Shown in pieces: positions 1 through 64,000 of a stretch of 64,000 nucleotides of DNA (the first letter of the stretch is position 1; each line of letters opens with the position of its first letter). The notes beneath the pieces are model-generated. The model made no database searches and was not told the origin of the DNA. It was given only the letters and a program-made list of their open reading frames with translations. The position numbers and the translations under genes are program-made. The DNA is from Poseidonibacter antarcticus. Its GTDB lineage: Bacteria > Campylobacterota > Campylobacteria > Campylobacterales > Arcobacteraceae. The stretch lies in contig NZ_RCWF01000008.1 in NCBI RefSeq assembly GCF_003667345.1, positions 1-64,000 of the forward strand, written 5' to 3'.

Positions 1-2
1 AG

Positions 3-89
3 TGGTGCGAATGGTCGGAATTGAACCGACACTCCGAAACCGGAATTGGATTTTAAGTCCAACGCGTCTACCTATTCCGCCACACTCGC
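3..89 (-). tRNA. tRNA-Leu, anticodon UAA
   Basis: Read on the minus strand, the segment folds as a class II tRNA. The acceptor stem GCGAGTG pairs with CATTCGC, followed by discriminator A and an encoded CCA (TGG at positions 3-5 on the plus strand). The anticodon stem TTGGA/TCCAA encloses a loop with anticodon TAA, which reads UUA leucine codons. A long variable arm and a GGTTCAATTCC T-arm are present. UUA is the dominant leucine codon in this A/T-rich sequence, so this should be a heavily used tRNA. Confidence 0.96.
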
Positions 90-135
90 ACTATTGGTAG
101 AATTTAAAAAACATTGTTTCTTAAATTGGACTGGA

Positions 136-164
136 ATTATAATAGATTTATTATTCTTTGTCAA
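136..164 (-). promoter_or_regulatory. Consensus sigma-70 promoter of tRNA-Leu
   Basis: On the minus strand a TTGACA box (159-164) is separated by exactly 17 bases from a TATAAT box (136-141). Both hexamers match consensus perfectly. The -10 box lies about 46 bases upstream of the mature tRNA 5' end, leaving a short leader. Campylobacterota promoters usually lack a recognisable -35 box, so the perfect match stands out and fits a highly expressed stable RNA. Confidence 0.85.
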
Positions 165-278
165 GGGTTTTAAAAAGAAATATCAAAATTTCCATATTTT
201 ATTTCTTTTAATCAAATTTGAACAGCAAAAAATGTATAATCCTTGTATAAATTATGCATATATTTAAAGGATTTAAAA

Positions 279-1967
279 TTGAGAAGTGATGAAGTAAAAA
301 AAGGCTTTGATAGAGCACCACATAGATCTTTGTTAAGAGCTACTGGATTAAAAGATGAAGATTTTGAAAAACCATTCATTGGAGTTGCAAACTCTTTTAT
401 TGAATTAATCCCTGGACATTTTTTCTTAGATAAAGTTGCTGTTATTATTAAAGATGAAATTAGAAAGAACGGTTGTGTACCATTTGAGTTCAATACTATT
501 GGTGTTGATGATGGTATTGCAATGGGTCATGATGGTATGTTATTTTCATTACCTTCAAGAGAATTAATTGCAAATTCAATTGAAACTGTAATGAATGCAC
601 ATAAATTGGATGCAATGATTGCTATTCCAAACTGTGATAAAATTGTTCCTGGTATGATTATGGGTGCATTAAGAGTTAATGTTCCTACTATTTTTGTATC
701 TGGTGGACCAATGCAAAAAGGTCACGATAAAGATGGTACACCAATTGATTTAGCAACAGCTTTTGAAGCAGTTGGTAAACATGAGGCTGGTGAAATTACA
801 GATGAAGAATTACTTGATATTGAATGTAATGCATGTCCTAGTGGTGGTTCTTGTTCTGGTATGTTTACAGCCAATTCTATGAATACACTTATGGAAGCTA
901 TGGGTATTGCACTTCCTGGAAATGGAACTATTTTAGCTTTAACTCCTGAGAGAGAAGTATTATATAGACAAGCTGCTAAAAGAATTTGTGAAATTGCTTT
1001 AGATAAACAAGCTAGTGAAAAATACTTATTAAGAAATATCTTAAATGAAAATGCTGTAAGAAATGCTTTTGCTGTTGATATGGCAATGGGTGGTTCTTCT
1101 AATACTGTTTTACATATGTTAGCAATTGCTAGAGAAGCTAAAGTTGATTTTAATTTAGAAGATATTAATAAAATCTCTAAAAGAGTTTCTCATATTGCAA
1201 AAATTTCTCCATCTTTATCTACTGTTCATATGGAAGATATTAATAAAGCTGGTGGTGTAAATGCAGTAATGAAAGAAATGACAAAAAGAGGTAATGATAT
1301 TTTACTTGATAATATTACAATTACAGGTGAAACTCTTTACGAAAAAATTTCTGATGCATATATAAAAGATACAAATATTATTCATACTATTGACAATCCA
1401 TATTCTGATGTTGGTGGTTTAGCTATTCTTTATGGTAACTTAGCAGAACAAGGTGCTGTTATTAAAACTGCAGGAATTACAGGTGCACGTGCATTAAGTG
1501 GTAAAGCTGTTTGTTTTGATGGTCAAGCTGAAGCAATTGCTGGTATTGTTGGTGGTAAAGTTACACATGGTGATGTTGTTGTAATTAGATACGAAGGTCC
1601 TAAAGGTGGTCCAGGAATGCAAGAAATGCTTGCCCCTACTTCACTTATTATGGGAATGGGAATGGGTAAAACTGTTGCTCTTATTACTGATGGTAGATTC
1701 TCAGGTGCTACAAGAGGTGCTTCAATTGGTCACGTAAGTCCTGAAGCTGCTGAAGGTGGTATGATTGGGTTATTAAAAGATGGAGATATTATCAATATTG
1801 ATGTTGATGCATACCTTTTATCTGTTGATTTAAGCGACGAAGAAATAGCTAAAAGAAGAGCTAACTTTAAACCTATTAAAAAACCACTTACTTCAAGTTG
1901 GTTAGGACAATATAGATCTCTTGTAACAAACGCAAGTTCTGGAGCTATGCTTAAAACTGATTTATAG
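279..1967 (+). CDS. ilvD: Dihydroxy-acid dehydratase
   Basis: IlvD is the cytosolic Fe-S enzyme that dehydrates 2,3-dihydroxy-isovalerate and 2,3-dihydroxy-3-methylvalerate in isoleucine/valine (and hence pantothenate) synthesis. The open frame extends to an ATG at 243, but that gives a non-homologous N-terminal extension. TTG at 279 is preceded by AAAGG at 266-270 and yields the family start [10 protein letters not shown] and a normal length of 562 residues. Visible motifs are the NCDK cysteine at about residue 119 and the [10 protein letters not shown] cysteine at about 192. The position of the first cluster cysteine in plant-type enzymes reads PGH here, as in the oxygen-labile [4Fe-4S] E. 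coli type. It stands alone, followed by a terminator. The other ilv genes are not in the window. Confidence 0.96.
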
Positions 1968-1980
1968 TAGTAAATTTATA

Positions 1981-2005
1981 AAATCAAGGTTAAAACCTTG
2001 ATTTT
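1981..2005 (+). terminator. Rho-independent terminator after ilvD
   Basis: The arms AAATCAAGGTT (1981-1991) and AACCTTGATTT (1994-2004) are perfectly complementary around a minimal loop. A short T run follows, starting 14 bases after the ilvD stop codon. Confidence 0.75.
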
Positions 2006-2090
2006 ATTAACCAATTATTAACTATTGATTGGAAAATAGTTTACACTTATACTCTACAATCATCTAATCAAACATTCAAAAGGATATATT

Positions 2091-3509
2091 GTGAAGAAAA
2101 AACTTTTATTTGCCTCAACTTTAATTGCTAGTCAATTATTTGCAGAATCAATAAATTTTAATATGATAGATAAAAATCCGACTAGAGTAGCTCCAAATAC
2201 AAATAATCAAATTTTATCTTTTAATGGTGCTATTAAAAAATCTATGAAATCAATTGTTAATATATCAACAAAAAGACATATTAATTCATCAAATGAAAAT
2301 CTTCCACAACAAATATTTAAAGATCCATTCTTCAAAAGATTTTTTGGAGATCAATTTGGAAATCAATTTAAACAAAATAGAGTTCAAAGATCTTTAGGTT
2401 CTGGTGTTATTATTGCTAAAAATGGATATATTGTTACTAATAACCATGTAATAGATAATGCTGAAGAGATTACCGTAACTATTGGCAATGATACAAAAGA
2501 ATACAATGCAAAACTTATTGGGAAAGATTCTGATAGTGATTTAGCTGTTATTAAAATAGACTCTACAAATTTAACTCCAATTAAATTTGGTCACTCAAAA
2601 GAGTTAGAAGTTGCTGATGTTATTTTTGCAATTGGAAATCCATTTGGTATAGGAAGTGCTGTTACACAAGGTATTATTTCAGCTTTAAATAAAAATAAAG
2701 TTGGACTTAATAGATATGAAAACTATATTCAAACTGATGCATCTATAAACCCAGGAAACTCAGGTGGTGCTTTAGTTGATAGTAGAGGTGCTTTAATTGG
2801 TATTAATACTGCTATTATTTCTAAAAGTGGAGGGAATAATGGTATAGGATTTGCTATTCCCGTTGCAATGGTAAAAGACGTAGTTAAAAAGTTAATTTCT
2901 GATGGTAAAGTAACAAGAGGTTATTTAGGTGTTGCTATTAGTGATTTAGACGCTGAAATGTCAAAAGTATATAATCATAAAAAAGGTGCTCTTGTTTTAG
3001 ATGTATCAGAAGGAACTCCTGCTTTTAAATTTGGAGTAAAAAGAGGTGATTTAATTTATGCAATTAATGATAAAACAATAAGAGATCGAACTGATTTACA
3101 GAATATTGTCGCTTCATTTAAACCAAATGAAAAAATAGTTTTAAGTATAGAAAGAGATAAAAAAAATATTGAATTAAAAATAGTACTAGGAAATAGAACA
3201 ACCTTAGTTCAAATTCAAGCTAATAATGGAAGAGTTTTAAGTGGTTTAAAAGTAACTACGATTGATACAAATACACAAAAACAATTTAGATTAGCTCCTG
3301 ATACAAAAGGTGTATTGATTTCTGATGTTGAACCAAAAAGTAGAGCAGAAAAAGTAGGATTCCAACCTGGAGATATTATCATTCAAATTGAAGATATTGA
3401 AATTAATAATTTCCAAAACCTTGAAGCATCTTTAACAAAGTATAAAAACAAACATAAAAGAGTTTATGTAAATAGATATGGACAGACTATTCTTTTTGTT
3501 ATAAAATAA
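2091..3509 (+). CDS. htrA: Periplasmic serine protease/chaperone HtrA (DegP/DegQ family)
   Basis: This is a periplasmic quality-control protease and chaperone that degrades misfolded envelope proteins. The start is GTG 2091, with AAGGA six bases upstream. Residues 1-18 form a signal peptide ending near LFA-ES. The trypsin-like domain (about 45-275) carries the catalytic triad His119 (TNNHV), Asp150 (SDLAV) and Ser224 (GNSGG). Two PDZ domains follow (about 280-365 and 385-472), giving the usual 472-residue DegP/DegQ build. The next two genes encode a two-component system, the same order as htrA-cprR-cprS in Campylobacter jejuni. This suggests co-expression and a shared role in envelope homeostasis. 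Confidence 0.95.
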   Translation: MKKKLLFASTLIASQLFAESINFNMIDKNPTRVAPNTNNQILSFNGAIKKSMKSIVNISTKRHINSSNENLPQQIFKDPFFKRFFGDQFGNQFKQNRVQRSLGSGVIIAKNGYIVTNNHVIDNAEEITVTIGNDTKEYNAKLIGKDSDSDLAVIKIDSTNLTPIKFGHSKELEVADVIFAIGNPFGIGSAVTQGIISALNKNKVGLNRYENYIQTDASINPGNSGGALVDSRGALIGINTAIISKSGGNNGIGFAIPVAMVKDVVKKLISDGKVTRGYLGVAISDLDAEMSKVYNHKKGALVLDVSEGTPAFKFGVKRGDLIYAINDKTIRDRTDLQNIVASFKPNEKIVLSIERDKKNIELKIVLGNRTTLVQIQANNGRVLSGLKVTTIDTNTQKQFRLAPDTKGVLISDVEPKSRAEKVGFQPGDIIIQIEDIEINNFQNLEASLTKYKNKHKRVYVNRYGQTILFVIK

Positions 3510-3519
3510 AGGATTTACA

Positions 3520-4197
3520 ATCATAAAAGTATTAATGATAGAAGATGATTTAGAACTTGCACAAATCATTACTGATTATCTTGCAGCATTTGATATAGAA
3601 GTTACAAATACGGATAGTCCATATAATGGACTATCTATGTTAAGTATTAATAAAGAGTTTCAACTATTAATTTTAGATTTAACTCTTCCTGAAATTGATG
3701 GATTAGAGTTACTTCCCAAAATTAGAGAAAAATCTCAAATCCCTATTATTATAAGTTCTGCAAGAGATGATATTCTAGATAAAGTTATGGGATTAGAAAG
3801 AGGTGCTGATGATTATTTGCCAAAACCTTATAATCCTAGAGAACTTCAAGCTAGAATAAAAACTATTTTAAAAAGAATTGATAAACCAGCAGAAGTTAAG
3901 AAAATAGGAAATAGTTCTCCTTTTATTGTAAAAGAAGATGATATGCAAATATATTTTAAAGATATTCCTCTTACTCTAACTCTTGCTGAATATGATATTT
4001 TAAAACTTCTTATTAGAAGAAATGGTGGCGTAATAGCTAGAGAAGATTTTATATATGCTAGTGATAGTATTGAAGATGATTCTTCATTAAAAAATATTGA
4101 TGTAATCATTTCAAGAATTAGATCAAAATTATCAAAAATAGATGCTACAAAAACATATATAAAATCAGTTAGAGGTATTGGATATCAACTAATATGA
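3520..4197 (+). CDS. cprR: OmpR-family response regulator, CprR-like, probable non-AUG start
   Basis: The protein has an N-terminal receiver domain and a C-terminal winged-helix DNA-binding domain. Counting from the first in-frame ATG (3535), the phospho-acceptor is Asp48 (ILDLTLPEIDG) and the switch lysine is Lys97 (LPKPYNP). That ATG lies 21 bases from the AAAGGA ribosome site (3508-3513) and removes most of the first beta strand. Extending upstream gives I-I-K-V-L-M-IEDD, the expected receiver start. I therefore place initiation at ATC 3520, spaced six bases from AAAGGA, or at ATA 3523. The gene sits between htrA and a histidine kinase it overlaps by four bases, matching the Campylobacter CprRS system, which controls envelope and biofilm-related genes. 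Orthology is inferred from synteny and sequence feel. Confidence 0.85.
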   Translation: MIKVLMIEDDLELAQIITDYLAAFDIEVTNTDSPYNGLSMLSINKEFQLLILDLTLPEIDGLELLPKIREKSQIPIIISSARDDILDKVMGLERGADDYLPKPYNPRELQARIKTILKRIDKPAEVKKIGNSSPFIVKEDDMQIYFKDIPLTLTLAEYDILKLLIRRNGGVIAREDFIYASDSIEDDSSLKNIDVIISRIRSKLSKIDATKTYIKSVRGIGYQLI

Positions 4198-5411
4198 TAA
4201 GAAATATTTCTATTTCTGCTTTTATTAATTTAATATTTTCATTAGCTTTTGTTGCAATATTAATTACGTTTTCATTATTTATTAGTTTTGATAAGCAAAA
4301 ACATGAAATTACTCAACAAAATAGATACGAACTTATTGCAGAGAATTTTTTAAGTACTTTTCAAAACTTACCTAGTGCAGAAACATTATTCAAATTATTC
4401 AAGAAATTCCAAGTAAAACCATTGGAAGATAGAGATGCAAAACTTGAAATAATTAAAAATGCTCAAGAACTAACAATTACTCAAAACTATTTAGGAACAT
4501 ATCGGGTATATAAATACAATGAAGAATATTATATTTATGTACAACAATATGGATATAATCTTATGCTAAAAGATGTAACAAACCATAACTATAGTATGGC
4601 AATTATAATTGCTACATTTATATTATCGCTTATTACAATATTTTTTTTATATGCTATTTTAAAAAGAAAACTAAAACCTCTTAAGCTATTAAATAAGCAA
4701 ATTATTGAATTCTCAAATGGTAATAAAGACATTAAAATAACCTCTATAAGTAATGATGAAATTGGAACAATTGCAAAAAGCTTTAATGAAGCTATTACTC
4801 TTATAAATAATCAAACAAAATCAAAAGATTTATTTATGCGTAATATGATGCATGAACTTAAAACTCCTATTACGAAAGCTATGTTTATTGCTGAAACATT
4901 AAATAATGAACAAACAAGAGATAACCTTCAAAGAGCTTTTAAAAGAATGGATGATATTATCAAAGAATTAGCAACTGTAGAAAAGCTCACATCTGCTAAT
5001 AATATGATGTATAAAGAGCCAACATCATTTTTTAATATTTATAATAAAACATTAGAGATTATGATGGTTTCCCCTGATAATATTACATCTAGAATTAAAT
5101 CTTTTAACTTCTCTGTTGATATTTCAATGTTTTCTATTGCACTTAAAAACTTAATTGATAATGCTATAAAATTCTCACCAAATCATAAAGCTATTATAAA
5201 TGCTTCGAAAGAACAAATTGAAATAAGTTCACTAGGTGAACCTTTGAAATATGATTTAGAATACTATACTGAAGCTTTCTCACAAGAAGAAAAAAGAAGT
5301 GATGGATTTGGATTAGGTTTATATATTGTTAAAACAATTGCTTGTTTACATGGTTATAAACTTGAATATAAATATGAAGATGGAAAGAATTACTTTATAA
5401 TAAAGATGTAG
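4194..5411 (+). CDS. cprS: Sensor histidine kinase, CprS-like
   Basis: This is the membrane sensor kinase partner of the preceding regulator, starting inside its stop codon (ATGATGA context). Transmembrane helices lie at about residues 10-31 and 135-156 and enclose a periplasmic sensor of about 100 residues. A HAMP-like linker (about 157-210) follows, then the dimerisation/phospho-acceptor helix with His220 in NMMHELKTP. The C-terminal ATPase domain has an N-box (NLIDNAIKFS) and a G-box (GFGLGLYIV). At 405 residues it has the normal length for an OmpR-partner kinase. The ligand cannot be read from the sequence. The htrA neighbourhood argues for an envelope signal. Confidence 0.88.
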   Translation: MIRNISISAFINLIFSLAFVAILITFSLFISFDKQKHEITQQNRYELIAENFLSTFQNLPSAETLFKLFKKFQVKPLEDRDAKLEIIKNAQELTITQNYLGTYRVYKYNEEYYIYVQQYGYNLMLKDVTNHNYSMAIIIATFILSLITIFFLYAILKRKLKPLKLLNKQIIEFSNGNKDIKITSISNDEIGTIAKSFNEAITLINNQTKSKDLFMRNMMHELKTPITKAMFIAETLNNEQTRDNLQRAFKRMDDIIKELATVEKLTSANNMMYKEPTSFFNIYNKTLEIMMVSPDNITSRIKSFNFSVDISMFSIALKNLIDNAIKFSPNHKAIINASKEQIEISSLGEPLKYDLEYYTEAFSQEEKRSDGFGLGLYIVKTIACLHGYKLEYKYEDGKNYFIIKM

Positions 5412-5432
5412 AAATCAACTTCTACATCTTTT
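5403..5432. terminator. Bidirectional terminator between cprS and the cobalamin operon
   Basis: The arms AAGATGTAGAA (5403-5413) and TTCTACATCTT (5420-5430) are fully complementary with a 6-base loop. A-rich and T-rich flanks let it work in both directions. The left arm includes the cprS stop codon, and the convergent transporter gene ends at 5438. Confidence 0.8.
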
Positions 5433-5437
5433 GTATT

Positions 5438-6307
5438 TTATGAAACTTTCTTTTTATTATAAAGTTTCATAAAGTAGTAGTGTAAATATAAAGACAAGCC
5501 TATAACTGCACTTCCTAAAAGAAGTAAAAAATAATTACTCGTTTTTCCCCAAATAATAAGATTTACAAGTAATCCAGCAGGAACTAAAGCGTTATTCATA
5601 ATTGCTAACACTCCTGCATCTACAAAACAAGCTCCTTTATTCCATAAGAAATATCCTAAACCAGAAGCTGCTACACCTAACCAAATTAAAACACCCCATT
5701 GTATTAATGATGGTGATAATTTTTCGGGATTTGCAAATAATAAAAATGATATTACACTTACAATCAATGCTCCAAAATGGAAGTATCCAAAAACATCTCT
5801 ATGTCTAATTTGCGTATGTGATTCCATTACTTTTTTGTAAGCACTTTGTCCTAAAGCAAAACAAATACTTGCAGCTTGAACCATCAAAAAACCTGTGATA
5901 AAATCTTCACTAATATTTTGATATCTGATTATATATGCACCAAATACAGCTAATCCTGTACTAACTAGATAAAGAGGTTTAAACTGTTTTTTAAATCCAT
6001 CATAAAATAGTGTTACATAAACAGGCGTGAATACAGTGAAAAGTACAACTTCTGGAACACTTAAAAATAAAAATGATTTATAAAGAAAAATATACATCAA
6101 GCCAATTTGTATAGTTCCTATAAGCATTATTTGAAGCTTTAATTTTGTTTGAATACCTCTAAATTTTGTAAAGGGAATAAAAACTAATGAAGCTAAAACA
6201 ACACGAATAAGTACAGCAAAATAACTATCAACCTGCCCTGCTAAAACTTCACCTATTAAACTAAAAGAAAATGCCCAAAGAAGTGTTACTAAGATTAAAT
6301 ATGGCAT
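5438..6307 (-). CDS. EamA/DMT-superfamily drug-metabolite transporter
   Basis: This is a 289-residue inner-membrane protein made almost wholly of hydrophobic helices, about ten in number, in the two-fold EamA repeat arrangement. The opening segment has the LLWAFSFSLIGE-type motif and the second half contains the conserved glycine/proline-rich helix motif LGVAASGLGYFLWNKG. Members export or import amino acids, carboxylates or amines, and the substrate cannot be assigned. It starts only six bases after the cysteine-rich gene upstream, so it is probably the last gene of the cobalamin operon transcript. Co-transcription alone does not show a role in cobamide metabolism. Confidence 0.85.
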   Translation of the reverse strand: MPYLILVTLLWAFSFSLIGEVLAGQVDSYFAVLIRVVLASLVFIPFTKFRGIQTKLKLQIMLIGTIQIGLMYIFLYKSFLFLSVPEVVLFTVFTPVYVTLFYDGFKKQFKPLYLVSTGLAVFGAYIIRYQNISEDFITGFLMVQAASICFALGQSAYKKVMESHTQIRHRDVFGYFHFGALIVSVISFLLFANPEKLSPSLIQWGVLIWLGVAASGLGYFLWNKGACFVDAGVLAIMNNALVPAGLLVNLIIWGKTSNYFLLLLGSAVIGLSLYLHYYFMKLYNKKKVS

Positions 6308-6313
6308 TTATTT

Positions 6314-6739
6314 TTAACTTCTTACATCTTTCATAATTTCAAACCATGAACGGTTGAAGTTCTTTTTAATATATTTAGCCCGATGTGGAACTATACAACC
6401 TGAACAATTTTGATGAATATAATCTTCACCAATATATTGAGCTCCATCACGTGATTTGATATTACAAACTGAAAATAATGTTTTCCCATCATCTGTTTTT
6501 TCAAAGCCTTCCATTTTAAACCTAAAGTTTGGACAGGCACAAAGGTAGCAGTTTAAATCTTCCATATCATGACATTTTTTATTGTCTTTATATAAAGGAC
6601 AAAAATCTGGTTCGTTCTTTACCATATTATCAAACTTGAAGTATTCTATAACCTCATCAACTGTTTTATCTTCTAATTTTTTCATTACATTTGCGTGAAG
6701 GTTACCCTGTTGGATAAACCACTCTTCATATGTCATCAT
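6314..6739 (-). CDS. Cysteine-rich small-domain protein linked to cobalamin genes
   Basis: This is a 141-residue cytosolic protein with many cysteines, in the patterns FCPLY, KKC, NCYLCACPNF, VCNI and NCSGC. They form a probable metal- or Fe-S-binding site. The C-terminal part resembles the cysteine-rich small domain (Pfam zf-like family) often found near or fused to cobalamin biosynthesis proteins, a match made from memory of the family. Its ATG overlaps the cbiB stop codon by four bases (ATGA), which supports translational coupling to cobalamin synthesis. The biochemical role is unknown. Confidence 0.7.
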   Translation of the reverse strand: MMTYEEWFIQQGNLHANVMKKLEDKTVDEVIEYFKFDNMVKNEPDFCPLYKDNKKCHDMEDLNCYLCACPNFRFKMEGFEKTDDGKTLFSVCNIKSRDGAQYIGEDYIHQNCSGCIVPHRAKYIKKNFNRSWFEIMKDVRS

Positions 6740-7623
6740 AGTACTCCTAAAATTAATACAATTATTATAAATATATCTAAGCGATACTTTAACGAAAGTG
6801 TCTTTAAAACATCACTATTCTCAATATTTTCTTTTCCTATTCCAAAAAATGCTTTGTCTTTAATTTTCCCAAAATAAGAAGTTGGACCACCTAGTTTTAA
6901 ATCAAGACTTAATGCCATTGAAGCTATTGGTAATCCTGCATTTGGGCTTTCGTGTTTTGAGCCATATTTATAAAACTGTGTTAGTGCTTTTTTACTCATA
7001 AATAATATAGCTATTAAAACAGCTGTTATTCTCGCAGGTACATAGTTTACAATATCATCAAGGATGGCTGCTATTTTTCCAAAGTTTTCATACTTTTCAT
7101 TTCTATACCCTATCATCGAATCTAAAGTATTAATAGCTTTATATATAAAAGCTCCCACTATTCCAAAACAAAGTAAATAAAATAAAGGTGCAATTACTCC
7201 ATCGCTTAAATTCTCAGCATAAGTTTCTACTGCTGCTTTATTCACATCTGAATTTGTCATTGTACTTGTATCACGACTTACTAACATAGCTATTTTTTCT
7301 TTTTTAACTTCTAAATTCCTACTTGTTATTACATCTTCTACACTGTCGTATAACATTTTGGAAGCTAGTGTAAAAGAGGCTAAAAAACCTTGAAATAAGA
7401 TATTATCAAAACTAGCTAGAAATGAAGTGATTATATAAACAATTACAATCAATGAAACTGTTAATATTCCACCTCTTAAAATTGAGTCTTCATAATACTT
7501 CTTTTTAAACCAGTTTATATAATCTCCCATAAATATTATTGGATGTTTGAGAAACTTTAGTTTCTCAAATTCGCCAAAAATATTATCTAAAGCATAAGCT
7601 ATTAGAGCAATACTATAAAACAC
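6736..7623 (-). CDS. cbiB: Adenosylcobinamide-phosphate synthase CbiB
   Basis: CbiB is an integral membrane enzyme that joins adenosylcobyric acid to (R)-1-amino-2-propanol O-2-phosphate, giving adenosylcobinamide phosphate. At 295 residues it has the usual family size. Several hydrophobic helices are visible, as are family motifs such as DNIFGE near the N-terminus, the loop KAAVETYAENLSDGVIAPL with its ETYAENLSDG core, and DSMIGYRNE. The substrate partner is made by the decarboxylase encoded at 10182-11213. The gene overlaps cobQ by 11 bases and the cysteine-rich gene by four, so the cluster is translated as a coupled unit. Confidence 0.95.
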   Translation of the reverse strand: MFYSIALIAYALDNIFGEFEKLKFLKHPIIFMGDYINWFKKKYYEDSILRGGILTVSLIVIVYIITSFLASFDNILFQGFLASFTLASKMLYDSVEDVITSRNLEVKKEKIAMLVSRDTSTMTNSDVNKAAVETYAENLSDGVIAPLFYLLCFGIVGAFIYKAINTLDSMIGYRNEKYENFGKIAAILDDIVNYVPARITAVLIAILFMSKKALTQFYKYGSKHESPNAGLPIASMALSLDLKLGGPTSYFGKIKDKAFFGIGKENIENSDVLKTLSLKYRLDIFIIIVLILGVL

Positions 7624-9004
7624 TTTTTAGAATCCTTTTTACATCTAGTTTATCTTTCATAGTATTTACAAAGGTATCTATTGAAGTTTTTTTGTACTCT
7701 TCAAAGATATATCCTATATATGAAGAATCAATTGATTTAAAATATGAAGTTCTAAACTTATCATTATCAAATATTCCATGAACAAATGTACCTTTGAACT
7801 TTTCTGTTTCGTATGATAAGGGATATTTATCACACATTCCATGATGAATTTCAAAGCCTTCTATTTTACTATCAAATAAATCATAAGTTTTTTTCTCTAA
7901 TATCTTCTCTTTTTCAAAGACTATACTTGCAGGAATTTTAGCAAAGCCCTGCTCTACTAAAGCTTCATTGTTTTCTAAAGCGTATTTATCATCTAGTGTT
8001 TCAAACATCATTTCATAACCACCACATACACAACAAATATCTTTTTTATAGTTTTTGATTTGTTCAAATAAGCCATTTTCTTTTAACCATTTTAAATCTT
8101 TGATTACAAGTTTAGAACCAGGAAGAATTACAAGGTCAAACTTTTCAAGTGAAATATTATAATCCACAAACTCAACAAATACCTCATCATCACATATCAA
8201 AGGTTCTATATCATTGTAATTACTCATATATGGATACGATATAACGGCAACATCAAGTTTTTTCTTTTTTGGGTTTTGTACAAAGTTTTTTAATGATGCG
8301 GAATCTTCAAATCCTAAGTTAAATGGAACATAAGGCAATACTCCTAAAACTGGTATTTTAAAATCCTCTTCAATGATTCTAATACCTTCATCAAATAAAG
8401 ATAAATCTCCTCTAAACTTGTTTACAATTACACCTATAATATTATTACGAAGTTTTTCTGGTAATAAATGATACACTCCATAAATAGAAGCAAATACTCC
8501 ACCTTTTTCAATGTCTGCAACCAATATAATTTTAGTATTGTATTCATTGGCTATAAAGATGTTTGAGAGGTCTTTATCCATTAGATTTAACTCAACAGGA
8601 CTTCCAGCACCTTCGTTTACAATACAGTCGTATCTTGTATCTAAATACTCATAGCATCTTTTAACAGAAGGTTTTAAAGTGTCTATATCTCTATAGTAAT
8701 CTAATACATCTTTGTTTGCTACTACTTTACCCTCCACTATCAATGAAGCTGAACTTCCACGACCTGATTTTAAAAGTACAGGATTTAAATGATATGAAGT
8801 CTCTACTCCTAATACTTCGCTTTGAAAGTATTGTGCTATTGCTATTTCACTTCCATCATCACATACGTGAGAGTTATTTGAGACATTTTGTGCTTTAAAG
8901 GGTGCAACGCTGTAGCCTAAGTCTTGTAGTATCTTTGCTATTACAAATGTTATAGTTGATTTTCCTGCGTCTGAGGATGTTCCTAGGATTGATATATTAT
9001 TCAT
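7613..9004 (-). CDS. cobQ: Cobyric acid synthase
   Basis: CobQ (CbiP) is a cytosolic glutamine-dependent amidotransferase that amidates the b, d, e and g side chains of adenosylcobyrinic acid a,c-diamide. The N-terminal DTBS/MinD-like ATPase domain starts with GTSSDAGKST. The C-terminal class I glutaminase domain shows the nucleophile Cys in CCVCGGYEMM and histidines in FEIHHGM and GTFVHGIFD. The length of 463 residues is slightly below that of many homologues (about 480-500), but no domain is missing. Its start overlaps the end of the toxin gene by eight bases, so its translation may depend on ribosomes leaving that gene. Confidence 0.94.
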   Translation of the reverse strand: MNNISILGTSSDAGKSTITFVIAKILQDLGYSVAPFKAQNVSNNSHVCDDGSEIAIAQYFQSEVLGVETSYHLNPVLLKSGRGSSASLIVEGKVVANKDVLDYYRDIDTLKPSVKRCYEYLDTRYDCIVNEGAGSPVELNLMDKDLSNIFIANEYNTKIILVADIEKGGVFASIYGVYHLLPEKLRNNIIGVIVNKFRGDLSLFDEGIRIIEEDFKIPVLGVLPYVPFNLGFEDSASLKNFVQNPKKKKLDVAVISYPYMSNYNDIEPLICDDEVFVEFVDYNISLEKFDLVILPGSKLVIKDLKWLKENGLFEQIKNYKKDICCVCGGYEMMFETLDDKYALENNEALVEQGFAKIPASIVFEKEKILEKKTYDLFDSKIEGFEIHHGMCDKYPLSYETEKFKGTFVHGIFDNDKFRTSYFKSIDSSYIGYIFEEYKKTSIDTFVNTMKDKLDVKRILKSVL

Positions 9005-9281
9005 AAGCTTCTTGCCTATGTTTAAAATCTACAATAGCAATGATTAGCTTATCATCTTCTATCAAATAAAAAAGGCGATAATTACCAACTCTATATCTAT
9101 AGTAGCCTTCAAGATTATCTTTTAATTTTTTAATATTTGTTCCATAAAGAGGGTTTTCTCGAAGTTGAGGATAAACAAAATTAACAATTTTAGAATATAG
9201 CTTTTTATCTATTTTCTTTTTAATCTTTTGGAAAGTTTTTGTTTCAGCAATTTGATACTTAGACAATATTGTAATCACCAT
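8997..9281 (-). CDS. RelE/ParE-family toxin of a type II toxin-antitoxin pair
   Basis: This small basic protein ends in the RelE/ParE fold signature: YYRYRVGNYRLFYLIEDD followed by IAIVDFKHRQEAY. Compared with RelE, the core Arg residues of the beta-sheet and the C-terminal FKHRQEAY motif are kept, which is typical of plasmid-stabilisation toxins that cut ribosome-bound mRNA or hit gyrase. ATG 9281 is chosen as start. ATG 9293 and TTG 9266 (behind GGTGA) are alternatives, and the last gives the most family-like start MSKYQIAETKTF. It overlaps the antitoxin upstream and the cobQ start downstream. Whether it is active is not shown. Confidence 0.85.
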   Translation of the reverse strand: MVITILSKYQIAETKTFQKIKKKIDKKLYSKIVNFVYPQLRENPLYGTNIKKLKDNLEGYYRYRVGNYRLFYLIEDDKLIIAIVDFKHRQEAYE

Positions 9282-9495
9282 TTTTAAGGTCATCAAATCC
9301 GTTCATCAAGTTTTTAACAAGTTCTTTATCATTCATAATTTCATTCATTTCACTATTTTCTACAAATTGTGAAGAAGTTAGATATTGCATAGTTGCAAAT
9401 TCAATAAAATTTGAAAGATTTCTTTTTTGTCCATCAGCAGCAAGTTTAATCATATCGTAGATAGAATCATCTACTCTCATTGTTACAGTTTTCAT
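9259..9495 (-). CDS. Ribbon-helix-helix-type antitoxin
   Basis: This 78-residue protein lies directly upstream of and overlaps the toxin gene. The N-terminus MKTVTMRVDDSIYDMIKLAA has the alternating pattern of a ribbon-helix-helix/CopG-like DNA-binding beta strand followed by a helix, and the C-terminal half is acidic as expected for toxin neutralisation. The open frame extends to 9561, but ATG 9495 is preceded by AAAGGA with 8-base spacing and starts exactly at the DNA-binding strand. Antitoxins of this type repress their own promoter. The A/T-rich gap at 9496-9579 is where such an operator would lie. Confidence 0.82.
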   Translation of the reverse strand: MKTVTMRVDDSIYDMIKLAADGQKRNLSNFIEFATMQYLTSSQFVENSEMNEIMNDKELVKNLMNGFDDLKNGDYNIV

Positions 9496-9579
9496 AATAT
9501 AATCCTTTGAATATTTATTAATACTATTATATTCAATTTTATTCAGATTGTCAATTATCAATATAGCTTTTAATTTTAT

Positions 9580-10188
9580 TTAGTATTTATACTCCATCTC
9601 ATCCACAACTAACTGTTTATTCTCAAATGGATCAATAATCGCTTCAATCTCATCAAATGCATATTTCAAAGGAAAACCTATTTTAGAGTTTGTTGCTGTT
9701 GATTCTAGTTTATAGAAGCGTTTGCCATTTACATATAATGCTTTTTTATTTGATAGTTTATTTTTTAGATTTACTATTACAAAGATATGTTTTGGTACTA
9801 GTACAAAATAAGCTTCATAACCTTTTACTTTTAGCATTGAGATTAAAAGATTTGATTTATCATCACAATCTCCATAATTTTGAGTAACCACTTGTTTTGA
9901 GCTTTTTGCAATTCCTTCATTTACTTTATATGGTATTCTTGTTACAAAATCTAGCATTTTTTGTACTTCACATAATTCGTTTTTATTACAATCTTTTATT
10001 AAATAGTTTGCAAGTTTTAGTGTGTAATCATCACGTCTTACTTGGTTTACATAAGTTAGTCCATTTATATCTATAAATTGATTTTTGACTATATTAAATG
10101 ATGTGAAAATCATATATATTATATAGATTATAAAAGCAAGTGATAAAAGAAAAGAAGAGTATTTTAAAAACTTATTATTTATTAGCAT
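9580..10188 (-). CDS. Membrane-anchored transglutaminase-like protein
   Basis: This is a 202-residue protein with one N-terminal transmembrane helix (about residues 10-30) and a transglutaminase/cysteine-protease-like fold outside it. Visible are Cys108 in NYGDCDDKSNLL, His134 in VPKHIFVIV and an acidic residue in YKLESTA at about 162, in the order of the Cys-His-Asp/Glu triad. The motif GDCDDKS is typical of the bacterial transglutaminase-like family. The gene overlaps the upstream decarboxylase gene by seven bases, so it is co-transcribed with cobalamin genes, but no link to cobalamin chemistry is known to me. The substrate is unknown. Confidence 0.72.
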   Translation of the reverse strand: MLINNKFLKYSSFLLSLAFIIYIIYMIFTSFNIVKNQFIDINGLTYVNQVRRDDYTLKLANYLIKDCNKNELCEVQKMLDFVTRIPYKVNEGIAKSSKQVVTQNYGDCDDKSNLLISMLKVKGYEAYFVLVPKHIFVIVNLKNKLSNKKALYVNGKRFYKLESTATNSKIGFPLKYAFDEIEAIIDPFENKQLVVDEMEYKY

Positions 10189-11213
10189 ATCTCTTTTAAT
10201 GCCTTTTTAAAAACTTCTAGATTATTTGTAGATTTAACTGCAATTCTTATATATCTATCATCTAAAAAGTCGAAGTTTTCACAGTTTCTTATCATAATCT
10301 TATATGGTTTTAATTTCTCTTGTAATTCATTTGCATTTAGTGTTTTTAGCTTTGCTAAAATATAGTTTGCATTACTTTTATAGATTGATTCTATTAGTGT
10401 TGAGTTTTCTAAAACTTTTTCTAAAAGCAGTCTATTTTTTGTATTTATTGCTTTTGATATTTTTTTAAAGTTTTTGTCTTCAAGAGCTGTGCATAAGTAA
10501 TTTGAATCAAAATTTGAAAGTTTCCACATTGGTTCAAATCTTTTTAGTGAGTCAATATTTTTTTCATTTGAAACAATAGTTCCAACTCTAATTCCAGCAC
10601 TTGAATAAAATTTTGTCATAGATTTTAAGATGTATAATTTATCATATTTTTCTAAATATTTAATAGCTGATTGTCCATCGCAAAAGTCTAAAAAGCTTTC
10701 ATCTATTAAAACTGTACAATCTTTTTGTGTCCAATAGCTCATCAAAGAATCAATATCATAATATTTACCATCAGGTGTTGAAGGATTTACAAATATTACG
10801 AAACTTTTATTTTTTACAGGTAATTGTATATTTTCAAATCTATTAATAGTTTGTAATTTATATCCAAAGTTTATACAAGCTTTTTTATATTCTAAATAAG
10901 CAGGTGAATAAATCGTAGAATGCTCCAAGCCTAAATTTTTAAGATGCCTAAAAAGTGCAAAGATAGCTGAACTTCCACCGTTAAATAGTTCTATTTGTTC
11001 TATTTTTACATCATAGTTATCTGCGATTTTTTTATATAATTTATCATAAATTGGATAAGAAGAAATATCAAGATTATTAAAATCAATATTTATATTTGGC
11101 TTGATAAAGTTGATATTTGATGACAAATCAATAACTTCTTGAATATCACAGCCTAAATCTTTTGCGAACTTTTCTATTTGTCCACCATGTTCAAATGTTT
11201 CTAATGTTTTCAT
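10182..11213 (-). CDS. cobD: L-threonine-O-3-phosphate decarboxylase (CobD type)
   Basis: This is a PLP-dependent fold-type I enzyme related to histidinol-phosphate aminotransferase. It decarboxylates threonine phosphate to (R)-1-amino-2-propanol phosphate, the linker that CbiB attaches to cobyric acid. The N-terminal HGG motif (FEHGGQ) and IDLSSNINF mark the CobD branch. The PLP lysine is Lys201 in KSMTKFYSSAG, and the pyridine-binding Asp lies in LIDESFLDF. The length is 343 residues. The start overlaps the cobS stop by four bases. A histidinol-phosphate aminotransferase is the main alternative, but the HGG start and cobalamin neighbours favour CobD. Confidence 0.9.
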   Translation of the reverse strand: MKTLETFEHGGQIEKFAKDLGCDIQEVIDLSSNINFIKPNINIDFNNLDISSYPIYDKLYKKIADNYDVKIEQIELFNGGSSAIFALFRHLKNLGLEHSTIYSPAYLEYKKACINFGYKLQTINRFENIQLPVKNKSFVIFVNPSTPDGKYYDIDSLMSYWTQKDCTVLIDESFLDFCDGQSAIKYLEKYDKLYILKSMTKFYSSAGIRVGTIVSNEKNIDSLKRFEPMWKLSNFDSNYLCTALEDKNFKKISKAINTKNRLLLEKVLENSTLIESIYKSNANYILAKLKTLNANELQEKLKPYKIMIRNCENFDFLDDRYIRIAVKSTNNLEVFKKALKEIC

Positions 11214-11956
11214 AAAACAATTGCCAATGCGATATTTAATAAAATAAGTTCAGTATGTTCTAGAGTAAAACCTAAACAATCGCCATTTACAAAAGAGAAT
11301 TTTTTATTTAATATTTTTAGTATTATGTAAAAACTTAGCATTGAAATTATAAAAAGAATTATTGCATTTGAGTTTAAAGTAAAAGCTAGTATTACATAAA
11401 CAAAAGCAAAAAGTTTGATTTTCCCTACTCCTGCACTTTGAAAGGCAAGTGATAAAAAACTATTTTTATTAAACTTAAAAAGTTGTAATAAATATATAAG
11501 ATTTAAACGAGAAAAAACTAAAACAATAAAAAATAATACATACTCTTTTTCATACAAAATATAAGTAGAAATACTAACTTTTAGCAATACAAAACAAAAA
11601 GCATATAAAGCCCCAATTGCACCAATAGTTGGGTCTTTCATAATCTCATAAGCATCTTTTCCTGAATAAGAAGCAAACCATGCATCAATCACATCACAAA
11701 TAGCTTCCAAATGTAAAAAACCATAAAGAGCTAGATAAAGAACAGAAGCTACAAAAGCAGAATATAAAGGAGTGAAAAACTCATTTAAAAAGATATTTAA
11801 AGCTATTACAATACTTGCTAAAATAGCTCCCACAAGTGGCAAGAAAGCTAGTGTATATTTATATGTATCATTGTTTATTTTCATATCTTTAACAAAAATA
11901 GGAATAATTGAAAAATACGAAAGTGCAAAATAAAAAGCATTTAGTATTTGTTTCAT
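11210..11956 (-). CDS. cobS: Adenosylcobinamide-GDP ribazoletransferase (cobalamin synthase)
   Basis: CobS is an integral membrane enzyme of about 248 residues with several hydrophobic helices. It joins adenosylcobinamide-GDP to alpha-ribazole (phosphate), the final assembly step. The LPLVGAILAS helix near residue 36 and the acidic motif CDVIDAWFAS at about 86-95 match the metal-binding DG-x-DTAD-type site of the family, in a diverged form. It lies between cobU, whose product is its nucleotide-activated substrate, and the decarboxylase gene. Both junctions are 4-base overlaps. Confidence 0.92.
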   Translation of the reverse strand: MKQILNAFYFALSYFSIIPIFVKDMKINNDTYKYTLAFLPLVGAILASIVIALNIFLNEFFTPLYSAFVASVLYLALYGFLHLEAICDVIDAWFASYSGKDAYEIMKDPTIGAIGALYAFCFVLLKVSISTYILYEKEYVLFFIVLVFSRLNLIYLLQLFKFNKNSFLSLAFQSAGVGKIKLFAFVYVILAFTLNSNAIILFIISMLSFYIILKILNKKFSFVNGDCLGFTLEHTELILLNIALAIVL

Positions 11957-12450
11957 TTTAATCTTTTTGATATTGAGTATTTTACTTCATAGACTTCATT
12001 ACAAAGTTTTACTAACTCTTGTCCAATAAGTCCCGAAAAGTCTACGAATCTTCTTGATTGGCTATCAAAAGGAATTACTCCACATGAAACATCATTTAGT
12101 ACAAAAACAATATTTGCTTTTGTACTACAGATAGTTTTGAGTTGTTCTTTTAATGTTTTTTCTTCTTCATCAAGATTGTTAAAAAGCCACATAGAAACAC
12201 AATCTACTAAATAAGTTTTATCATCTTTTATAACTTTTACTAAATCTTTTGGCTCTTCAATAGTCAAAAAATCATCAACTCTTTCTTCTAAATGTTTATC
12301 GATTCTTGTCTGCATTGAAGAGTCATTGTAAGAATTGTCATAAGTTGCTACATAATATGGTTTAGTATTTGATGATAATTCAAGTGTCTTATGTGAAGCA
12401 GCACTTGTTTTACCTGATTTTTGACCACCGAAATATAATATTTTCATCAT
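11953..12450 (-). CDS. cobU: Adenosylcobinamide kinase / adenosylcobinamide-phosphate guanylyltransferase
   Basis: CobU is a bifunctional cytosolic enzyme that phosphorylates adenosylcobinamide and transfers GMP to it, giving AdoCbi-GDP. The N-terminal P-loop is GGQKSGKTS (residues about 9-17). RIDKHLEER, VDCVSMWLFN and SGLIGQELVKLCNEV follow in the family order. The length of 165 residues is typical. It begins at an ATGA overlap with the marC stop. The presence of the kinase allows salvage of incomplete corrinoids as well as de novo assembly. Confidence 0.93.
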   Translation of the reverse strand: MMKILYFGGQKSGKTSAASHKTLELSSNTKPYYVATYDNSYNDSSMQTRIDKHLEERVDDFLTIEEPKDLVKVIKDDKTYLVDCVSMWLFNNLDEEEKTLKEQLKTICSTKANIVFVLNDVSCGVIPFDSQSRRFVDFSGLIGQELVKLCNEVYEVKYSISKRLK

Positions 12451-13046
12451 AAACCTAAAAAGTTTTTAATACCAGTAAAAATAATTTGTGCAGAAAGTGC
12501 AGCTAAAAATAATCCTGTAATTTTTGAAATCACTAAAAGACCTTGTTTACCAATAATTCTTTCAATAATACTTGAACTATAAAGCATAAATCCTATAACT
12601 AAAACTGCAGAAATTAAAGCTAAACTTCCCATTAACATTGAAGATTTATTTTCAAAAGTTGCACCCATAACAAGTAAAATACCAATAGTTCCTGGACCAA
12701 TTGCAACAGGAATTGCTAAAGGTACTACTGCTAAATCTGAAATATCTTTATCTCCAACTTTTGCAGTTGCTTTATTACCTTGAATTAACTCAACAGCAGA
12801 TAAAAACAATAATGCACCTGCACCAATTCTAAATGCATCCAATGTTATACCAAAAATATCAAAAATATTCTTTCCAAAAAAGAGTAACACTAAACATATA
12901 ATAATTACAGAAATTGTAACTTTAATAGCTAACGCTTTACGCTCTTTTGCTGTTGCATCTGTTGTAACAGTTAAAAAAACCGATAACACAAAAAAAGGTG
13001 TCATAATAAAAAACATTTTTAAAAATGTTGCAATGAAAATATCCAT
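12447..13046 (-). CDS. marC: MarC family (UPF0056) integral membrane protein
   Basis: This is a 199-residue inner-membrane protein with about six helices in the MarC/UPF0056 pattern, including the conserved PVAIGPGTIG-type segment (IPVAIGPGTIGILLV) and the FGITLDAFRIGAGALLF helix. MarC proteins were once linked to multiple antibiotic resistance, but their actual function is unsettled. It sits between cobT and cobU with a 3-base gap and a 4-base overlap, so it is co-translated with the cobalamin genes. A role in transport of a cobamide precursor is only a guess from context. Confidence 0.85.
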   Translation of the reverse strand: MDIFIATFLKMFFIMTPFFVLSVFLTVTTDATAKERKALAIKVTISVIIICLVLLFFGKNIFDIFGITLDAFRIGAGALLFLSAVELIQGNKATAKVGDKDISDLAVVPLAIPVAIGPGTIGILLVMGATFENKSSMLMGSLALISAVLVIGFMLYSSSIIERIIGKQGLLVISKITGLFLAALSAQIIFTGIKNFLGL

Positions 13047-13049
13047 AAA

Positions 13050-14114
13050 TTATCCTAAAAAGCTTTCGATTTTTTCAATTAATTTCATTTCATCAATTGA
13101 ATTTATACTTGCATAACATAATGCTCCACCACAACCAACACCCTCTTTTGCTTCACCTTCATCATAAAGTTTTAAAGCAGGATGAGAAGAGTTTGAAAAA
13201 TCAAAATCACTTGCATACGCATTTATTGGAAAATCTAATTGTTCTAATAGTGCTTTGATATTTGAATTTTCATCTTCATTTATCCATTTTGTTGTACAAA
13301 GTGCGATATTTGAAGAGTCTATTTCTCCATCCATACTTTTTAAAATAGAATTTACTACAAGTAAAACAGCTGCCATTTGAGTTCCACCTGCTAATAATAC
13401 TTTTAGATTATTTGCTCTACTTCCTAAAATAAATCCTGCATTAAAAATAATCATATTATCACTAACTAAAGATAGTTTTTCAAAAATATCACTATTTTTT
13501 TCTACTCTTTTTAGTGCATTTATTATTGTTTGGTTTTTAATATCACTTGGATTATTTTTATATGAACTTGAGAAATATCCTTCACATTCATAATCTAAGG
13601 CAAGTGCTGTTGCATTTGCTGTTGTTGTTCCTGCTGGAATTGATTCTGCAAGAATCACATAATCATCTTTTGTTTCAAAAGATTGTGCAAAACTTAGACC
13701 TTTTTGGAAAATTTCCATTGCTTGTATTTTTGCACCATCATCTATTCTTCCACTTGGTTTCATATCAAAATTATGTATTTTAAAATGTTCGATTTGTGGA
13801 ATAAGTTCTAATCCTAGATTTAATATTTCAATATTTGAAAAAGGATTTAATTCATGAACTGCTCTTGTAATAAGCGCAGGAGTAGGAACTCCTTTTGGAG
13901 TTTGGGCAATATCTTCTAAAGAACGAACTTCTTTAGTACATAAAAACTCTGCATCAAGAGTTGGAGTTAAATATAATTTACCTGGGATTCCAGCTTGTGA
14001 GATATTTGGTATCTCAGCTGTTTTTGTTACGCTTGCACTTAAAAGAAAAGTGGCTTTTTTACCTCGTAAAAATTCAAGAAAGTCTACACTTCCTAAAATA
14101 GTATTAAAGTTCAT
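13050..14114 (-). CDS. cobT: Nicotinate-mononucleotide-dependent phosphoribosyltransferase CobT (archaeal/cyanobacterial type)
   Basis: This is the first gene of the cobalamin operon. It is related to the CobT enzymes that transfer ribose phosphate from nicotinate mononucleotide to a lower-ligand base, giving alpha-ribazole phosphate. The sequence follows the TIGR00303-like branch: TFLLSASVTKTAEIP, the PKGVPTPALITRAV motif, AESIPAGTTTANATAL and LLAGGTQMAAVLLV. These differ from the classical Salmonella enzyme. The length is 354 residues. The start is ATG with AAAGGG upstream, and a probable promoter lies at 14141-14149. The base used as lower ligand cannot be told from the sequence. Confidence 0.87.
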   Translation of the reverse strand: MNFNTILGSVDFLEFLRGKKATFLLSASVTKTAEIPNISQAGIPGKLYLTPTLDAEFLCTKEVRSLEDIAQTPKGVPTPALITRAVHELNPFSNIEILNLGLELIPQIEHFKIHNFDMKPSGRIDDGAKIQAMEIFQKGLSFAQSFETKDDYVILAESIPAGTTTANATALALDYECEGYFSSSYKNNPSDIKNQTIINALKRVEKNSDIFEKLSLVSDNMIIFNAGFILGSRANNLKVLLAGGTQMAAVLLVVNSILKSMDGEIDSSNIALCTTKWINEDENSNIKALLEQLDFPINAYASDFDFSNSSHPALKLYDEGEAKEGVGCGGALCYASINSIDEMKLIEKIESFLG

Positions 14115-14140
14115 TTGAACCCTTTATTTAATTTTTAGGA

Positions 14141-14149
14141 AGTATAACA
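14141..14149 (-). promoter_or_regulatory. Putative extended -10 promoter of the cobalamin operon
   Basis: The minus strand reads TGTTATACT, an extended -10 box, about 26 bases upstream of the cobT ATG and just past the dsbD stop. It would let the operon start independently of dsbD. The surrounding 19 bases (14132-14150) recur with one mismatch upstream of mltA. I see no cobalamin riboswitch in this 44-base gap. Confidence 0.5.
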
Positions 14150-14158
14150 AATGTGTGC

Positions 14159-15931
14159 TTATTTAAAATGTTTATTTACAATCTCTAAGAAATCTTTTGG
14201 ATTTTTATATCCTACAATTTTAGAAGCTTTTACTTCCTTATTGTTAGTATCCCAGAAAATTAATCCAGGAGGTCCTACAATTCCATATTTTTTTTGTAAA
14301 GCTTTATCATCATCATTATTTGCTGTTACATCTGCTTTTAATATTGTAAAACCTTGAAGTTTTTTGATAACTTCTTCATCTTTAAATGTAATCTCTTCAA
14401 GCTCTTTACAAGCTACACACCAATCAGCAAAAAAATCTAACATAACAGGTTTAGAAGAATTTGCAATTGCTAAATCTAGCTCTTTAATATTTTTGATATA
14501 ACTTACTTTAAATGCTTCTTTTTGAACAACACTTGATGATGTCCCACTTGTAAACTTATCAAAAGGTTTTAAAGGATTTGTAGCTCCTGAAATTGTTCCA
14601 AAGAATAAAGAAACTCCATAAAGGAAAATTACCAAAGTTACAAGTTGTGCTAAAATATGTTTATAAATATTTAAATAAATAGCAGCTCCTAAGAATAATA
14701 AAGACCAAAGAAACATTACAATACTTGCATCCAATACTCTATCTAACATCCATACAGCAATTGCTAACATTATTATTCCAAATACTTTTGAAACACTATC
14801 CATCCAACCACCAGGTTTTGGCATAAATTTACCAGCACCTAATCCGATTAATAATAATGGCATTCCCATTCCCATACTTAAAACAAAAAGTGCTAATCCA
14901 CCTAAAATAGCATCTCCTGTTTGCCCAATATAAACTAAAGCACCTGCAAGTGGAGGAGCTACACAAGGTCCAACAATAAGTGCAGATAAGAATCCCATAA
15001 TTGCAATTCCTGCAATTCCTTGTTTTTCTTTTCCATCTGTTGTTTTGTTTATTTTATTTTGTAAACTTTGTGGTAATTCTATTTTGAAATATCCAAACAT
15101 AGAGAAAGCAAGTGCTACAAAAATAGCTGCAAAAATAGAAAGAACATAAGGATTTTGAAGTGCTACTTGTAAGTTTGCACCAAATAATCCTGCAATTACT
15201 CCTGCAATTGTATAAGCAAGTGCCATTGATAAAACATAAACTAAAGATAAAAAGAAGCCTTTTGTTGCTGTCATTTTTTCATTTTGTGAAGCACCTACAA
15301 TAATAGAAGATAAAATTGGAATCATTGGGAAAACACAAGGAGTTAATGAAAGTAATAATCCAAAACCAAAAAATGTTGCTAAAACTAAAAGCATATTTCC
15401 AGTTTTTAAACTATTTGCAATTGTATCTGTTTCATTTAATTCTATATTTTTTGTTTCTCCTGGTACTTTTGAAGTAAGTTCAGCTTTTGTATCTGTAGCT
15501 TTAACTAAAGTTCCTTGTGGTAAATCTAATTGATACTTTGTACTCATTGGAGCATAGCAAAGACCTTTTTTAGAACATCCTTGATACTTTACTTCTAACT
15601 CATAAGAAGATGATTTTGATTTTTCTTGTAATAAAGAAAAAGGTATTTCAATTTTTTGATTATCAAAATGTACAATAAAACCATCATATTCTATTGGTTC
15701 AGGAATATTAACATCTTCGGTAATATCAATTTTTGATGGTTTTGTAATTAAAACTTTTAATTTATCATCATATAAGTATATATCTTTTCCAAGATTTAGC
15801 GTAAAAACTACTTTGTCATTTTCTTTTACAAACTCTTTTTTAAAAGCATCTTCTGGATTTAAAAAATCCTGTTCAATTGTAAATGCAAAAGCATAAATGC
15901 TCATAAATAATAGTAATAATATTTTTTTCAT
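14159..15931 (-). CDS. dsbD: Thiol:disulfide interchange protein DsbD
   Basis: DsbD is an inner-membrane electron conduit that carries reductant from cytosolic thioredoxin to periplasmic thiol proteins, including cytochrome c maturation. After a signal peptide (about 1-16) comes the alpha domain with its redox cysteines in GCSKKGLCYAP. The eight-helix beta domain follows, with LTPCVFPMIP and GPCVAPPLAG supplying the two membrane cysteines. The C-terminal thioredoxin-like gamma domain has the WCVACKELE motif. All three redox pairs are present and the length of 590 residues matches full-length DsbD. It precedes the cobalamin operon on the same strand by 44 bases. Confidence 0.95.
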   Translation of the reverse strand: MKKILLLLFMSIYAFAFTIEQDFLNPEDAFKKEFVKENDKVVFTLNLGKDIYLYDDKLKVLITKPSKIDITEDVNIPEPIEYDGFIVHFDNQKIEIPFSLLQEKSKSSSYELEVKYQGCSKKGLCYAPMSTKYQLDLPQGTLVKATDTKAELTSKVPGETKNIELNETDTIANSLKTGNMLLVLATFFGFGLLLSLTPCVFPMIPILSSIIVGASQNEKMTATKGFFLSLVYVLSMALAYTIAGVIAGLFGANLQVALQNPYVLSIFAAIFVALAFSMFGYFKIELPQSLQNKINKTTDGKEKQGIAGIAIMGFLSALIVGPCVAPPLAGALVYIGQTGDAILGGLALFVLSMGMGMPLLLIGLGAGKFMPKPGGWMDSVSKVFGIIMLAIAVWMLDRVLDASIVMFLWSLLFLGAAIYLNIYKHILAQLVTLVIFLYGVSLFFGTISGATNPLKPFDKFTSGTSSSVVQKEAFKVSYIKNIKELDLAIANSSKPVMLDFFADWCVACKELEEITFKDEEVIKKLQGFTILKADVTANNDDDKALQKKYGIVGPPGLIFWDTNNKEVKASKIVGYKNPKDFLEIVNKHFK

Positions 15932-16092
15932 TAAAAGTCCTGTTTATATGTATTTTAAATTTTTAAATTCATTATATTTAAACTTTGTAAAGAGTTTGTT
16001 AATTAGTAACTTCTATTTTTATAAATATAAGAATTTATTATATTTGATTATAAGGATTTTATGTTAAAATTATTCTTTAATAAAGGATATTT

Positions 16093-16452
16093 ATGAATAA
16101 ATTAGTAGATTTACAACCACGAATTGTAGAAAAAATGATTAATGATAATATTGTAATGATTGATATAAGAAGAGAAGATGAATGGAAAAGAACAGGTATT
16201 ATAAAAAATTCACATTTACTAACTTTTTTCGATGAAAGAGGTGAATATGATATTGAAAAATGGATGAGTGAATTTGAAAAACTTGTTCCTAACAAAGATC
16301 AAACTTTTGTATTAATATGTGCAAGAGCAAATAGAACTAGAAGTCTTGGAGATTTTTTAATATCTCAAGGTTATAAAAATACCTCACATTTATTTGGAGG
16401 AATAGTTTTATGGCAACAAGAGTTAAGAGAAACTATCGAATATAAAATTTAG
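16093..16452 (+). CDS. Single-domain rhodanese-like protein
   Basis: This is a 119-residue cytosolic protein consisting of one rhodanese fold. MIDIRREDEW is the conserved structural motif, and the active-site loop CARANRTRSLG has the persulfide-forming Cys76 and the arginines that cradle it. Such proteins carry sulfane sulfur or thiosulfate sulfur. The substrate is not predictable. It has an AAAGGA ribosome site, and a TGTTAAAAT extended -10-like element lies about 20-30 bases upstream. It is monocistronic and converges on the small gene at 16488. Confidence 0.85.
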   Translation: MNKLVDLQPRIVEKMINDNIVMIDIRREDEWKRTGIIKNSHLLTFFDERGEYDIEKWMSEFEKLVPNKDQTFVLICARANRTRSLGDFLISQGYKNTSHLFGGIVLWQQELRETIEYKI

Positions 16453-16474
16453 TAAGAAGCTTTAAAGCCTCTTA
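16453..16474. terminator. Hairpin between convergent genes
   Basis: TAAGA-A-GCTTTAAAGC-C-TCTTA forms an imperfect palindrome immediately after the rhodanese stop. It is symmetric and could end transcripts from both sides. There is no strong T run, so termination is probable rather than certain. Confidence 0.5.
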
Positions 16475-16487
16475 TCTAAATAAATTA

Positions 16488-16718
16488 TTATGCTTCTTTT
16501 TTAGAATCACTTGCTTTTTGTAAAATTGCAATAATATCATCTAAATTTTCATATGGAAGATGTGATTTCCATTGAATATCTTTTCCGTTTAATGAAACAC
16601 CAATACTTACAATATCAGCTGTATCTTTTCCATAAGGTTCTGTAACATTAGAAATTGAAATAACACCTTTTTTTGTACCAGCTAGTGGTAATGAACCTAG
16701 TTCTGTAATTGTTGACAT
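16488..16718 (-). CDS. Small conserved hypothetical protein
   Basis: This is a 76-residue protein without signal peptide, membrane helix or cysteine. It starts at ATG 16718 behind an AAGGA site (complement of TCCTT at 16726-16730). The residues suggest a compact alpha/beta domain: beta-rich N-terminal half (GVISISNVTEPYG, IVSIGVSLNGKDI) and a C-terminal helix (LDDIIAILQKAS). I do not recognise a family. Codon use and a good ribosome site support it as real. It is convergent with the rhodanese gene and followed upstream by the GGDEF-EAL gene. Confidence 0.65.
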   Translation of the reverse strand: MSTITELGSLPLAGTKKGVISISNVTEPYGKDTADIVSIGVSLNGKDIQWKSHLPYENLDDIIAILQKASDSKKEA

Positions 16719-16786
16719 TTTGTATCCTTATTTGATTTATTTTTTCTTACATTATTTTACAAGAATAAACTTTTATTTTATTAAAA

Positions 16787-18835
16787 TTACTCTATCTTTG
16801 GGTTAGGTTTTCCTAAATGAAAACCTTGGAACTCATCAACACCTAATTCATTCACTAAATCGAATACTTCTTGTGAATGTATATACTCTGCTATGACTTT
16901 TATATTTAATGCTTTTGAAAATTCAATTATTGATTTTACCATTTCATAAGAATTCTTATCTGTGTTAATATCTTTAATAAGTGAGCCATCTATTTTTATA
17001 TAATCAGGTCTAATTTTTAAAATATGCGCAAAGTTAGAATATCCTGTTCCAAAATCATCAATTGCAATTTTAATACCTTGTCTTCTGTATTTATTAATAA
17101 AATCTTCTAAAATTGTATAATCTGTAATATGATCACTCTCTAATATTTCAAATACTATTCTTTCTTTATTTATATTACTAATATTATCTAAGTTTTTATC
17201 TAAGGATTCAACAAAATCAATATCCAAGATATCTTTAAAACTCAAATTAAAAGATATTTGCTTTTTTGTTTTATTTAAATCAGATAATGCTTTTGATATA
17301 ACCTGATTAGAAAGCTGCAAATATTGTTTAGTTTTAATAGCTACATCTAAAAATAAATTAGGAAGAATATATGAAACTTTTCCATCTTTATCTATATCTT
17401 TTATTCTCATTAAGGTTTCATATTTTACAATTTCTTTTTTTGTATTAAAAATAGGTTGATAAAATGCTATTACATTACTATCTTTTAAAGCACGTTTAAT
17501 CTTTTCTCTCCAAAAAATTGATCTTTCTATTATTTCTCTTCTATCAAGTTCATTATTATAAACAAAATATCTATGATTAGTTTTCTTTGCTCTTTTTAAT
17601 GCAATTCCTGCTGTTTTTAATGGCTCTTCTTGTGCTATTGATATACCCAAAGTAACATCAATAAAAATCTCAATATCTAACTCTTCTATTAAAATAGGTC
17701 TACTTTTAAATAACGTTGATAATTCACTTATAAACTGATCATATTTAGAAAATCCCATCATTCTTTTATCCGTAACACTAAAAACATTTCCATGAATTCT
17801 ATTAATCGAAACATTATATTTATTACCAAATTCATTTAAAATATTTGCTGTTTCTATTAAAACTAAATTTCCTGTTGAGAAACCATAAAGTTCATTAATA
17901 TCATCAAAAGAATCAATATCAACCAAAGCAATAGAAACAAATTCACAATCTTTAATATCTTCTTGAAGAGCATATCTATTTTTTAAATTTGTTAATTCAT
18001 CGTAATAAAGTTTATCACTAATCTCTTTTGTTTTCTTTTGAACATGATCATCTAGTGTCTTTCTATTTGTTTCAACTTGATCAAGCAGAGTATTAAATTG
18101 ATTAGCAAGAAAACCAATTTCATCCTTAGATTTTTTTATCATATCAACATTAGAATGTTTAATTTGTGCTTTTTGAACTTCTGAGAACATTCTATTAATA
18201 GGAGCAACAACTTTTATAGTTATAAAAAGACCAATAATAACTAATAATACAAATAATAAAATTGAAATATTTAAGATTAATGAATTAATCCCTTCAACAT
18301 AAATTGAAAAATCTTCTTTATAAATAGAAGAAACTATATACCAGTCCAAATCTTTATTATATTCAACCCAAGAAATCTTTGGGTATACATAATTATATGC
18401 ATCATATGGTTTATTCCATAAATACTCGAATGTATTTTTACTATTATATGATTTCTTAATTTCTTCAAAAAATGACTTATTTTTATTATTTGGAAGAATT
18501 AATTTAGAAATATCTTTAGAATTAAATTCACTAGTAGTATCAATGATTATTTTACCAGAACTATCAAAGATATAAATCTGTCCAGTTTTTGCTAAAGTAA
18601 TGCTACTTAATAATAATTCTAGATCTTTAGTTAAAGAATTTTTATTCACATAATTTCTAGATTTATTATTTATAATTGTAACAATTTTATTAAATTGTAA
18701 TCTCTCTTTTTTAATTTCTGCATTACTAAAATAATTATTTACTTTTGGCGAAAGAAAGAATACTACAAAGAAAAGATAGCCAAGTAGTGATATGATAAGC
18801 AACCAGCCAATTTTTAAAAATATTTTATTATTCAT
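16787..18835 (-). CDS. Cache-HAMP-GGDEF-EAL protein, probable c-di-GMP phosphodiesterase
   Basis: This is a 682-residue inner-membrane signalling protein. TM helices at about 10-29 and 186-210 enclose a Cache-like periplasmic sensor. A HAMP domain (about 210-262), a GGDEF domain (about 275-430) and an EAL domain (about 440-680) follow. The GGDEF signature is replaced by HGNVF (348-352), so the cyclase half should be inactive and may bind GTP or act as a scaffold. The EAL half keeps the catalytic set: E473 in YETLMRI, FNLSF, FEILESD, IDDFGTGYSNF, YIKIDGS, IAEYI and FQGFHLGKP. It should therefore hydrolyse c-di-GMP in response to an external ligand. It is apparently monocistronic. Confidence 0.9.
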   Translation of the reverse strand: MNNKIFLKIGWLLIISLLGYLFFVVFFLSPKVNNYFSNAEIKKERLQFNKIVTIINNKSRNYVNKNSLTKDLELLLSSITLAKTGQIYIFDSSGKIIIDTTSEFNSKDISKLILPNNKNKSFFEEIKKSYNSKNTFEYLWNKPYDAYNYVYPKISWVEYNKDLDWYIVSSIYKEDFSIYVEGINSLILNISILLFVLLVIIGLFITIKVVAPINRMFSEVQKAQIKHSNVDMIKKSKDEIGFLANQFNTLLDQVETNRKTLDDHVQKKTKEISDKLYYDELTNLKNRYALQEDIKDCEFVSIALVDIDSFDDINELYGFSTGNLVLIETANILNEFGNKYNVSINRIHGNVFSVTDKRMMGFSKYDQFISELSTLFKSRPILIEELDIEIFIDVTLGISIAQEEPLKTAGIALKRAKKTNHRYFVYNNELDRREIIERSIFWREKIKRALKDSNVIAFYQPIFNTKKEIVKYETLMRIKDIDKDGKVSYILPNLFLDVAIKTKQYLQLSNQVISKALSDLNKTKKQISFNLSFKDILDIDFVESLDKNLDNISNINKERIVFEILESDHITDYTILEDFINKYRRQGIKIAIDDFGTGYSNFAHILKIRPDYIKIDGSLIKDINTDKNSYEMVKSIIEFSKALNIKVIAEYIHSQEVFDLVNELGVDEFQGFHLGKPNPKIE

Positions 18836-18899
18836 CAGTCTTCCATTATAAAATTACTTTTATTGTAACTAAATTATTTAATATTACCTAATTAAAAAA

Positions 18900-19706
18900 T
18901 TATATTTCTTTAGCTATTGCTTGACCAAAACGAACATCTTGATGTAATAGTTCTTCTAATTCTACACTATTTTCTTCCCATAACATAACAACAGTTGAAC
19001 CCATTTTAAAGTAACCTAAGCAATCACCTTTATTAATTTGTATATTTTCATATTCATATACTTTCATCTCTGATGTATCAATATTTGTTTCAACTCTTGG
19101 TTCAAATTCAAATACCATCTGTCCAACATTTAAAGCACCTACAAATACCATATAAAATAATTTTCCATTCTTTTCACATTCAATAATTACTCTTTCATTT
19201 TGCACAAATAAATCAAGTTCTTTATTTAAATATTTTAAATTCACTGGATATAGCTTTCCTGGAACATGAATAAGTTTTTTAAGTATAAAATTACTTGGAG
19301 AATGATATCTATGATAATCTTTTGGTGATAAGTAAAAATTCATAAATGAACCATTTTTGATTCTTTCTAACTTATCATTACAATAATAAGTTAATAAATC
19401 TTCAACACTATATTCCATACCTTTAATTTGTAAGGCAATATCTTTTTCTATTTTTCCACACTCAGTAATTAAACTATCTGTTGGAGAAATAAATGTATTT
19501 TCTTCTGTATTAATTTTTCTTTTTAATTCTAATTCTCTTGTAAATAATGCATTTAAAGATTTATAAAACTTAGGTTTCTTAAATTCACTCATATCTAAAC
19601 CTAAGAATTTTACGTAACCTGTATTTATAACTTTTTGGATAAAAGAAGGGAACTCTTTTTTTGCAAATTTTCCAAAGTTTTGAGAAATTAAATTTGTAAT
19701 ATGCAT
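18900..19706 (-). CDS. psd: Phosphatidylserine decarboxylase proenzyme
   Basis: Psd makes phosphatidylethanolamine from phosphatidylserine at the inner membrane. The proenzyme cleaves itself at the serine of the G-S-T motif to form the pyruvoyl cofactor. Here the motif is MGSTV with Ser237, near the C-terminus of a 268-residue chain. The other self-cleavage residues are present: Asp77 in SPTDS and His132 in KDYHRYHSP. This is the short Campylobacterota form, full length. The neighbours are unrelated genes, so it is probably a single-gene transcript. Confidence 0.94.
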   Translation of the reverse strand: MHITNLISQNFGKFAKKEFPSFIQKVINTGYVKFLGLDMSEFKKPKFYKSLNALFTRELELKRKINTEENTFISPTDSLITECGKIEKDIALQIKGMEYSVEDLLTYYCNDKLERIKNGSFMNFYLSPKDYHRYHSPSNFILKKLIHVPGKLYPVNLKYLNKELDLFVQNERVIIECEKNGKLFYMVFVGALNVGQMVFEFEPRVETNIDTSEMKVYEYENIQINKGDCLGYFKMGSTVVMLWEENSVELEELLHQDVRFGQAIAKEI

Positions 19707-19855
19707 TTTATTCCTTTGTATAATAATTAGTTATTTTATCGAGATTTACTTCTTAAATGGCTTTAATCAAATTTACTAGATAAAATATCCATAATTATAA
19801 GTAGTTTTTAGATACCCTACTGCATTAAAATTTATAAATTATATTAGGAGCTTTT

Positions 19856-20095
19856 ATGTATAAAATAGTTGTTGTAAATCAATGTCCTTGCTTTAAAAAA
19901 AGCAGTTTAGAAAATAATATAAAATTTCAATCAAAAGACGATGCTCTTACAAAAGCACTTGAAATGAAAAAAACTATGAATAATGAATTTTGTAAAAAAC
20001 ATACCTTTGAACTTGAAGAAATGTATAATAATTTTGTTATAAAATTTTATTCAGATGCAAGAAATAACTGTTGTGGAAATGGTTGTTGTAGCTAA
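19856..20095 (+). CDS. Small cysteine-rich hypothetical protein
   Basis: This is a 79-residue protein starting at ATG 19856 behind AGGAG. It has a CPC motif at residues 10-12, a lone Cys near 46 (FCKKH) and a terminal cluster, CCGNGCCS. The layout of vicinal cysteines at both ends suggests metal binding (Cu, Zn or Fe-S) or a redox role. No signal peptide is visible, so it is likely cytosolic. The stop lies six bases from the mltA end on the opposite strand. I do not recognise the family. Confidence 0.65.
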   Translation: MYKIVVVNQCPCFKKSSLENNIKFQSKDDALTKALEMKKTMNNEFCKKHTFELEEMYNNFVIKFYSDARNNCCGNGCCS

Positions 20096-20101
20096 TTTAA
20101 A

Positions 20102-21190
20102 CTACTGAACTTCCACATCATTTGGAATTAGCATAAAAAGTCTTCCCTCTTCTTTCATAAGACCAGCTAATTCCATTGCTTCTTCTCCATATCCTAGGAA
20201 ATAATCTGCTCTAATTTCACCCTTTATTGCACCACCTGTGTCAGCAGCAATTACTAGTTTATTAATAGATTCTTTTGTTTTAGGGTTTGAAGTTTCTATA
20301 AATACTGGCATTCCTAAAGGAATATATCTTCTATCAACTGCAATATTTCTTTTTGCAACTAATGGAACATTTAAACTTCCTGTTGCTGTTTGTTCTTTTT
20401 CTGTGAAAAATACATAACTTGGATTATAATCTAAGATTTCTTTGATTTTTTTTGGATTGTTATTTAAAAAAGATTTTATAGTTTGAAGAGATACTTCTTC
20501 TTTTTTTAGATAACCATCATCAATTAATTTTTTCCCAATAGATTTATACTCTCTTCCATTTTGATTAGCATATCCTACATTTATTAATTCACCACTATTT
20601 AATAATACTCGACCTGAACCTTGTACTTGTAAGAAAAATAAATCGATTAAATCATTAACATAACATATAACTTCAAGGTTATTTTTTTGTTCTATTTGAG
20701 CTCTTGTATCATAGGGATAATATTTTCCATTTTTTATTTTTGCTTTATATTTTAGATTCTTAAAACTTGGATATTTCTTTTTATTTTTTATTGTTACTAA
20801 ATCTTTTGGAGTTTTGTATATTGGATATTTATAAAAGTTAGTTTTTTCTCTACTTCCATACAATAAAGGTTCATAATAACCTGTAATTAAGCCTTTGTCT
20901 CCAGAACTAGAAACTAAAACCTTTGGAGTAAAATTTTTAGTAAAAAACTCTTTTCCACTTGTAAAATTTAATGAATTTTCACATACATTTTTAAACTGTT
21001 CTTTTTTTCTTGATTTTGTGCAAGCTTTTTTAAATACATCAAGTGCTAAATCTAAATCATCATCATAAAAACCATTTAAATAATCAAAGGGAGTTTTTTT
21101 TGTAACTTTAATTTCTATTAATTCTTCTTTTTTTGTAGAACATCCATTAAAAAGGAAAACTATTGTTATAATAAATAAATAATATTTCAA
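20102..21190 (-). CDS. mltA: Membrane-bound lytic murein transglycosylase A
   Basis: MltA is an outer-membrane-anchored lipoprotein that cleaves peptidoglycan glycan strands with formation of 1,6-anhydro-muropeptides. The lipoprotein signal ends in FNGC, with Cys17 as the lipidation site. The double-psi beta barrel (about 90-220) includes GLITGYYEPLL. The catalytic region near the C-terminus reads IAADTGGAIKG followed by RADYFLGYG, where the Asp residues are the general acid/base candidates. The length is 362 residues, normal for the family. A probable extended -10 promoter lies at 21215-21223. Confidence 0.93.
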   Translation of the reverse strand: MKYYLFIITIVFLFNGCSTKKEELIEIKVTKKTPFDYLNGFYDDDLDLALDVFKKACTKSRKKEQFKNVCENSLNFTSGKEFFTKNFTPKVLVSSSGDKGLITGYYEPLLYGSREKTNFYKYPIYKTPKDLVTIKNKKKYPSFKNLKYKAKIKNGKYYPYDTRAQIEQKNNLEVICYVNDLIDLFFLQVQGSGRVLLNSGELINVGYANQNGREYKSIGKKLIDDGYLKKEEVSLQTIKSFLNNNPKKIKEILDYNPSYVFFTEKEQTATGSLNVPLVAKRNIAVDRRYIPLGMPVFIETSNPKTKESINKLVIAADTGGAIKGEIRADYFLGYGEEAMELAGLMKEEGRLFMLIPNDVEVQ

Positions 21191-21214
21191 GGTATAAATC
21201 CATACTTTTTAGGA

Positions 21215-21223
21215 AGTATAGCA
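21215..21223 (-). promoter_or_regulatory. Putative extended -10 promoter of mltA
   Basis: The minus strand reads TGCTATACT, about 25 bases upstream of the mltA ATG. It sits in a 19-base block (21206-21224) that matches the block upstream of cobT (14132-14150) at 18 of 19 positions. Confidence 0.5.
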
Positions 21224-21225
21224 AC

Positions 21226-21525
21226 TTATAGATTACATCCTGCACTAGATACTTGATGAACTTCTTTTAATCCACATACATTACATTTATATTCAACTTC
21301 TGTAACACCAGAACAACCATGATTTTTGAGTATTCTGCTTTTTATTACTTCTTGTTTAAATGTTGTATTTGTGTTTTTATCATAAAAAGTCCTGGCTTTT
21401 GCTCCACAAGATGGACAAATGCCTTCATTAAGTTTAAATTCTCTTGTTTTTTTACTTTTAAAATATTGTAATACTGAGAATATTACAATTAAAAAAGCAA
21501 GTACTAGGAATAATATTGTTTGCAT
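21226..21525 (-). CDS. Small membrane protein with zinc-ribbon-like cysteines
   Basis: This is a 99-residue protein with one N-terminal membrane helix (about residues 2-23) followed by a cytosolic or periplasmic domain. That domain carries two CxxC knuckles (CPSC near 37 and CNVC near 82) plus two further cysteines (HGCSG, AGCNL). The spacing suggests a zinc-ribbon. The gene begins about 12 bases after the dnaK stop on the same strand and may be read through from the heat-shock operon. No family name is assigned. Confidence 0.68.
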   Translation of the reverse strand: MQTILFLVLAFLIVIFSVLQYFKSKKTREFKLNEGICPSCGAKARTFYDKNTNTTFKQEVIKSRILKNHGCSGVTEVEYKCNVCGLKEVHQVSSAGCNL

Positions 21526-21536
21526 GAAGCAGAGTT

Positions 21537-23429
21537 TTACTCTACTTCAGCGTCGATAACATCGTCATCGTCTTTTTTTGCTTTTTTATCAGGTTGTGCA
21601 CCAGCGCCAGCTTGATCACCACCTTCTTTTTTGTACATTGCTTCTGCTAATTTATGAGATTTTTCAGTTAAAGCTTTTACTTTTTCTTCAATTTGCTCTT
21701 TTGTAGCATTTTCATCTTTTAATAATTCTTCAAGTTCTGCTGCTGAATCAACGATTGCTTTTGATTCTTCTTCAGAAACTGCATCAGGATTTTCTTCTAA
21801 TGTTTTTTTAGTTGAATGTAATAAAGCATCAGCTTGATTTCTTACTTCAATTACTTCTTTTTTCTTAGCATCAGTTTCTTTGTTTGCTTCTGCTTCATTT
21901 ACCATTTTTTCAATTTCTTCATCAGATAATCCAGATGAACCAGAAATAGTAATTTTATTTTCTTTACCAGTTCCTTTATCTTTTGCAGATACATTTAAAA
22001 CACCATTTGCATCAATATCAAATGTTACTTCAATTTGTGGAACTCCTCTTGGAGCTGCAGGGATATCTGATAATTCAAACATACCTAAAGATTTATTATC
22101 TTTAGCAAATTCTCTCTCACCTTGTCCTACGTGAATAGAAACAGCAGGTTGATTATCTTCAGCTGTTGAGAACACTTGAGATTTTTTAACAGGAATTGTT
22201 GTACCTTTATCGATTAATTTAGTTAAAACTCCACCAAGAGTTTCAATTCCTAATGATAATGGAGTAACGTCTAGTAATAATACATCTTTAACATCACCTT
22301 TTAATACACCAGCTTGAACAGCAGCACCAGCAGCAACTACTTCATCAGGATTAACACCTTTATTTAAATCTTTTCCAAAGAATTCTTTAACAACAGAGTT
22401 AGCTTTTGGTAATCTTGTAGATCCACCAACCATAATAATCTCTTGAATTTCATCTTTTGTTAAATCTGCATCTTTTAAAGCAACTTTAATATGATCTAAA
22501 GTTTCTGTAATTAAATGTTCAGTCATAGATTCAAATTTTGCTCTTGTTAAAGATTTAACTAAGTGAACTGGTCCTGCATTACCCATAGAGATAAATGGTA
22601 AATTGATTTCAGTTGATTCTGCTGAACTTAACTCTTTTTTAGCATTTTCTGCTGCATCTTTAAGTCTTTGTAATGCCATTTTATCAGTTTTAATATCAAA
22701 ACCATTTTCATCTTTAAATTCTTTTGCTAACCAATCAATAATTGCATTATCAAAATCATCTCCACCTAAGAATGCATTACCATCTGTTGAAAGTACTTCA
22801 AAAGTACCATCTCCAATTTCAAGAACTGTAACATCAAATGTACCACCACCTAAATCATAAACAAGAACTTTTTCTTCACCTTTTTTATCTAAACCATACG
22901 CTAATGAAGCAGCTGTTGGTTCATTAATAATTCTTAAAACATTAAGACCTGCAATAGTCCCTGCTTCTTGAGTTGCTTTTCTTTGTGCATCATTGAAGTA
23001 TGCTGGTACTGTAATAACAGCATCAGTTACAGTATCACCTAAATATTCTTCTGCGTCAGCTTTTAATTTACCTAAAATTTTTGCAGAAATTTCTTGAGGA
23101 GTATATACTTTATCTCCAATTTCAACTGCTGCTGCACCGTTTCTATTAACGATTTTATATCCAACTTTAGATTGTGCTTCTTTTGCATTTTCTTCGTCCA
23201 TCATTAAACCCATAATTCTTTTAATAGAATAAATAGTTTTTTCTGGATTTGTAATAGCTTGTCTTTTTGCTGGATCTCCAACTAAAACATCACCTTTATC
23301 TGTATATGCAACAATTGAAGGAGTTGTATTTTTACCTTCTTTATTTGGGATAATTTTAGTATCACCATTTTCATAAACTGCCATACAAGAGTTTGTTGTT
23401 CCTAAGTCAATTCCAATTACTTTACTCAT
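21537..23429 (-). CDS. dnaK: Chaperone DnaK (Hsp70)
   Basis: DnaK is the cytosolic ATP-dependent chaperone. The nucleotide-binding domain starts with [11 protein letters not shown] and includes the phosphate-binding loops ([19 protein letters not shown]). The linker [11 protein letters not shown] leads to the substrate-binding beta domain and a helical lid, and the protein ends with the acidic DVIDAEVE tail. The full length of 630 residues is normal. It is third in the hrcA-grpE-dnaK operon, with an 80-base gap after grpE that contains a small TTGAC...GTCAA hairpin (23490-23505). DnaJ is not encoded here. Confidence 0.98.
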
Positions 23430-23509
23430 TTTAATTCCTTATCAATTTTATTTTTTAATTTTAATTTGTGTCTAATATATTCTAGTTTCTTGACATTACG
23501 GTCAATGTT

Positions 23510-24079
23510 TTACTTTTTACAGATTGAAACCATCGCTGGACGTAACAATCTATCTTTTAATTTATAACCTTTTTGAAGTCTTTGAACAATTTGTCCATCT
23601 TCATGATCTGGTGAATCAATTTGCATAACTGCATCATGGAAGTTTGGATCAAAATCTCCATCTGTTTCTACAGCTGTTATATTATGCTTTTCAAAGGCTG
23701 TATTAAAATTTTTAATTGTTAATTCAACACCTTCTTTTAATTTTGCCAATAATTCATCTGCAGGTAAATCTTTTGATGCTTCTTCAGCTGCTAAAGCCAT
23801 TTCCAAAGAATCAATAGGTGCTAATAAATCTTTTGCAAATTTTTCACTTGCATAATCAATAGCATTATATTTTTCTTTTTCTAATCTTTTTTTAATATTT
23901 TCAAAATCAGCATGAACTCTTAAATATTTATCCTCTGCTTCTTTTAATTTAGCTTCTAAATCCGCCTTAACACTTTCAACTGTTTCTTCTTCAACAACAG
24001 GTTCATCTTCCATAAGAACTTCAGTTTCATTTTCCAAAGCTTCTTCTTGTTTTATTTCTTCTTTTGTTTCTCTGCTCAA
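23510..24079 (-). CDS. grpE: Nucleotide exchange factor GrpE
   Basis: GrpE releases ADP from DnaK and acts as a heat sensor. The 189-residue protein has an acidic, disordered N-terminus (about 1-35), a long coiled-coil dimerisation helix (about 36-90, with EDKYLRVHADFENIKKR) and the C-terminal beta-wing that binds DnaK. The wing contains the signature HNITAVETDGDFDPNFHDAVMQ in its core (positions about 135-156) and GYKLKDRLLRPAMV at the end. It lies nine bases after hrcA. Confidence 0.97.
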   Translation of the reverse strand: MSRETKEEIKQEEALENETEVLMEDEPVVEEETVESVKADLEAKLKEAEDKYLRVHADFENIKKRLEKEKYNAIDYASEKFAKDLLAPIDSLEMALAAEEASKDLPADELLAKLKEGVELTIKNFNTAFEKHNITAVETDGDFDPNFHDAVMQIDSPDHEDGQIVQRLQKGYKLKDRLLRPAMVSICKK

Positions 24080-24088
24080 GTTTATCTC

Positions 24089-24880
24089 CTAAAAAGTTGT
24101 AATTTTATTATAAAAATATTCATAATTTTTTGGAAGTTGCCCAATTACAAGCATCTTCACTTCTTCGTTATTAATTTTGCAATAATGACAAATTCCTATG
24201 TAACCAATAGGTAAAAAGTTATCAAAATATAAACCTTCATCTAACTCGTCTAAAATTTGACCCTTTAAAAATTTATTGATAGTTAATTCATCAAAATCAT
24301 ATGTTAATGCAAGATCTAAGAATTCTTTATAATTAAAGATTTCAAAATCAGAATTTTGTAAACTTTGATTTATAGCTTCACAAATATCATTTGCACCTAC
24401 ATCTTTAGAAATTCTTAAAATATCCTTTAGAGTTAAACCTCTCATATCTTGCAAAAACCTGAATAATGCATCTGAAAATTTTACAGATATTGCAAATGAT
24501 GAAAATTCTAACATCATGTATTTGTATTCAACATTTAATATTTCATTTAATATATCAGATTTCTCTTTTTTAATAAATACTGATACCTCTACTTCAGATG
24601 CATAATATTGTAATGATTTTAAATTTATATCTGAAATATCAAAATTAAGTTTAGTTTTCCAATACTCTTTTAAAGCTTCAGTAGTTGGAGTTCTTCCACT
24701 ACTTATATGCTCTTGAGCTAGATAACCTTCATCACCTAATTTTTTAAAGTATCCTCTAATTGTTGCAGGAGAATAAGTGATGTCATACATAGACTTTAAC
24801 TGTGTAGAACCAATTGGTTCTAAATGTTCTATATACGCTTTAATAATAGACTGTAATAAAAACTCTTTCTTATTAATCAT
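24089..24880 (-). CDS. hrcA: Heat-inducible transcription repressor HrcA
   Basis: HrcA represses heat-shock operons by binding CIRCE operators and depends on GroEL for activity in studied species. The N-terminal winged-helix domain reads KEFLLQSIIKAYIEHLEPIGS with its core helix before SPATIRGYFKKLGDEGYL, the family's recognition helix, followed by SGRTPT. The C-terminal GAF-like and dimerisation parts are shorter and more diverged than in Gram-positive HrcA (263 against about 340 residues), as is usual in Campylobacterota. The CIRCE at 24901-24927 lies between its start and its promoter, so it autoregulates the operon. Confidence 0.95.
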   Translation of the reverse strand: MINKKEFLLQSIIKAYIEHLEPIGSTQLKSMYDITYSPATIRGYFKKLGDEGYLAQEHISSGRTPTTEALKEYWKTKLNFDISDINLKSLQYYASEVEVSVFIKKEKSDILNEILNVEYKYMMLEFSSFAISVKFSDALFRFLQDMRGLTLKDILRISKDVGANDICEAINQSLQNSDFEIFNYKEFLDLALTYDFDELTINKFLKGQILDELDEGLYFDNFLPIGYIGICHYCKINNEEVKMLVIGQLPKNYEYFYNKITTF

Positions 24881-24900
24881 TTTACTACCATTTTAATTTA

Positions 24901-24927
24901 TTAGCACTCATTGTCTTAAACTGCTAA
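24901..24927. promoter_or_regulatory. CIRCE operator (HrcA binding site)
   Basis: TTAGCACTC (24901-24909), a 9-base spacer, then AACTGCTAA (24919-24927). The first arm is a perfect CIRCE half and the second matches GAGTGCTAA at seven of nine positions. It lies between the hrcA start codon and a consensus promoter, covering the expected transcription start. Confidence 0.92.
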
Positions 24928-24930
24928 AGA

Positions 24931-24960
24931 ATTATAACCTATTGAGTGTCTATTTGTCAA
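24931..24960 (-). promoter_or_regulatory. Sigma-70 promoter of hrcA-grpE-dnaK
   Basis: On the minus strand TTGACA (24955-24960) is followed after 18 bases by TATAAT (24931-24936). The CIRCE operator begins three bases further downstream, so bound HrcA would block RNA polymerase. Confidence 0.88.
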
Positions 24961-25216
24961 GTACTTTTAGAAATAAATTCAAAATAGCTTATAAAGTCCC
25001 TATTTAAAGGGTTTATTTTCAATTAATTTTTATTAATAAAAGAAAATAACTTTATTTAATAAAATGTAAACTTCTTTAAATGATTTCAATTATTATTTAT
25101 ATACCCTATTTTTAAGCTTGTATAAATTTTATATTTGTTAAATTTGCAACTTAATAGTAATTTATACATAATTTACATAAGATTAATAGTTTAAGTATAA
25201 AAGCAATTACTCATTA
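24961..25216. other. A/T-rich intergenic region upstream of the TRAP operon
   Basis: These roughly 250 bases separate the divergent heat-shock and TRAP operons and contain no convincing gene. I see only very A/T-rich sequence with a 14-base perfect palindrome, TTTTATTAATAAAA (25028-25041), and a weak CCCTATTTAAAGGG hairpin near 25001. A binding site for a regulator of the TRAP genes could lie here but is not identified. Confidence 0.5.
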
Positions 25217-25225
25217 TGTTATAAT
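25217..25225 (+). promoter_or_regulatory. Extended -10 promoter of the TAXI-TRAP operon
   Basis: TGTTATAAT is an extended -10 box 37 bases upstream of the solute-binding protein start. No -35 match is evident, as is common in Campylobacterota. Confidence 0.65.
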
Positions 25226-25261
25226 TAAACAGTTACATTTCATAAATAAAAAGGACAAAAG

Positions 25262-26206
25262 ATGAAAAAAATAATTACAGCGACTCTATTAGGAGCTTTA
25301 ACTATTCCAGCATTTGCTGCTGAGTTTATTACAATTGGTACAGGTGGTGTTACAGGTACTTATTATCCAACGGGTGGTGCTATTTGTAGACAAGTTAATA
25401 AAATGAAAAAAGAGACTAAAATCAGATGTTCTGTTGAATCAACTGGTGGTTCTGTTTATAATATTAACACTATTAAAAATGGTGAATTAGATTTTGGTAT
25501 TGCACAATCTGATGTTGTTTATCAAGCATCAAAAGGTATTGGTAAATTTAAAGGTAAGCAAGTTAAAAAATTAAAATCTGTTATGGCTATTTATCCTGAA
25601 TTATTAGCACTAGTTACTAGAAAAGATGCAAATATCAATTCTATTACTGATGTTAAAGGTAAAAGAATTAACTTAGGAAATCCAGGTTCTGGAAATGAAG
25701 CAACTGCTATGACTTTATTTGCTGCAAATAATATCAAAAAATCAGATTTAAAATTTGCTGGTGCATTAAAAGCTGCTGAAATGCCAGATGCATTAAGAGA
25801 TAATAAAATTGATGGTTACTTTTATATGATTGGTCACCCAAATGCAAATATTAAAGATGCTACAAATTCAGTTGATACAAAAATTGTACCTTTAGAGGGT
25901 AAAGCAGTTGATGCTTTAATTGAAAAACATCCATATTTTGCAAAAGCTCAAATTGCAAAAGGTTTATATAAAGGTGTAACAAGTCCAATTAATACATTTG
26001 GTGTTAAAGCTGTATTAGTTACAAGTGATGATGTAAGTGATAAAGCTGTTTATACTGTTGTAAAAGCAATTTTAGAAAACTTTGATGATTTCAAAAAACT
26101 TCATCCTGCATATAATAATATTACAAAAGAATCTTTATTAGATGGACTTTCAGCTCCACTACATGAAGGTGCTAAAAAATACTTTAAAGAAGCAGGATTA
26201 TTATAA
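25262..26206 (+). CDS. TAXI-family TRAP transporter solute-binding protein
   Basis: This is a periplasmic binding protein that delivers a carboxylate-type substrate to the TRAP permease. A signal peptide is clear (about residues 1-19, ending AFA-AE). The mature start EFITIGTGGVTGTYYPTGGAI is the TAXI family signature, with core GTGGVTGTYYPTG, and VKGKRINLGNPGSGNE is the second conserved ligand-loop motif. The length is 314 residues. It is followed by the fused permease gene after a 112-base gap, which may hold a partial terminator for differential expression. Known TAXI substrates include glutamate and 2-oxoglutarate, but this one is not predictable. Confidence 0.93.
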   Translation: MKKIITATLLGALTIPAFAAEFITIGTGGVTGTYYPTGGAICRQVNKMKKETKIRCSVESTGGSVYNINTIKNGELDFGIAQSDVVYQASKGIGKFKGKQVKKLKSVMAIYPELLALVTRKDANINSITDVKGKRINLGNPGSGNEATAMTLFAANNIKKSDLKFAGALKAAEMPDALRDNKIDGYFYMIGHPNANIKDATNSVDTKIVPLEGKAVDALIEKHPYFAKAQIAKGLYKGVTSPINTFGVKAVLVTSDDVSDKAVYTVVKAILENFDDFKKLHPAYNNITKESLLDGLSAPLHEGAKKYFKEAGLL

Positions 26207-26318
26207 TCTAAGCTATTTTCAAGAGTCTAAAAATGGCTCTTGAATACAATTTTTATACTTCATTTAAATTTATTTAAATGAAGTATGATAAATATTTCAA
26301 CTATTAAAAGGATTTACT

Positions 26319-28442
26319 ATGGCTCTTTATGAAGAGAAAGCTCACAAGCTTAGTGAATTAGAAAATGAACAAGCCTTAGAGAGTGAAGCTGTTGTCAATG
26401 AACTTGAAGGACAAAGAGTCTTTGGAGCGCAGCATTATGAATTCTGGCTAATATCAGTAATTGCTCTTTCTTGGTCACTATTTCAATTGTATATTGTAGT
26501 AGAACCTATTAATTCAACAATCACAAGATCAATACACTTATCGTTTGGTATTTTATTAGCATTTTTAATTTATCCAATGTTCAAAAAAACATATTTTCTA
26601 AAAAAAATTAGATGGTTTGGTTATACATTAGCAGCCATTGGAATAGGAACTGCTTCATATATTGCAGTATTTTATGAGGAAATATCTCAACGTCCAGGTG
26701 ATTATATAGCCTTAGATATTATCGTTGCACTAATTGGTATTGTTATTTTACTTGAAGCTGGTAGAAGAGTACTTGGGCTTGCACTTAGTATTATTGCAAT
26801 TGTATTTTTAACTTATGATGTTTTAGGTCCTTATATGCCTGAACTAATAATACACAAAGGTGCTAGTTTAAATAAACTTGCAGGTCATATGTTCTTAACA
26901 ACAGAGGGTATATTTGGTGTTCCATTAGGAGTTTCTGCTGGTTTTGTATTCCTTTTTGTATTATTTGGTTCATTACTTGATAAAGCAGGAGCTGGTGAAT
27001 ACTTTATTAATTTAGCCTTTGCAATGTTAGGTAAATACAGAGGTGGTCCTGCGAAAGCTTCTGTTGTTGCATCTGGATTTACTGGAATTATTTCTGGTTC
27101 ATCAATTGCAAATACAGTAACAACTGGTACTTTTACAATTCCTTTAATGAAGAAAGCTGGTTTTAGACCTGAACAAGCAGGTGCTGTTGAAGTTGCAGCT
27201 TCAACCAATGGACAACTTATGCCTCCTGTTATGGGAGCTGCTGCGTTTATTATTGCAGAGTTTTTAGGAATGGCTTATACAGATGTTATTGTTGCTGCAT
27301 TTATTCCTGCTTTTGTTTCTTATTTTGCACTATTTTATATTGTTCATTTAGAAGCACTTAAATTAGGTCTTAAAGGAATGGATAAAGAAGATTTACCTCC
27401 TAAATGGAAAACATTTACTATTGGTATTCACTATTTAATTCCTATTTTCTTCTTAATGTATACATTAATGGTATTAAGAGAAAGTGCTGCAAGTGCTGCT
27501 TTTAATGCAATTATGTTACTTATGTTATTAATGGTAGTTCAACATCCATTTAGAGCCTTTTTAGCTAAAGAGAAAATCACTAGAGATATATTATTAAGTG
27601 GTTTTGTTGATATATTAGCAGGTATGATTAGTGGAGCTAAAAATATGGTTCCTATTGCAATTGCTACTGCATTAGCAGGAATTGTGGTTGGTTCTATTAC
27701 ATTAACTGGATTAGGTCAAGTTTTATTAGAAGTTATTGAAGAATTATCAGGTGGAAATATCTTTATAATTTTATTCCTTGCAGCATTTGTATCATTAATC
27801 CTAGGAATGGGATTACCAACAACTGCAAACTATATTGTAATGGCATCGTTAACTGCACCAGTTATATTAATACTTGCAGCTGATAATGGGTATTTTATTC
27901 CAGCAATTGCGGCACATTTATTCGTATTTTACTTTGGTATTTTAGCAGATGATACCCCTCCTGTTGGACTTGCAGCTTATGCAGCTGCTGGTATTGCAAA
28001 AGCTGATCCAATTAAAACAGGTATTCAAGGGTTTAAATACGATATTAGAACAGCAATTTTACCATTTATGTTCTTCTTTAATCCAGAGTTATTATTAATC
28101 TCTGCTGTTGATCATTTAAATCCTGCTGACCCAAAAGGTTGGGTGTGGATTACAAATCCTTTAGAGATATTAGTTATCTTTACAACAGCATTTATTGGTA
28201 TGGTTGCCTTTGCTTGTTTTACGCAAGGTTACTTTGTTATTAAAACAAACATTATTGAAAGATTTATCTTTTTAGTGATAGTTCCTTTTATGTTCTTGCC
28301 AAAAATTATGGAATCTTACTTACATTTACCAACGCATTATTTATCTTATGCAATTGGTTTAGGTATTTTTGCATTAATTTATTTCTTCCAAAAAGCAAAA
28401 CAAAAAGCAGAAGAGACTTCACCTTCTGAAGTAACTCTATAA
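26319..28442 (+). CDS. TRAP transporter permease, fused 4TM/12TM type
   Basis: This is a 707-residue inner-membrane protein joining the small (DctQ-like, about the first 200 residues) and large (DctM-like) TRAP subunits, the arrangement usual for TAXI systems. Many hydrophobic helices are visible. Conserved DctM-type motifs include ASGFTGIISGSSIANTVTTG (core SGSSIANTV), ASTNGQLMPPVMGAAAF, LGMGLPTTANYI and ILADDTPPVGLAAYAAA. It uses an electrochemical Na+ or H+ gradient for uptake. The start ATG 26319 has AAAAGG upstream. It ends at a strong bidirectional terminator. Confidence 0.93.
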   Translation: MALYEEKAHKLSELENEQALESEAVVNELEGQRVFGAQHYEFWLISVIALSWSLFQLYIVVEPINSTITRSIHLSFGILLAFLIYPMFKKTYFLKKIRWFGYTLAAIGIGTASYIAVFYEEISQRPGDYIALDIIVALIGIVILLEAGRRVLGLALSIIAIVFLTYDVLGPYMPELIIHKGASLNKLAGHMFLTTEGIFGVPLGVSAGFVFLFVLFGSLLDKAGAGEYFINLAFAMLGKYRGGPAKASVVASGFTGIISGSSIANTVTTGTFTIPLMKKAGFRPEQAGAVEVAASTNGQLMPPVMGAAAFIIAEFLGMAYTDVIVAAFIPAFVSYFALFYIVHLEALKLGLKGMDKEDLPPKWKTFTIGIHYLIPIFFLMYTLMVLRESAASAAFNAIMLLMLLMVVQHPFRAFLAKEKITRDILLSGFVDILAGMISGAKNMVPIAIATALAGIVVGSITLTGLGQVLLEVIEELSGGNIFIILFLAAFVSLILGMGLPTTANYIVMASLTAPVILILAADNGYFIPAIAAHLFVFYFGILADDTPPVGLAAYAAAGIAKADPIKTGIQGFKYDIRTAILPFMFFFNPELLLISAVDHLNPADPKGWVWITNPLEILVIFTTAFIGMVAFACFTQGYFVIKTNIIERFIFLVIVPFMFLPKIMESYLHLPTHYLSYAIGLGIFALIYFFQKAKQKAEETSPSEVTL

Positions 28443-28443
28443 A

Positions 28444-28483
28444 AAAAAGGGGAGAAAGAAATAAATCTTTTCTCCCCCTTTTT
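28444..28483. terminator. Bidirectional terminator between the TRAP operon and a response regulator
   Basis: A-rich sequence followed by GGGGAGAAAGA, a short loop, TCTTTTCTCCCC and a T run. The stem has one bulged base. It lies immediately after the permease stop and before the convergent regulator gene. Confidence 0.85.
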
Positions 28484-28500
28484 ATCAAATTAAGTTCTAA

Positions 28501-29220
28501 TTATTTTATAAATAGTTTTTCAACTATATATCCATATCCTTTATGAGATATTATAAAATCATCATCAATAATTTTATCTTTTAATCTTTTCATAACTGTT
28601 CTAAATGCAGAATCATTTGTAGAAGTATCATTCCAAACCTCTTCTTTAAACTTTTCTACAGAAATAACTTTTCCTAAAGATTTGATAAGTACTTGTAAAA
28701 TATCTGACTCTTTTTTTGAAAGTTTTACAATATTTTCATTATTATAAAGTTTATCACTTGATAAATCATAAGTATAAGTTTTATTTAATTTTATTAAATT
28801 TTCATTAGTTCTACGTTCTTTCTTATCTTCTAGTACTTCTTCTTTAGCTTTTTGTAACATTTCCATCATATTATCAATATTTAAAGGTTTAAGAAAATAT
28901 CCTAATACTCTTAAATTTATTAATTTTAATAAATCTTCTTCATTTTTATGAGCACTTACTATTATAAATCTTTGTTTAGGTATTAGTTCTCTAATTAAAT
29001 CAATCATCCCCATACCATCTATATTTGGCATTTTTAAATCTGTTAAAACTAAATCAAAAGTTTTATTATTATCAATATTATCTTTTAGAATTGAAAAACC
29101 TTCTTCTCCATCCGAAGCCAATACTACTTCATCAAAAATAGTATTTAAATAAAAAGCAAGGGTTTTTCTTGCCACATCTTCATCTTCAACTAAAAGTACT
29201 CTTGTCGTCAAATTACTCAT
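28501..29220 (-). CDS. OmpR-type response regulator
   Basis: This is a 239-residue transcription regulator with a receiver domain (acidic pocket VEDED near 11-15, phospho-acceptor Asp61 in LTDLKMPNIDG, Lys in FLKPLN) and a winged-helix output domain. The latter includes LSKKESDILQVLI and SHKGYGYIVE at the end. It follows the PAS histidine kinase gene by about 53 bases on the same strand and is its likely partner. The target genes are unknown. The TRAP operon next door is a candidate by position only. Confidence 0.9.
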   Translation of the reverse strand: MSNLTTRVLLVEDEDVARKTLAFYLNTIFDEVVLASDGEEGFSILKDNIDNNKTFDLVLTDLKMPNIDGMGMIDLIRELIPKQRFIIVSAHKNEEDLLKLINLRVLGYFLKPLNIDNMMEMLQKAKEEVLEDKKERRTNENLIKLNKTYTYDLSSDKLYNNENIVKLSKKESDILQVLIKSLGKVISVEKFKEEVWNDTSTNDSAFRTVMKRLKDKIIDDDFIISHKGYGYIVEKLFIK

Positions 29221-29273
29221 TTTTCTCCTTTCATTTATTATTAAATTATTTTATGATTGTATCAAAACTTGAA

Positions 29274-31811
29274 TTAACACCTAAGTTTAATAAGAAATTC
29301 AACACCATCATCTTTATTATATGCATCAATTGTACCATTCATATTTTTTTCTATGATAATTTTAGTCATATAAAGACCAATGCCTGTACCTTGATTTTCA
29401 AATTTTGTTGTAAAATATGGTTCAAACATTTTATCAAGTACTTCTTTTTCTGCATTTCCACAATTATTCCAAATTGATATTATTATAAACTCATCAATTT
29501 TTGATACGTTAATTAATACCTTAGCATTAAACTTATTTTCTTTTGCTTTTATTAATTTAGCGTCATTTGCATTAGTTAATATATTTACTATTACTTGTTC
29601 AAATTCATTTTCATAATTATTAATCTCTATATCAATACCATCTATTGTTAAAGATATTTCATTTCGCTCGAATAAGGCTTGAATAATTTTAGAACTTTTT
29701 ATAATAGAGTCTTTTATATCAAAGATCTTCTTGTCTTTTGTTGGTTGATAAAAATTCCTAAAGTCATCGATAGTTTGGGACATATAATCAATTTGTATTT
29801 TTGCACTCTTTATAGAATCATTCAATTCTTCTTTTGAAAAATTCTCAAAGTTATCTCTAATAAAATATAATAATAAATTTATATTATTTAAAGGTTGTCT
29901 CCATTGATGAGAAATGTTACCTAACATTTCTCCCATTGAAGCTAATTTATTTTGTTGCACAAGAAGTCTATCTTTTTTCATATTTTTTTCTAGTTCTAGT
30001 TCTACTTTTTGTTTTAGCTCTTCTTCATTTAATTTCATTTTTGTAATGTCATTTAGATAACCATATAAACTAGTAACTTTTCCATAATCATCTCTTATCA
30101 AAATGCTACGGTTATATATCCACTTAATATCTTTTGAACTATCAATTATTCTATGAATACTTGTAAAAGAATCAGCATTATTTTCTATTGCTTTTTTAAT
30201 AACATTTTTTAATCCTTTTACATCATCTTTATGCACTAAATCAAAATATTCAATATTCCCATTCATAAAGTCTGATTCTTTATATCCATAAGTATTAATA
30301 CTTTTCGAAACAAATTTTACTGTTAATTTTTCATCATTAAGACATCTAAAGATTACAATACGTCCAAATTCAGTTAATAATTCGACATTCCGTAACTCTT
30401 TTGTTAATTTCATTCTACTATCAATATCCATTGACATCATTAACATTCTATTTGAATTATCTCGCTTAAAAGCTTTCCCTCTAACTAATATCCATTTATA
30501 TTGATTTGATTTAGTTTTTAATCTATATTCACAGGTAAAATGACCACTTTTAGATTTTAAATGTGCTTGATACTTTTTAAGTACTTTATTTTTATCATCT
30601 TTATGTATTAAATTAGACCATTGCTCAAAATTTTGGATATCATCTCTTTTATACCCAAACATATCAAGCCATTTATTAGAAAAGAAGATTTCATTTGTTT
30701 CAAGATTTATATCCCATAATCCATCATTTGACGCAATAATTGCTAATTCATATCTTTCTTTCCATTTTTTATATAAAACATTCTTTGTTTTTACTCTTCT
30801 ATTATATCTATTAAATATAGTATTAATAAATCTACCAAAAATATTTGAAGTTGTAATTAAAAGAAGAGCAATAAAAATAACAGTTAAAATACTCATAATT
30901 ATTTTATACTCATAATCACCTTTTATTTTTTTAATTTCATCTTCTAAAAAAGTCTCTTTTACAAATATCTCATATTGATATTTTGGGAAAGTATAGGATA
31001 AACTCTTATTTTTTACATCTACAAAATTTCTTAAATTTTTAACTTCTTTTACTTCTCCCTTTCCATAATAATTAAAGACCGTTCCTTTATTTTTATCATA
31101 AAAAGTGAAGTATCCATTGTTTATATCTTTACTCTTTGCTTGAATCGTATCTAATATTACTTTTTTTGTTAAAAATGTCATATCATCAACTTTTGAAAAA
31201 GCTCCTAAAAACAACTCCTTCCCTTTGACATATTTAAAGTAACTAAGCTGAATATTTTGTTTTTCGTTATCTATCCAATAAATTAAATTATTATCACCCA
31301 TATATTGAATATTTTCTAGCATGTGTTTTATAAAACTATTGGTTTTTATCTGAGAGTTTGTAAGTCTCGATAAGTTCTCAACTAAATAATTTCCATGTAA
31401 AATATTATAATTTTTAGTATCAAAAAGCAAAAAACTAATATCAGTATTATTTTCAAGATTTGTAATATATTTTTTGAATCTTTCTAAGTTAAGTTGTTTA
31501 TTGTCAAATTTTGAAGACTTTATATATCCATTTAATTCATATACATTATTGCTTAATTCAATTTCTACATCATCAAAATTTGCACTTGTATTATATTTTA
31601 TATTACTAATATAATTTTTCAAACCATCTTTTTTATAAAAATTTTCACTTTGAATTAGCAGTTTTATTTTACTATTTTTCTCGTAAGTGAAGAAAAAATA
31701 TAAAACCATAGAAGAAACAAAAGCTAAAAGAACAACAAAAAATAAAGGTGTATAAACAATCCTTTTTTGAATATCAGATAAAGTATAAAATTTCTTCTTT
31801 TTTAAAAACAT
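29274..31811 (-). CDS. Cache-PAS-PAS sensor histidine kinase
   Basis: This is an 845-residue inner-membrane kinase. TM helices at about 22-42 and 303-322 flank a large periplasmic Cache-like sensor with the typical LLFDTKNYNILHGNY and YFTFYDKNKGTVFNYYG strands. Two PAS/PAC domains follow (about 350-470 and 475-595), then a coiled linker and a phospho-acceptor helix with His635 in GNISHQWRQPLNN. The ATPase domain has the N-box VNILTNANDA and ends with GTGIGLYMTKII. The HQWRQPL H-box is typical of the large Cache-PAS kinases abundant in Arcobacter. The ligand is unknown. truA precedes it with one base between the genes. Confidence 0.92.
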   Translation of the reverse strand: MFLKKKKFYTLSDIQKRIVYTPLFFVVLLAFVSSMVLYFFFTYEKNSKIKLLIQSENFYKKDGLKNYISNIKYNTSANFDDVEIELSNNVYELNGYIKSSKFDNKQLNLERFKKYITNLENNTDISFLLFDTKNYNILHGNYLVENLSRLTNSQIKTNSFIKHMLENIQYMGDNNLIYWIDNEKQNIQLSYFKYVKGKELFLGAFSKVDDMTFLTKKVILDTIQAKSKDINNGYFTFYDKNKGTVFNYYGKGEVKEVKNLRNFVDVKNKSLSYTFPKYQYEIFVKETFLEDEIKKIKGDYEYKIIMSILTVIFIALLLITTSNIFGRFINTIFNRYNRRVKTKNVLYKKWKERYELAIIASNDGLWDINLETNEIFFSNKWLDMFGYKRDDIQNFEQWSNLIHKDDKNKVLKKYQAHLKSKSGHFTCEYRLKTKSNQYKWILVRGKAFKRDNSNRMLMMSMDIDSRMKLTKELRNVELLTEFGRIVIFRCLNDEKLTVKFVSKSINTYGYKESDFMNGNIEYFDLVHKDDVKGLKNVIKKAIENNADSFTSIHRIIDSSKDIKWIYNRSILIRDDYGKVTSLYGYLNDITKMKLNEEELKQKVELELEKNMKKDRLLVQQNKLASMGEMLGNISHQWRQPLNNINLLLYFIRDNFENFSKEELNDSIKSAKIQIDYMSQTIDDFRNFYQPTKDKKIFDIKDSIIKSSKIIQALFERNEISLTIDGIDIEINNYENEFEQVIVNILTNANDAKLIKAKENKFNAKVLINVSKIDEFIIISIWNNCGNAEKEVLDKMFEPYFTTKFENQGTGIGLYMTKIIIEKNMNGTIDAYNKDDGVEFLIKLRC

Positions 31812-31812
31812 T

Positions 31813-32535
31813 TTAATATATTACCTTCGATAAATATAATCCATTTGCTAATGCAGGTATTCTATGAATATTTTTTTGCTTATTTAACTGAGCTTTTAAA
31901 TCTTCAATACTTAATTTTCCTTCTGAGATTTTTAATAAAAAACCAACCATTAACCTAATTTGAGATCTTAAATATGAATTTGCTGTAAATTTAAAAACAT
32001 AAATATCTTTATACTTATAAAATTTTGTATCATATACTTCTCTAATTGTAATATCTTTATCACTTCCTTGTTTATGAAAATATTCAAAGTCATGAACACC
32101 TATAAACTCTTTTATTGCTTCTTGTATTTTAATCTCATCTATATTTTTTACTTGTGTTATAAACTTATTATTAAAAGCAGTGATATTCTTCGTTGTTACT
32201 AAATATCTATAAACTCTTTTTCTTGCATGAAATCGTGAATGAAAATCTTTTGATACTTTTTTTAAGTGATGAACTCGAATAGAGCTTGGAAGTTGTTGAT
32301 TTAAAATGTCTTTTAATTTTGATAAATCATTCCAAAAATCTGGAATAATACAATTAAAAACTTGTCCTGTTGCATGAACATCTTTATCTGTTCTTCCACT
32401 TAATATTATTTTAGTTTCAATATTAATTCTTTTAAAACTATGCAATAATTTATCTTCAATGGTTTGATTATTTGGTTGTTTTTGAGAGCCTTTGTATAAA
32501 GACCCATCATAAGAGATAAGAAATTTTATATTCAT
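31813..32535 (-). CDS. truA: tRNA pseudouridine(38-40) synthase TruA
   Basis: TruA isomerises uridines 38-40 in tRNA anticodon arms. The open frame extends to 32598 inside lptG, but ATG 32535 has AAGGG upstream and gives the family start MNIKFLISYDGS. The catalytic aspartate lies in SGRTDKDVHATGQV (Asp of RTDKDVHA). Later motifs are FHSRFHARKRVYRY and SYLRSQIRLMVGFLL. The length of 240 residues is normal. It begins eight bases after the lptG-like gene. Confidence 0.94.
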   Translation of the reverse strand: MNIKFLISYDGSLYKGSQKQPNNQTIEDKLLHSFKRINIETKIILSGRTDKDVHATGQVFNCIIPDFWNDLSKLKDILNQQLPSSIRVHHLKKVSKDFHSRFHARKRVYRYLVTTKNITAFNNKFITQVKNIDEIKIQEAIKEFIGVHDFEYFHKQGSDKDITIREVYDTKFYKYKDIYVFKFTANSYLRSQIRLMVGFLLKISEGKLSIEDLKAQLNKQKNIHRIPALANGLYLSKVIY

Positions 32536-32543
32536 AAAAGCCC

Positions 32544-33560
32544 TTAATACTCTTTTTTCACTGTTTTTGTATATAAGTAATAAGTAAGTGATAACCAAAT
32601 AATTGGAATTAAATATAATGAATGTAAAAGTAATGAATCACCAATTGCTTTAATTAAAATATAATATAAAACAATAGAAACAAGTGAATATGAAACTGCT
32701 CTATTTTTTTCATATCTTGGATTAAAATATCCAAAACTTATAACTAAAAATAATGATAAAACTGGGAATAAGGAAGTTAAAACAAAGAAACTTAAATCAT
32801 CAAGATCAGCACCTTTTTTTATTCTATCTTTCCAATATTCATACGTTGTATTAAATACCCCTATCTTACTTCCTGCAATCGAATCATTGATTTGCATTGA
32901 TTTAAAATCTACTTGATTAACTTCAGATTCATCTATAAAAAAAGCTTTCCCTTCTTGAAGTTTAAAGCTAAGATCACCCTTATTATTATCTAAAACAGCT
33001 GTTTTACTTAAAATAAATTGTTCTTTACCTTCTTGGGCTTTAAATAGTTTAATTTCATTGTAATGTTTGTCTTCTTTACTTTTTATATAAATTAACCAAT
33101 CACCAAATTTTTGTCCAAATTCTGAAGCTTTTATATTAAAATTTGCTTCTTTTGTTTTAGCATCTAAAAACTGCTTTGTTAAAAATTTTGTTTTAGGAAT
33201 CAATCCAACAGATACAACTAAAAGTGCAACTGATAAAGTGAGCGTTAGTGGCAAAAATATTTTTAACACTTTAATTGGATTTAAACCAAAAGAAGTAATA
33301 ACAGTCAATTCATATTCACTAGCAAGCTTTGAAAGAGTAATCACTAGAGATATAAAAAAAGAAATCGGCATAGTATAAAATACAATTTGGGGAATTACAT
33401 AAGAATATAAAGTGAATAACTCTACAAAATTAATAGTAATAATTGAAGTTAAAGAAGCAATCTTAACTAAAAAAACTATTGAAGTAATAAAATAAAGACC
33501 TAAAAATATTGGGAAAAATGTAATTGCTAGTTGTGAATATAAATATTGTTTTAATTTCAA
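32544..33560 (-). CDS. LptF/LptG-family lipopolysaccharide export permease
   Basis: This 338-residue inner-membrane protein of the YjgP/YjgQ family forms, with a partner and LptB, the ABC transporter that extracts lipopolysaccharide from the inner membrane. Three N-terminal helices (about 10-30, 50-75, 95-120) and three C-terminal helices (about 255-330) flank a periplasmic beta-jellyroll domain (about 130-245). The YELTVITSFGLNPIKVLKI loop, with core ASEYELTVITSFG, is the conserved coupling helix. Only one copy is present here, so whether it is LptF or LptG cannot be decided. It overlaps the prepilin peptidase gene by four bases. Confidence 0.88.
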   Translation of the reverse strand: MKLKQYLYSQLAITFFPIFLGLYFITSIVFLVKIASLTSIITINFVELFTLYSYVIPQIVFYTMPISFFISLVITLSKLASEYELTVITSFGLNPIKVLKIFLPLTLTLSVALLVVSVGLIPKTKFLTKQFLDAKTKEANFNIKASEFGQKFGDWLIYIKSKEDKHYNEIKLFKAQEGKEQFILSKTAVLDNNKGDLSFKLQEGKAFFIDESEVNQVDFKSMQINDSIAGSKIGVFNTTYEYWKDRIKKGADLDDLSFFVLTSLFPVLSLFLVISFGYFNPRYEKNRAVSYSLVSIVLYYILIKAIGDSLLLHSLYLIPIIWLSLTYYLYTKTVKKEY

Positions 33561-34327
33561 AAAAGTACCTTTAAAATATTTTCTAAATCAAAAAAATATG
33601 TACTTAACATTCCCAAAACTAAATAGGGAATAAAAGGTGTTTGAATATCTTTTTTTATAATGTTAGAATAAATTGATGGTATTATAGCAAAAATTGCTGC
33701 TAAAAATATAGCTATTAATCCAGCTTTTATTCCTAAAATTACTGCAATCGTTGCAATTATTGGTATATCCCCATCTCCTAATGCTTCTTGTGTTTTTAAA
33801 TCTTCATTTTTAAGAACTCTTGATTTGATATTTTGTATATAAAAAGTTATTACAAAATTTAATAAAACAAAGGCACCTGAAAATAAAAAGGCATTTTTAA
33901 TAGAGTCTAAAAAAGAATAAGAACTAGCAAAAAATGAAAGAATAAGTACAATTAAAAGTAGATAATCAGGAACTGCCTTGTATTTAAAATCAATAAAAGA
34001 TAAGGTAATACAAACATAAATAAGTAAGCACATAAAATAAAACTCATTTGATATTCCAAGTTTTAAAAATAGTGCCAAAGTCAAACTTGCAGATAAAAGC
34101 TCAACAATAAAATATTGTAAAGAAATCTTTTCTTTACAATATGCACATGAACCTTTTAAAAAAATATATGAAAAAAGTGGTATATTGTAATACCAAGCTA
34201 TTATATGATTACAAGAAGGACATGCACTTCGTGGAGTAACTATAGATTTATGTTCAGGTAGTCTTAATATTAGTACATTTAAAAAAGAGCCAATAACTGC
34301 ACCAAAAATAAAACTAAATACCTCCAA
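33557..34327 (-). CDS. Type 4 prepilin peptidase (A24 family)
   Basis: This inner-membrane aspartyl protease cleaves, and may N-methylate, type IV pilin-like proteins. It has the hydrophobic start FIFGAVIGSFLNV, two CxxC pairs (ACPSC and SCAYC) that form the zinc-binding cytosolic loop of bifunctional enzymes, and the catalytic aspartates in FIDFKYKAVPD and the GDGDIP (GxGD) motif. TTG 34327 is chosen because it gives a normal-length N-terminus. The frame is open to ATG 34366, but that adds an odd charged extension inside uppS. No pilin or secretion genes are nearby. Confidence 0.88.
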   Translation of the reverse strand: MEVFSFIFGAVIGSFLNVLILRLPEHKSIVTPRSACPSCNHIIAWYYNIPLFSYIFLKGSCAYCKEKISLQYFIVELLSASLTLALFLKLGISNEFYFMCLLIYVCITLSFIDFKYKAVPDYLLLIVLILSFFASSYSFLDSIKNAFLFSGAFVLLNFVITFYIQNIKSRVLKNEDLKTQEALGDGDIPIIATIAVILGIKAGLIAIFLAAIFAIIPSIYSNIIKKDIQTPFIPYLVLGMLSTYFFDLENILKVLF

Positions 34328-34997
34328 ATCTTCTCTCTCTATTATTATAATCACTAATAATGTCATCTAATTCATTCTTAGTAAAATCTGGCCAATAAGT
34401 ATTAGTAAAAAACATTTCTGAATAAGCATTCTGCCATAAAAGATAATTAGATAGTCTTACTTCTCCACTTGTCCTAATAAGTATATCAACATCAGGAATT
34501 CCTACAGTATCAAGATTTGCTTCAATATTTGCTTCTGTAACTTCCAAATTCTTTTCATTTAATTTTCTTACAGCTCTAACTATTTCATCTCTTGAACCAT
34601 AATTTAAAGCAAGAATTTGTGTTAGCTTTTTCCCATGTGCAGTTTTCTCTTCTGTCAATCTAATTATTTTTTGTAAGGATTTAGAAAACTTAGAAACATC
34701 ACCAATAGATTTGAACCTAATTCCATTTTCTAAGTATATAGCCAACTCTTGCTTTAGATATTTTTCTATTAATTTCATTAAAAACTCTACTTCTAGTCTT
34801 GGTCTTTGCCAGTTTTCAGTTGAAAAAGCATAAAGTGTTAAATAATCAACTCCAATATTACTACAATGCATAGTTATTTTTCGGGCAACATCAGCACCAG
34901 CACTATGACCTGCCGTTCTTTTTAGATTTCTTTCTTTTGCCCATCTACCATTTCCATCCATGATTATTGCAATATGTGAAGGTGCCTTATTATCCAT
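34314..34997 (-). CDS. uppS: Undecaprenyl diphosphate synthase
   Basis: UppS is a cis-prenyltransferase that makes the C55 lipid carrier for peptidoglycan and O-antigen synthesis. The catalytic Asp14 lies in IAIIMDGNGRWA. The other family motifs are GHSAGADVARK, LYAFSTENWQRP, LALNYGSRDEI, DILIRTSGEVRLSNYLLWQ and YWPDF. The length is 227 residues, slightly short but complete. The start overlaps the coaBC stop by eight bases. Confidence 0.96.
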   Translation of the reverse strand: MDNKAPSHIAIIMDGNGRWAKERNLKRTAGHSAGADVARKITMHCSNIGVDYLTLYAFSTENWQRPRLEVEFLMKLIEKYLKQELAIYLENGIRFKSIGDVSKFSKSLQKIIRLTEEKTAHGKKLTQILALNYGSRDEIVRAVRKLNEKNLEVTEANIEANLDTVGIPDVDILIRTSGEVRLSNYLLWQNAYSEMFFTNTYWPDFTKNELDDIISDYNNRERRFGGI

Positions 34998-36219
34998 AAT
35001 TTTTAAACTCCATTTCTAATGTTGTTAAAATATCTAAAGAAATCTCTAATTTAGGACCTTTAAATTTAAAAAAACCTTCTTTTAATATTAATTCAATATC
35101 ATTTCTATTTGAACCAAAACTTGATGAATCATTCAAGACATTTAGACAAACGCCATCTAATGATTTTTTTTCTAACATAGATTTTGCAGAATTTAAAGCA
35201 ATTTTTTTGTCCATTTCTGCTTTGAATCCAATAGAAATTAAATCATTTTTATCTAATGAATCTAATATATCAATATTTTGTTTTAATTCTAGATTCCAAG
35301 TATCACCTATTGTATCTTTTTTTATTTTTCCATTTTTACTAACAAGTGGCATATAATCACTAACAGCCGCAATCATAAATAAAAATGGTCGTTTCTGCGT
35401 TGTTTCTTTTTTATTAGAATTTATTACTTTTTCTAAACTATTTTTCATTTCAATTGAACTTTGAACAGGAATAATCTCTATATCTTTTGGTAAATTTTCA
35501 TATCCTCTAGTACTAACTAAACAAACATCAGCACCTTTAAAATATAATGCTTTTGCCATTGATGAAGCCATTTTCCCTGATGAAAAATTTGAAATATATC
35601 TAACCTCATCAATTTTTTCTACTGTTCCACCACCACTTAACACTACTTTTCTATTTAGCCAATAATCAACTTTTAGAAGTTCTTGAGCCGTTTTATTAAA
35701 AATATCAATAGGTTCAGCCATTGCACCATCACCTACATCTTTACAAACTAATTCTTTCGTAACAGATGAAATCATTTCAAAATTACAAAGTTTTAGTTTT
35801 TTTAAACTTTCTTGAGTGATTGAATTTTTTAGCATCATTGTATTTGCAGCAGGTGCAATTAATTTAACTCTAGGATAAGCAAGTACTGTTTGAAGTAATA
35901 AATTATCAGCAAGTCCATTTGCTAATTTATTAATAGTATTCGCAGAACAAGGTGCTATTACAAAAATATCTGCCCATTTTCCTATATCAATATGATTATA
36001 ATCTTGATTTTTATCCCAATTTTCAGAACTTTCATCTAAGACCTTACTTTGAGATATTGCTTCAAAAGTTAAAGGTGCTATAAATTTCTTTGCACCTTCT
36101 GTCATAATTACGCGTACTTTAGCACCTGCTTTTATATATAATCTAATTAGCTCTAAACTTTTATATATAGCAATCGAACCAGTAACCCCTACAAGTATTT
36201 TTTTATCTTTTAATAACAT
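34990..36219 (-). CDS. coaBC: Bifunctional phosphopantothenoylcysteine decarboxylase/synthetase
   Basis: CoaBC makes 4'-phosphopantetheine precursors of coenzyme A. The N-terminal CoaC flavin domain (about 1-180) has VGVTGSIAIYKSLE, the catalytic His in YNHIDIGKWAD, the PAANTMM motif and the active-site Cys in ELVCKDVGDGAMAEP. The C-terminal CoaB domain (about 190-409) has LSGGGTVEKIDEVRYISNFSSGKM (core EVRYISNFSSGKM), AAVSDY and GFKAE. The length of 409 residues is normal. It lies 33 bases after glmU. Confidence 0.95.
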   Translation of the reverse strand: MLLKDKKILVGVTGSIAIYKSLELIRLYIKAGAKVRVIMTEGAKKFIAPLTFEAISQSKVLDESSENWDKNQDYNHIDIGKWADIFVIAPCSANTINKLANGLADNLLLQTVLAYPRVKLIAPAANTMMLKNSITQESLKKLKLCNFEMISSVTKELVCKDVGDGAMAEPIDIFNKTAQELLKVDYWLNRKVVLSGGGTVEKIDEVRYISNFSSGKMASSMAKALYFKGADVCLVSTRGYENLPKDIEIIPVQSSIEMKNSLEKVINSNKKETTQKRPFLFMIAAVSDYMPLVSKNGKIKKDTIGDTWNLELKQNIDILDSLDKNDLISIGFKAEMDKKIALNSAKSMLEKKSLDGVCLNVLNDSSSFGSNRNDIELILKEGFFKFKGPKLEISLDILTTLEMEFKNYG

Positions 36220-36252
36220 ATGAAATCTTTTCTAACTTTTTTAAATTCTAAT

Positions 36253-37542
36253 TTATTTTTTAAAGTGCTTGTTATAATACCCAGCAACAACTCTTTTTTT
36301 AGCTCTTGTAGTATACAACTCACCTTTTTTAACATCAGAAGTAACTGTACTTCCAGCACCAATCATAGTATCATCTTCAATTGTTACAGGTGCAATAAAT
36401 TGTGTATCAGAACCTACAAATACATTTTTACCTATAATTGTTTTAAACTTATTTATACCATCATAATTACAAGTAATTGTTCCACAACCAATATTTGTAC
36501 CTTCATCTATTTCACAATCACCTAAGTATGTTAAATGTCCTGCTTTAACACCAGTTAAAATAGCTTTTTTAGTTTCTACAAAGTTTCCTAAATGTGTTTG
36601 ATTTAATTGGCTTCCTGGTCTAACTCTTGCCATTGGTCCAATATCAGAATCTTTTATAGTTGAATCTTCAACAATAGAGTTTGTTTTAATATGTGAGTTT
36701 ATAATTTTTGAATTCCCAAGTAGTGTTACACCATTTTCAAGTATTGATTCACCCTGTATTTCTACACCCTCTTCTATATAAATAGTATCAGGTAATCTCA
36801 TAATCACACCCTGTTTTAAAAACTCATTTTTAATTCTATTTTGGTGAATCACTTCTGCATCTGCAAGTTCTACTTTTGAATTTACACCTTTGAAGTTTTC
36901 AACATTTACTGCAAGTGGTTTTAATACTTTTCCTTGAATAATTGCCATTTCAATTAAATCTGTAATATAATATTCTTTTTGAGCATTATCATTTGAAAGT
37001 TTTGGAAGGTTATCTAATAAAAACTTTGTATTAAACTGATAAATACCTGCATTTGCAGTTGTAACTGCTAATTCACTTTCATTTGCATCTTTTTGTTCAA
37101 CTATCTTTTTAACACTTCCATTTTCTACAATAACTCTTCCATAGCCATCAGCACTTTCAAGCTCTAATACTGACATTACAATAGTTGCTTCTATATCAAA
37201 CTTTTTAAGTTCATTAGCTTGAATTAAAGGCATATCTCCATTTAAAACTAAAACTTCTTCGTACTTTGGAGTAATTCCCATAACAGCACCACCAGTTCCT
37301 GGATAGTTTTCATGATCTTGAATAACATAATTTATATTTTTAAAATATTTTTCCATTTGAGCTTGTACACGAGCTGATTGATGAAATAATACAACTGTAA
37401 TATCATCACTTAATTTTAATGCTTCTTTTATTGAATAATACAACATTTCTTTACCAGAGATTTTATGTAAAACCTTTGGAGTTGTTGATTTCATTCTTGT
37501 ACCTGCACCTGCTGCTAATATAATTATAGATTTTTTATTCAT
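36253..37542 (-). CDS. glmU: Bifunctional UDP-N-acetylglucosamine pyrophosphorylase / glucosamine-1-phosphate N-acetyltransferase
   Basis: GlmU makes UDP-GlcNAc, the precursor of peptidoglycan, lipid A and the pseudaminic acid pathway encoded elsewhere in this window. The N-terminal uridyltransferase domain starts with IILAAGAGTRMKS and has VLNGDMPLI and PGTGGAVMG. The C-terminal left-handed beta-helix carries the acetyltransferase residues in RVRPGSQLN, GHLTYLGDCEI and CGTITCNYDG. The length is 429 residues, typical of Campylobacterota. The ankyrin gene lies immediately upstream (2-base gap). Confidence 0.96.
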   Translation of the reverse strand: MNKKSIIILAAGAGTRMKSTTPKVLHKISGKEMLYYSIKEALKLSDDITVVLFHQSARVQAQMEKYFKNINYVIQDHENYPGTGGAVMGITPKYEEVLVLNGDMPLIQANELKKFDIEATIVMSVLELESADGYGRVIVENGSVKKIVEQKDANESELAVTTANAGIYQFNTKFLLDNLPKLSNDNAQKEYYITDLIEMAIIQGKVLKPLAVNVENFKGVNSKVELADAEVIHQNRIKNEFLKQGVIMRLPDTIYIEEGVEIQGESILENGVTLLGNSKIINSHIKTNSIVEDSTIKDSDIGPMARVRPGSQLNQTHLGNFVETKKAILTGVKAGHLTYLGDCEIDEGTNIGCGTITCNYDGINKFKTIIGKNVFVGSDTQFIAPVTIEDDTMIGAGSTVTSDVKKGELYTTRAKKRVVAGYYNKHFKK

Positions 37543-37544
37543 TA

Positions 37545-39491
37545 TTACCCTTTAATTGCTTCATTAATTTCTTTTTTTGTATTTTCTATTACTTCTTCTA
37601 ATGCTTTTTGCATTTTATTATCAACAATATCATTTATTAATAATTTATCTAAATTTTTCTCTTTTGTTTTTAAAAATTTTGCAACTTTTTTATTCTTTTT
37701 ATTTTTATTATACATAAGCACACCAGATTTAATAAGTGTAACAACTAATTCTATGTGACCTAAAATAGCAGCATAATTTAAAAGCGTAAACCCTGAATTA
37801 TCTGCTTGATTAATATCAGCACCTGCAGCTATTAACCATCTTGCTATTTTATAATTTCCATTCCATTGTGTATGATGTAATGCTGTTCTTCCTTGATTAT
37901 CTTTTAAACTTAAATCCGCTTTTTTTGTAAGTAATTTTTCGACAACAGCTAAGTCATTAGCAATTACTGTTTTATGAAAAACTGTATATCCATTTATATC
38001 TTGAATATCAACATTTACTCTAAATTTTAATAAAAAAACTAAACGTTCTAAAAATAATTCTCTTTGCTTTAAATCTTTAAGTTTTAAACCATTATCTATT
38101 AAAACTGATAAAGGAGTATTTCCATCTTTATCTATAATATTTGGATCAAGTCCATAGTTAAATAATAGTCTAATTATGTCAAAGTCATTATATATAATTA
38201 CATCAAATAAAATATTTCTACCATTAGATCTTCTTTTAGTTAAATCTGGTCTAAAAGTTAACATTTTTTTAAAAAGTAAGTTATAATCTTCTTCATTAAT
38301 ATCTGGATATTTTTCTAAGTCTTCTTTTTTGAAACCTTTTTGAATTAATATAATTTCTGCTAGATCATCAATAATTGTTTTTTCTTCGCTATCTCTTAAT
38401 TCAATATCCGCACCATTTTTGACTAAAAAATTAATCATTTTATAATTAGAATTACCTTTTATTACTTCATTAAAAAGTATACTTTTCCCATTTATATTTT
38501 TTGTATTTATATCAGCTCCGCAATTGATTAAAAATACTATATTCTCGTAGTTCTTTTTTTCTACTTCCTTAGCTAAAATAGGTAAACCATCTTTATCTAT
38601 TTTATTAATATCTAAACCATTCTCGATAATTATTTTTGTCAATTCTAAATAACTCATATCTTTTTTAATAAGAGAATAATTCCCCTCAAGTTGAAGAAGT
38701 TCTTTTACAGTTTGTCTTTGTAAGTCTAAGATATATAATATTTCATCTATAATATTATCGCCATTAATATCAATTTGATTAATATTAATACCTTTTTTAA
38801 TCATAAGTTTTAATATATCAATATTTTTATTACCCTGTAAAATCGTATTAAATAAAACATTTCTTTTATAATTATCTAAACTATCTAAATTCATTCCAAA
38901 AAGAATTAGAGTTTCTGCAATTTTAGTATTTTCTTTTAATACAGCTTTAAAAAGTGGTGTTTCATTATTTTCATCAACTACATTAATATTTTCCATATGA
39001 TTTACTAATTCTTTTACAATATTAACGTTTCCACCTTCTACTGCGTCAAATAATACAGTCCTACCATAACTATCTAGATCATCATAATTTGGATGATAAG
39101 ACATTAAAATTTGGAATACTTTATAATTACCTTCAAGTGCTACATCTTGAAGTATAGTTCTTTTACTCGAATTTTTATGATTGATATCAAAGCCATTTTC
39201 TAAAAGTAGTCTTATGATAACTCCGTCACCATGACTTACAGCTTCTCCTAATACAGTTTTCCCATATTGATTTTCAATACTTAAATCTATACCATTTTTA
39301 ATTAATATTTTAATAGCTTCAAGTTTCTTTTTTGCACAAAGAGAGAATAAAATAGTTTTACCATTTTCATCAAGACTATTAATATCTATACCATTATCAA
39401 TATCTTCTTGAATTTTATTTATATCTATATTCTCACTAAATAGTTCTTTTTGAAATGATTCATTGGTACTATTTTTGAAAAATCTAAACAT
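37545..39491 (-). CDS. Large ankyrin-repeat protein
   Basis: This 648-residue protein is composed almost wholly of ankyrin-type repeats of about 33 residues, roughly 16-17 in number, of which many have the pattern DxxGKTxLF...A..G...I...L...GAD. Examples are IDLSIENQYGKTVLGEAV, GADINTKNINGKSILF and GADINQADNSGFTLLNY, each within the normal repeat frame. The C-terminus (about 600-648) is a lysine-rich coiled segment. No signal peptide or membrane helix is visible, so it is likely cytosolic and mediates protein-protein contacts. It is the first gene of the glmU-coaBC-uppS run. The binding partner is unknown. Confidence 0.88.
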   Translation of the reverse strand: MFRFFKNSTNESFQKELFSENIDINKIQEDIDNGIDINSLDENGKTILFSLCAKKKLEAIKILIKNGIDLSIENQYGKTVLGEAVSHGDGVIIRLLLENGFDINHKNSSKRTILQDVALEGNYKVFQILMSYHPNYDDLDSYGRTVLFDAVEGGNVNIVKELVNHMENINVVDENNETPLFKAVLKENTKIAETLILFGMNLDSLDNYKRNVLFNTILQGNKNIDILKLMIKKGININQIDINGDNIIDEILYILDLQRQTVKELLQLEGNYSLIKKDMSYLELTKIIIENGLDINKIDKDGLPILAKEVEKKNYENIVFLINCGADINTKNINGKSILFNEVIKGNSNYKMINFLVKNGADIELRDSEEKTIIDDLAEIILIQKGFKKEDLEKYPDINEEDYNLLFKKMLTFRPDLTKRRSNGRNILFDVIIYNDFDIIRLLFNYGLDPNIIDKDGNTPLSVLIDNGLKLKDLKQRELFLERLVFLLKFRVNVDIQDINGYTVFHKTVIANDLAVVEKLLTKKADLSLKDNQGRTALHHTQWNGNYKIARWLIAAGADINQADNSGFTLLNYAAILGHIELVVTLIKSGVLMYNKNKKNKKVAKFLKTKEKNLDKLLINDIVDNKMQKALEEVIENTKKEINEAIKG

Positions 39492-39570
39492 AAATAGTTC
39501 CCTTTATTATAATTTTTTATTTTATATTATTTCATTTTAACAAATCTTTTATTAAAATATTTTACATCTT

Positions 39571-41229
39571 TTAATCTCGTTTCCTTCTTCGTGGCTTAAA
39601 TTCACTTCTTGCACGTCTTGGTCTTAAATCCTTTGAGAACTCTTTTTCATTATCTTTATTCTTATCATTATTTCTTCTTGGACGTTCGCTATCTCTTCTT
39701 TGATGGTCTTTATGATCTTTGTTATCTCTTCTTTTAAAATCACCACGTCTTGGAGTATCTATTTGAATAATTTTACCTTTTAATGAATTTTCAATAAAAG
39801 AATTAAAAGTATTTCTTAATCCATAAGCTTTATCAAAATCAGGGAAAATTTCTGGAAGTTTATAAGACAACCAAAGATATAAAGATATCTTTTTTACTTC
39901 ATCTTCAACTAAAAGTAAATCTTTTTGAGTAATTGCTTTTTTTGGAAGTGTGATTGAAGGTTTATATCTACAAACTTTTTGTTTTACAACAGCTGCTATA
40001 TATGCTTCATAAGCTTGAAGAATAATAGGTGATTTTGTTGTAACAGGAGCTTGCGCTAAAAGATATTTATCTTCAAGTTTTAGATTAAATCTTGTATCTA
40101 CTATTTTTGAAGCAGTTATCATTGATGAAATATTTGCAGCGACAAAAGGTCCGCTAAAATGCATATTATCAGCAAAGTATTTTAGTACTTTTGTTAATGA
40201 ATTTGTTTTAATATGAGAAGCTAAAGATTCAAGTTGTGAAGCATTTATCTTAACTCTAAATGGTGGTTTTATAGTTTTTATGGGTTGCGTATATTCTTCA
40301 CTAATATGTTTTAAAATATCTCTTCTTGTGGCACCTAAGTAACCAGCTTCAAAATGTCCATATCTCCCTGCACGACCTGCAATTTGAACTATTTCATTTA
40401 CATTTATTTTTCTTCTAGAAATACCATCGAACTTTGTATCTGTTGTAAAAAGTATTGTTTGAATAGGAAGATTTAAACCCATTGCAATTGCATCTGTTGC
40501 TATTAGGATTTGACTTTGTTTTTCTCTAAATTTTCTAGCTTCATCTCGTCGTACTTCTGGTGAAAGGTTTCCATATATTACAGAAACTGTATAGTTCTTT
40601 TTTAATTTGTGTCTTAGTTTTAAAACATCAGCTCGTGAAAAAGCTATAAGTGCAGTCCCATCACTAAGATTATCTAAAGATGTATATTTTTCTAAAACTT
40701 TTAATTCAGTTTTTCTTTTATGTCTTACAACTTCAAGTTCTTCCTCCAAATAAGCTGCAATCTTTTTAATAGCTTCAAGTGCATTTACACTTCCTGTCAT
40801 TATCACTTTTTTAGCAGGACAGCCAATAATTGCATTAACCCATGCCCAACCTCTATCAATATCTGCTAGCATTTGAACTTCATCAATAACACATACATCA
40901 ACATCTAAATCATAATCAATCATTTCAATTGTTGAACATACATGTGCTGCATCATCATTTAACATTTGTTCTTCACCTGTTATTAGTGAAGCATCAATAT
41001 TTTCTTTTTTTAAATCTTCATAACCTTCTAGGGCTAAAAGCCGTAAGGGAGCTAGATAAAGTCCTGAGTTTGCAACTTTTAATTTTTGCATTGCATTATA
41101 TGTTTTACCTGAATTTGTAGGTCCTACATAAAACTCTAGCTTTCTGTTTAAACTTCTAGCTAATGGATATAATTCTTTTAAATCACAGTTTAATAAGCTG
41201 TGTAGTTGTTCTTGCCAATTTTCTTTCAT
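39571..41229 (-). CDS. SUV3-like DEAD/DEAH-type RNA helicase
   Basis: This is a superfamily 2 helicase related to the mitochondrial SUV3 RNA helicase. Counting from ATG 41229, the Walker A motif GPTNSGKTYNA has Gly-Lys at 41-42. The DEVQ motif (CVIDEVQML) replaces DEAD/DEAH, as in SUV3, and motif VI is VQIAGRAGRYG. The C-terminal 60 residues are an Arg/Lys/Asp-rich tail likely to bind RNA. The open frame extends to 41307 without any ATG and would overlap trmA, so I use ATG 41229. No ribosome site is visible before it, and a TATAAT box (41236-41241, minus strand) lies only seven bases upstream. The role is presumably RNA turnover. Confidence 0.85.
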   Translation of the reverse strand: MKENWQEQLHSLLNCDLKELYPLARSLNRKLEFYVGPTNSGKTYNAMQKLKVANSGLYLAPLRLLALEGYEDLKKENIDASLITGEEQMLNDDAAHVCSTIEMIDYDLDVDVCVIDEVQMLADIDRGWAWVNAIIGCPAKKVIMTGSVNALEAIKKIAAYLEEELEVVRHKRKTELKVLEKYTSLDNLSDGTALIAFSRADVLKLRHKLKKNYTVSVIYGNLSPEVRRDEARKFREKQSQILIATDAIAMGLNLPIQTILFTTDTKFDGISRRKINVNEIVQIAGRAGRYGHFEAGYLGATRRDILKHISEEYTQPIKTIKPPFRVKINASQLESLASHIKTNSLTKVLKYFADNMHFSGPFVAANISSMITASKIVDTRFNLKLEDKYLLAQAPVTTKSPIILQAYEAYIAAVVKQKVCRYKPSITLPKKAITQKDLLLVEDEVKKISLYLWLSYKLPEIFPDFDKAYGLRNTFNSFIENSLKGKIIQIDTPRRGDFKRRDNKDHKDHQRRDSERPRRNNDKNKDNEKEFSKDLRPRRARSEFKPRRRKRD

Positions 41230-41251
41230 GTGTGTATTATAATCAATTGAA

Positions 41252-41257
41252 TATAAT
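41252..41257 (+). promoter_or_regulatory. Putative -10 box of trmA
   Basis: TATAAT lies 27 bases upstream of the trmA ATG in the 55-base divergent region. A second TATAAT (41238-41243) that also reads TATAAT on the minus strand sits beside it, so both genes probably start here. Confidence 0.5.
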
Positions 41258-41284
41258 ATCGTATTAAATAATAGAGGATAGTTG

Positions 41285-42418
41285 ATGAATTGCGAATATT
41301 TTGGCAAATGTGGCTCATGTACAATACATGATCTTGGTTATGATGGACAGTTAGATTTTAAAATACAAAGAGAAAAGGAACGGTTCTCAAACTTTAGTGA
41401 TTTTTCAAATATCAATCTTGATATTGTAAAAAGTGATGAACAAAATTTCAGAAATAGAGCTGAATTTAAAATATGGAAAAACTTTGATGAAGAAGATAGA
41501 GCAACCCTATCTTATGCAATGACAAGTGTAGATAAAAATGTATTAGAAATCAATTCCTGTCAAATAGTAAGTTCACAAATACAAGAACTAATGCCAAAAC
41601 TATTAGAAGAAATACAAAAAAATAAAACACTTAGCTTTAAACTATTTGCAATTGAGTTTTTAAACTCTAGTACAAAAGATATGCTAGTAACTCTTATCTA
41701 TCATAAAAAACTAGAAGTTGATTGGAATATTTTAGCACTAGAATTATCAAAAAAATTCAATATCAAAATAATTGGTCGATCAAGAAAACAAAAAGTTGTT
41801 TTAGAAAATGATTACATAGATGAAAAACTGCTTATAAATAATACTTCTTATAACTTTAGATATATAGAAGGTGGATTTACACAACCAAATACAAAAGTAA
41901 ATATAGGAATGATTCAATGGGTTTTAGATAATATCAAAAACTCAAACAAAGACCTTTGCGAGTTATACTGTGGTGGTGGAAATTTCACTATTCCATTATC
42001 AAGTAAATTTAGAAAAGTTTTAGCAACAGAAATATCAAAAACATCAATTAAATCAGCAAAAGTAAACTGCGAACTAAATAACAATACAAAAATAGACTTT
42101 ATTAGAATGAGTGCAGAAGAGTTTGTGCAAGCTTTAGAAGAAAAAAGAGTATTTTCAAGACTTAAAGATATTAATCTAAAAGATTATAATTTTGATTCTA
42201 TATTTGTAGATCCTCCAAGAGCAGGACTTGATGATACTACAAGAGCATTAGTAAAAGATTTTGATCAAATAATATATGTTTCATGTAATCCTGAAACTTT
42301 ACATAGAGATCTAGAAGAATTAACAAAAACTCATAAAATAGAAAACTTTGCACTTTTTGATCAATTTGCTTATACTCATCATATTGAAACAGGTGTGATT
42401 TTAAGAAAGGTTAAATAA
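41285..42418 (+). CDS. trmA: tRNA (uracil-5-)-methyltransferase TrmA
   Basis: TrmA forms ribothymidine at position 54 of tRNA using S-adenosylmethionine. ATG 41285 is preferred over TTG 41282 because GAGGA (41274-41278) is then six bases away. SAM-binding motif ELYCGGGNFTIPLS, the DPPRAGLD motif and the nucleophilic Cys in YVSCNPETLHRDL are present, and the family C-terminus QFAYTHHIETGVIL is complete. The N-terminus has a CEYFGKCGSC cysteine cluster, which recalls the Fe-S motif of the related rRNA enzymes RlmC/RlmD, so those are the main alternatives. The 377-residue length and C-terminus favour TrmA. Confidence 0.9.
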   Translation: MNCEYFGKCGSCTIHDLGYDGQLDFKIQREKERFSNFSDFSNINLDIVKSDEQNFRNRAEFKIWKNFDEEDRATLSYAMTSVDKNVLEINSCQIVSSQIQELMPKLLEEIQKNKTLSFKLFAIEFLNSSTKDMLVTLIYHKKLEVDWNILALELSKKFNIKIIGRSRKQKVVLENDYIDEKLLINNTSYNFRYIEGGFTQPNTKVNIGMIQWVLDNIKNSNKDLCELYCGGGNFTIPLSSKFRKVLATEISKTSIKSAKVNCELNNNTKIDFIRMSAEEFVQALEEKRVFSRLKDINLKDYNFDSIFVDPPRAGLDDTTRALVKDFDQIIYVSCNPETLHRDLEELTKTHKIENFALFDQFAYTHHIETGVILRKVK

Positions 42419-42455
42419 AAACAATATTATTTTAATCTAAATTTAAGAATTGGTG

Positions 42456-42464
42456 TGTCATAAT
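42456..42464 (+). promoter_or_regulatory. Possible extended -10 box of the flagellin gene
   Basis: TGTCATAAT is a TGN-CATAAT element 133 bases upstream of the flagellin ATG. I found no convincing sigma-28 or sigma-54 site, which would fit reports that Arcobacter butzleri lacks those sigma factors. The assignment is tentative. Confidence 0.35.
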
Positions 42465-42499
42465 TCTTTATATACAAATTAGGTATCGATTGATTCCGA

Positions 42500-42523
42500 A
42501 GAAGAAAAACTTATTTTTCTTCT
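42500..42523 (+). other. Perfect hairpin in the flagellin mRNA leader
   Basis: AGAAGAAAAA (42500-42509) and TTTTTCTTCT (42514-42523) are perfectly complementary around a CTTA loop. A second small inverted repeat, GTGAT-N5-ATCAC (42554-42568), follows before the ribosome site. It could stabilise the flagellin mRNA or end transcripts from trmA. Confidence 0.55.
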
Positions 42524-42597
42524 ATGCTTGGTAAAACAAGAAGGTTTTTTGAGGTGATTTTATATCACAATGTCGTCATAACAAAAAGGATTTAATT

Positions 42598-43515
42598 ATG
42601 ATTATTAATACTAACGTTTCATCTTTAACTGCTCAAGAAGCAGCAACTAATACTGGAAACAACATTACAAGTTCATTAGAAAAATTATCTACTGGTCTTA
42701 AAATCAATAAAGCTTCTGATGATGCTTCTGGTTTAGCTATTGCTGATAAACTTAGAACTCAAGCTACTTCAATTGATCAAGGTGTTGCAAACGGTAATTC
42801 TGCTGTAACTTTATTACAAATTGCTGATAAATCTATGGCTGAACAATCAAATATTCTTGATACTGTTAAAGCTAAATTAATTCAAGCTAATACTGATACT
42901 ACTTCTGATGATGGTAGAGAATCTATTAGAAAAGATATTACTAAATTATTAGAACAATTAGATAATATTGCAGAACAAACTAATTATAATGGTACTGTTT
43001 TATTACAAGCTGGTTCAAGTGATACAGCATCTTCTGATGGATTAACATTCCAAGTAGGAGAAAAAGCTAGTGATGAAATCACAAATACTGCAATCAAAGC
43101 AAATACAAGTGGATTTGGTTTAACAACATTAGCTGACTTAGAAGCAAGAGTTATGACAGCTTCTGCAACTTATGGTGCATCAGGAACAACACTTACAGCT
43201 TCTGCAACATATTCGGGTACTGGTTTAACAAGAACTATGGCAAGTGATATGCAAACTAGTATTGATAATGCTATTACTACACTAAATGGATATAGAGGTG
43301 ACATTGGGTCTACTCAAAACCAAGTTGAATCTGCGGTTAGAAACTTAATGACTCAATCTACTAATGTTACTGCTGCTGAATCTATTATTAGAGATGTTGA
43401 TTATGCAGAAGAATCTGCTAACTTTAATAAACAAAACATTATTTCTCAAGCTGGTTCTTATGCAATTAGCCAAGCGAATACTGTTCAACAAAACGTTCTT
43501 AGATTACTTCAGTAA
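42598..43515 (+). CDS. Flagellin
   Basis: This is the filament subunit, exported by the flagellar type III system without a signal peptide. The conserved N-terminal D0/D1 region (about 1-165) begins MIINTNVSSLTAQ and contains LSTGLKINKASDDASGLAIAD. The C-terminal D1/D0 region (about 215-305) ends with AISQANTVQQNVLRLLQ. The central surface domain is very short (about residues 170-215), so the protein is only 305 residues, against about 570 in Campylobacter. It is Thr/Ser-rich with a TASATY duplication, making it a plausible site for O-linked glycans. The ribosome site is AAAGGA. A Maf-pseudaminic acid locus faces it. Confidence 0.95.
   Translation: MIINTNVSSLTAQEAATNTGNNITSSLEKLSTGLKINKASDDASGLAIADKLRTQATSIDQGVANGNSAVTLLQIADKSMAEQSNILDTVKAKLIQANTDTTSDDGRESIRKDITKLLEQLDNIAEQTNYNGTVLLQAGSSDTASSDGLTFQVGEKASDEITNTAIKANTSGFGLTTLADLEARVMTASATYGASGTTLTASATYSGTGLTRTMASDMQTSIDNAITTLNGYRGDIGSTQNQVESAVRNLMTQSTNVTAAESIIRDVDYAEESANFNKQNIISQAGSYAISQANTVQQNVLRLLQ
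43156..43212 (+). repeat. 39-base spaced direct repeat in the flagellin variable region
   Basis: The 18-base unit at 43156-43173 recurs at 43195-43212 with one mismatch. The offset is 39 bases, so the reading frame is kept and residues 187-192 and 200-205 are both TASATY. This looks like a remnant of an in-frame duplication. Confidence 0.8.
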
Positions 43516-43541
43516 TATAATTATAAAGAGAATGTCTATAT

Positions 43542-43574
43542 AAAAAGGGGAAGTATTTCTACTTCCCCTTTTTT
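43542..43574. terminator. Bidirectional terminator between flagellin and maf
   Basis: AAAAAGGGGAAGTA (43542-43555), loop TTTC, then TACTTCCCCTTTTT (43560-43573). This perfect 14-bp stem with A-rich and T-rich flanks can serve both convergent genes. Confidence 0.93.
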
Positions 43575-43578
43575 ATAT

Positions 43579-45615
43579 TTAATTTATAATTCTTTCTAAA
43601 CATAATATATAATCATTTATTATATTTTCTATTTGTTTTACATATACTTCTTTTATTTTATTAAGTATTTTTTTCTCATTTCTAATTTCTTTATGATTAA
43701 AATAGTGAATTATTGGAGGGAGAATCATCCTATGATATTCTTGGATTACAATAAAAAGTTTTATCTTATTTTCTGCTAATAATTTTAATATCATAGAGGC
43801 GTCTTCAATAAAAGATTTACAATTGTTAAATTCCTTATTTTTTATTTCTGAGGTTATTTTTACTACATTTTCTTTAATATAGTTGATTTCTTTTTTTATT
43901 ATATCCTTTGAATGACTAGGTAGTTTATTTGTCATATATTTCTCTAATTCTATTACTAAATTATTTTTTTTATTAATTTCTTTAAAAGTATTTATTTTTA
44001 TATTCTCAATTTTTGTAGGAATTGTATTTTTAAAAAATGCACCATTTAATGATAAATTAAATATTTTTATTTCATCGTCATGGTTAGATGTCATAGAATC
44101 TAAAGATTTGATAGAATTATAAAATAAAGATGTAGTGAAAACGATATCTTTCATATTTCCTTTAACTTTTATTAAGCTTTCTCTTCCACTAAAAGTATCT
44201 CTATTTTGTTTTTTATTAAGATTCAGTTTTGTTATTATGGAGTTTGAACCCTTAGAGTGAGTTTCTCCAGTTTTTTGATTTAATGCTAAATCAAGACCTA
44301 TAATATAAATCTCCTTTGCATTCATTTTTTGTAATATATTCAAAGTAAGCTCACCTATACTAAATCCAGAGAATGAGATATTATTCTCAATATATGGGTG
44401 AAAAACTTCATATAAGAAAAGATTTTTTTGATTGAATTTTTCCAATATTTTTTTGTTTGTTATCATTGAGGCTAATATAATAGTATTTTTATCCATTTTA
44501 GATACTGATTCATTATCAAATTGTTTATCATCAACAGTAACATATTGTTCATCTAATGTTGTTACCATATTAATTTTTATGTCATTTTGAAGAAGTTTTT
44601 TATATGAAGACCCAATAGTTACAATAAAAAATTTATTTTGGTTTTCTTTTATCCAGTTAATATTTTCATCCAATGATGGACCTGAAGCTATATAGAGAAT
44701 AGGAATATTATCAAAAAAATCAAGATTGTTTTGAATTCTATCAAATTGTAATATTTTATACTTGTCTCCTAAATATTTTGTAGTTCTATTAATATGGGTA
44801 TATAGTCGTCTATTGTAGTCATATTGTGTTGGTTTAGCTAGTAATAAATTAGCAAGTATTTTATCAATATATTCTTCTACATTTATATTTGTTGTTGAAA
44901 ATTTCAACAAATAGTTTTCTAAATGACCTTCATCTAAAAAACTCTTTATTTTCTCTTCATCAAAATCCTTATCCATAATAGAAAAGACAACTCCTTTTTC
45001 GGCTAGAACACTATAGTCAAGAGTAAATAAAGAAAGTCTAAATATTTCAAGGTTCTTTTCCAGAACTAGGTAAAGATCCGCATCAACTTTTTTTGCGATT
45101 TTAGGTATATGTCTCCCAAGAAGGGTTCCTAAAAATATAAATTTTGATATCTTTTTTAATTCTTTCTTATTATCTAATAAAGAATCTTTTAGAATCTTTT
45201 CATATTCAAAGATATCATTTATTGTTAGATTCGATAATTCTTGCATATAATTATAATCAAATCTATTTTTTCTTTCAATTTTAGGTGGGTTCTTAATATT
45301 TGCATAGCTAGAAAGAATTGCAATTGAATTGTTTTCATTAAATTCAATTTTTTTTATTAATTCATCATTTATTTTCTTAGGATCTTTATTATATAAATAT
45401 TTATTATTAGATATATCATATATATCAAAATCACCACTTTCTATAATAAATTCTAACCTATATTTCTCTTTATAAGTTCCCTCTCCTATCATTTTTGATA
45501 ATTCATCTACTCTTTGATAAAGCTCATTATTGCATTCACTTAAAAATGCAAGATTAGCTAAAAATGTTGTTGTTAATGAATTCTGTAATTCTTTTTGAGC
45601 TTGTTCATATGACAT
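43579..45615 (-). CDS. maf: Maf-family flagellin glycosyltransferase (motility accessory factor)
   Basis: This 678-residue protein belongs to the DUF115/MptE-like family. Maf proteins in Campylobacter, Helicobacter and Aeromonas transfer nonulosonic acids such as pseudaminic acid to Ser/Thr of flagellin in the cytoplasm. The central domain (about 290-480) has the family segments PILYIASGPSLDENINWI (core ASGPSLDEN), TLDEQYV, SGFSIGELTLNIL and IIGLDLALNQKTGETHSKGS. It lies convergent with the only flagellin gene in the window and downstream of the complete pse pathway, so its donor is very likely CMP-Pse or a derivative. A 136-base gap separates it from the methyltransferase gene. Confidence 0.9.
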   Translation of the reverse strand: MSYEQAQKELQNSLTTTFLANLAFLSECNNELYQRVDELSKMIGEGTYKEKYRLEFIIESGDFDIYDISNNKYLYNKDPKKINDELIKKIEFNENNSIAILSSYANIKNPPKIERKNRFDYNYMQELSNLTINDIFEYEKILKDSLLDNKKELKKISKFIFLGTLLGRHIPKIAKKVDADLYLVLEKNLEIFRLSLFTLDYSVLAEKGVVFSIMDKDFDEEKIKSFLDEGHLENYLLKFSTTNINVEEYIDKILANLLLAKPTQYDYNRRLYTHINRTTKYLGDKYKILQFDRIQNNLDFFDNIPILYIASGPSLDENINWIKENQNKFFIVTIGSSYKKLLQNDIKINMVTTLDEQYVTVDDKQFDNESVSKMDKNTIILASMITNKKILEKFNQKNLFLYEVFHPYIENNISFSGFSIGELTLNILQKMNAKEIYIIGLDLALNQKTGETHSKGSNSIITKLNLNKKQNRDTFSGRESLIKVKGNMKDIVFTTSLFYNSIKSLDSMTSNHDDEIKIFNLSLNGAFFKNTIPTKIENIKINTFKEINKKNNLVIELEKYMTNKLPSHSKDIIKKEINYIKENVVKITSEIKNKEFNNCKSFIEDASMILKLLAENKIKLFIVIQEYHRMILPPIIHYFNHKEIRNEKKILNKIKEVYVKQIENIINDYILCLERIIN

Positions 45616-45751
45616 AAATAATAACCTTATTTTTAATATTCTAATTACTATACTATTATATCTATCAAAACTAAAACCTAATGAATAGATTGATAATGAT
45701 TACTTAGTATAACTCAATTTGTCTGACCTATGATTAAGATATCAATAACTT

Positions 45752-46810
45752 TTATGCCCGTTTGTAAAGTCTTAATTGCGAATGAAATCCATCTTCAGTG
45801 ACAAAACCAAAAATTCCACTATCTACTTTTATTAGTTCATAATTTGGTAAAAAAATATTGTAATCATCACCTAAAATAGGTTCTTTTACTCCAGCCATAT
45901 AATCTTTACTTTGAACTCTTTTCCCTTCTAAAATATTTCTTAAAAGGATATATTTAGGCTCTAATTTATCTATATATTTACAATAATTTTGAACTATATC
46001 TGGTTCCATTTCTTGAAAAGATATAAAGTTTACAAATAAATCAATTTTTCCTTTTAATTTTGGTACTTGCCATGAGCATATATTTAAAGCATCATATTGA
46101 TTTCTTAGTTTTTCTATATCTAAATTTTCCAAATCTTTTGTATCTTGGTAATTTGCAATTTTTTCTTTTCCAAAAACTTCTTGTAAATAGTAAGAAGACA
46201 CAAAGCCTACAGGGGGAATATCAGCATTTATATAAAATACATCATTTCTTTTATCTTTTAAAAGTATCTCTCCTAAAGTACCAAATCCACCACCTATTTC
46301 CATAATAGTTTTAATATCACTTGTATCCACAGTCTTTTTTAAAAAGCTTAACCCCAATAAATAGTTCAGAAATGATCTCGAAAAATTTCTACCTTTAAAA
46401 GTGACTTGTTCTATTGGATTACCAATATTACTTTCTGATACAGCATCTATATATGGTTTTTTATCTATATTAGAAGCTTGCAAGACACGATAATCATTAA
46501 AAGCACTCGTTTCACCTGTAAATAGCCTTTGTAATCGTGTTGTAAATCTTTTATCAGTAACATTTTTATCAAACTCATCTATAGTCACATCGAATTTAGC
46601 TCTATTTGCTAAATATTCCACAGCACTATATCCTGGTACAAAAAAAGATCTTGTGATCGTTAAATTTCTAAAATCTTTTATATCATTTTTTTCTAATTCA
46701 TCGATAATCAAACTTGACCCATACTCCCAAAATGTTGTTGGTTTATAAAGTTCATTTTGTTTGTTCATATCTTCTAACATGAGATTTAAAAGTGGGTAAT
46801 TTTTTTTCAT
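45752..46810 (-). CDS. Putative sugar O-methyltransferase
   Basis: This 352-residue cytosolic SAM-dependent methyltransferase resembles the putative sugar O-methyltransferase family seen in surface-glycan loci. The SAM-binding motif is IMEIGGGFGTLGEILL (about 165-180), followed by NADIPPVGFVSSYYLQEVFG and VNFISFQEMEP. The gene has its own AAAGGA ribosome site and a TATAAT-like box (minus strand, near 46847-46852), and it is separated from pseI by a long inverted repeat. In context it probably methylates the flagellar glycan or its nonulosonic acid. The acceptor is not known. Confidence 0.78.
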   Translation of the reverse strand: MKKNYPLLNLMLEDMNKQNELYKPTTFWEYGSSLIIDELEKNDIKDFRNLTITRSFFVPGYSAVEYLANRAKFDVTIDEFDKNVTDKRFTTRLQRLFTGETSAFNDYRVLQASNIDKKPYIDAVSESNIGNPIEQVTFKGRNFSRSFLNYLLGLSFLKKTVDTSDIKTIMEIGGGFGTLGEILLKDKRNDVFYINADIPPVGFVSSYYLQEVFGKEKIANYQDTKDLENLDIEKLRNQYDALNICSWQVPKLKGKIDLFVNFISFQEMEPDIVQNYCKYIDKLEPKYILLRNILEGKRVQSKDYMAGVKEPILGDDYNIFLPNYELIKVDSGIFGFVTEDGFHSQLRLYKRA

Positions 46811-46867
46811 TTGATTCCTTTAGAATAGTAATAATAATTATATTATACTTTTCTTAATATTAGTTTA

Positions 46868-46908
46868 TTATAGATAATAATTGAAATGCTTGACATTATT
46901 ATCTATAA
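46868..46908. repeat. Perfect 14-bp inverted repeat between pseI and the methyltransferase gene
   Basis: TTATAGATAATAAT (46868-46881) and ATTATTATCTATAA (46895-46908) are exact reverse complements around a 13-base loop. No T run follows on the minus strand, so it is either a weak terminator, an mRNA processing hairpin or a protein-binding site. Confidence 0.8.
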
Positions 46909-46943
46909 AGCAGAAAGTGTAGATGAAATAGACTGTTTGAAGT

Positions 46944-47963
46944 CTAAAGTCTCTCGCCAAATTCAAAATCTTTTTTGGCTACTGTTCCCAAAATATCATC
47001 AAAATACTTAGGATGCATTCCATACCCAGGCCGTACGCTTCTTACATTTTCTTCTGTAAACACTTCACCTTTTTTTATATCTTTTGCAATATAAAGAGAT
47101 CTAGAAAACTGCCTACTTTTTTTCTTTTTTTCATTCATAGAATAATCAACTTTACCTATAAGTTTCTCCACATCTCTTATAGCTTTTATCATCTGACTAA
47201 ACTCTTCCTTATCCATAGAAAAGTCAGCATCAGGTCCACCTATAGATTTATCTAAGATAAAATGCTTTTCTATCACTTTTGCACCCAGTGTAACTGCAGC
47301 TATAGGTGCTGTGCTTCCTAAAGTATGATCTGAAAATCCACTGATCACTCCAAAAGTTTGAGCAAGATTTGGTATCGTTGCTAAGTTTGCTTCTTCAAGT
47401 GGAGCTGGATAGGAGCTAGTGCACTTTAAAAGAACGATATCATCATTTCCTACACTTCTACATATATCGACAGCATCTTGTATCTCATCTATAGTTGCTA
47501 TTCCTGTAGAGATGATGATAGGCTCCATTTTAGATGCGGTGTATCGTATGAGCTCATAGTCCGTGATCTCAAATGAAGCTATCTTATAAGCAGATGGATT
47601 AAACTGCTCTAGAAAATCAACAGCTGTTTTATCAAAAGGGCTAGAAAATATATCTATATCGATACTTCTTGCATAAGCAAATAACTCTTTATGCCATTCC
47701 CAAGGTGTATATGCTTCTTTGTATAAATCATAAAGATATTTCCCATCCCAAAGTGTCCCTTGAGTAATTAAAAAATCATCTTTTTTACAATCAAGTGTAA
47801 TCGTATCTGCTGTATATGTCTGTAGCTTGATACAGTCTGCACCCACTTCTTTAGCAGCTTTTATAGTATCTAGTGCATTTTGCAAACTACCATTATGATT
47901 TGCACTGAGTTCTGCGATGATATATGTTCCATCTTTTTCTAAATCAAATTTACCTATTTTCAT
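46944..47963 (-). CDS. pseI: Pseudaminic acid synthase
   Basis: PseI condenses 2,4-diacetamido-2,4,6-trideoxy-L-altrose with phosphoenolpyruvate to give pseudaminic acid. The TIM-barrel NeuB domain starts with YIIAELSANHNGSL, the PseI-specific form of the motif. KLQTY, FSSPFDKTAVDFL, YKIASFEITD, GFSDHTLGS and VIEKHFILDKS follow. A C-terminal SAF antifreeze-like domain (about 285-339) includes SRSLYIAKDIKKGE and VRPGYGMHPKYF. The length of 339 residues matches PseI. The base composition appears a little richer in G/C than the flanking genes, which might reflect separate acquisition. Confidence 0.93.
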   Translation of the reverse strand: MKIGKFDLEKDGTYIIAELSANHNGSLQNALDTIKAAKEVGADCIKLQTYTADTITLDCKKDDFLITQGTLWDGKYLYDLYKEAYTPWEWHKELFAYARSIDIDIFSSPFDKTAVDFLEQFNPSAYKIASFEITDYELIRYTASKMEPIIISTGIATIDEIQDAVDICRSVGNDDIVLLKCTSSYPAPLEEANLATIPNLAQTFGVISGFSDHTLGSTAPIAAVTLGAKVIEKHFILDKSIGGPDADFSMDKEEFSQMIKAIRDVEKLIGKVDYSMNEKKKKSRQFSRSLYIAKDIKKGEVFTEENVRSVRPGYGMHPKYFDDILGTVAKKDFEFGERL

Positions 47964-47984
47964 TATTTTTCTCCAATGTACATT

Positions 47985-48707
47985 TTAAGCTGTACTTCCT
48001 GCATCAACTGTAATAGTTGTACCTGTGATATTTTGAGCATCATTAGAAAGTAAATATTTAACTGTTCCTGATACATCATTAACATTTGCAAGATGACCTA
48101 AAGCACTTCTTCTTTTAATGCTTTCCAGCTTATCACCTTGAAGACCTGATGTCATTGCTGTTTGCATATATCCAGGGGCTATTGTATTTACTGTTATTTT
48201 TGCTTTTCCTAGCTCTCTTGCTAAAGATTTTGTAAATCCTTGCATCGAAGCTTTAGTAGCTCCATATACTGATAGACCATTAAAACCTGTACTTCCTATA
48301 ATTGAGCCTATATTTATCACTCTTCCTCTTAATTTCATAAGCATAGAACGACTTACATATTTTGTCAAAAGAATTGGAGCTTCTATGTTGACTCTGATTA
48401 GTTCTGATATTTGGGTTTCATGCATCGTTCCTAAAACTCCATCGTGACCTAAAGCTGCGTTATTTATCAGTCCATAAATATTTCCATGTTTTTTTGTGAT
48501 AGATTTTACTAACATGTGAATATCTTTTGTATTATTAAAATCATATTCAATATAAAATAGTTTATCACTATATTTTTCTTCTAGTTCTTTAAATTCATCA
48601 CTTTTAGTTCTTGCTATTCCTACTATTTTATAATCTTCATTTAAAAGTCTTTTACAAACAGCTAGTCCTAAACCTTTTGATGAACCAGTTACTACAATTA
48701 AATCCAT
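47985..48707 (-). CDS. Short-chain dehydrogenase/reductase, FabG-like
   Basis: This is a 240-residue NAD(P)-dependent oxidoreductase with a Rossmann start VTGSSKGLGLAV, the NNA motif (INNAALGHDG), the catalytic Ser in NIGSIIGS and the YxxxK pair in VYGATKASM. The C-terminal segment with INTIAPGYMQTAM-type sequence is FabG-like. It lies directly between the AMP-ligase gene (2-base gap) and pseI. Two roles are possible: a 3-ketoacyl-ACP reductase acting with the neighbouring ACP, or a sugar oxidoreductase like PtmA of flagellin modification loci. The sequence alone does not decide. Confidence 0.85.
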   Translation of the reverse strand: MDLIVVTGSSKGLGLAVCKRLLNEDYKIVGIARTKSDEFKELEEKYSDKLFYIEYDFNNTKDIHMLVKSITKKHGNIYGLINNAALGHDGVLGTMHETQISELIRVNIEAPILLTKYVSRSMLMKLRGRVINIGSIIGSTGFNGLSVYGATKASMQGFTKSLARELGKAKITVNTIAPGYMQTAMTSGLQGDKLESIKRRSALGHLANVNDVSGTVKYLLSNDAQNITGTTITVDAGSTA

Positions 48708-48709
48708 AT

Positions 48710-50038
48710 TTATTTCCTTTTTATTTTTCCACTTTGTGTTATTTCAATATCATTTACTATTTTTAACAGTACTGGTATTTTGAAATTTTCCAAATTTTTT
48801 CTACAATATTCTAAAATTTGTTTTTTGAGTACAGTCTTATCGATCTCTGAATCCTTTGGTATCACATCAGCACAAACTAGTGAACCCATCATTGGATTAT
48901 TCTTGGCATACACATAAGTTGTTTGTACAAGGTTTGAGTTTAATAGTGTTGCTTCTATTTCTTCTGGTTGTACTTTATTTCCACCAACATTGATACTACC
49001 TGATTCTCTTCCTGAAAAATAAACACGGTTATTTTCTATCTTTACTAAATCCCCTGTATTGATAAATCCATCATCTGAATACATAGATTCTTTTGCAATA
49101 TAGTTTTGTATTTTTGTACCTGGATTAATCCAAAGCAATGAATTATTATCTACTTTAAGCTTTATATCTCCAATTCCATTTTCTATATATTCAAGTGGAA
49201 AACCAGCTTTTTCATCTGTAACAGCGAACCCAACACCAACTTCTGTTGAAGCATAAATATGAGTCAGTTTAACATCTCTAAATTTATTTTTTAATGCTGT
49301 CAAAATACTTTGATCAGAGATTTCTCCACCAAGAGTTGCTCTTTTTAGACTTAGATTATCTGATTCTTTTGTCATAAGTACTTTTCTCCAAAAAGATGGA
49401 GTTGCTGAAATGATATTAGATTTATTTTGTACAAATAGTTCTATTGTTTCTTTCATAGAGTAATTTGATTCTGGAATAATGATACTAGAACCACCTGATA
49501 ATGCTTGTAAAAATACTTGAATACCTGAAAATCTATAGATATCAAAAGTTAATCCCCAAATATATTTTGAACCTAGCTCAATATTCTTTTTTGAAGTTTT
49601 TGTAAGACTTTCAAAAGTATGTGATATTAGCTTAGGATTATTTGTAGTTCCTGATGTTGGGACTACCCATTGTGTTTCATAAATATTTTCTAAAATATTA
49701 TTTTTATCTATCTCATTTAGTTTTAATATATTGTTTTCTAAAAAAACTTCATAGGTTGCTTTTGATTCTGTATAATATCTTTCTATTAAACTTGTTTCAA
49801 TATCTTCTGGTAAAAAAACAATTCTTTTGACTTTTCCATCTAGAATTGACAGTAATTTAGAAAATTCATAACGATCTCTTGCATTTACAACTACACAACT
49901 ATTTGATAATGTATCTATAATTTCTTTATTTGAAATGTATAAATCAAAAATATCTTTGTATGTAAAGCTATCATCCTTTGTAACAAAAGCTACTCTGGAG
50001 GATGGAATATCAGCAATATAATCTAAAATACTATTCAT
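48710..50038 (-). CDS. AMP-forming acyl ligase (ANL superfamily)
   Basis: This is a 442-residue adenylate-forming enzyme. The AMP-binding loop is VPTSGTTNNPKLISHTF. Further motifs are YASTEVGVGFAV (the A5 Glu region), INTGDLVKIEN (Asp that binds the ribose) and the C-terminal SGKIKRK with the catalytic lysine of the adenylation half-reaction. It is shorter than typical acyl-CoA synthetases (about 500-550) because the N-terminal part is reduced. The ACP gene starts four bases upstream, so the product is probably an acyl-ACP thioester. The acyl acid activated is unknown. Confidence 0.86.
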   Translation of the reverse strand: MNSILDYIADIPSSRVAFVTKDDSFTYKDIFDLYISNKEIIDTLSNSCVVVNARDRYEFSKLLSILDGKVKRIVFLPEDIETSLIERYYTESKATYEVFLENNILKLNEIDKNNILENIYETQWVVPTSGTTNNPKLISHTFESLTKTSKKNIELGSKYIWGLTFDIYRFSGIQVFLQALSGGSSIIIPESNYSMKETIELFVQNKSNIISATPSFWRKVLMTKESDNLSLKRATLGGEISDQSILTALKNKFRDVKLTHIYASTEVGVGFAVTDEKAGFPLEYIENGIGDIKLKVDNNSLLWINPGTKIQNYIAKESMYSDDGFINTGDLVKIENNRVYFSGRESGSINVGGNKVQPEEIEATLLNSNLVQTTYVYAKNNPMMGSLVCADVIPKDSEIDKTVLKKQILEYCRKNLENFKIPVLLKIVNDIEITQSGKIKRK

Positions 50039-50042
50039 ATTT

Positions 50043-50294
50043 TTACTTATTTGGATTCATTTGTTTATAGATAGCTACAAACTCTCCAAAAGTTGATGGA
50101 TAGATTGGTTCATCCATCATTGTAAAGGGATCAAAATCTAGCTTTTCCTCTAATGTAGCCACTAAAATAGCAAAGCCTAATGAATCCAATCCACTTTCTA
50201 ATAACACTACTTCATCAGTGAGCTTTGGTACTAAAAGTTTTGAATCAGTTAATTCTAATACTTCCATATATGTTTCTTTTATTTGTTCTTTCAT
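50043..50294 (-). CDS. Acyl carrier protein
   Basis: This is an 83-residue acidic carrier protein. Ser38 in ESGLDSLGFAILVATLEEKL (core GLDSLGF) is the 4'-phosphopantetheine attachment site. It is not the housekeeping AcpP, which normally sits beside fab genes, but a dedicated copy between the AMP-ligase and the GNAT acetyltransferase of the pseudaminic acid locus. It presumably carries an acyl group loaded by the ligase. Confidence 0.9.
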   Translation of the reverse strand: MKEQIKETYMEVLELTDSKLLVPKLTDEVVLLESGLDSLGFAILVATLEEKLDFDPFTMMDEPIYPSTFGEFVAIYKQMNPNK

Positions 50295-50303
50295 TATTTT
50301 ACC

Positions 50304-50861
50304 TTATATAAATTTATAATTGATCTTTTTTATTTTATTATTTAATAATTTCATCATAGAAGTATTGGAATATTTATTCCATTTCTCTTTTGAAATACTC
50401 ATTAAATAGTATTGTTCGTGATCTTCTTTTGTTTCATCTATCACTTCAAATCCAAAACTCAGATCAAATTGATAAGCAGCATTATTCTTTTTATTAACTT
50501 CTAAATTTAAGATATTTAAGTGATAAAAATTAAAAACTTTATCTATCAAAAGATATGTCGAGATAGAAGAGATAAAAGGATTGGTTTTCTCTTTAAAATA
50601 TAATCCCCAAGTTGATTTCTTTTTTTCAGAGTTAATAGCTGTGATATATATTGCACCAACAATCTCTTCATTGTAGAAAACTGAATAATAAATATTATGC
50701 TTATCCAAACGCAATTTTTCTATCCATTGTATATGATCTTCTATTCCAATGATTTCAGATGATTTCATGTTCAATCTAACATGGTCACTATTTCTTATAT
50801 CTAAAATAGCAATTTGTTCTTCATAGTTTAATTCAGTAAAGTTTTTAAAAATCAAATTCAT
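50304..50861 (-). CDS. pseH: GNAT N-acetyltransferase, PseH-like
   Basis: This is a 185-residue GNAT-fold enzyme. PseH acetylates the 4-amino group of UDP-4-amino-4,6-dideoxy-L-AltNAc made by PseC. The N-terminus FKNFTELNYEEQIAILDIRN (core FTELN...RN) and IEDHIQWIEKL resemble Campylobacter PseH, and the acetyl-CoA-binding region with NKKNNAAYQFDLSFGFEV holds the end motif. The enzyme has a C-terminal extension of about 20 residues. Because an ACP, an acyl ligase, a deacetylase and a formyltransferase adjoin it, the donor may not be acetyl-CoA. It overlaps the PIG-L gene by four bases. Confidence 0.82.
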   Translation of the reverse strand: MNLIFKNFTELNYEEQIAILDIRNSDHVRLNMKSSEIIGIEDHIQWIEKLRLDKHNIYYSVFYNEEIVGAIYITAINSEKKKSTWGLYFKEKTNPFISSISTYLLIDKVFNFYHLNILNLEVNKKNNAAYQFDLSFGFEVIDETKEDHEQYYLMSISKEKWNKYSNTSMMKLLNNKIKKINYKFI

Positions 50862-51538
50862 TTTATAACTCGCACACTTTTAAAGGCTTCAACATGTTTC
50901 TTTCCTACACGCATCCCTTGATATTTAGCATTGAGTTCAATACCCTCTAAACTTCGTGGATGTGGATACTGACATAGTTCTGAAGTATACTTTTCCATCG
51001 ATTTTAGTTTTAACTCTATAGTATCACTGATGTCAAAAAATACATCAGGCGAAAAAGACAATGGATAGTTCCATTCTGTTGATGACAATACTTCAAAACT
51101 ATATATCTCTTTTACACACTCTTCGCTCATAGGTCTCGTTGCTGTTACAACTGCTTTGTAAGTTATTTGATGGTCTATGTTTAAATCATGTTCATAATGT
51201 GTAAAGATGATATCTGGTTTCACTTCATCTTTTACTTTTGAAATAACTTTTATAATATCAAGTAAATCAACACTATCAAATCTATTGTCAGCAAAAGACT
51301 CCACAAAAACTTTTTTAATACCGATGGCATCATTTGCATTTTGTATCTCAGTATTTAATATTTCTATTTCATCTTTTTTATTCTCTATAATACGATGTTC
51401 ATCTCTACTTGTTTTGCCTTCACCTAAAATAAGAGTGTATGCTTCATATCCTTCTTTTATAAGTCGTGCAACTGTTCCAAAACATCCTAAGACTTCATCA
51501 TCTGGATGAGCTGCAACTATCAATATTTTTTTATTCAT
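50858..51538 (-). CDS. PIG-L/LmbE-family N-deacetylase
   Basis: This 226-residue zinc-dependent deacetylase has the AAHPDDEVLG motif at the N-terminus (His-Pro-Asp-Asp zinc/catalytic residues) and the second histidine motif in THYEHDLNIDHQITYKAV. The longest frame starts at a TTG (51544), but ATG 51538, which overlaps the formyltransferase stop (ATGAATAA), is the better start. The family removes N-acetyl groups from GlcNAc-type sugars. In this locus it most likely deacetylates a pseudaminic acid precursor so that another acyl group can be added. The exact substrate is inferred, not shown. Confidence 0.87.
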   Translation of the reverse strand: MNKKILIVAAHPDDEVLGCFGTVARLIKEGYEAYTLILGEGKTSRDEHRIIENKKDEIEILNTEIQNANDAIGIKKVFVESFADNRFDSVDLLDIIKVISKVKDEVKPDIIFTHYEHDLNIDHQITYKAVVTATRPMSEECVKEIYSFEVLSSTEWNYPLSFSPDVFFDISDTIELKLKSMEKYTSELCQYPHPRSLEGIELNAKYQGMRVGKKHVEAFKSVRVIK

Positions 51539-52226
51539 TTTCAATCATCTCAAATCTTCCTGTTAACTTTTTATCTTTTTGATGAACTTGGCTAAACTCT
51601 ATTTTAATATTTTCTAGCTCCATATATGCTTTAGGATAACCTTCTGCATCTAGCATACGAATAAAATCATAGAGTTTACTTATACTTTTATTCTCTAATT
51701 TTAGGATATTACTATCTTCAGGTTTTCTTCTTTTAAATTGTGTAATTTTTCCACTTTGTTTTTGAGGTTTTAAGTCATTTTCTAAAAAAGAAGGTATCAT
51801 CTTTTCAAATACTATTTTAGAAATTTTGATAAAATTCTCTTGGGCACTTCCTATACTGATATTACAATCTTCTTTGAGATAAATATCTCCAGTATCAAGA
51901 CCATCTTCAACTTTAAGTGCGGATATTTTTGTATCGTACACTTCATTCATAATCAAGTTTTGGAAAGGACTTCCTCCTCTTCCATAGGGTAAATCTGTCA
52001 TATGAAATACAACACAGTTAAAATTATCGTAAATCTTTTTGGGAATTACCCATGACCAATGTGGGAAAAAAATATATTTAGGCTCTAGAGTGTGAACTGT
52101 TTCTAAAGTTAATTCTTCCTTATTAGTAATTAAATGAAAATTAAATTCTTCTTTATATTGTTCTTTTATTTTAAAATAATTCTCAATATTCCATTCTTTT
52201 ATTGTTGTGATGATTATATTTTGCAT
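51531..52226 (-). CDS. Formyltransferase (methionyl-tRNA formyltransferase-like)
   Basis: This 231-residue protein has a formyltransferase fold. His75 in VFHMTDLPYGRGGSP corresponds to the catalytic His, and the LDTGD motif supplies the catalytic Asp (Asp111). The usual Asn two residues before the His is Val73. The length is much shorter than methionyl-tRNA formyltransferase (about 310) and fits sugar N-formyltransferases that use 10-formyl-tetrahydrofolate. It is nested in the pse genes, overlapping pseG by 13 bases and the PIG-L gene by eight. An N-formyl group on pseudaminic acid is the natural prediction. Confidence 0.82.
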   Translation of the reverse strand: MQNIIITTIKEWNIENYFKIKEQYKEEFNFHLITNKEELTLETVHTLEPKYIFFPHWSWVIPKKIYDNFNCVVFHMTDLPYGRGGSPFQNLIMNEVYDTKISALKVEDGLDTGDIYLKEDCNISIGSAQENFIKISKIVFEKMIPSFLENDLKPQKQSGKITQFKRRKPEDSNILKLENKSISKLYDFIRMLDAEGYPKAYMELENIKIEFSQVHQKDKKLTGRFEMIENE

Positions 52227-53161
52227 ATTAGTATAATCTTTTTTTCTAATTTTTTTGTATTAAATTCTTTCAAAACCAAATACTTTTTCTTTCTCAAATA
52301 CTCATACATATCTACTTGATTATCCGCTGTTTTAATAGCTATAAAAGGAAGTTTCATAAAATACACTTCATTTACAGTTACACTTGGTGTCACTATGGCA
52401 AAATTACTTTTATTCATAAGTTTTGCTATTTTATTTGAGTTTATATGTAACTTTATCCATGGTTTATTTTTACAGTATTTTTTGAGTTCTTTTAGATGTT
52501 CGTTTGCTATTGTTGTTACTAGATTTACTTCTAAGTTGGTAAACTTTTTTAGTACTTTTAATATTTTGATATTTATATTACTATGATCTGTTCCACCCAT
52601 TGCGATAAAAATTGAGCACCCAAAGATATTTCCTGTTGTCAGTTTAGATTTTAGAGATGATAATTGTTTTTTATTTTTTAATCTCTTCTTTTCTTTTATA
52701 AACTCATCTCTTAAAAGTGTATATTTACTTCCACATCGAAGTTCACACTCTTTTGGAACTAAATCTTTATATTTCTTTTTATTCGCACTTATATTATGAT
52801 TAAGTAAGATATCACAATAGTGCTTTTCATAAGTATCATCAAATGATAAAATTCTTAAATTTGAATGATTAATTTTTAATTTCTTTTCATATTTATAATC
52901 AATACCATAATGATCAATAACAATCATATCTATTTTAAAATCTTTGATTAGTTTATCAATTTCTTTGATATTATTACTTTTTAATATTGTTAGATCATAA
53001 TTTGCTTCTAAGATTTTATGATTGATATTACCTTTTAGTTCTTGTGTAGCAAATATAATATGGTCACCTTTTTTTGCATACTTTTGAGCAAGAACTAAAT
53101 CACGCATAATATGTCCTGTACCAATGTTTGAAGAGGAATCTGCACGAAAAAGAATATTCAT
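52214..53161 (-). CDS. pseG: UDP-2,4-diacetamido-2,4,6-trideoxy-beta-L-altropyranose hydrolase
   Basis: PseG removes UDP from the nucleotide sugar to give the free hexose for PseI. The GT-B fold begins with ILFRADSSSNIGTGHIMRDL, where the GTGH His is catalytic. CSIFIAMGGTDHSN is the second-domain glycine loop and VTPSVTVNEVYF the nucleotide-binding part. ATG 53161 lies in a TGATG overlap with pseF; the longer frame would begin with TTG. The C-terminus runs into the formyltransferase start by 13 bases, so the last residues (LICKI) are shaped by that overlap. The length is about 315 residues, longer than the Campylobacter enzyme (about 274). Confidence 0.9.
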   Translation of the reverse strand: MNILFRADSSSNIGTGHIMRDLVLAQKYAKKGDHIIFATQELKGNINHKILEANYDLTILKSNNIKEIDKLIKDFKIDMIVIDHYGIDYKYEKKLKINHSNLRILSFDDTYEKHYCDILLNHNISANKKKYKDLVPKECELRCGSKYTLLRDEFIKEKKRLKNKKQLSSLKSKLTTGNIFGCSIFIAMGGTDHSNINIKILKVLKKFTNLEVNLVTTIANEHLKELKKYCKNKPWIKLHINSNKIAKLMNKSNFAIVTPSVTVNEVYFMKLPFIAIKTADNQVDMYEYLRKKKYLVLKEFNTKKLEKKIILICKI

Positions 53162-53874
53162 CAAATTTCACCACTTTGTTTTAAAGCCTGATACATAAAC
53201 TCAGCTCTTTTCCAATCTTCTAAAGTATCTATATCTTGAACTAAATACCTAGGTAAAATAACAGGAATACTTATATCGCTAAATACTATATTATTTTTTG
53301 ATTCTTTTTGCCTTGTTCTATTTGTAAAATAAAATTGTCCAGCATCTTGATACGCTTCTTCTAAGTCTTGACTTCTGCTCATATAATGTTCTGGTGCAAA
53401 CATTTCGCATCGTCCCTCATTATTAAGTTTAAAAGTTCTTTGAATTGGGAAAGGCATAGTTGTAGAACTAAAAGCATTTATAACATCACTTGATTTTAGA
53501 TTATCATACCCTTGTATTAAATACTCTTTTTTTAGAAAAGGTGCTGTTGCATAAATAGTACAAATATATTCATAACTTTCCCCTTGTGATTCTAGATACT
53601 CAACAGTATGATTAACAACATCAACAGTACCTGTAAAATCATCACTAAGCTCAGGAGGTCTTAAAAAGGGAACTTCAGCTCCATACTGTTTAGATATTTT
53701 AGCAATTTCTTCATCATCAGTACTTACTACTACTTTTTCAAATAAATTTGATTTTAATGCAGTTTCAATACTATAAGCAATAAGTGGTTTTCCAAAAAAC
53801 TCTTTTATATTTTTCTTTGGAATTCTTTTACTTCCACCTCTTGCTGGAATAATTGCTACTGTATTTTTTCTCAT
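53161..53874 (-). CDS. pseF: CMP-pseudaminic acid synthetase (cytidylyltransferase)
   Basis: PseF activates pseudaminic acid with CTP to give CMP-Pse, the sugar donor for the Maf transferase. The N-terminal nucleotidyltransferase motif IPARGGSKRIPKKNIKEF is clear, as are the SIETAL helix, VVSTDDEEIAKI and the PSELSD-like segment (PPELSDDFTGT). The length is 237 residues, normal for the family. It lies two bases after pseC and overlaps the pseG start. NeuA-type enzymes for other nonulosonic acids are alternatives, but the complete pse set favours Pse. Confidence 0.93.
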   Translation of the reverse strand: MRKNTVAIIPARGGSKRIPKKNIKEFFGKPLIAYSIETALKSNLFEKVVVSTDDEEIAKISKQYGAEVPFLRPPELSDDFTGTVDVVNHTVEYLESQGESYEYICTIYATAPFLKKEYLIQGYDNLKSSDVINAFSSTTMPFPIQRTFKLNNEGRCEMFAPEHYMSRSQDLEEAYQDAGQFYFTNRTRQKESKNNIVFSDISIPVILPRYLVQDIDTLEDWKRAEFMYQALKQSGEI

Positions 53875-53876
53875 AA

Positions 53877-55001
53877 TTATTTTAAAACCTCAAATAATGT
53901 TTTAATCACATATTCTTGTTCTTCGCTACTTAATAATGGATACATAGGAAGAGAAAAACACTCTTCATAATATTTATCCATAACAGGTGTAATCTCATTT
54001 CCATATGCTAAAGATTTATAATATGGTTGTTTATTTATAGGCATATAGTGAAGTTGTATTCCTATATTTTTTTCTCTTAGTTGATTAAACAAATCTACTT
54101 TTGAGATAGATAGTTTTGTAAAATCAACTTGAACTACATAAAGATGATATGAAGACTTCCCATCAAAAGTATAAAGTGGTTTTACTATTGAATTTTTAAA
54201 AGCTTTATCATAAGTTTTTGCTATTTCATATCTTCTTTGTAGAAAATCAACTTGTTTATTTAATTGTGTTAAACCTAAAGCACATTGAATATCTGTAATA
54301 CGATAATTAAAACCTAAATCTCTCATTTCATATTCCCATGGTTTCATATCTTTTGTTTTTATCATTCCATGAGTTCGAAGTTGTAATAGTTTTTCATAGA
54401 TTTCTTTAGAATTTGTACTAATTGCTCCACCCTCACCTGTTGTTAAGTGTTTTACAGGATGAAAAGAGAATATTCCACAATCACTATTAGTACAAGAACC
54501 TGATTTTATACCATTATAAGCAGCACCAATTGAGTGAGCATTATCTTCTAATATTGTTATATTATAAGTCTTTTTTAAATACTTCAATTTATCTTGATTT
54601 AACATACGACCACTAAAAGAAACTGCATAAATTGCTTTTATACTTTTATCTTTTTTTAGTTCTTCTTCACATATATCTAAGTCAATATTCCCATCACTAG
54701 AAATATCAACAAAAATAGGTTTTGCTTGAACATAAAGTATACTATTTGAAGTAGCTAAAAAAGAGTTAGGAGTTGTTAAAACCTTATCATCTTTTTTTAG
54801 TAAAACTAAAGAAGCTAGATGTAGTGCTGCTGTTCCATTTGAAACGGCTACTACATATTTTGCTCCACAATAAGTGCTTATAGCATTTTCAAACTCTTTT
54901 ACTTTTGGACCAGTAGTCAAAAAATCTGACTTTAGAGTCTCTATAACTATATCTATATCATCTTCTTGGATGCACTGCTTACCATAAGGTATAAATTTCA
55001 T
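53877..55001 (-). CDS. pseC: UDP-4-amino-4,6-dideoxy-N-acetyl-beta-L-altrosamine transaminase
   Basis: PseC is a PLP-dependent aminotransferase (DegT/DnrJ/EryC1 family) that adds the 4-amino group to the PseB product using glutamate. The PLP lysine is Lys184 in FSFHPVKHLTTGEGG. FEN...VSNGTAALHLAS and LEDNAHSIGA are the cofactor-binding motifs. The full length of 374 residues is normal. It lies one base after pseB, so the two are translated together. Confidence 0.95.
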   Translation of the reverse strand: MKFIPYGKQCIQEDDIDIVIETLKSDFLTTGPKVKEFENAISTYCGAKYVVAVSNGTAALHLASLVLLKKDDKVLTTPNSFLATSNSILYVQAKPIFVDISSDGNIDLDICEEELKKDKSIKAIYAVSFSGRMLNQDKLKYLKKTYNITILEDNAHSIGAAYNGIKSGSCTNSDCGIFSFHPVKHLTTGEGGAISTNSKEIYEKLLQLRTHGMIKTKDMKPWEYEMRDLGFNYRITDIQCALGLTQLNKQVDFLQRRYEIAKTYDKAFKNSIVKPLYTFDGKSSYHLYVVQVDFTKLSISKVDLFNQLREKNIGIQLHYMPINKQPYYKSLAYGNEITPVMDKYYEECFSLPMYPLLSSEEQEYVIKTLFEVLK

Positions 55002-55002
55002 C

Positions 55003-56022
<1,020 letters not shown>

Positions 56023-56116
56023 TTATTTATATATAATACCTAATAAATAATTAATATATATCTTTATAAGACTTAATATGTAATAATTTATGCAATTTAA
56101 TAACATAGGTATTAAC

Positions 56117-56317
56117 ATGGAAAACAACCCAATCCCGGAAGATATTATTAAAATACAAAAAAAACTTGCAAGCTTTGAAATAAATTCAAGAAATTACAAA
56201 AAATATACAAAAATTCTTGCAAAACATGTAAAAGCATTTACAATGAAAAAAAGAGTGAATTCACATATAAAAACTATAGAAATAGTAGAAAAGATATCAA
56301 AAGATAAGAAAGATTAA
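56117..56317 (+). CDS. Small hypothetical protein, basic and helical
   Basis: This is a 66-residue lysine-rich protein. ATG 56117 has an AGG element eight bases upstream, while the longer frame from 56090 has no ribosome site. The sequence suggests a single long helix (IQKKLASFEINSRNYKK, HVKAFTMKKRVNSHIKTIEIV) and contains no cysteine, membrane helix or recognisable motif. It could be a nucleic acid-binding or regulatory peptide. It lies between the divergent pseB and recA and may be monocistronic. Confidence 0.55.
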   Translation: MENNPIPEDIIKIQKKLASFEINSRNYKKYTKILAKHVKAFTMKKRVNSHIKTIEIVEKISKDKKD

Positions 56318-56428
56318 AAATATTTAAATTAAAAATCTTACAATTTGTAATAAAATTAGATAGTTTCAAAAAAATCTGCTAAAATTCTTACATAATAAAA
56401 TATTTAGAAACAAACATTAGGAAATAAT

Positions 56429-57466
56429 ATGGATGACAATCAAAAAAAATCACTAGACTTAGCAATAAAACAAATAGACAAAGCATTTGGAAAAGGTACT
56501 CTTATAAGATTAGGAGATAAAGAAGTAGTTCCAACAGAAGCTATTTCAACTGGTTCATTAGGATTGGATTTAGCATTAGGTGTTGGTGGTCTTCCACAAG
56601 GTAGAGTTATTGAAGTTTATGGTCCTGAGTCATCGGGGAAGACAACTCTAACATTACATGCAATTGCAGAGTGTCAAAAAGCTGGTGGTGTTTGTGCATT
56701 TATTGATGCAGAACATGCTCTTGATACTATGTATGCTAGAAATCTTGGTGTTGATATTGATAACTTGCTTGTTTCTCAACCTGATTATGGTGAGCAAGCT
56801 TTAGAAATTTTAGAAACTGTTATTCGATCTGGTGCTGTTGATTTAGTTGTAATTGATTCAGTTGCAGCACTTACTCCAAAAGTTGAAATTGATGGAGATA
56901 TGGATGATCAACAAGTTGGTGTTCAAGCAAGACTTATGTCTAAAGCATTAAGAAAAATCACTGGTTTATTAAATAAAATGCAATGTACTGTAATCTTTAT
57001 TAACCAAATTAGAATGAAAATTGGTATGACAGGGTATGGAAGTCCTGAAACTACTACAGGTGGAAATGCACTTAAATTCTACTCATCAGTTAGACTTGAT
57101 ATTAGAAGAATTGCAACACTAAAACAAGGTGATAATTCAATTGGAAATAGAGTAAAAGTAAAAGTTGTAAAAAACAAAGTTGCAGCTCCATTTAAACTTG
57201 CAGAATTTGATATTATGTTTGGTGAAGGTATTTCAAAAATGGGTGAGCTTGTTGATTATGGTGTAAAACTTGATATCGTTGATAAAGCAGGAGCTTGGTT
57301 CTCTTATGGTGATGCTAAAATTGGTCAAGGGAAAGAAAACTCTAAAGTATTTTTAAGAGATAATCCAGAAATTGCAAAAGAAATTGAGAATAAAATCTTA
57401 GCTGCGATGGGTGTAAATGATGAAATACTTGAGGGTGAAATAAAAGAACCTAAAGAAGAAGACTAA
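56429..57466 (+). CDS. recA: Recombinase RecA
   Basis: RecA is the strand-exchange ATPase of homologous recombination and SOS signalling. The Walker A motif is GPESSGKTT (about residues 66-73), and [23 protein letters not shown] contains the loop 2 region with core [18 protein letters not shown] is the Walker B. The length is 345 residues with an acidic C-terminal tail. The ribosome site is AGGAA. No LexA box is visible upstream, as expected for a Campylobacterota genome without a classical SOS system. It is followed by eno, the order found in Campylobacter. Confidence 0.98.
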
Positions 57467-57480
57467 ATATAAAAAAATTA

Positions 57481-57509
57481 AATCAAAGAGAAAATTCTCT
57501 TTGATTCTT
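57481..57509 (+). terminator. Terminator after recA
   Basis: AATCAAAGAGAA (57481-57492) and TTCTCTTTGATT (57495-57506) form a perfect 12-bp stem, followed by CTTATCCTT. Confidence 0.7.
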
Positions 57510-57575
57510 ATCCTTACACAACATTAATAACTAGCTAATAATTATCTTTAACAAAGCAAACAAAAATCAATTTTT

Positions 57576-57584
57576 TGATATAAT
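57576..57584 (+). promoter_or_regulatory. Extended -10 promoter of eno
   Basis: TGATATAAT, a TGN-TATAAT extended -10 box, lies 30 bases upstream of the eno start codon. No clear -35 box is present. Confidence 0.65.
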
Positions 57585-57613
57585 CTATTAAATTACAAGA
57601 ATAGGAGAACTAC

Positions 57614-58888
57614 GTGGTATTTATTGACAATGTATACGCAGACGAAGTATTAGATTCAAGAGGAAACCCAACAGTAAGAGCTACTGTTATATTAAGTGAT
57701 GGAACAAAACAAAGTGCAATAGTACCAAGTGGCGCAAGTACAGGGAAAAGAGAAGCTTTAGAATTAAGAGATGGTGATCATAGATTTTTAGGTAAAGGTG
57801 TTCTAAAAGCAGTTGAAAATGTTAATACACTTATTGCCGATGAATTATTAGGATTAAGTCCATATAATCAAGCAGAAGTTGATGCTACAATGAAAGATAT
57901 AGACGGAACTTCTAACTATGCAAAACTTGGGGCAAATGCTGTTCTAGGTGTTTCTATGGCAGTTGCACGTGCTGCTGCTGCATCTTTAAGCATTCCATTA
58001 TATAGATACTTAGGTGGAGCAAATGCTATGACTATGCCTGTACCTATGTTTAATATTATTAATGGTGGAGAACATGCTAACAACTCTGTTGACTTCCAAG
58101 AATATATGATTATGCCTATAGGTTTTGAGAACTTCAATGAAGGTCTAAGAGCTGTTAGTGAAATTTATCAAAACTTAAAAAAAGTTATTGATGAAATGGG
58201 TGAATCAACAGCAGTTGGTGATGAGGGTGGATTTGCTCCAAACTTAAAATCAAATGAAGAACCATTACAAGTAATTATTAAAGCAATTGAAAAAGCAGGA
58301 TATGTTCCAGGTGAACAAATTGCATTAGCACTTGATGTTGCAGCATCTGAGCTTGTTAATGATAAAGGTTTATATGTATTAAAATCTGAAAATAGAGAAG
58401 TTACAGCTGAAGAATTAGTATCATATTACTCTGATTTATGTTCAAAATATCCAATTGTATCTATTGAAGATGGATTAAGTGAAGATGATTGGGATGGTTG
58501 GAAAGTATTAACAGAAGCATTAGGTCATAAAATCCAATTAGTTGGTGATGATTTATTTGTTACTAATGCTGCAATTTTAAATGAAGGTATTAATAAAAAT
58601 ATCGCAAACTCTATTTTAATTAAACCAAATCAAATTGGAACAGTTTCTGAAACTATGTTAACAATTAGATTAGCTCAAAGAAATAACTACAATTGTGTAA
58701 TGTCTCATAGATCAGGTGAAAGTGAAGATGCTTTTATTGCTGATTTTGCTGTTGCTTTAAATTGTGGTCAAATTAAAACTGGTTCAACTGCAAGAAGTGA
58801 TAGAATCGCTAAATATAATAGATTACTTGAAATTGGTGCAGAAATTGCATATGCAGAATATTTAGGAAAAACACCTTTTACTAAATAG
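57614..58888 (+). CDS. eno: Enolase
   Basis: Enolase is the cytosolic glycolytic/gluconeogenic enzyme that interconverts 2-phosphoglycerate and phosphoenolpyruvate. It starts at GTG 57614 with AGGAG six bases upstream. Conserved residues are in [25 protein letters not shown], the Mg2+ ligands in [14 protein letters not shown] and VGDDLFVTN, the catalytic Lys in LIKPNQIGT and HRSGESED. The 424-residue length is normal. Phosphoenolpyruvate is also the substrate of PseI, so the gene feeds the glycosylation pathway indirectly. Confidence 0.97.
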
Positions 58889-58899
58889 TAAAATTATTT

Positions 58900-59142
58900 A
58901 TGAAAAACTTTTTACGTAGTTACAAGAAATTTATAGCAATTGTAATAGCTTCTATTACAATTACTATATTTCTTTCTTATCACGTAGCAAATACTCTTTT
59001 TGGAAATAACTCTTTAGAAGTTTATAACTCTTTAAAGTATAAAAAAATTTATTTAGAAAAAGAAATTGTAAGATTACAAGAAGAAAATGCTTATTTACAA
59101 AAAGAATATTTTGAATTAAAAAATCTGGAGCCTGAAGAATGA
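58900..59142 (+). CDS. FtsB/DivIC-like septum formation initiator
   Basis: This is an 80-residue bitopic membrane protein with one transmembrane helix (about residues 11-32) and a C-terminal coiled coil (about 40-77, KIYLEKEIVRLQEENAYL). This is the form of FtsB/DivIC, which bridges FtsL and FtsQ in the divisome. The location after eno repeats the order seen in Campylobacter, which supports the call. The protein is too small for a firm assignment from sequence alone. The stop codon overlaps the next start by four bases. Confidence 0.78.
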   Translation: MKNFLRSYKKFIAIVIASITITIFLSYHVANTLFGNNSLEVYNSLKYKKIYLEKEIVRLQEENAYLQKEYFELKNLEPEE

Positions 59143-59888
59143 AAACTTTATTTTTATTTACATTAACACTAGTTTTAACATTAAATTTAAATGCAAGAGA
59201 AAATCCATTTGAAGCAACAAATGCATATGAAGAAGAAGCTGCAAGAATTATTGAACAAAATGAAATTGATGAAAATGCAATTAATGAATCAGCCTACATA
59301 AAAGAAATGCAAGAAAAGATGTCTAATGTATCTAATGAAGATACAAATAAAAATAAAGTTGAAGAAGCTATAAAAAAATTAACTCCTGCATTAAAAGTAG
59401 AAAAAACTTATACGAAAAAAGAAGTTGATAAACTTATACAAAAAACAAAAGTCCAAACAGAAAATAGAACAAAACAAATAGTTAAAAAAGAGTTAAAAAA
59501 AACAACAGCAGTTAAACCAAAACAAATTGTCTATGTAAAACCAAGAACTGATATAATTGATGAAGAAATGAAAACAAAAAAAATCTCAACTTTTATAAAT
59601 ATTGAATATAATGATTCAAAATTAATTATTCATTCAAAAGATAATGTATCTAAAAAGTTCACTATAGAAAAAGAAAATAAAATCATTATTGATTATAAAG
59701 CAAAAAAGAATTTTTATACAAAAAGAGCAGAGTTAGACTCTACTAATTTCAAAAAAATTGCAGTTGGTAACCATAAAAAAGAAAACTTTTATAGGGTTGT
59801 AATTCAATTAAATGATGCACCTTCTAACTACAAAGTTGAATATAAAGATAAATTAATTACGATCATTCAAATTAATATAGTTAGATAA
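59139..59888 (+). CDS. AMIN-domain-containing periplasmic protein
   Basis: This is a 249-residue exported protein with an N-terminal signal peptide (about residues 1-19, LNLNARENPF at its end), a Glu/Lys-rich helical linker (about 30-150) and a C-terminal AMIN-like beta domain (about 160-249). The AMIN part has KKISTFINIEYNDSKLIIHS, FTIEKENKIIIDYKA and FYRVVIQLN. AMIN domains target proteins to septal peptidoglycan or secretin complexes. It is coupled to the FtsB-like gene (ATGA overlap), consistent with a cell envelope role. Its 3' end overlaps the convergent antiporter gene by 36 bases. Confidence 0.78.
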   Translation: MKTLFLFTLTLVLTLNLNARENPFEATNAYEEEAARIIEQNEIDENAINESAYIKEMQEKMSNVSNEDTNKNKVEEAIKKLTPALKVEKTYTKKEVDKLIQKTKVQTENRTKQIVKKELKKTTAVKPKQIVYVKPRTDIIDEEMKTKKISTFINIEYNDSKLIIHSKDNVSKKFTIEKENKIIIDYKAKKNFYTKRAELDSTNFKKIAVGNHKKENFYRVVIQLNDAPSNYKVEYKDKLITIIQINIVR

Positions 59889-61013
59889 AATTCTAATAGC
59901 TATCATAACAAGTAATACTTCTAAAATAGCAGCTAGAATGAACGCATAGTAATACTCTTGTGTAATTGAATGATTATTATATGCAAGTGTTGTTACAGCA
60001 ATTAAAAGTGTCAATGGCATAGAATGTGATAAACCTAACATATAAAACTTATTTAACCCAATATCTTTAATAAACAGTGTAGAAGCGATTAATCTAATAA
60101 TAATCATAGCTGCTGTAATTAATAATGCTTTAACAAATAAACCATCATGGAATATTGCCTCAATCTCAAAAGATGCACCTACAGAAATAAAGAAAATAGG
60201 AACAAGCCAACCAAAACCAAAGTGTTCTAACTTAGAAGGTAATTGTTTATTGTGACCTTCAAAGAATGTTGTAATAAAAGTACCTGCTATAAATGCTCCA
60301 AATGCAACTTCTAGGTGCAGATACATCATAACTGTTATCATTAAGAAGAAAATAGCCATTGACATTCTAATATCTTGTTCTTGATTATCTTTTTCAGGCA
60401 TTAAATATGTTTTTATTTCAGGATACCACCAGATTAAATTATGAAACAATTTATAAATAAATATCATAGAAATAAGGAAAGCAGTAAATAAAATCATAGT
60501 TTTATAAAACTCATAATTTATTCCAAACTCTAATACAGCTGATACAGTAGTTAATGCAAAGATAGAAACTATTTCACCAATAAGTCCAACAACAATAGCT
60601 AGCCTAATCCACTCAACATCACCATACTCTTTTTTAAGAGTAGCAAGTAAACCAATAGAAATTAAAGGCAGAACAGCGATAAATAAGTTACTTAAATCAA
60701 AGTATACAGCTATCAATGTTGATAAGGAAAAAAGGATTACATTGTACAACAAGGATTTTTTCAACATTGAAGGAGAAATATTAACAAGCTTTTTTAAATC
60801 AACTTCAAGTCCTGCTAAAAACATAAGATATAAAAATCCAAGTTCTGCTACTAAATGCAAGATTGCATGTTCTACTATAAAAGAAAAATAAACAGCAATT
60901 GCACCTAGCATTATCTCAACTGTAATAGTTGGAAGTCTTAAAAGCTTAGCAATTAACGGTGAAGTAAATATAATTAAAGATATGGTAATAATAATTGATA
61001 TTTCTTCAGTCAT
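59853..61013 (-). CDS. Cation:proton antiporter (CPA2 family)
   Basis: This is a 386-residue inner-membrane protein with about 12 hydrophobic helices and no C-terminal regulatory domain. The N-terminal segment IIFTSPLIAKLLRLPTITVEIMLGAIA, with core LLRLPTITVEIMLG, and the FLYLMFLAGLEVDLKKL motif mark the NhaA/KefB-like CPA2 branch. The second half has GAFIAGTFI and LVPIFFISVGASFE. It exchanges Na+ or K+ for protons. It is upstream of and nine bases distant from bioB on the same strand, and converges on the AMIN gene. Confidence 0.9.
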   Translation of the reverse strand: MTEEISIIITISLIIFTSPLIAKLLRLPTITVEIMLGAIAVYFSFIVEHAILHLVAELGFLYLMFLAGLEVDLKKLVNISPSMLKKSLLYNVILFSLSTLIAVYFDLSNLFIAVLPLISIGLLATLKKEYGDVEWIRLAIVVGLIGEIVSIFALTTVSAVLEFGINYEFYKTMILFTAFLISMIFIYKLFHNLIWWYPEIKTYLMPEKDNQEQDIRMSMAIFFLMITVMMYLHLEVAFGAFIAGTFITTFFEGHNKQLPSKLEHFGFGWLVPIFFISVGASFEIEAIFHDGLFVKALLITAAMIIIRLIASTLFIKDIGLNKFYMLGLSHSMPLTLLIAVTTLAYNNHSITQEYYYAFILAAILEVLLVMIAIRILSNYINLNDRN

Positions 61014-61022
61014 TAAACAGTC

Positions 61023-61904
61023 CTATTTCTCGTCAGCCATTTTAACAACATGCTTAGCTATTTTAAAACCTTGCGCTTCTAATGCTTCAACATCATCTTT
61101 TGGTGTTTTACCAGCAGTTGTTAAATAATCACCAATAACAAAAGCATTTGCACCTCTATTAAAGATTTTATATTGCTCATCACCAAACATTAATTCTCTT
61201 CCACCTGCAACCATAATCTTATGTGCATTTGGAATCATCTTTCTTGATAATTCAATTAAATCAAAAGCTTCTTCTCTTGTAATTGTATTTTCTACAATTG
61301 GTAAAGCTTCATTTGGATGGAAAAAGTTCAAAGGAACATTCATAGGATCTAATGATGCAATTGATTTAATCATAGAAATTCTATCTTCTTGCGTTTCACC
61401 CATTCCAAAAATTCCACCACAAACTAATTGTAATCCTGCTTCTTTTACATTTAAACAAGTTTGGTATCTATCATCCCAAGGATGAGTAGTACAAATTGAT
61501 GGATAAAAGTCTCTTGAAGTTTCTAAGTTATGATTATAGTTATCAACACCTGCTGCTTTTAATTCTTTTAATTGTTCAACAGATGCAGTTCCATTACAGG
61601 CGATTAATCTTAGACCTAAGTTTTCAGCTTTAACAGCTTTTGCAGCTTTTGCAATAAATTTTGTTTTTTTATCAGTTAAACCAAGTCCTGCTGTAACTAA
61701 ACAAAATCCAACTGCACCATTTGCTCTTGCAATTTTAGCTTCTTTAACAATTTGTTCAATTTCTTTTAATTTATATCTTTGAATATCCGCTTTATATCTT
61801 ACACTTTGTGTACAGAATTTACAGTCTTCATTACATGTACCACTTTCAGCATTACAAATAGCACATAAAAATATTTCATCAGTTTTTTTAAATTTTTCGT
61901 TCAT
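61023..61904 (-). CDS. bioB: Biotin synthase
   Basis: BioB is a radical SAM enzyme that inserts sulfur into dethiobiotin. The [4Fe-4S] cysteines are in CNEDCKFC, and LRLIACNGT and YNHNLETS follow, with the Arg ligand region near the C-terminus (RELMFGDEQ and AFVIGDYLTT). The longest frame starts at 61925, but ATG 61904 gives the family start MNEKFKKTDEIFLC with AGAGAGAAG upstream. The length of 293 residues is in the short Campylobacterota form. It overlaps the phosphodiesterase gene end by 17 bases. Confidence 0.94.
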   Translation of the reverse strand: MNEKFKKTDEIFLCAICNAESGTCNEDCKFCTQSVRYKADIQRYKLKEIEQIVKEAKIARANGAVGFCLVTAGLGLTDKKTKFIAKAAKAVKAENLGLRLIACNGTASVEQLKELKAAGVDNYNHNLETSRDFYPSICTTHPWDDRYQTCLNVKEAGLQLVCGGIFGMGETQEDRISMIKSIASLDPMNVPLNFFHPNEALPIVENTITREEAFDLIELSRKMIPNAHKIMVAGGRELMFGDEQYKIFNRGANAFVIGDYLTTAGKTPKDDVEALEAQGFKIAKHVVKMADEK

Positions 61905-62406
61905 ATTTATATTCTTCTCTCTCATAATTGTTTTTATTTATATCTTTAAAATAGTGTGAGATTATATACTCATTTTCATTAATTTCTAGTAGTACACACT
62001 CAATAAGTGGTTTCTCTCTTGCACATACTTCTCCTGGGTTTAAAAAAAGAGTATTATTTTTGTATTCACATTCAAACATATGTGTATGTCCAAAAATTAC
62101 TATATTTGCATCAGGAGTTAAATGATAAGGCATATGCATTAGTTTAAAAGTTATATCTTTAATTTTAAAATAATAAGGTTCTTGCTTAATCACATATTTA
62201 TGAGATATTGAAACTAGATTTCTATCATTGTTTCCAAAAACACTCACATAAGGTAAAGCTGATTCTTTTAATAGTTGAAGATTTTTTTCAATACATAAAT
62301 CTCCTGCATGAACTAAATATTGACAACCTTTTTCTTTTAATAAAGTAATTACTTCTTTAGTATAGTCACTTTTAAAGTGACTATCTGAGAGAATTCCAAT
62401 CTTCAT
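61888..62406 (-). CDS. YfcE/MJ0936-family metallophosphodiesterase
   Basis: This is a 172-residue cytosolic calcineurin-like phosphoesterase. The metal-binding motifs are GILSDSHF (Asp-x-His), HAGDLC, GNNDRN and FGHTHMFE, in the order of YfcE/MJ0936 enzymes that hydrolyse phosphodiesters such as cyclic nucleotides or model substrates. The length is typical. It lies six bases after topA and overlaps the bioB start, so topA, this gene and bioB may be one transcript. The physiological substrate is unknown. Confidence 0.88.
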   Translation of the reverse strand: MKIGILSDSHFKSDYTKEVITLLKEKGCQYLVHAGDLCIEKNLQLLKESALPYVSVFGNNDRNLVSISHKYVIKQEPYYFKIKDITFKLMHMPYHLTPDANIVIFGHTHMFECEYKNNTLFLNPGEVCAREKPLIECVLLEINENEYIISHYFKDINKNNYEREEYKYERKI

Positions 62407-62412
62407 TGTTTA

Positions 62413-64000
62413 TTACTTTGTTTCTTTTTTCGCTGGTGTTTTTTTTGCAGCTGGTTTCTTAGCTGCTGCTTTTTTTGCAGGTGCTTTTTTAGTTGTAGTT
62501 TTTTTGGCTGCTGGCTTTTTAGCTGCAGTTTTTTTTGCTGCTGTTTTTTTCGCAGGTGCTTTTTTTGCTGTTGTTTTAGATTTTGGATCTTTTGCAATAA
62601 TCTCTTCACACTCTTCTAGTGTCAAATCTTGGGCAACTTTACCTTTTGGTATTTTGAAATTTTTTCTACCTTGTTTAATATATGGTCCATATCTTCCAAT
62701 AAGAACATGTATTTTTTCTTTTTCAAATACTTTTATAGTTGCTTTTGCTTTTGCTTCTGTAATTTCTTGAATTACTTCTAAAGCTCTTGGTAGCTCTATA
62801 GTATATGGATCATCAGTTTTTAATGAGAAATAATTAGTTTTCACTTGTAAATATGGTCCAAATCTTCCTATATTTGCTTTAATATCTTCACCATCTTTTG
62901 TTTGTCCAACAACTCTTGGAAGTGTGAATAAAAATAATGCTTCATCCATTGTAATCGTATCCATATTTAAATGTTTTGGAATTGCTACAAATAAAGGTTT
63001 TTCTTCATCATCTTTTGTTCCAATTTGAACAAATGGACCAAATCTACCTACTCTTGCACTCATTGGTTTTCCAGATTTTGGATCAGTTCCTATTTCTCTA
63101 ATTTGTAAATAGTCTTCTTTATTTACAGTTTCTTCTTTTTCATTAATAGTTTTTTTGAAGTCCCCATAAAAATCTTGCATTACTTGTTCCCAAGCAATTT
63201 TACCTTCTGCAATATGATCAAACTCTTCTTCAATTTTTGCTGTAAATCCAAGATTAATAATATCAGAGAAGTGATCTGCTAAAAAGCTATTAACTATTTC
63301 ACCAGTTGGTGTTGGTGTTAATTTTTTATCTTCTGTTTTTACTACATATTCTCTTTGTTGAATAGTTGAAATTGTTGGAGCATAAGTTGAAGGACGTCCA
63401 ATACCTTCTGCTTCAAGTTTTTTAACTAGTGATGCTTCTGTATATCTTGCAGGTGGTTTTGTAAATAATTGTTCTAAATCTAGTTTTTCTAGATTTAAAA
63501 TTGTTCCTACTTTAATAGTTGGTAAAATCTTTTCTGTACTATCTAAAGCACCTTCAGGATTATCACTACCTTCTGTATAAGCTCTCATAAATCCAGGGAA
63601 AATAATTCTTTGTCCCTTAGTTTGGAATTCAAACTCTTTATCTTTTCCAGCTTGAATCTTATATGTAGTATTTGCAATTTGAGCTGCTGCCATTTGAGTA
63701 GCTAGTGTTCTTTTCCAAATCAAACTATAAAGTTTATATTGAGAATTTTCTACAAAAGCTTTTATATCACTAGGTTTTAAACTTAAATCAACAGGACGAA
63801 TAGCTTCGTGAGCTTCTTGTGCGCCTTTTGCTTTTGATTTATAAACTCTTGGTTTACTTAATGAATAATCTTTTCCATATTCTGTTTCAATTACTTGTTT
63901 AGCTGCACTTGTTGCAACTGTAGAAAGATTTAATGAATCTGTTCTCATATATGTGATTAAACCACCTGTATGACCTGGGATATTCCCTACATTTCCTTCA
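62413..64000 (-). CDS. topA: DNA topoisomerase I, partial (3' part; 5' end outside the window)
   Basis: This is the type IA topoisomerase that relaxes negative supercoils. The reading frame continues upstream past the first ATG (63948) to the window end at 64000, so the gene is truncated by the window. The active-site Tyr is in the G-L-I-T-Y-M-R-T-D-S motif at the codon just before 63948. The toroid domain follows. Three C-terminal repeats (GRFGPFVQIGT, GRFGPYLQV, GRYGPYIKQG) replace the four-cysteine zinc fingers of E. coli. The last 50 residues are an Ala/Lys/Pro-rich tail (KKAPAKKTAAKK-type repeats) resembling histone H1 tails. About 530 residues are seen. Confidence 0.95.
   Translation of the reverse strand, partial: EGNVGNIPGHTGGLITYMRTDSLNLSTVATSAAKQVIETEYGKDYSLSKPRVYKSKAKGAQEAHEAIRPVDLSLKPSDIKAFVENSQYKLYSLIWKRTLATQMAAAQIANTTYKIQAGKDKEFEFQTKGQRIIFPGFMRAYTEGSDNPEGALDSTEKILPTIKVGTILNLEKLDLEQLFTKPPARYTEASLVKKLEAEGIGRPSTYAPTISTIQQREYVVKTEDKKLTPTPTGEIVNSFLADHFSDIINLGFTAKIEEEFDHIAEGKIAWEQVMQDFYGDFKKTINEKEETVNKEDYLQIREIGTDPKSGKPMSARVGRFGPFVQIGTKDDEEKPLFVAIPKHLNMDTITMDEALFLFTLPRVVGQTKDGEDIKANIGRFGPYLQVKTNYFSLKTDDPYTIELPRALEVIQEITEAKAKATIKVFEKEKIHVLIGRYGPYIKQGRKNFKIPKGKVAQDLTLEECEEIIAKDPKSKTTAKKAPAKKTAAKKTAAKKPAAKKTTTKKAPAKKAAAKKPAAKKTPAKKETK

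Follow-up and report, generated by a model that had tools for sequence, protein, structure and literature searches.

Within a flagellin-associated pseudaminic acid (Pse) operon of Poseidonibacter antarcticus, three contiguous genes coding for an acyl carrier protein (ACP), an AMP-forming acyl ligase and an SDR reductase probably constitute a dedicated acyl-donor module, which would supply a short hydroxyacyl-ACP to the GNAT N-acyltransferase encoded next to them. A carrier, ligase and reductase module feeding this GNAT had been proposed in a preliminary description of the locus; the proposal is supported in that the GNAT-ACP pairing is conserved and that the paired GNATs form a clade of their own, lacking the coenzyme A residues of PseH.

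The triad and its pseudaminic acid operon

The window, that is, the whole stretch of 64,000 nt that was analysed, is situated on contig C8 of an Arcobacteraceae genome of 2.9 Mb in 55 contigs. The locus has a complete set of Pse, Maf and flagellin genes and is a single pseudaminic acid operon for flagellin, with the triad inserted between the genes for the GNAT and PseI. The order on the minus strand is PseB-PseC-PseF-PseG-formyltransferase-like-PIG-L-GNAT-ACP-ligase-SDR-PseI, then the O-methyltransferase and Maf, with flagellin beyond:

42598–43515, plus strand: flagellin, presumed final acceptor (flagellin-type N- and C-terminal sequence; ORFs ca. 70 % identical adjoin Pse loci in relatives)
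43579–45615, minus strand: Maf-type flagellin glycosyltransferase (MptE-like and Maf_flag10_N)
45752–46810, minus strand: putative sugar O-methyltransferase, NanM type (TIGR04371, 264.6 bits, cut-off 44)
46944–47963, minus strand: PseI, pseudaminic acid synthase (TIGR03586, 518.6 bits, cut-off 340.3)
47985–48707, minus strand: SDR reductase, FabG/MupS-like (240 aa; Pfam adh_short; closest PDB match MupS, 4YXF)
48710–50038, minus strand: AMP-forming acyl ligase, clade A (442 aa; Pfam AMP-binding and AMP-binding_C)
50043–50294, minus strand: dedicated ACP (83 aa; Pfam PP-binding; orthologues 67–82 % identical in six loci)
50304–50861, minus strand: PseH-like GNAT N-acyltransferase, predicted to use acyl-ACP as donor (185 aa; NCBIfam PseH)
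50858–51544, minus strand: PIG-L family N-deacetylase with AHPDDE motif (Pfam PIG-L; relatives 69–84 % identical in Pse loci with and without a cassette)
51531–52226, minus strand: formyltransferase-like protein (Formyl_trans_N and C_2; found alongside PIG-L in most of the loci that have a relative of the PIG-L gene)
52214–53164, minus strand: PseG (TIGR03590, 251.9 bits, cut-off 153.6)
53161–53874, minus strand: PseF, assigned as CMP-pseudaminate synthetase from its position and homology (genes 64–79 % identical in Arcobacteraceae Pse loci)
53877–55001, minus strand: PseC aminotransferase (genes 65–75 % identical in Arcobacteraceae Pse loci)
55003–55992, minus strand: PseB dehydratase (genes ca. 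70 % identical in Pse loci)

The three cassette ORFs were confirmed at the positions first described for them, all on the minus strand and contiguous, with gaps of 4 nt between ACP and ligase and of 2 nt between ligase and SDR. The GNAT and ACP genes are separated by 9 nt and those for the SDR and PseI by 21 nt, and the middle genes of the operon have overlapping start and stop codons or lie 2–21 nt apart. A scan for promoter motifs yielded 71 matches, with 71.6 expected, that is, at chance level. The claim that there is no ketosynthase holds for all of contig C8, matches to PF00109 and PF08541 being confined to contigs C3, C4 and C10.

The ACP scored 21.0 bits with Pfam PP-binding, barely above the cut-off of 20.8; its DSL serine is residue 38 and its net charge is −9. 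Searches of the PDB with ACP profile A2, and with profile A1 at E 1e-20, gave no match. The ligase motifs TSGTTNNPK, YASTE, TGD and the Lys of GKIKR are kept in the orthologues, as are the SDR motifs TGxxxGxG, S and YxxxK, the window SDR having an intact nucleotide motif and catalytic Ser-Tyr-Lys (TGSSKGLG, IGSI, YGATK). The N-terminus of the ligase is indeed short with respect to ligases of 480–550 aa, but the earlier reading of this as a sign of specialisation was rejected, because it is a family-wide trait (relatives of 427–460 aa, the thiomarinol-plasmid ligase of 445 aa and a MenE model of 442 positions).

Triads with the same gene order (clade A), with 54–84 % protein identity to that in the window, occur in six other loci: G306 (L033), Sulfurimonas OB5 (L034, the same as L053), G199 (L035), Arcobacter SZUA-1382 (L052), Sulfuricurvum (L054) and Campylobacteraceae DT_9 (L055). 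Across these loci, identity is 54–64 % for the ligases, 67–82 % for the ACPs and 69–84 % for the SDRs, and the same order is found, with 31–51 % identity, in alphaproteobacterial plasmids of Qingshengfaniella (L056) and Haematobacter (L057). This retention of order and identity shows that the three genes are more than chance neighbours. The order acyltransferase-ACP-ligase-SDR occurs with a GNAT in the window, L034, L052 and L055, and with a hexapeptide transferase in L035, L056 and L057; the SDR of L033 and of L054 is followed by a GNAT9-type gene, and in Azospirillum brasilense p3 (L058) pseI and flagellin flank the triad, which has a ketosynthase III after it. The surroundings vary, comprising Pse loci (window, L052), formyltransferase, PIG-L and GNAT genes (L055), legionaminic-type genes (L033, L035) and, in L034, a locus for another amino sugar. 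Any related ligase was present in just 4 of 59 near relatives and in none of the other members of the genus, from which we conclude that the triad probably moves horizontally.

Ligases related at ca. 30 % are present in about 50 of 298 Campylobacterota genomes and mark a second cassette, commoner than that of the window. In most of the loci read the order is ACP-SDR-ligase (clade B), and this cassette is often directly after a PseH-like GNAT (L041–L043, L141–L148); a third type consists of ACP-SDR-ligase, two genes, GNAT and PseI (L139, L186). Clade B cassettes have in common with that of the window their logic and the clade of their GNATs, but differ in ligase (ca. 26–30 % identical), SDR (24–30 %), ACP and gene order. 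The clade A locus L052 and the clade B locus L042 both have PIG-L neighbours 83–84 % identical to the PIG-L of the window, which points to a natural exchange of cassettes.

The PIG-L and formyltransferase-like genes also accompany canonical GNATs without a cassette (L130, L132, L133, L136 and L156); they are thus a separate module, which probably alters N5. The nitrogen acylated by PseH is N4 of the UDP-sugar, corresponding to N7 of Pse, and by homology this is most likely the position expected for the window GNAT, although the reverse assignment of N5 and N7 between the GNAT and the pair may hold.

Kinship of the reductase and the ligase

Among solved structures, the SDR is closest to MupS (149 bits, versus 144 bits and less for the best FabG entries). 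Together with MupS and the SDR from pTML1, the plasmid of the thiomarinol producer, it contains the sequence NNAAxGxxGxLxTM, where FabG has NNAGITxD. With the FabG model TIGR01830 it scored 192 bits, under the cut-off of 297.75, and the FabG of the same genome (C4:177916) scored 323. In the tree, it was placed with MupS and the thiomarinol-plasmid SDR with moderate support (82/87) that does not reach the customary limit. The same plasmid, pTML1 (L201), was also found by tblastn with the ligase as query; in it, the genes for a ligase, an SDR 39–44 % identical to that of the window and an ACP adjoin.

In mupirocin biosynthesis, as outlined in PMC10098928, which cites Walker 2020, the adenylation protein MupQ, the reductase MupS and the ACP MacpD make a 3-hydroxypropionate starter from malonyl-CoA. 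An adenylating ligase, an SDR and a free-standing ACP adjoin in this system and in pTML1, as they do in the window. The MupQ/MupS/MacpD route reportedly proceeds by reduction of a CoA/ACP bis-thioester, and the thiomarinol proteins are said to act likewise, from succinyl-CoA to 4-hydroxybutyryl. The mupirocin triad, however, passes its product to the ketosynthase MmpF, whereas the window has a sugar N-acyltransferase upstream and no ketosynthase, and the gene order of the mupirocin and pTML1 triads is unlike that of the window. In the ligase tree, the pTML1 ligase falls with clade B (98/97), whereas clade A is apart (97/98), in a group of its own with alphaproteobacterial ligases, which leaves the window ligase outside the pTML1 group and the MupQ/TmlQ lineage. 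As the ligase tree is less tidy than the SDR kinship, we consider that the triad would resemble a starter-unit cassette in its working, without classing it as a member.

The AF2 model of the ligase (mean pLDDT 83) has the ANL fold and matched DltA (7vhv; Z 28.0, 418 aligned residues, rmsd 4.5), many structures being tied at Z 27–28, so that these matches denote the general fold only. Arg169 sits at the position of the substrate-binding Asp of amino-acid ligases, which argues against an amino-acid substrate. A possible role of D166 as the Asp of PheA and DltA, which would have made the ligase an amino-acid activator, was discarded, since R169 takes that place in the gap-free register.

It had been anticipated that the reductase can produce a 3-hydroxyacyl chain. 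The enzyme is not simply a FabG, its nearest solved structure being MupS; reduction of a group other than a 3-ketone, for instance to 3-hydroxypropionyl or 4-hydroxybutyryl, is therefore as likely as that of acetoacetyl to 3-hydroxybutyryl. A short hydroxyacyl-ACP is the outcome common to the main readings, and the sequence would fit any of these three acyl groups.

A narrower possibility, which we regard as unlikely but worth weighing, is that the ligase charges the carrier with a free 3-oxo acid, for instance acetoacetate, that the SDR is a FabG and that the GNAT transfers 3-hydroxybutyryl, giving 3-hydroxybutyryl pseudaminic acid. The SDR keeps the catalytic motifs of FabG and scores highly with FabG models, the GNAT resembles the 3-hydroxybutanoyl transferase FdhC, and Shigella boydii 7 has a Pse with 7-(R)-3-hydroxybutanoyl (PMC3628348). 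Additionally, in Pseudomonas syringae the 3-oxoacyl-ACP reductase gene vioR, beside genes for an ACP and a ketosynthase, is needed for a 3-hydroxybutyryl-type modified viosamine, and its deletion removes this sugar from flagellin (PMC3927599). The viosamine island of P. syringae (vioS, a KASIII gene, acp and vioR) and orfB-E of P. aeruginosa PAK are comparable systems, in which an ACP and an SDR supply a hydroxyacyl group for an amino sugar of flagellin. Nevertheless, the island, where the reductase is genetically required, has a ketosynthase instead of a ligase and its substrate is viosamine; contig C8 had no PF08541 or PF00109 match that could correspond to the ketosynthase III of such a module. 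Besides, 3-hydroxybutyryl thioesters are ordinary intermediates, for which a dedicated ligase and carrier are hard to explain, and the SDR is nearer to MupS than to any structurally known FabG.

A distinct clade of PseH-like GNATs

The window GNAT passed the curated cut-off of NCBIfam PseH (TIGR03585; 101.6 bits, cut-off 93.1), and the top structural match of its AF2 model (pLDDT 90) was Helicobacter pylori PseH (Z 22.3, rmsd 1.9 over 166 residues), with FdhC at Z 20.0. In PseH, Gly103 and Lys133 touch the CoA pyrophosphate and Tyr138 is the general acid (PMC4363471). None of the three is kept in the window GNAT, where the equivalents are S98, A128 and D133, and position 91 is occupied by a Trp (W85).

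We counted these residues in a single alignment of 30 GNATs encoded near an ACP cassette, of the three cassette types, and 33 from loci without one, including two solved PseH proteins. Gly103 was found in 0/30 cassette GNATs and 33/33 of the others, Lys or Arg at position 133 in 3/30 and 31/33, and Tyr or His at position 138 in 0/30 and 33/33. Position 138 of the cassette GNATs is usually Asn or Asp, and all 30 have a Trp at position 91. Since the tree parts both groups at 100/100, with the cassette GNATs as one clade, the split represents a single evolutionary event and the tally is not equivalent to 63 independent observations, nor does the Fisher p value for it count independent events. The cassette GNATs also possess a basic C-terminal extension of 31–38 residues, with a charge of +1 to +9 (that of the window ACP being −9).

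With a profile of the cassette GNATs, the best 19 matches in the 298 Campylobacterota genomes were all intact and had an ACP/ligase cassette nearby: 18 have an adjacent clade A or clade B ligase, as judged by coordinates, and the 19th (G089) has a cassette of the third type. Lower in the list of matches, two Campylobacter genomes (G045 and G173) contain a GNAT of this clade whose gene is broken at G-rich tracts, and no cassette ligase in the genome.

FdhC (5KTA, 5KTC) and PseH (4RI1, 4XPK) have a GNAT fold and amino-sugar acceptors, as predicted for the window GNAT, but both bind CoA, and PseH retains Gly103, Lys133 and Tyr138. FdhC has in common with the cassette GNATs the Trp and a loop without the P-loop Gly, while keeping Lys133 and having His138, and was crystallised with CoA and the 3-hydroxybutanoyl product (5KTC). 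Loss of the Gly loop was thus rejected as proof of ACP use, since FdhC binds CoA without that Gly; alone, this change may mark a larger acyl group. The GNAT could accordingly still act on acyl-CoA, either acetyl- or hydroxyacyl-CoA, with the ACP cassette serving another step or sugar in the locus, as would be compatible with its passing the NCBI PseH cut-off and with FdhC being a Gly-less GNAT able to bind CoA. We consider this rather improbable, because Lys133 and the general acid Tyr/His138 are lost too and because the pairing with ACP is strict, an intact GNAT of the clade without a nearby ACP cassette not being found in the 298 genomes. These features together favour acyl-ACP, which is the likely donor for the cassette GNATs. 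Enzymes that draw their acyl group from ACP are known among the N-acyl amino acid synthases, according to PMC8762209, which cites FeeM.

Related acyl modules, proposed pathway and implications

In the group II islands of Aeromonas, genes for an ACP (orf1), a reductase (orf2) and an AMP-synthetase (orf3) follow pseH, and the linking Pse derivative of A. piscicola AH-3 has a mass of 376.14 Da, 60 Da above diacetyl-Pse; the authors, who assigned no function to the three genes, proposed a liposugar component (PMC7874193). The likeness, drawn from the description in that paper, is that the same three kinds of protein accompany pseH in a flagellin locus with Pse genes, whereas the order ACP-reductase-ligase, luxE, luxC and the many glycosyltransferases are unlike the window. 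The acyl group could hence carry more oxygen or be methylated later (dihydroxybutyryl, O-methylglyceroyl), as may hold for these islands, and in the window an O-methyltransferase gene adjoins that for PseI. We hold this to be doubtful, as the excess of 60 Da can be solved otherwise, for example by two exchanges of acetyl for 3-hydroxypropionyl, and as luxE and luxC are also present in islands that are likened to our locus by description.

The sfmABCDE genes of Shewanella were rejected as the same cassette, since SO_3264 is a methyltransferase and SO_3265 belongs to the ATP-grasp proteins (PMC3765264). For Campylobacter Cj1304, Cj1307 and Cj1308, our search found no literature. Acyl modules in flagellin loci were thus known before, and what is new here is the residue signature of the GNATs, the exchange of cassettes and the link to MupS.

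That the SDR works on a nucleotide sugar, outside acyl-donor supply, is very improbable: SDRs are frequent in sugar pathways, and Pfam Epimerase matches this one weakly, as it does many SDRs, but the SDR comes after the ACP and ligase in 7/7 clade A loci whatever the sugar pathway (Pse, Leg-like or other), its top matches are beta-ketoacyl-ACP reductases and MupS, and the Pse pathway has no vacant step for it.

For the preferred reading of a dedicated acyl-donor module, we infer a pathway that covers ACP loading, the specificity of the ligase, the identity of the acyl group, the donor used, the N5 or N7 position and the final product. The ligase would use ATP to load a single short acid (alternatively, a dicarboxylic acyl-CoA) onto the phosphopantetheine of the ACP, and the SDR would reduce the ACP-bound acyl to a short hydroxyacyl-ACP (3-hydroxypropionyl, 4-hydroxybutyryl or 3-hydroxybutyryl). 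The GNAT would then transfer the acyl from ACP, instead of from acetyl-CoA, to the amino sugar en route to pseudaminic acid, most likely at N4 (N7 of Pse). Modification of the second nitrogen would fall to the deacetylase and the formyltransferase-like protein encoded next to it, and the completed sugar would be linked to flagellin by Maf.

More broadly, we tentatively suggest that the cassette GNATs, a clade close to PseH and annotated as such, could be a separate class of acyl-ACP sugar N-acyltransferases, each with an exchangeable ligase, reductase and carrier cassette of polyketide-priming type, and that cassette swaps could change the N-acyl group of flagellin Pse. If so, many genes annotated as PseH N-acetyltransferases in Campylobacterota would not use acetyl-CoA, and the flagellin glycans predicted from them would have one acyl group wrong. 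This would also account for unexplained ACP, ligase and SDR genes in Pse clusters, tie the N-acylation of flagellar sugars to starter-unit cassettes of polyketide type, and provide a portable module for placing chosen hydroxyacyl groups on nonulosonic acids.

The formyltransferase-like protein and its partner

Two adjoining genes of the glycosylation locus are considered here:
51531-52226, minus strand, formyltransferase-like protein
50858-51544, minus strand, PIG-L N-deacetylase

Formyltransferases are expected to have an asparagine two residues ahead of the histidine. The protein encoded in the window carries FHMTDLPYGRGGSP, with no asparagine at that position, and because of this absence the reaction catalyzed may be something other than simple formylation. 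The gene pair (50858-52226) is repeatedly found in pseudaminic acid (Pse) loci, both with and without the ACP cassette. In one Pse locus (L132:3931-7406), the formyltransferase-like, PIG-L and PseI genes are flanked by two canonical PseH-like GNATs, suggesting re-acylation of both nitrogens.

Other genes of the source genome

One gene lies outside the glycosylation locus, with GlmU-like and helicase-like genes on either side:
37545-39491, ankyrin-repeat-like protein, 648 aa

A separate cluster on contig C3 (about 192–207 kb) contains two more ACP-like genes, one KASIII-like match and two ketosynthase-like ones; an SDR is also there, as is a short reading frame resembling an AMP-ligase. The cluster possibly represents an aryl-polyene-type pathway.

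Cassette relatives in other genomes

In two Campylobacter-like genomes (L187:7871-8858 and L188:6186-6844), the cassette-clade GNAT is interrupted where a G-rich tract codes for glycine, a break that resembles phase variation or decay; in the first, the beginning of the interrupted gene is joined to a canonical PseH end. The cassette ligase was looked for in both genomes and found in neither. The Haematobacter ligase (L057:6116-7993) contains a long low-complexity insert, rich in Pro/Ser/Thr/Gly, separating its N-terminal part from the ATP-binding motif. A further arrangement occurs in plasmid p3 of Azospirillum brasilense:
L058:4536-10772, pseI, second small ACP, alpha/beta hydrolase, ACP-ligase-SDR, ketosynthase III, then flagellin

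This is a possible flagellin acyl-sugar locus with acyl-chain extension.
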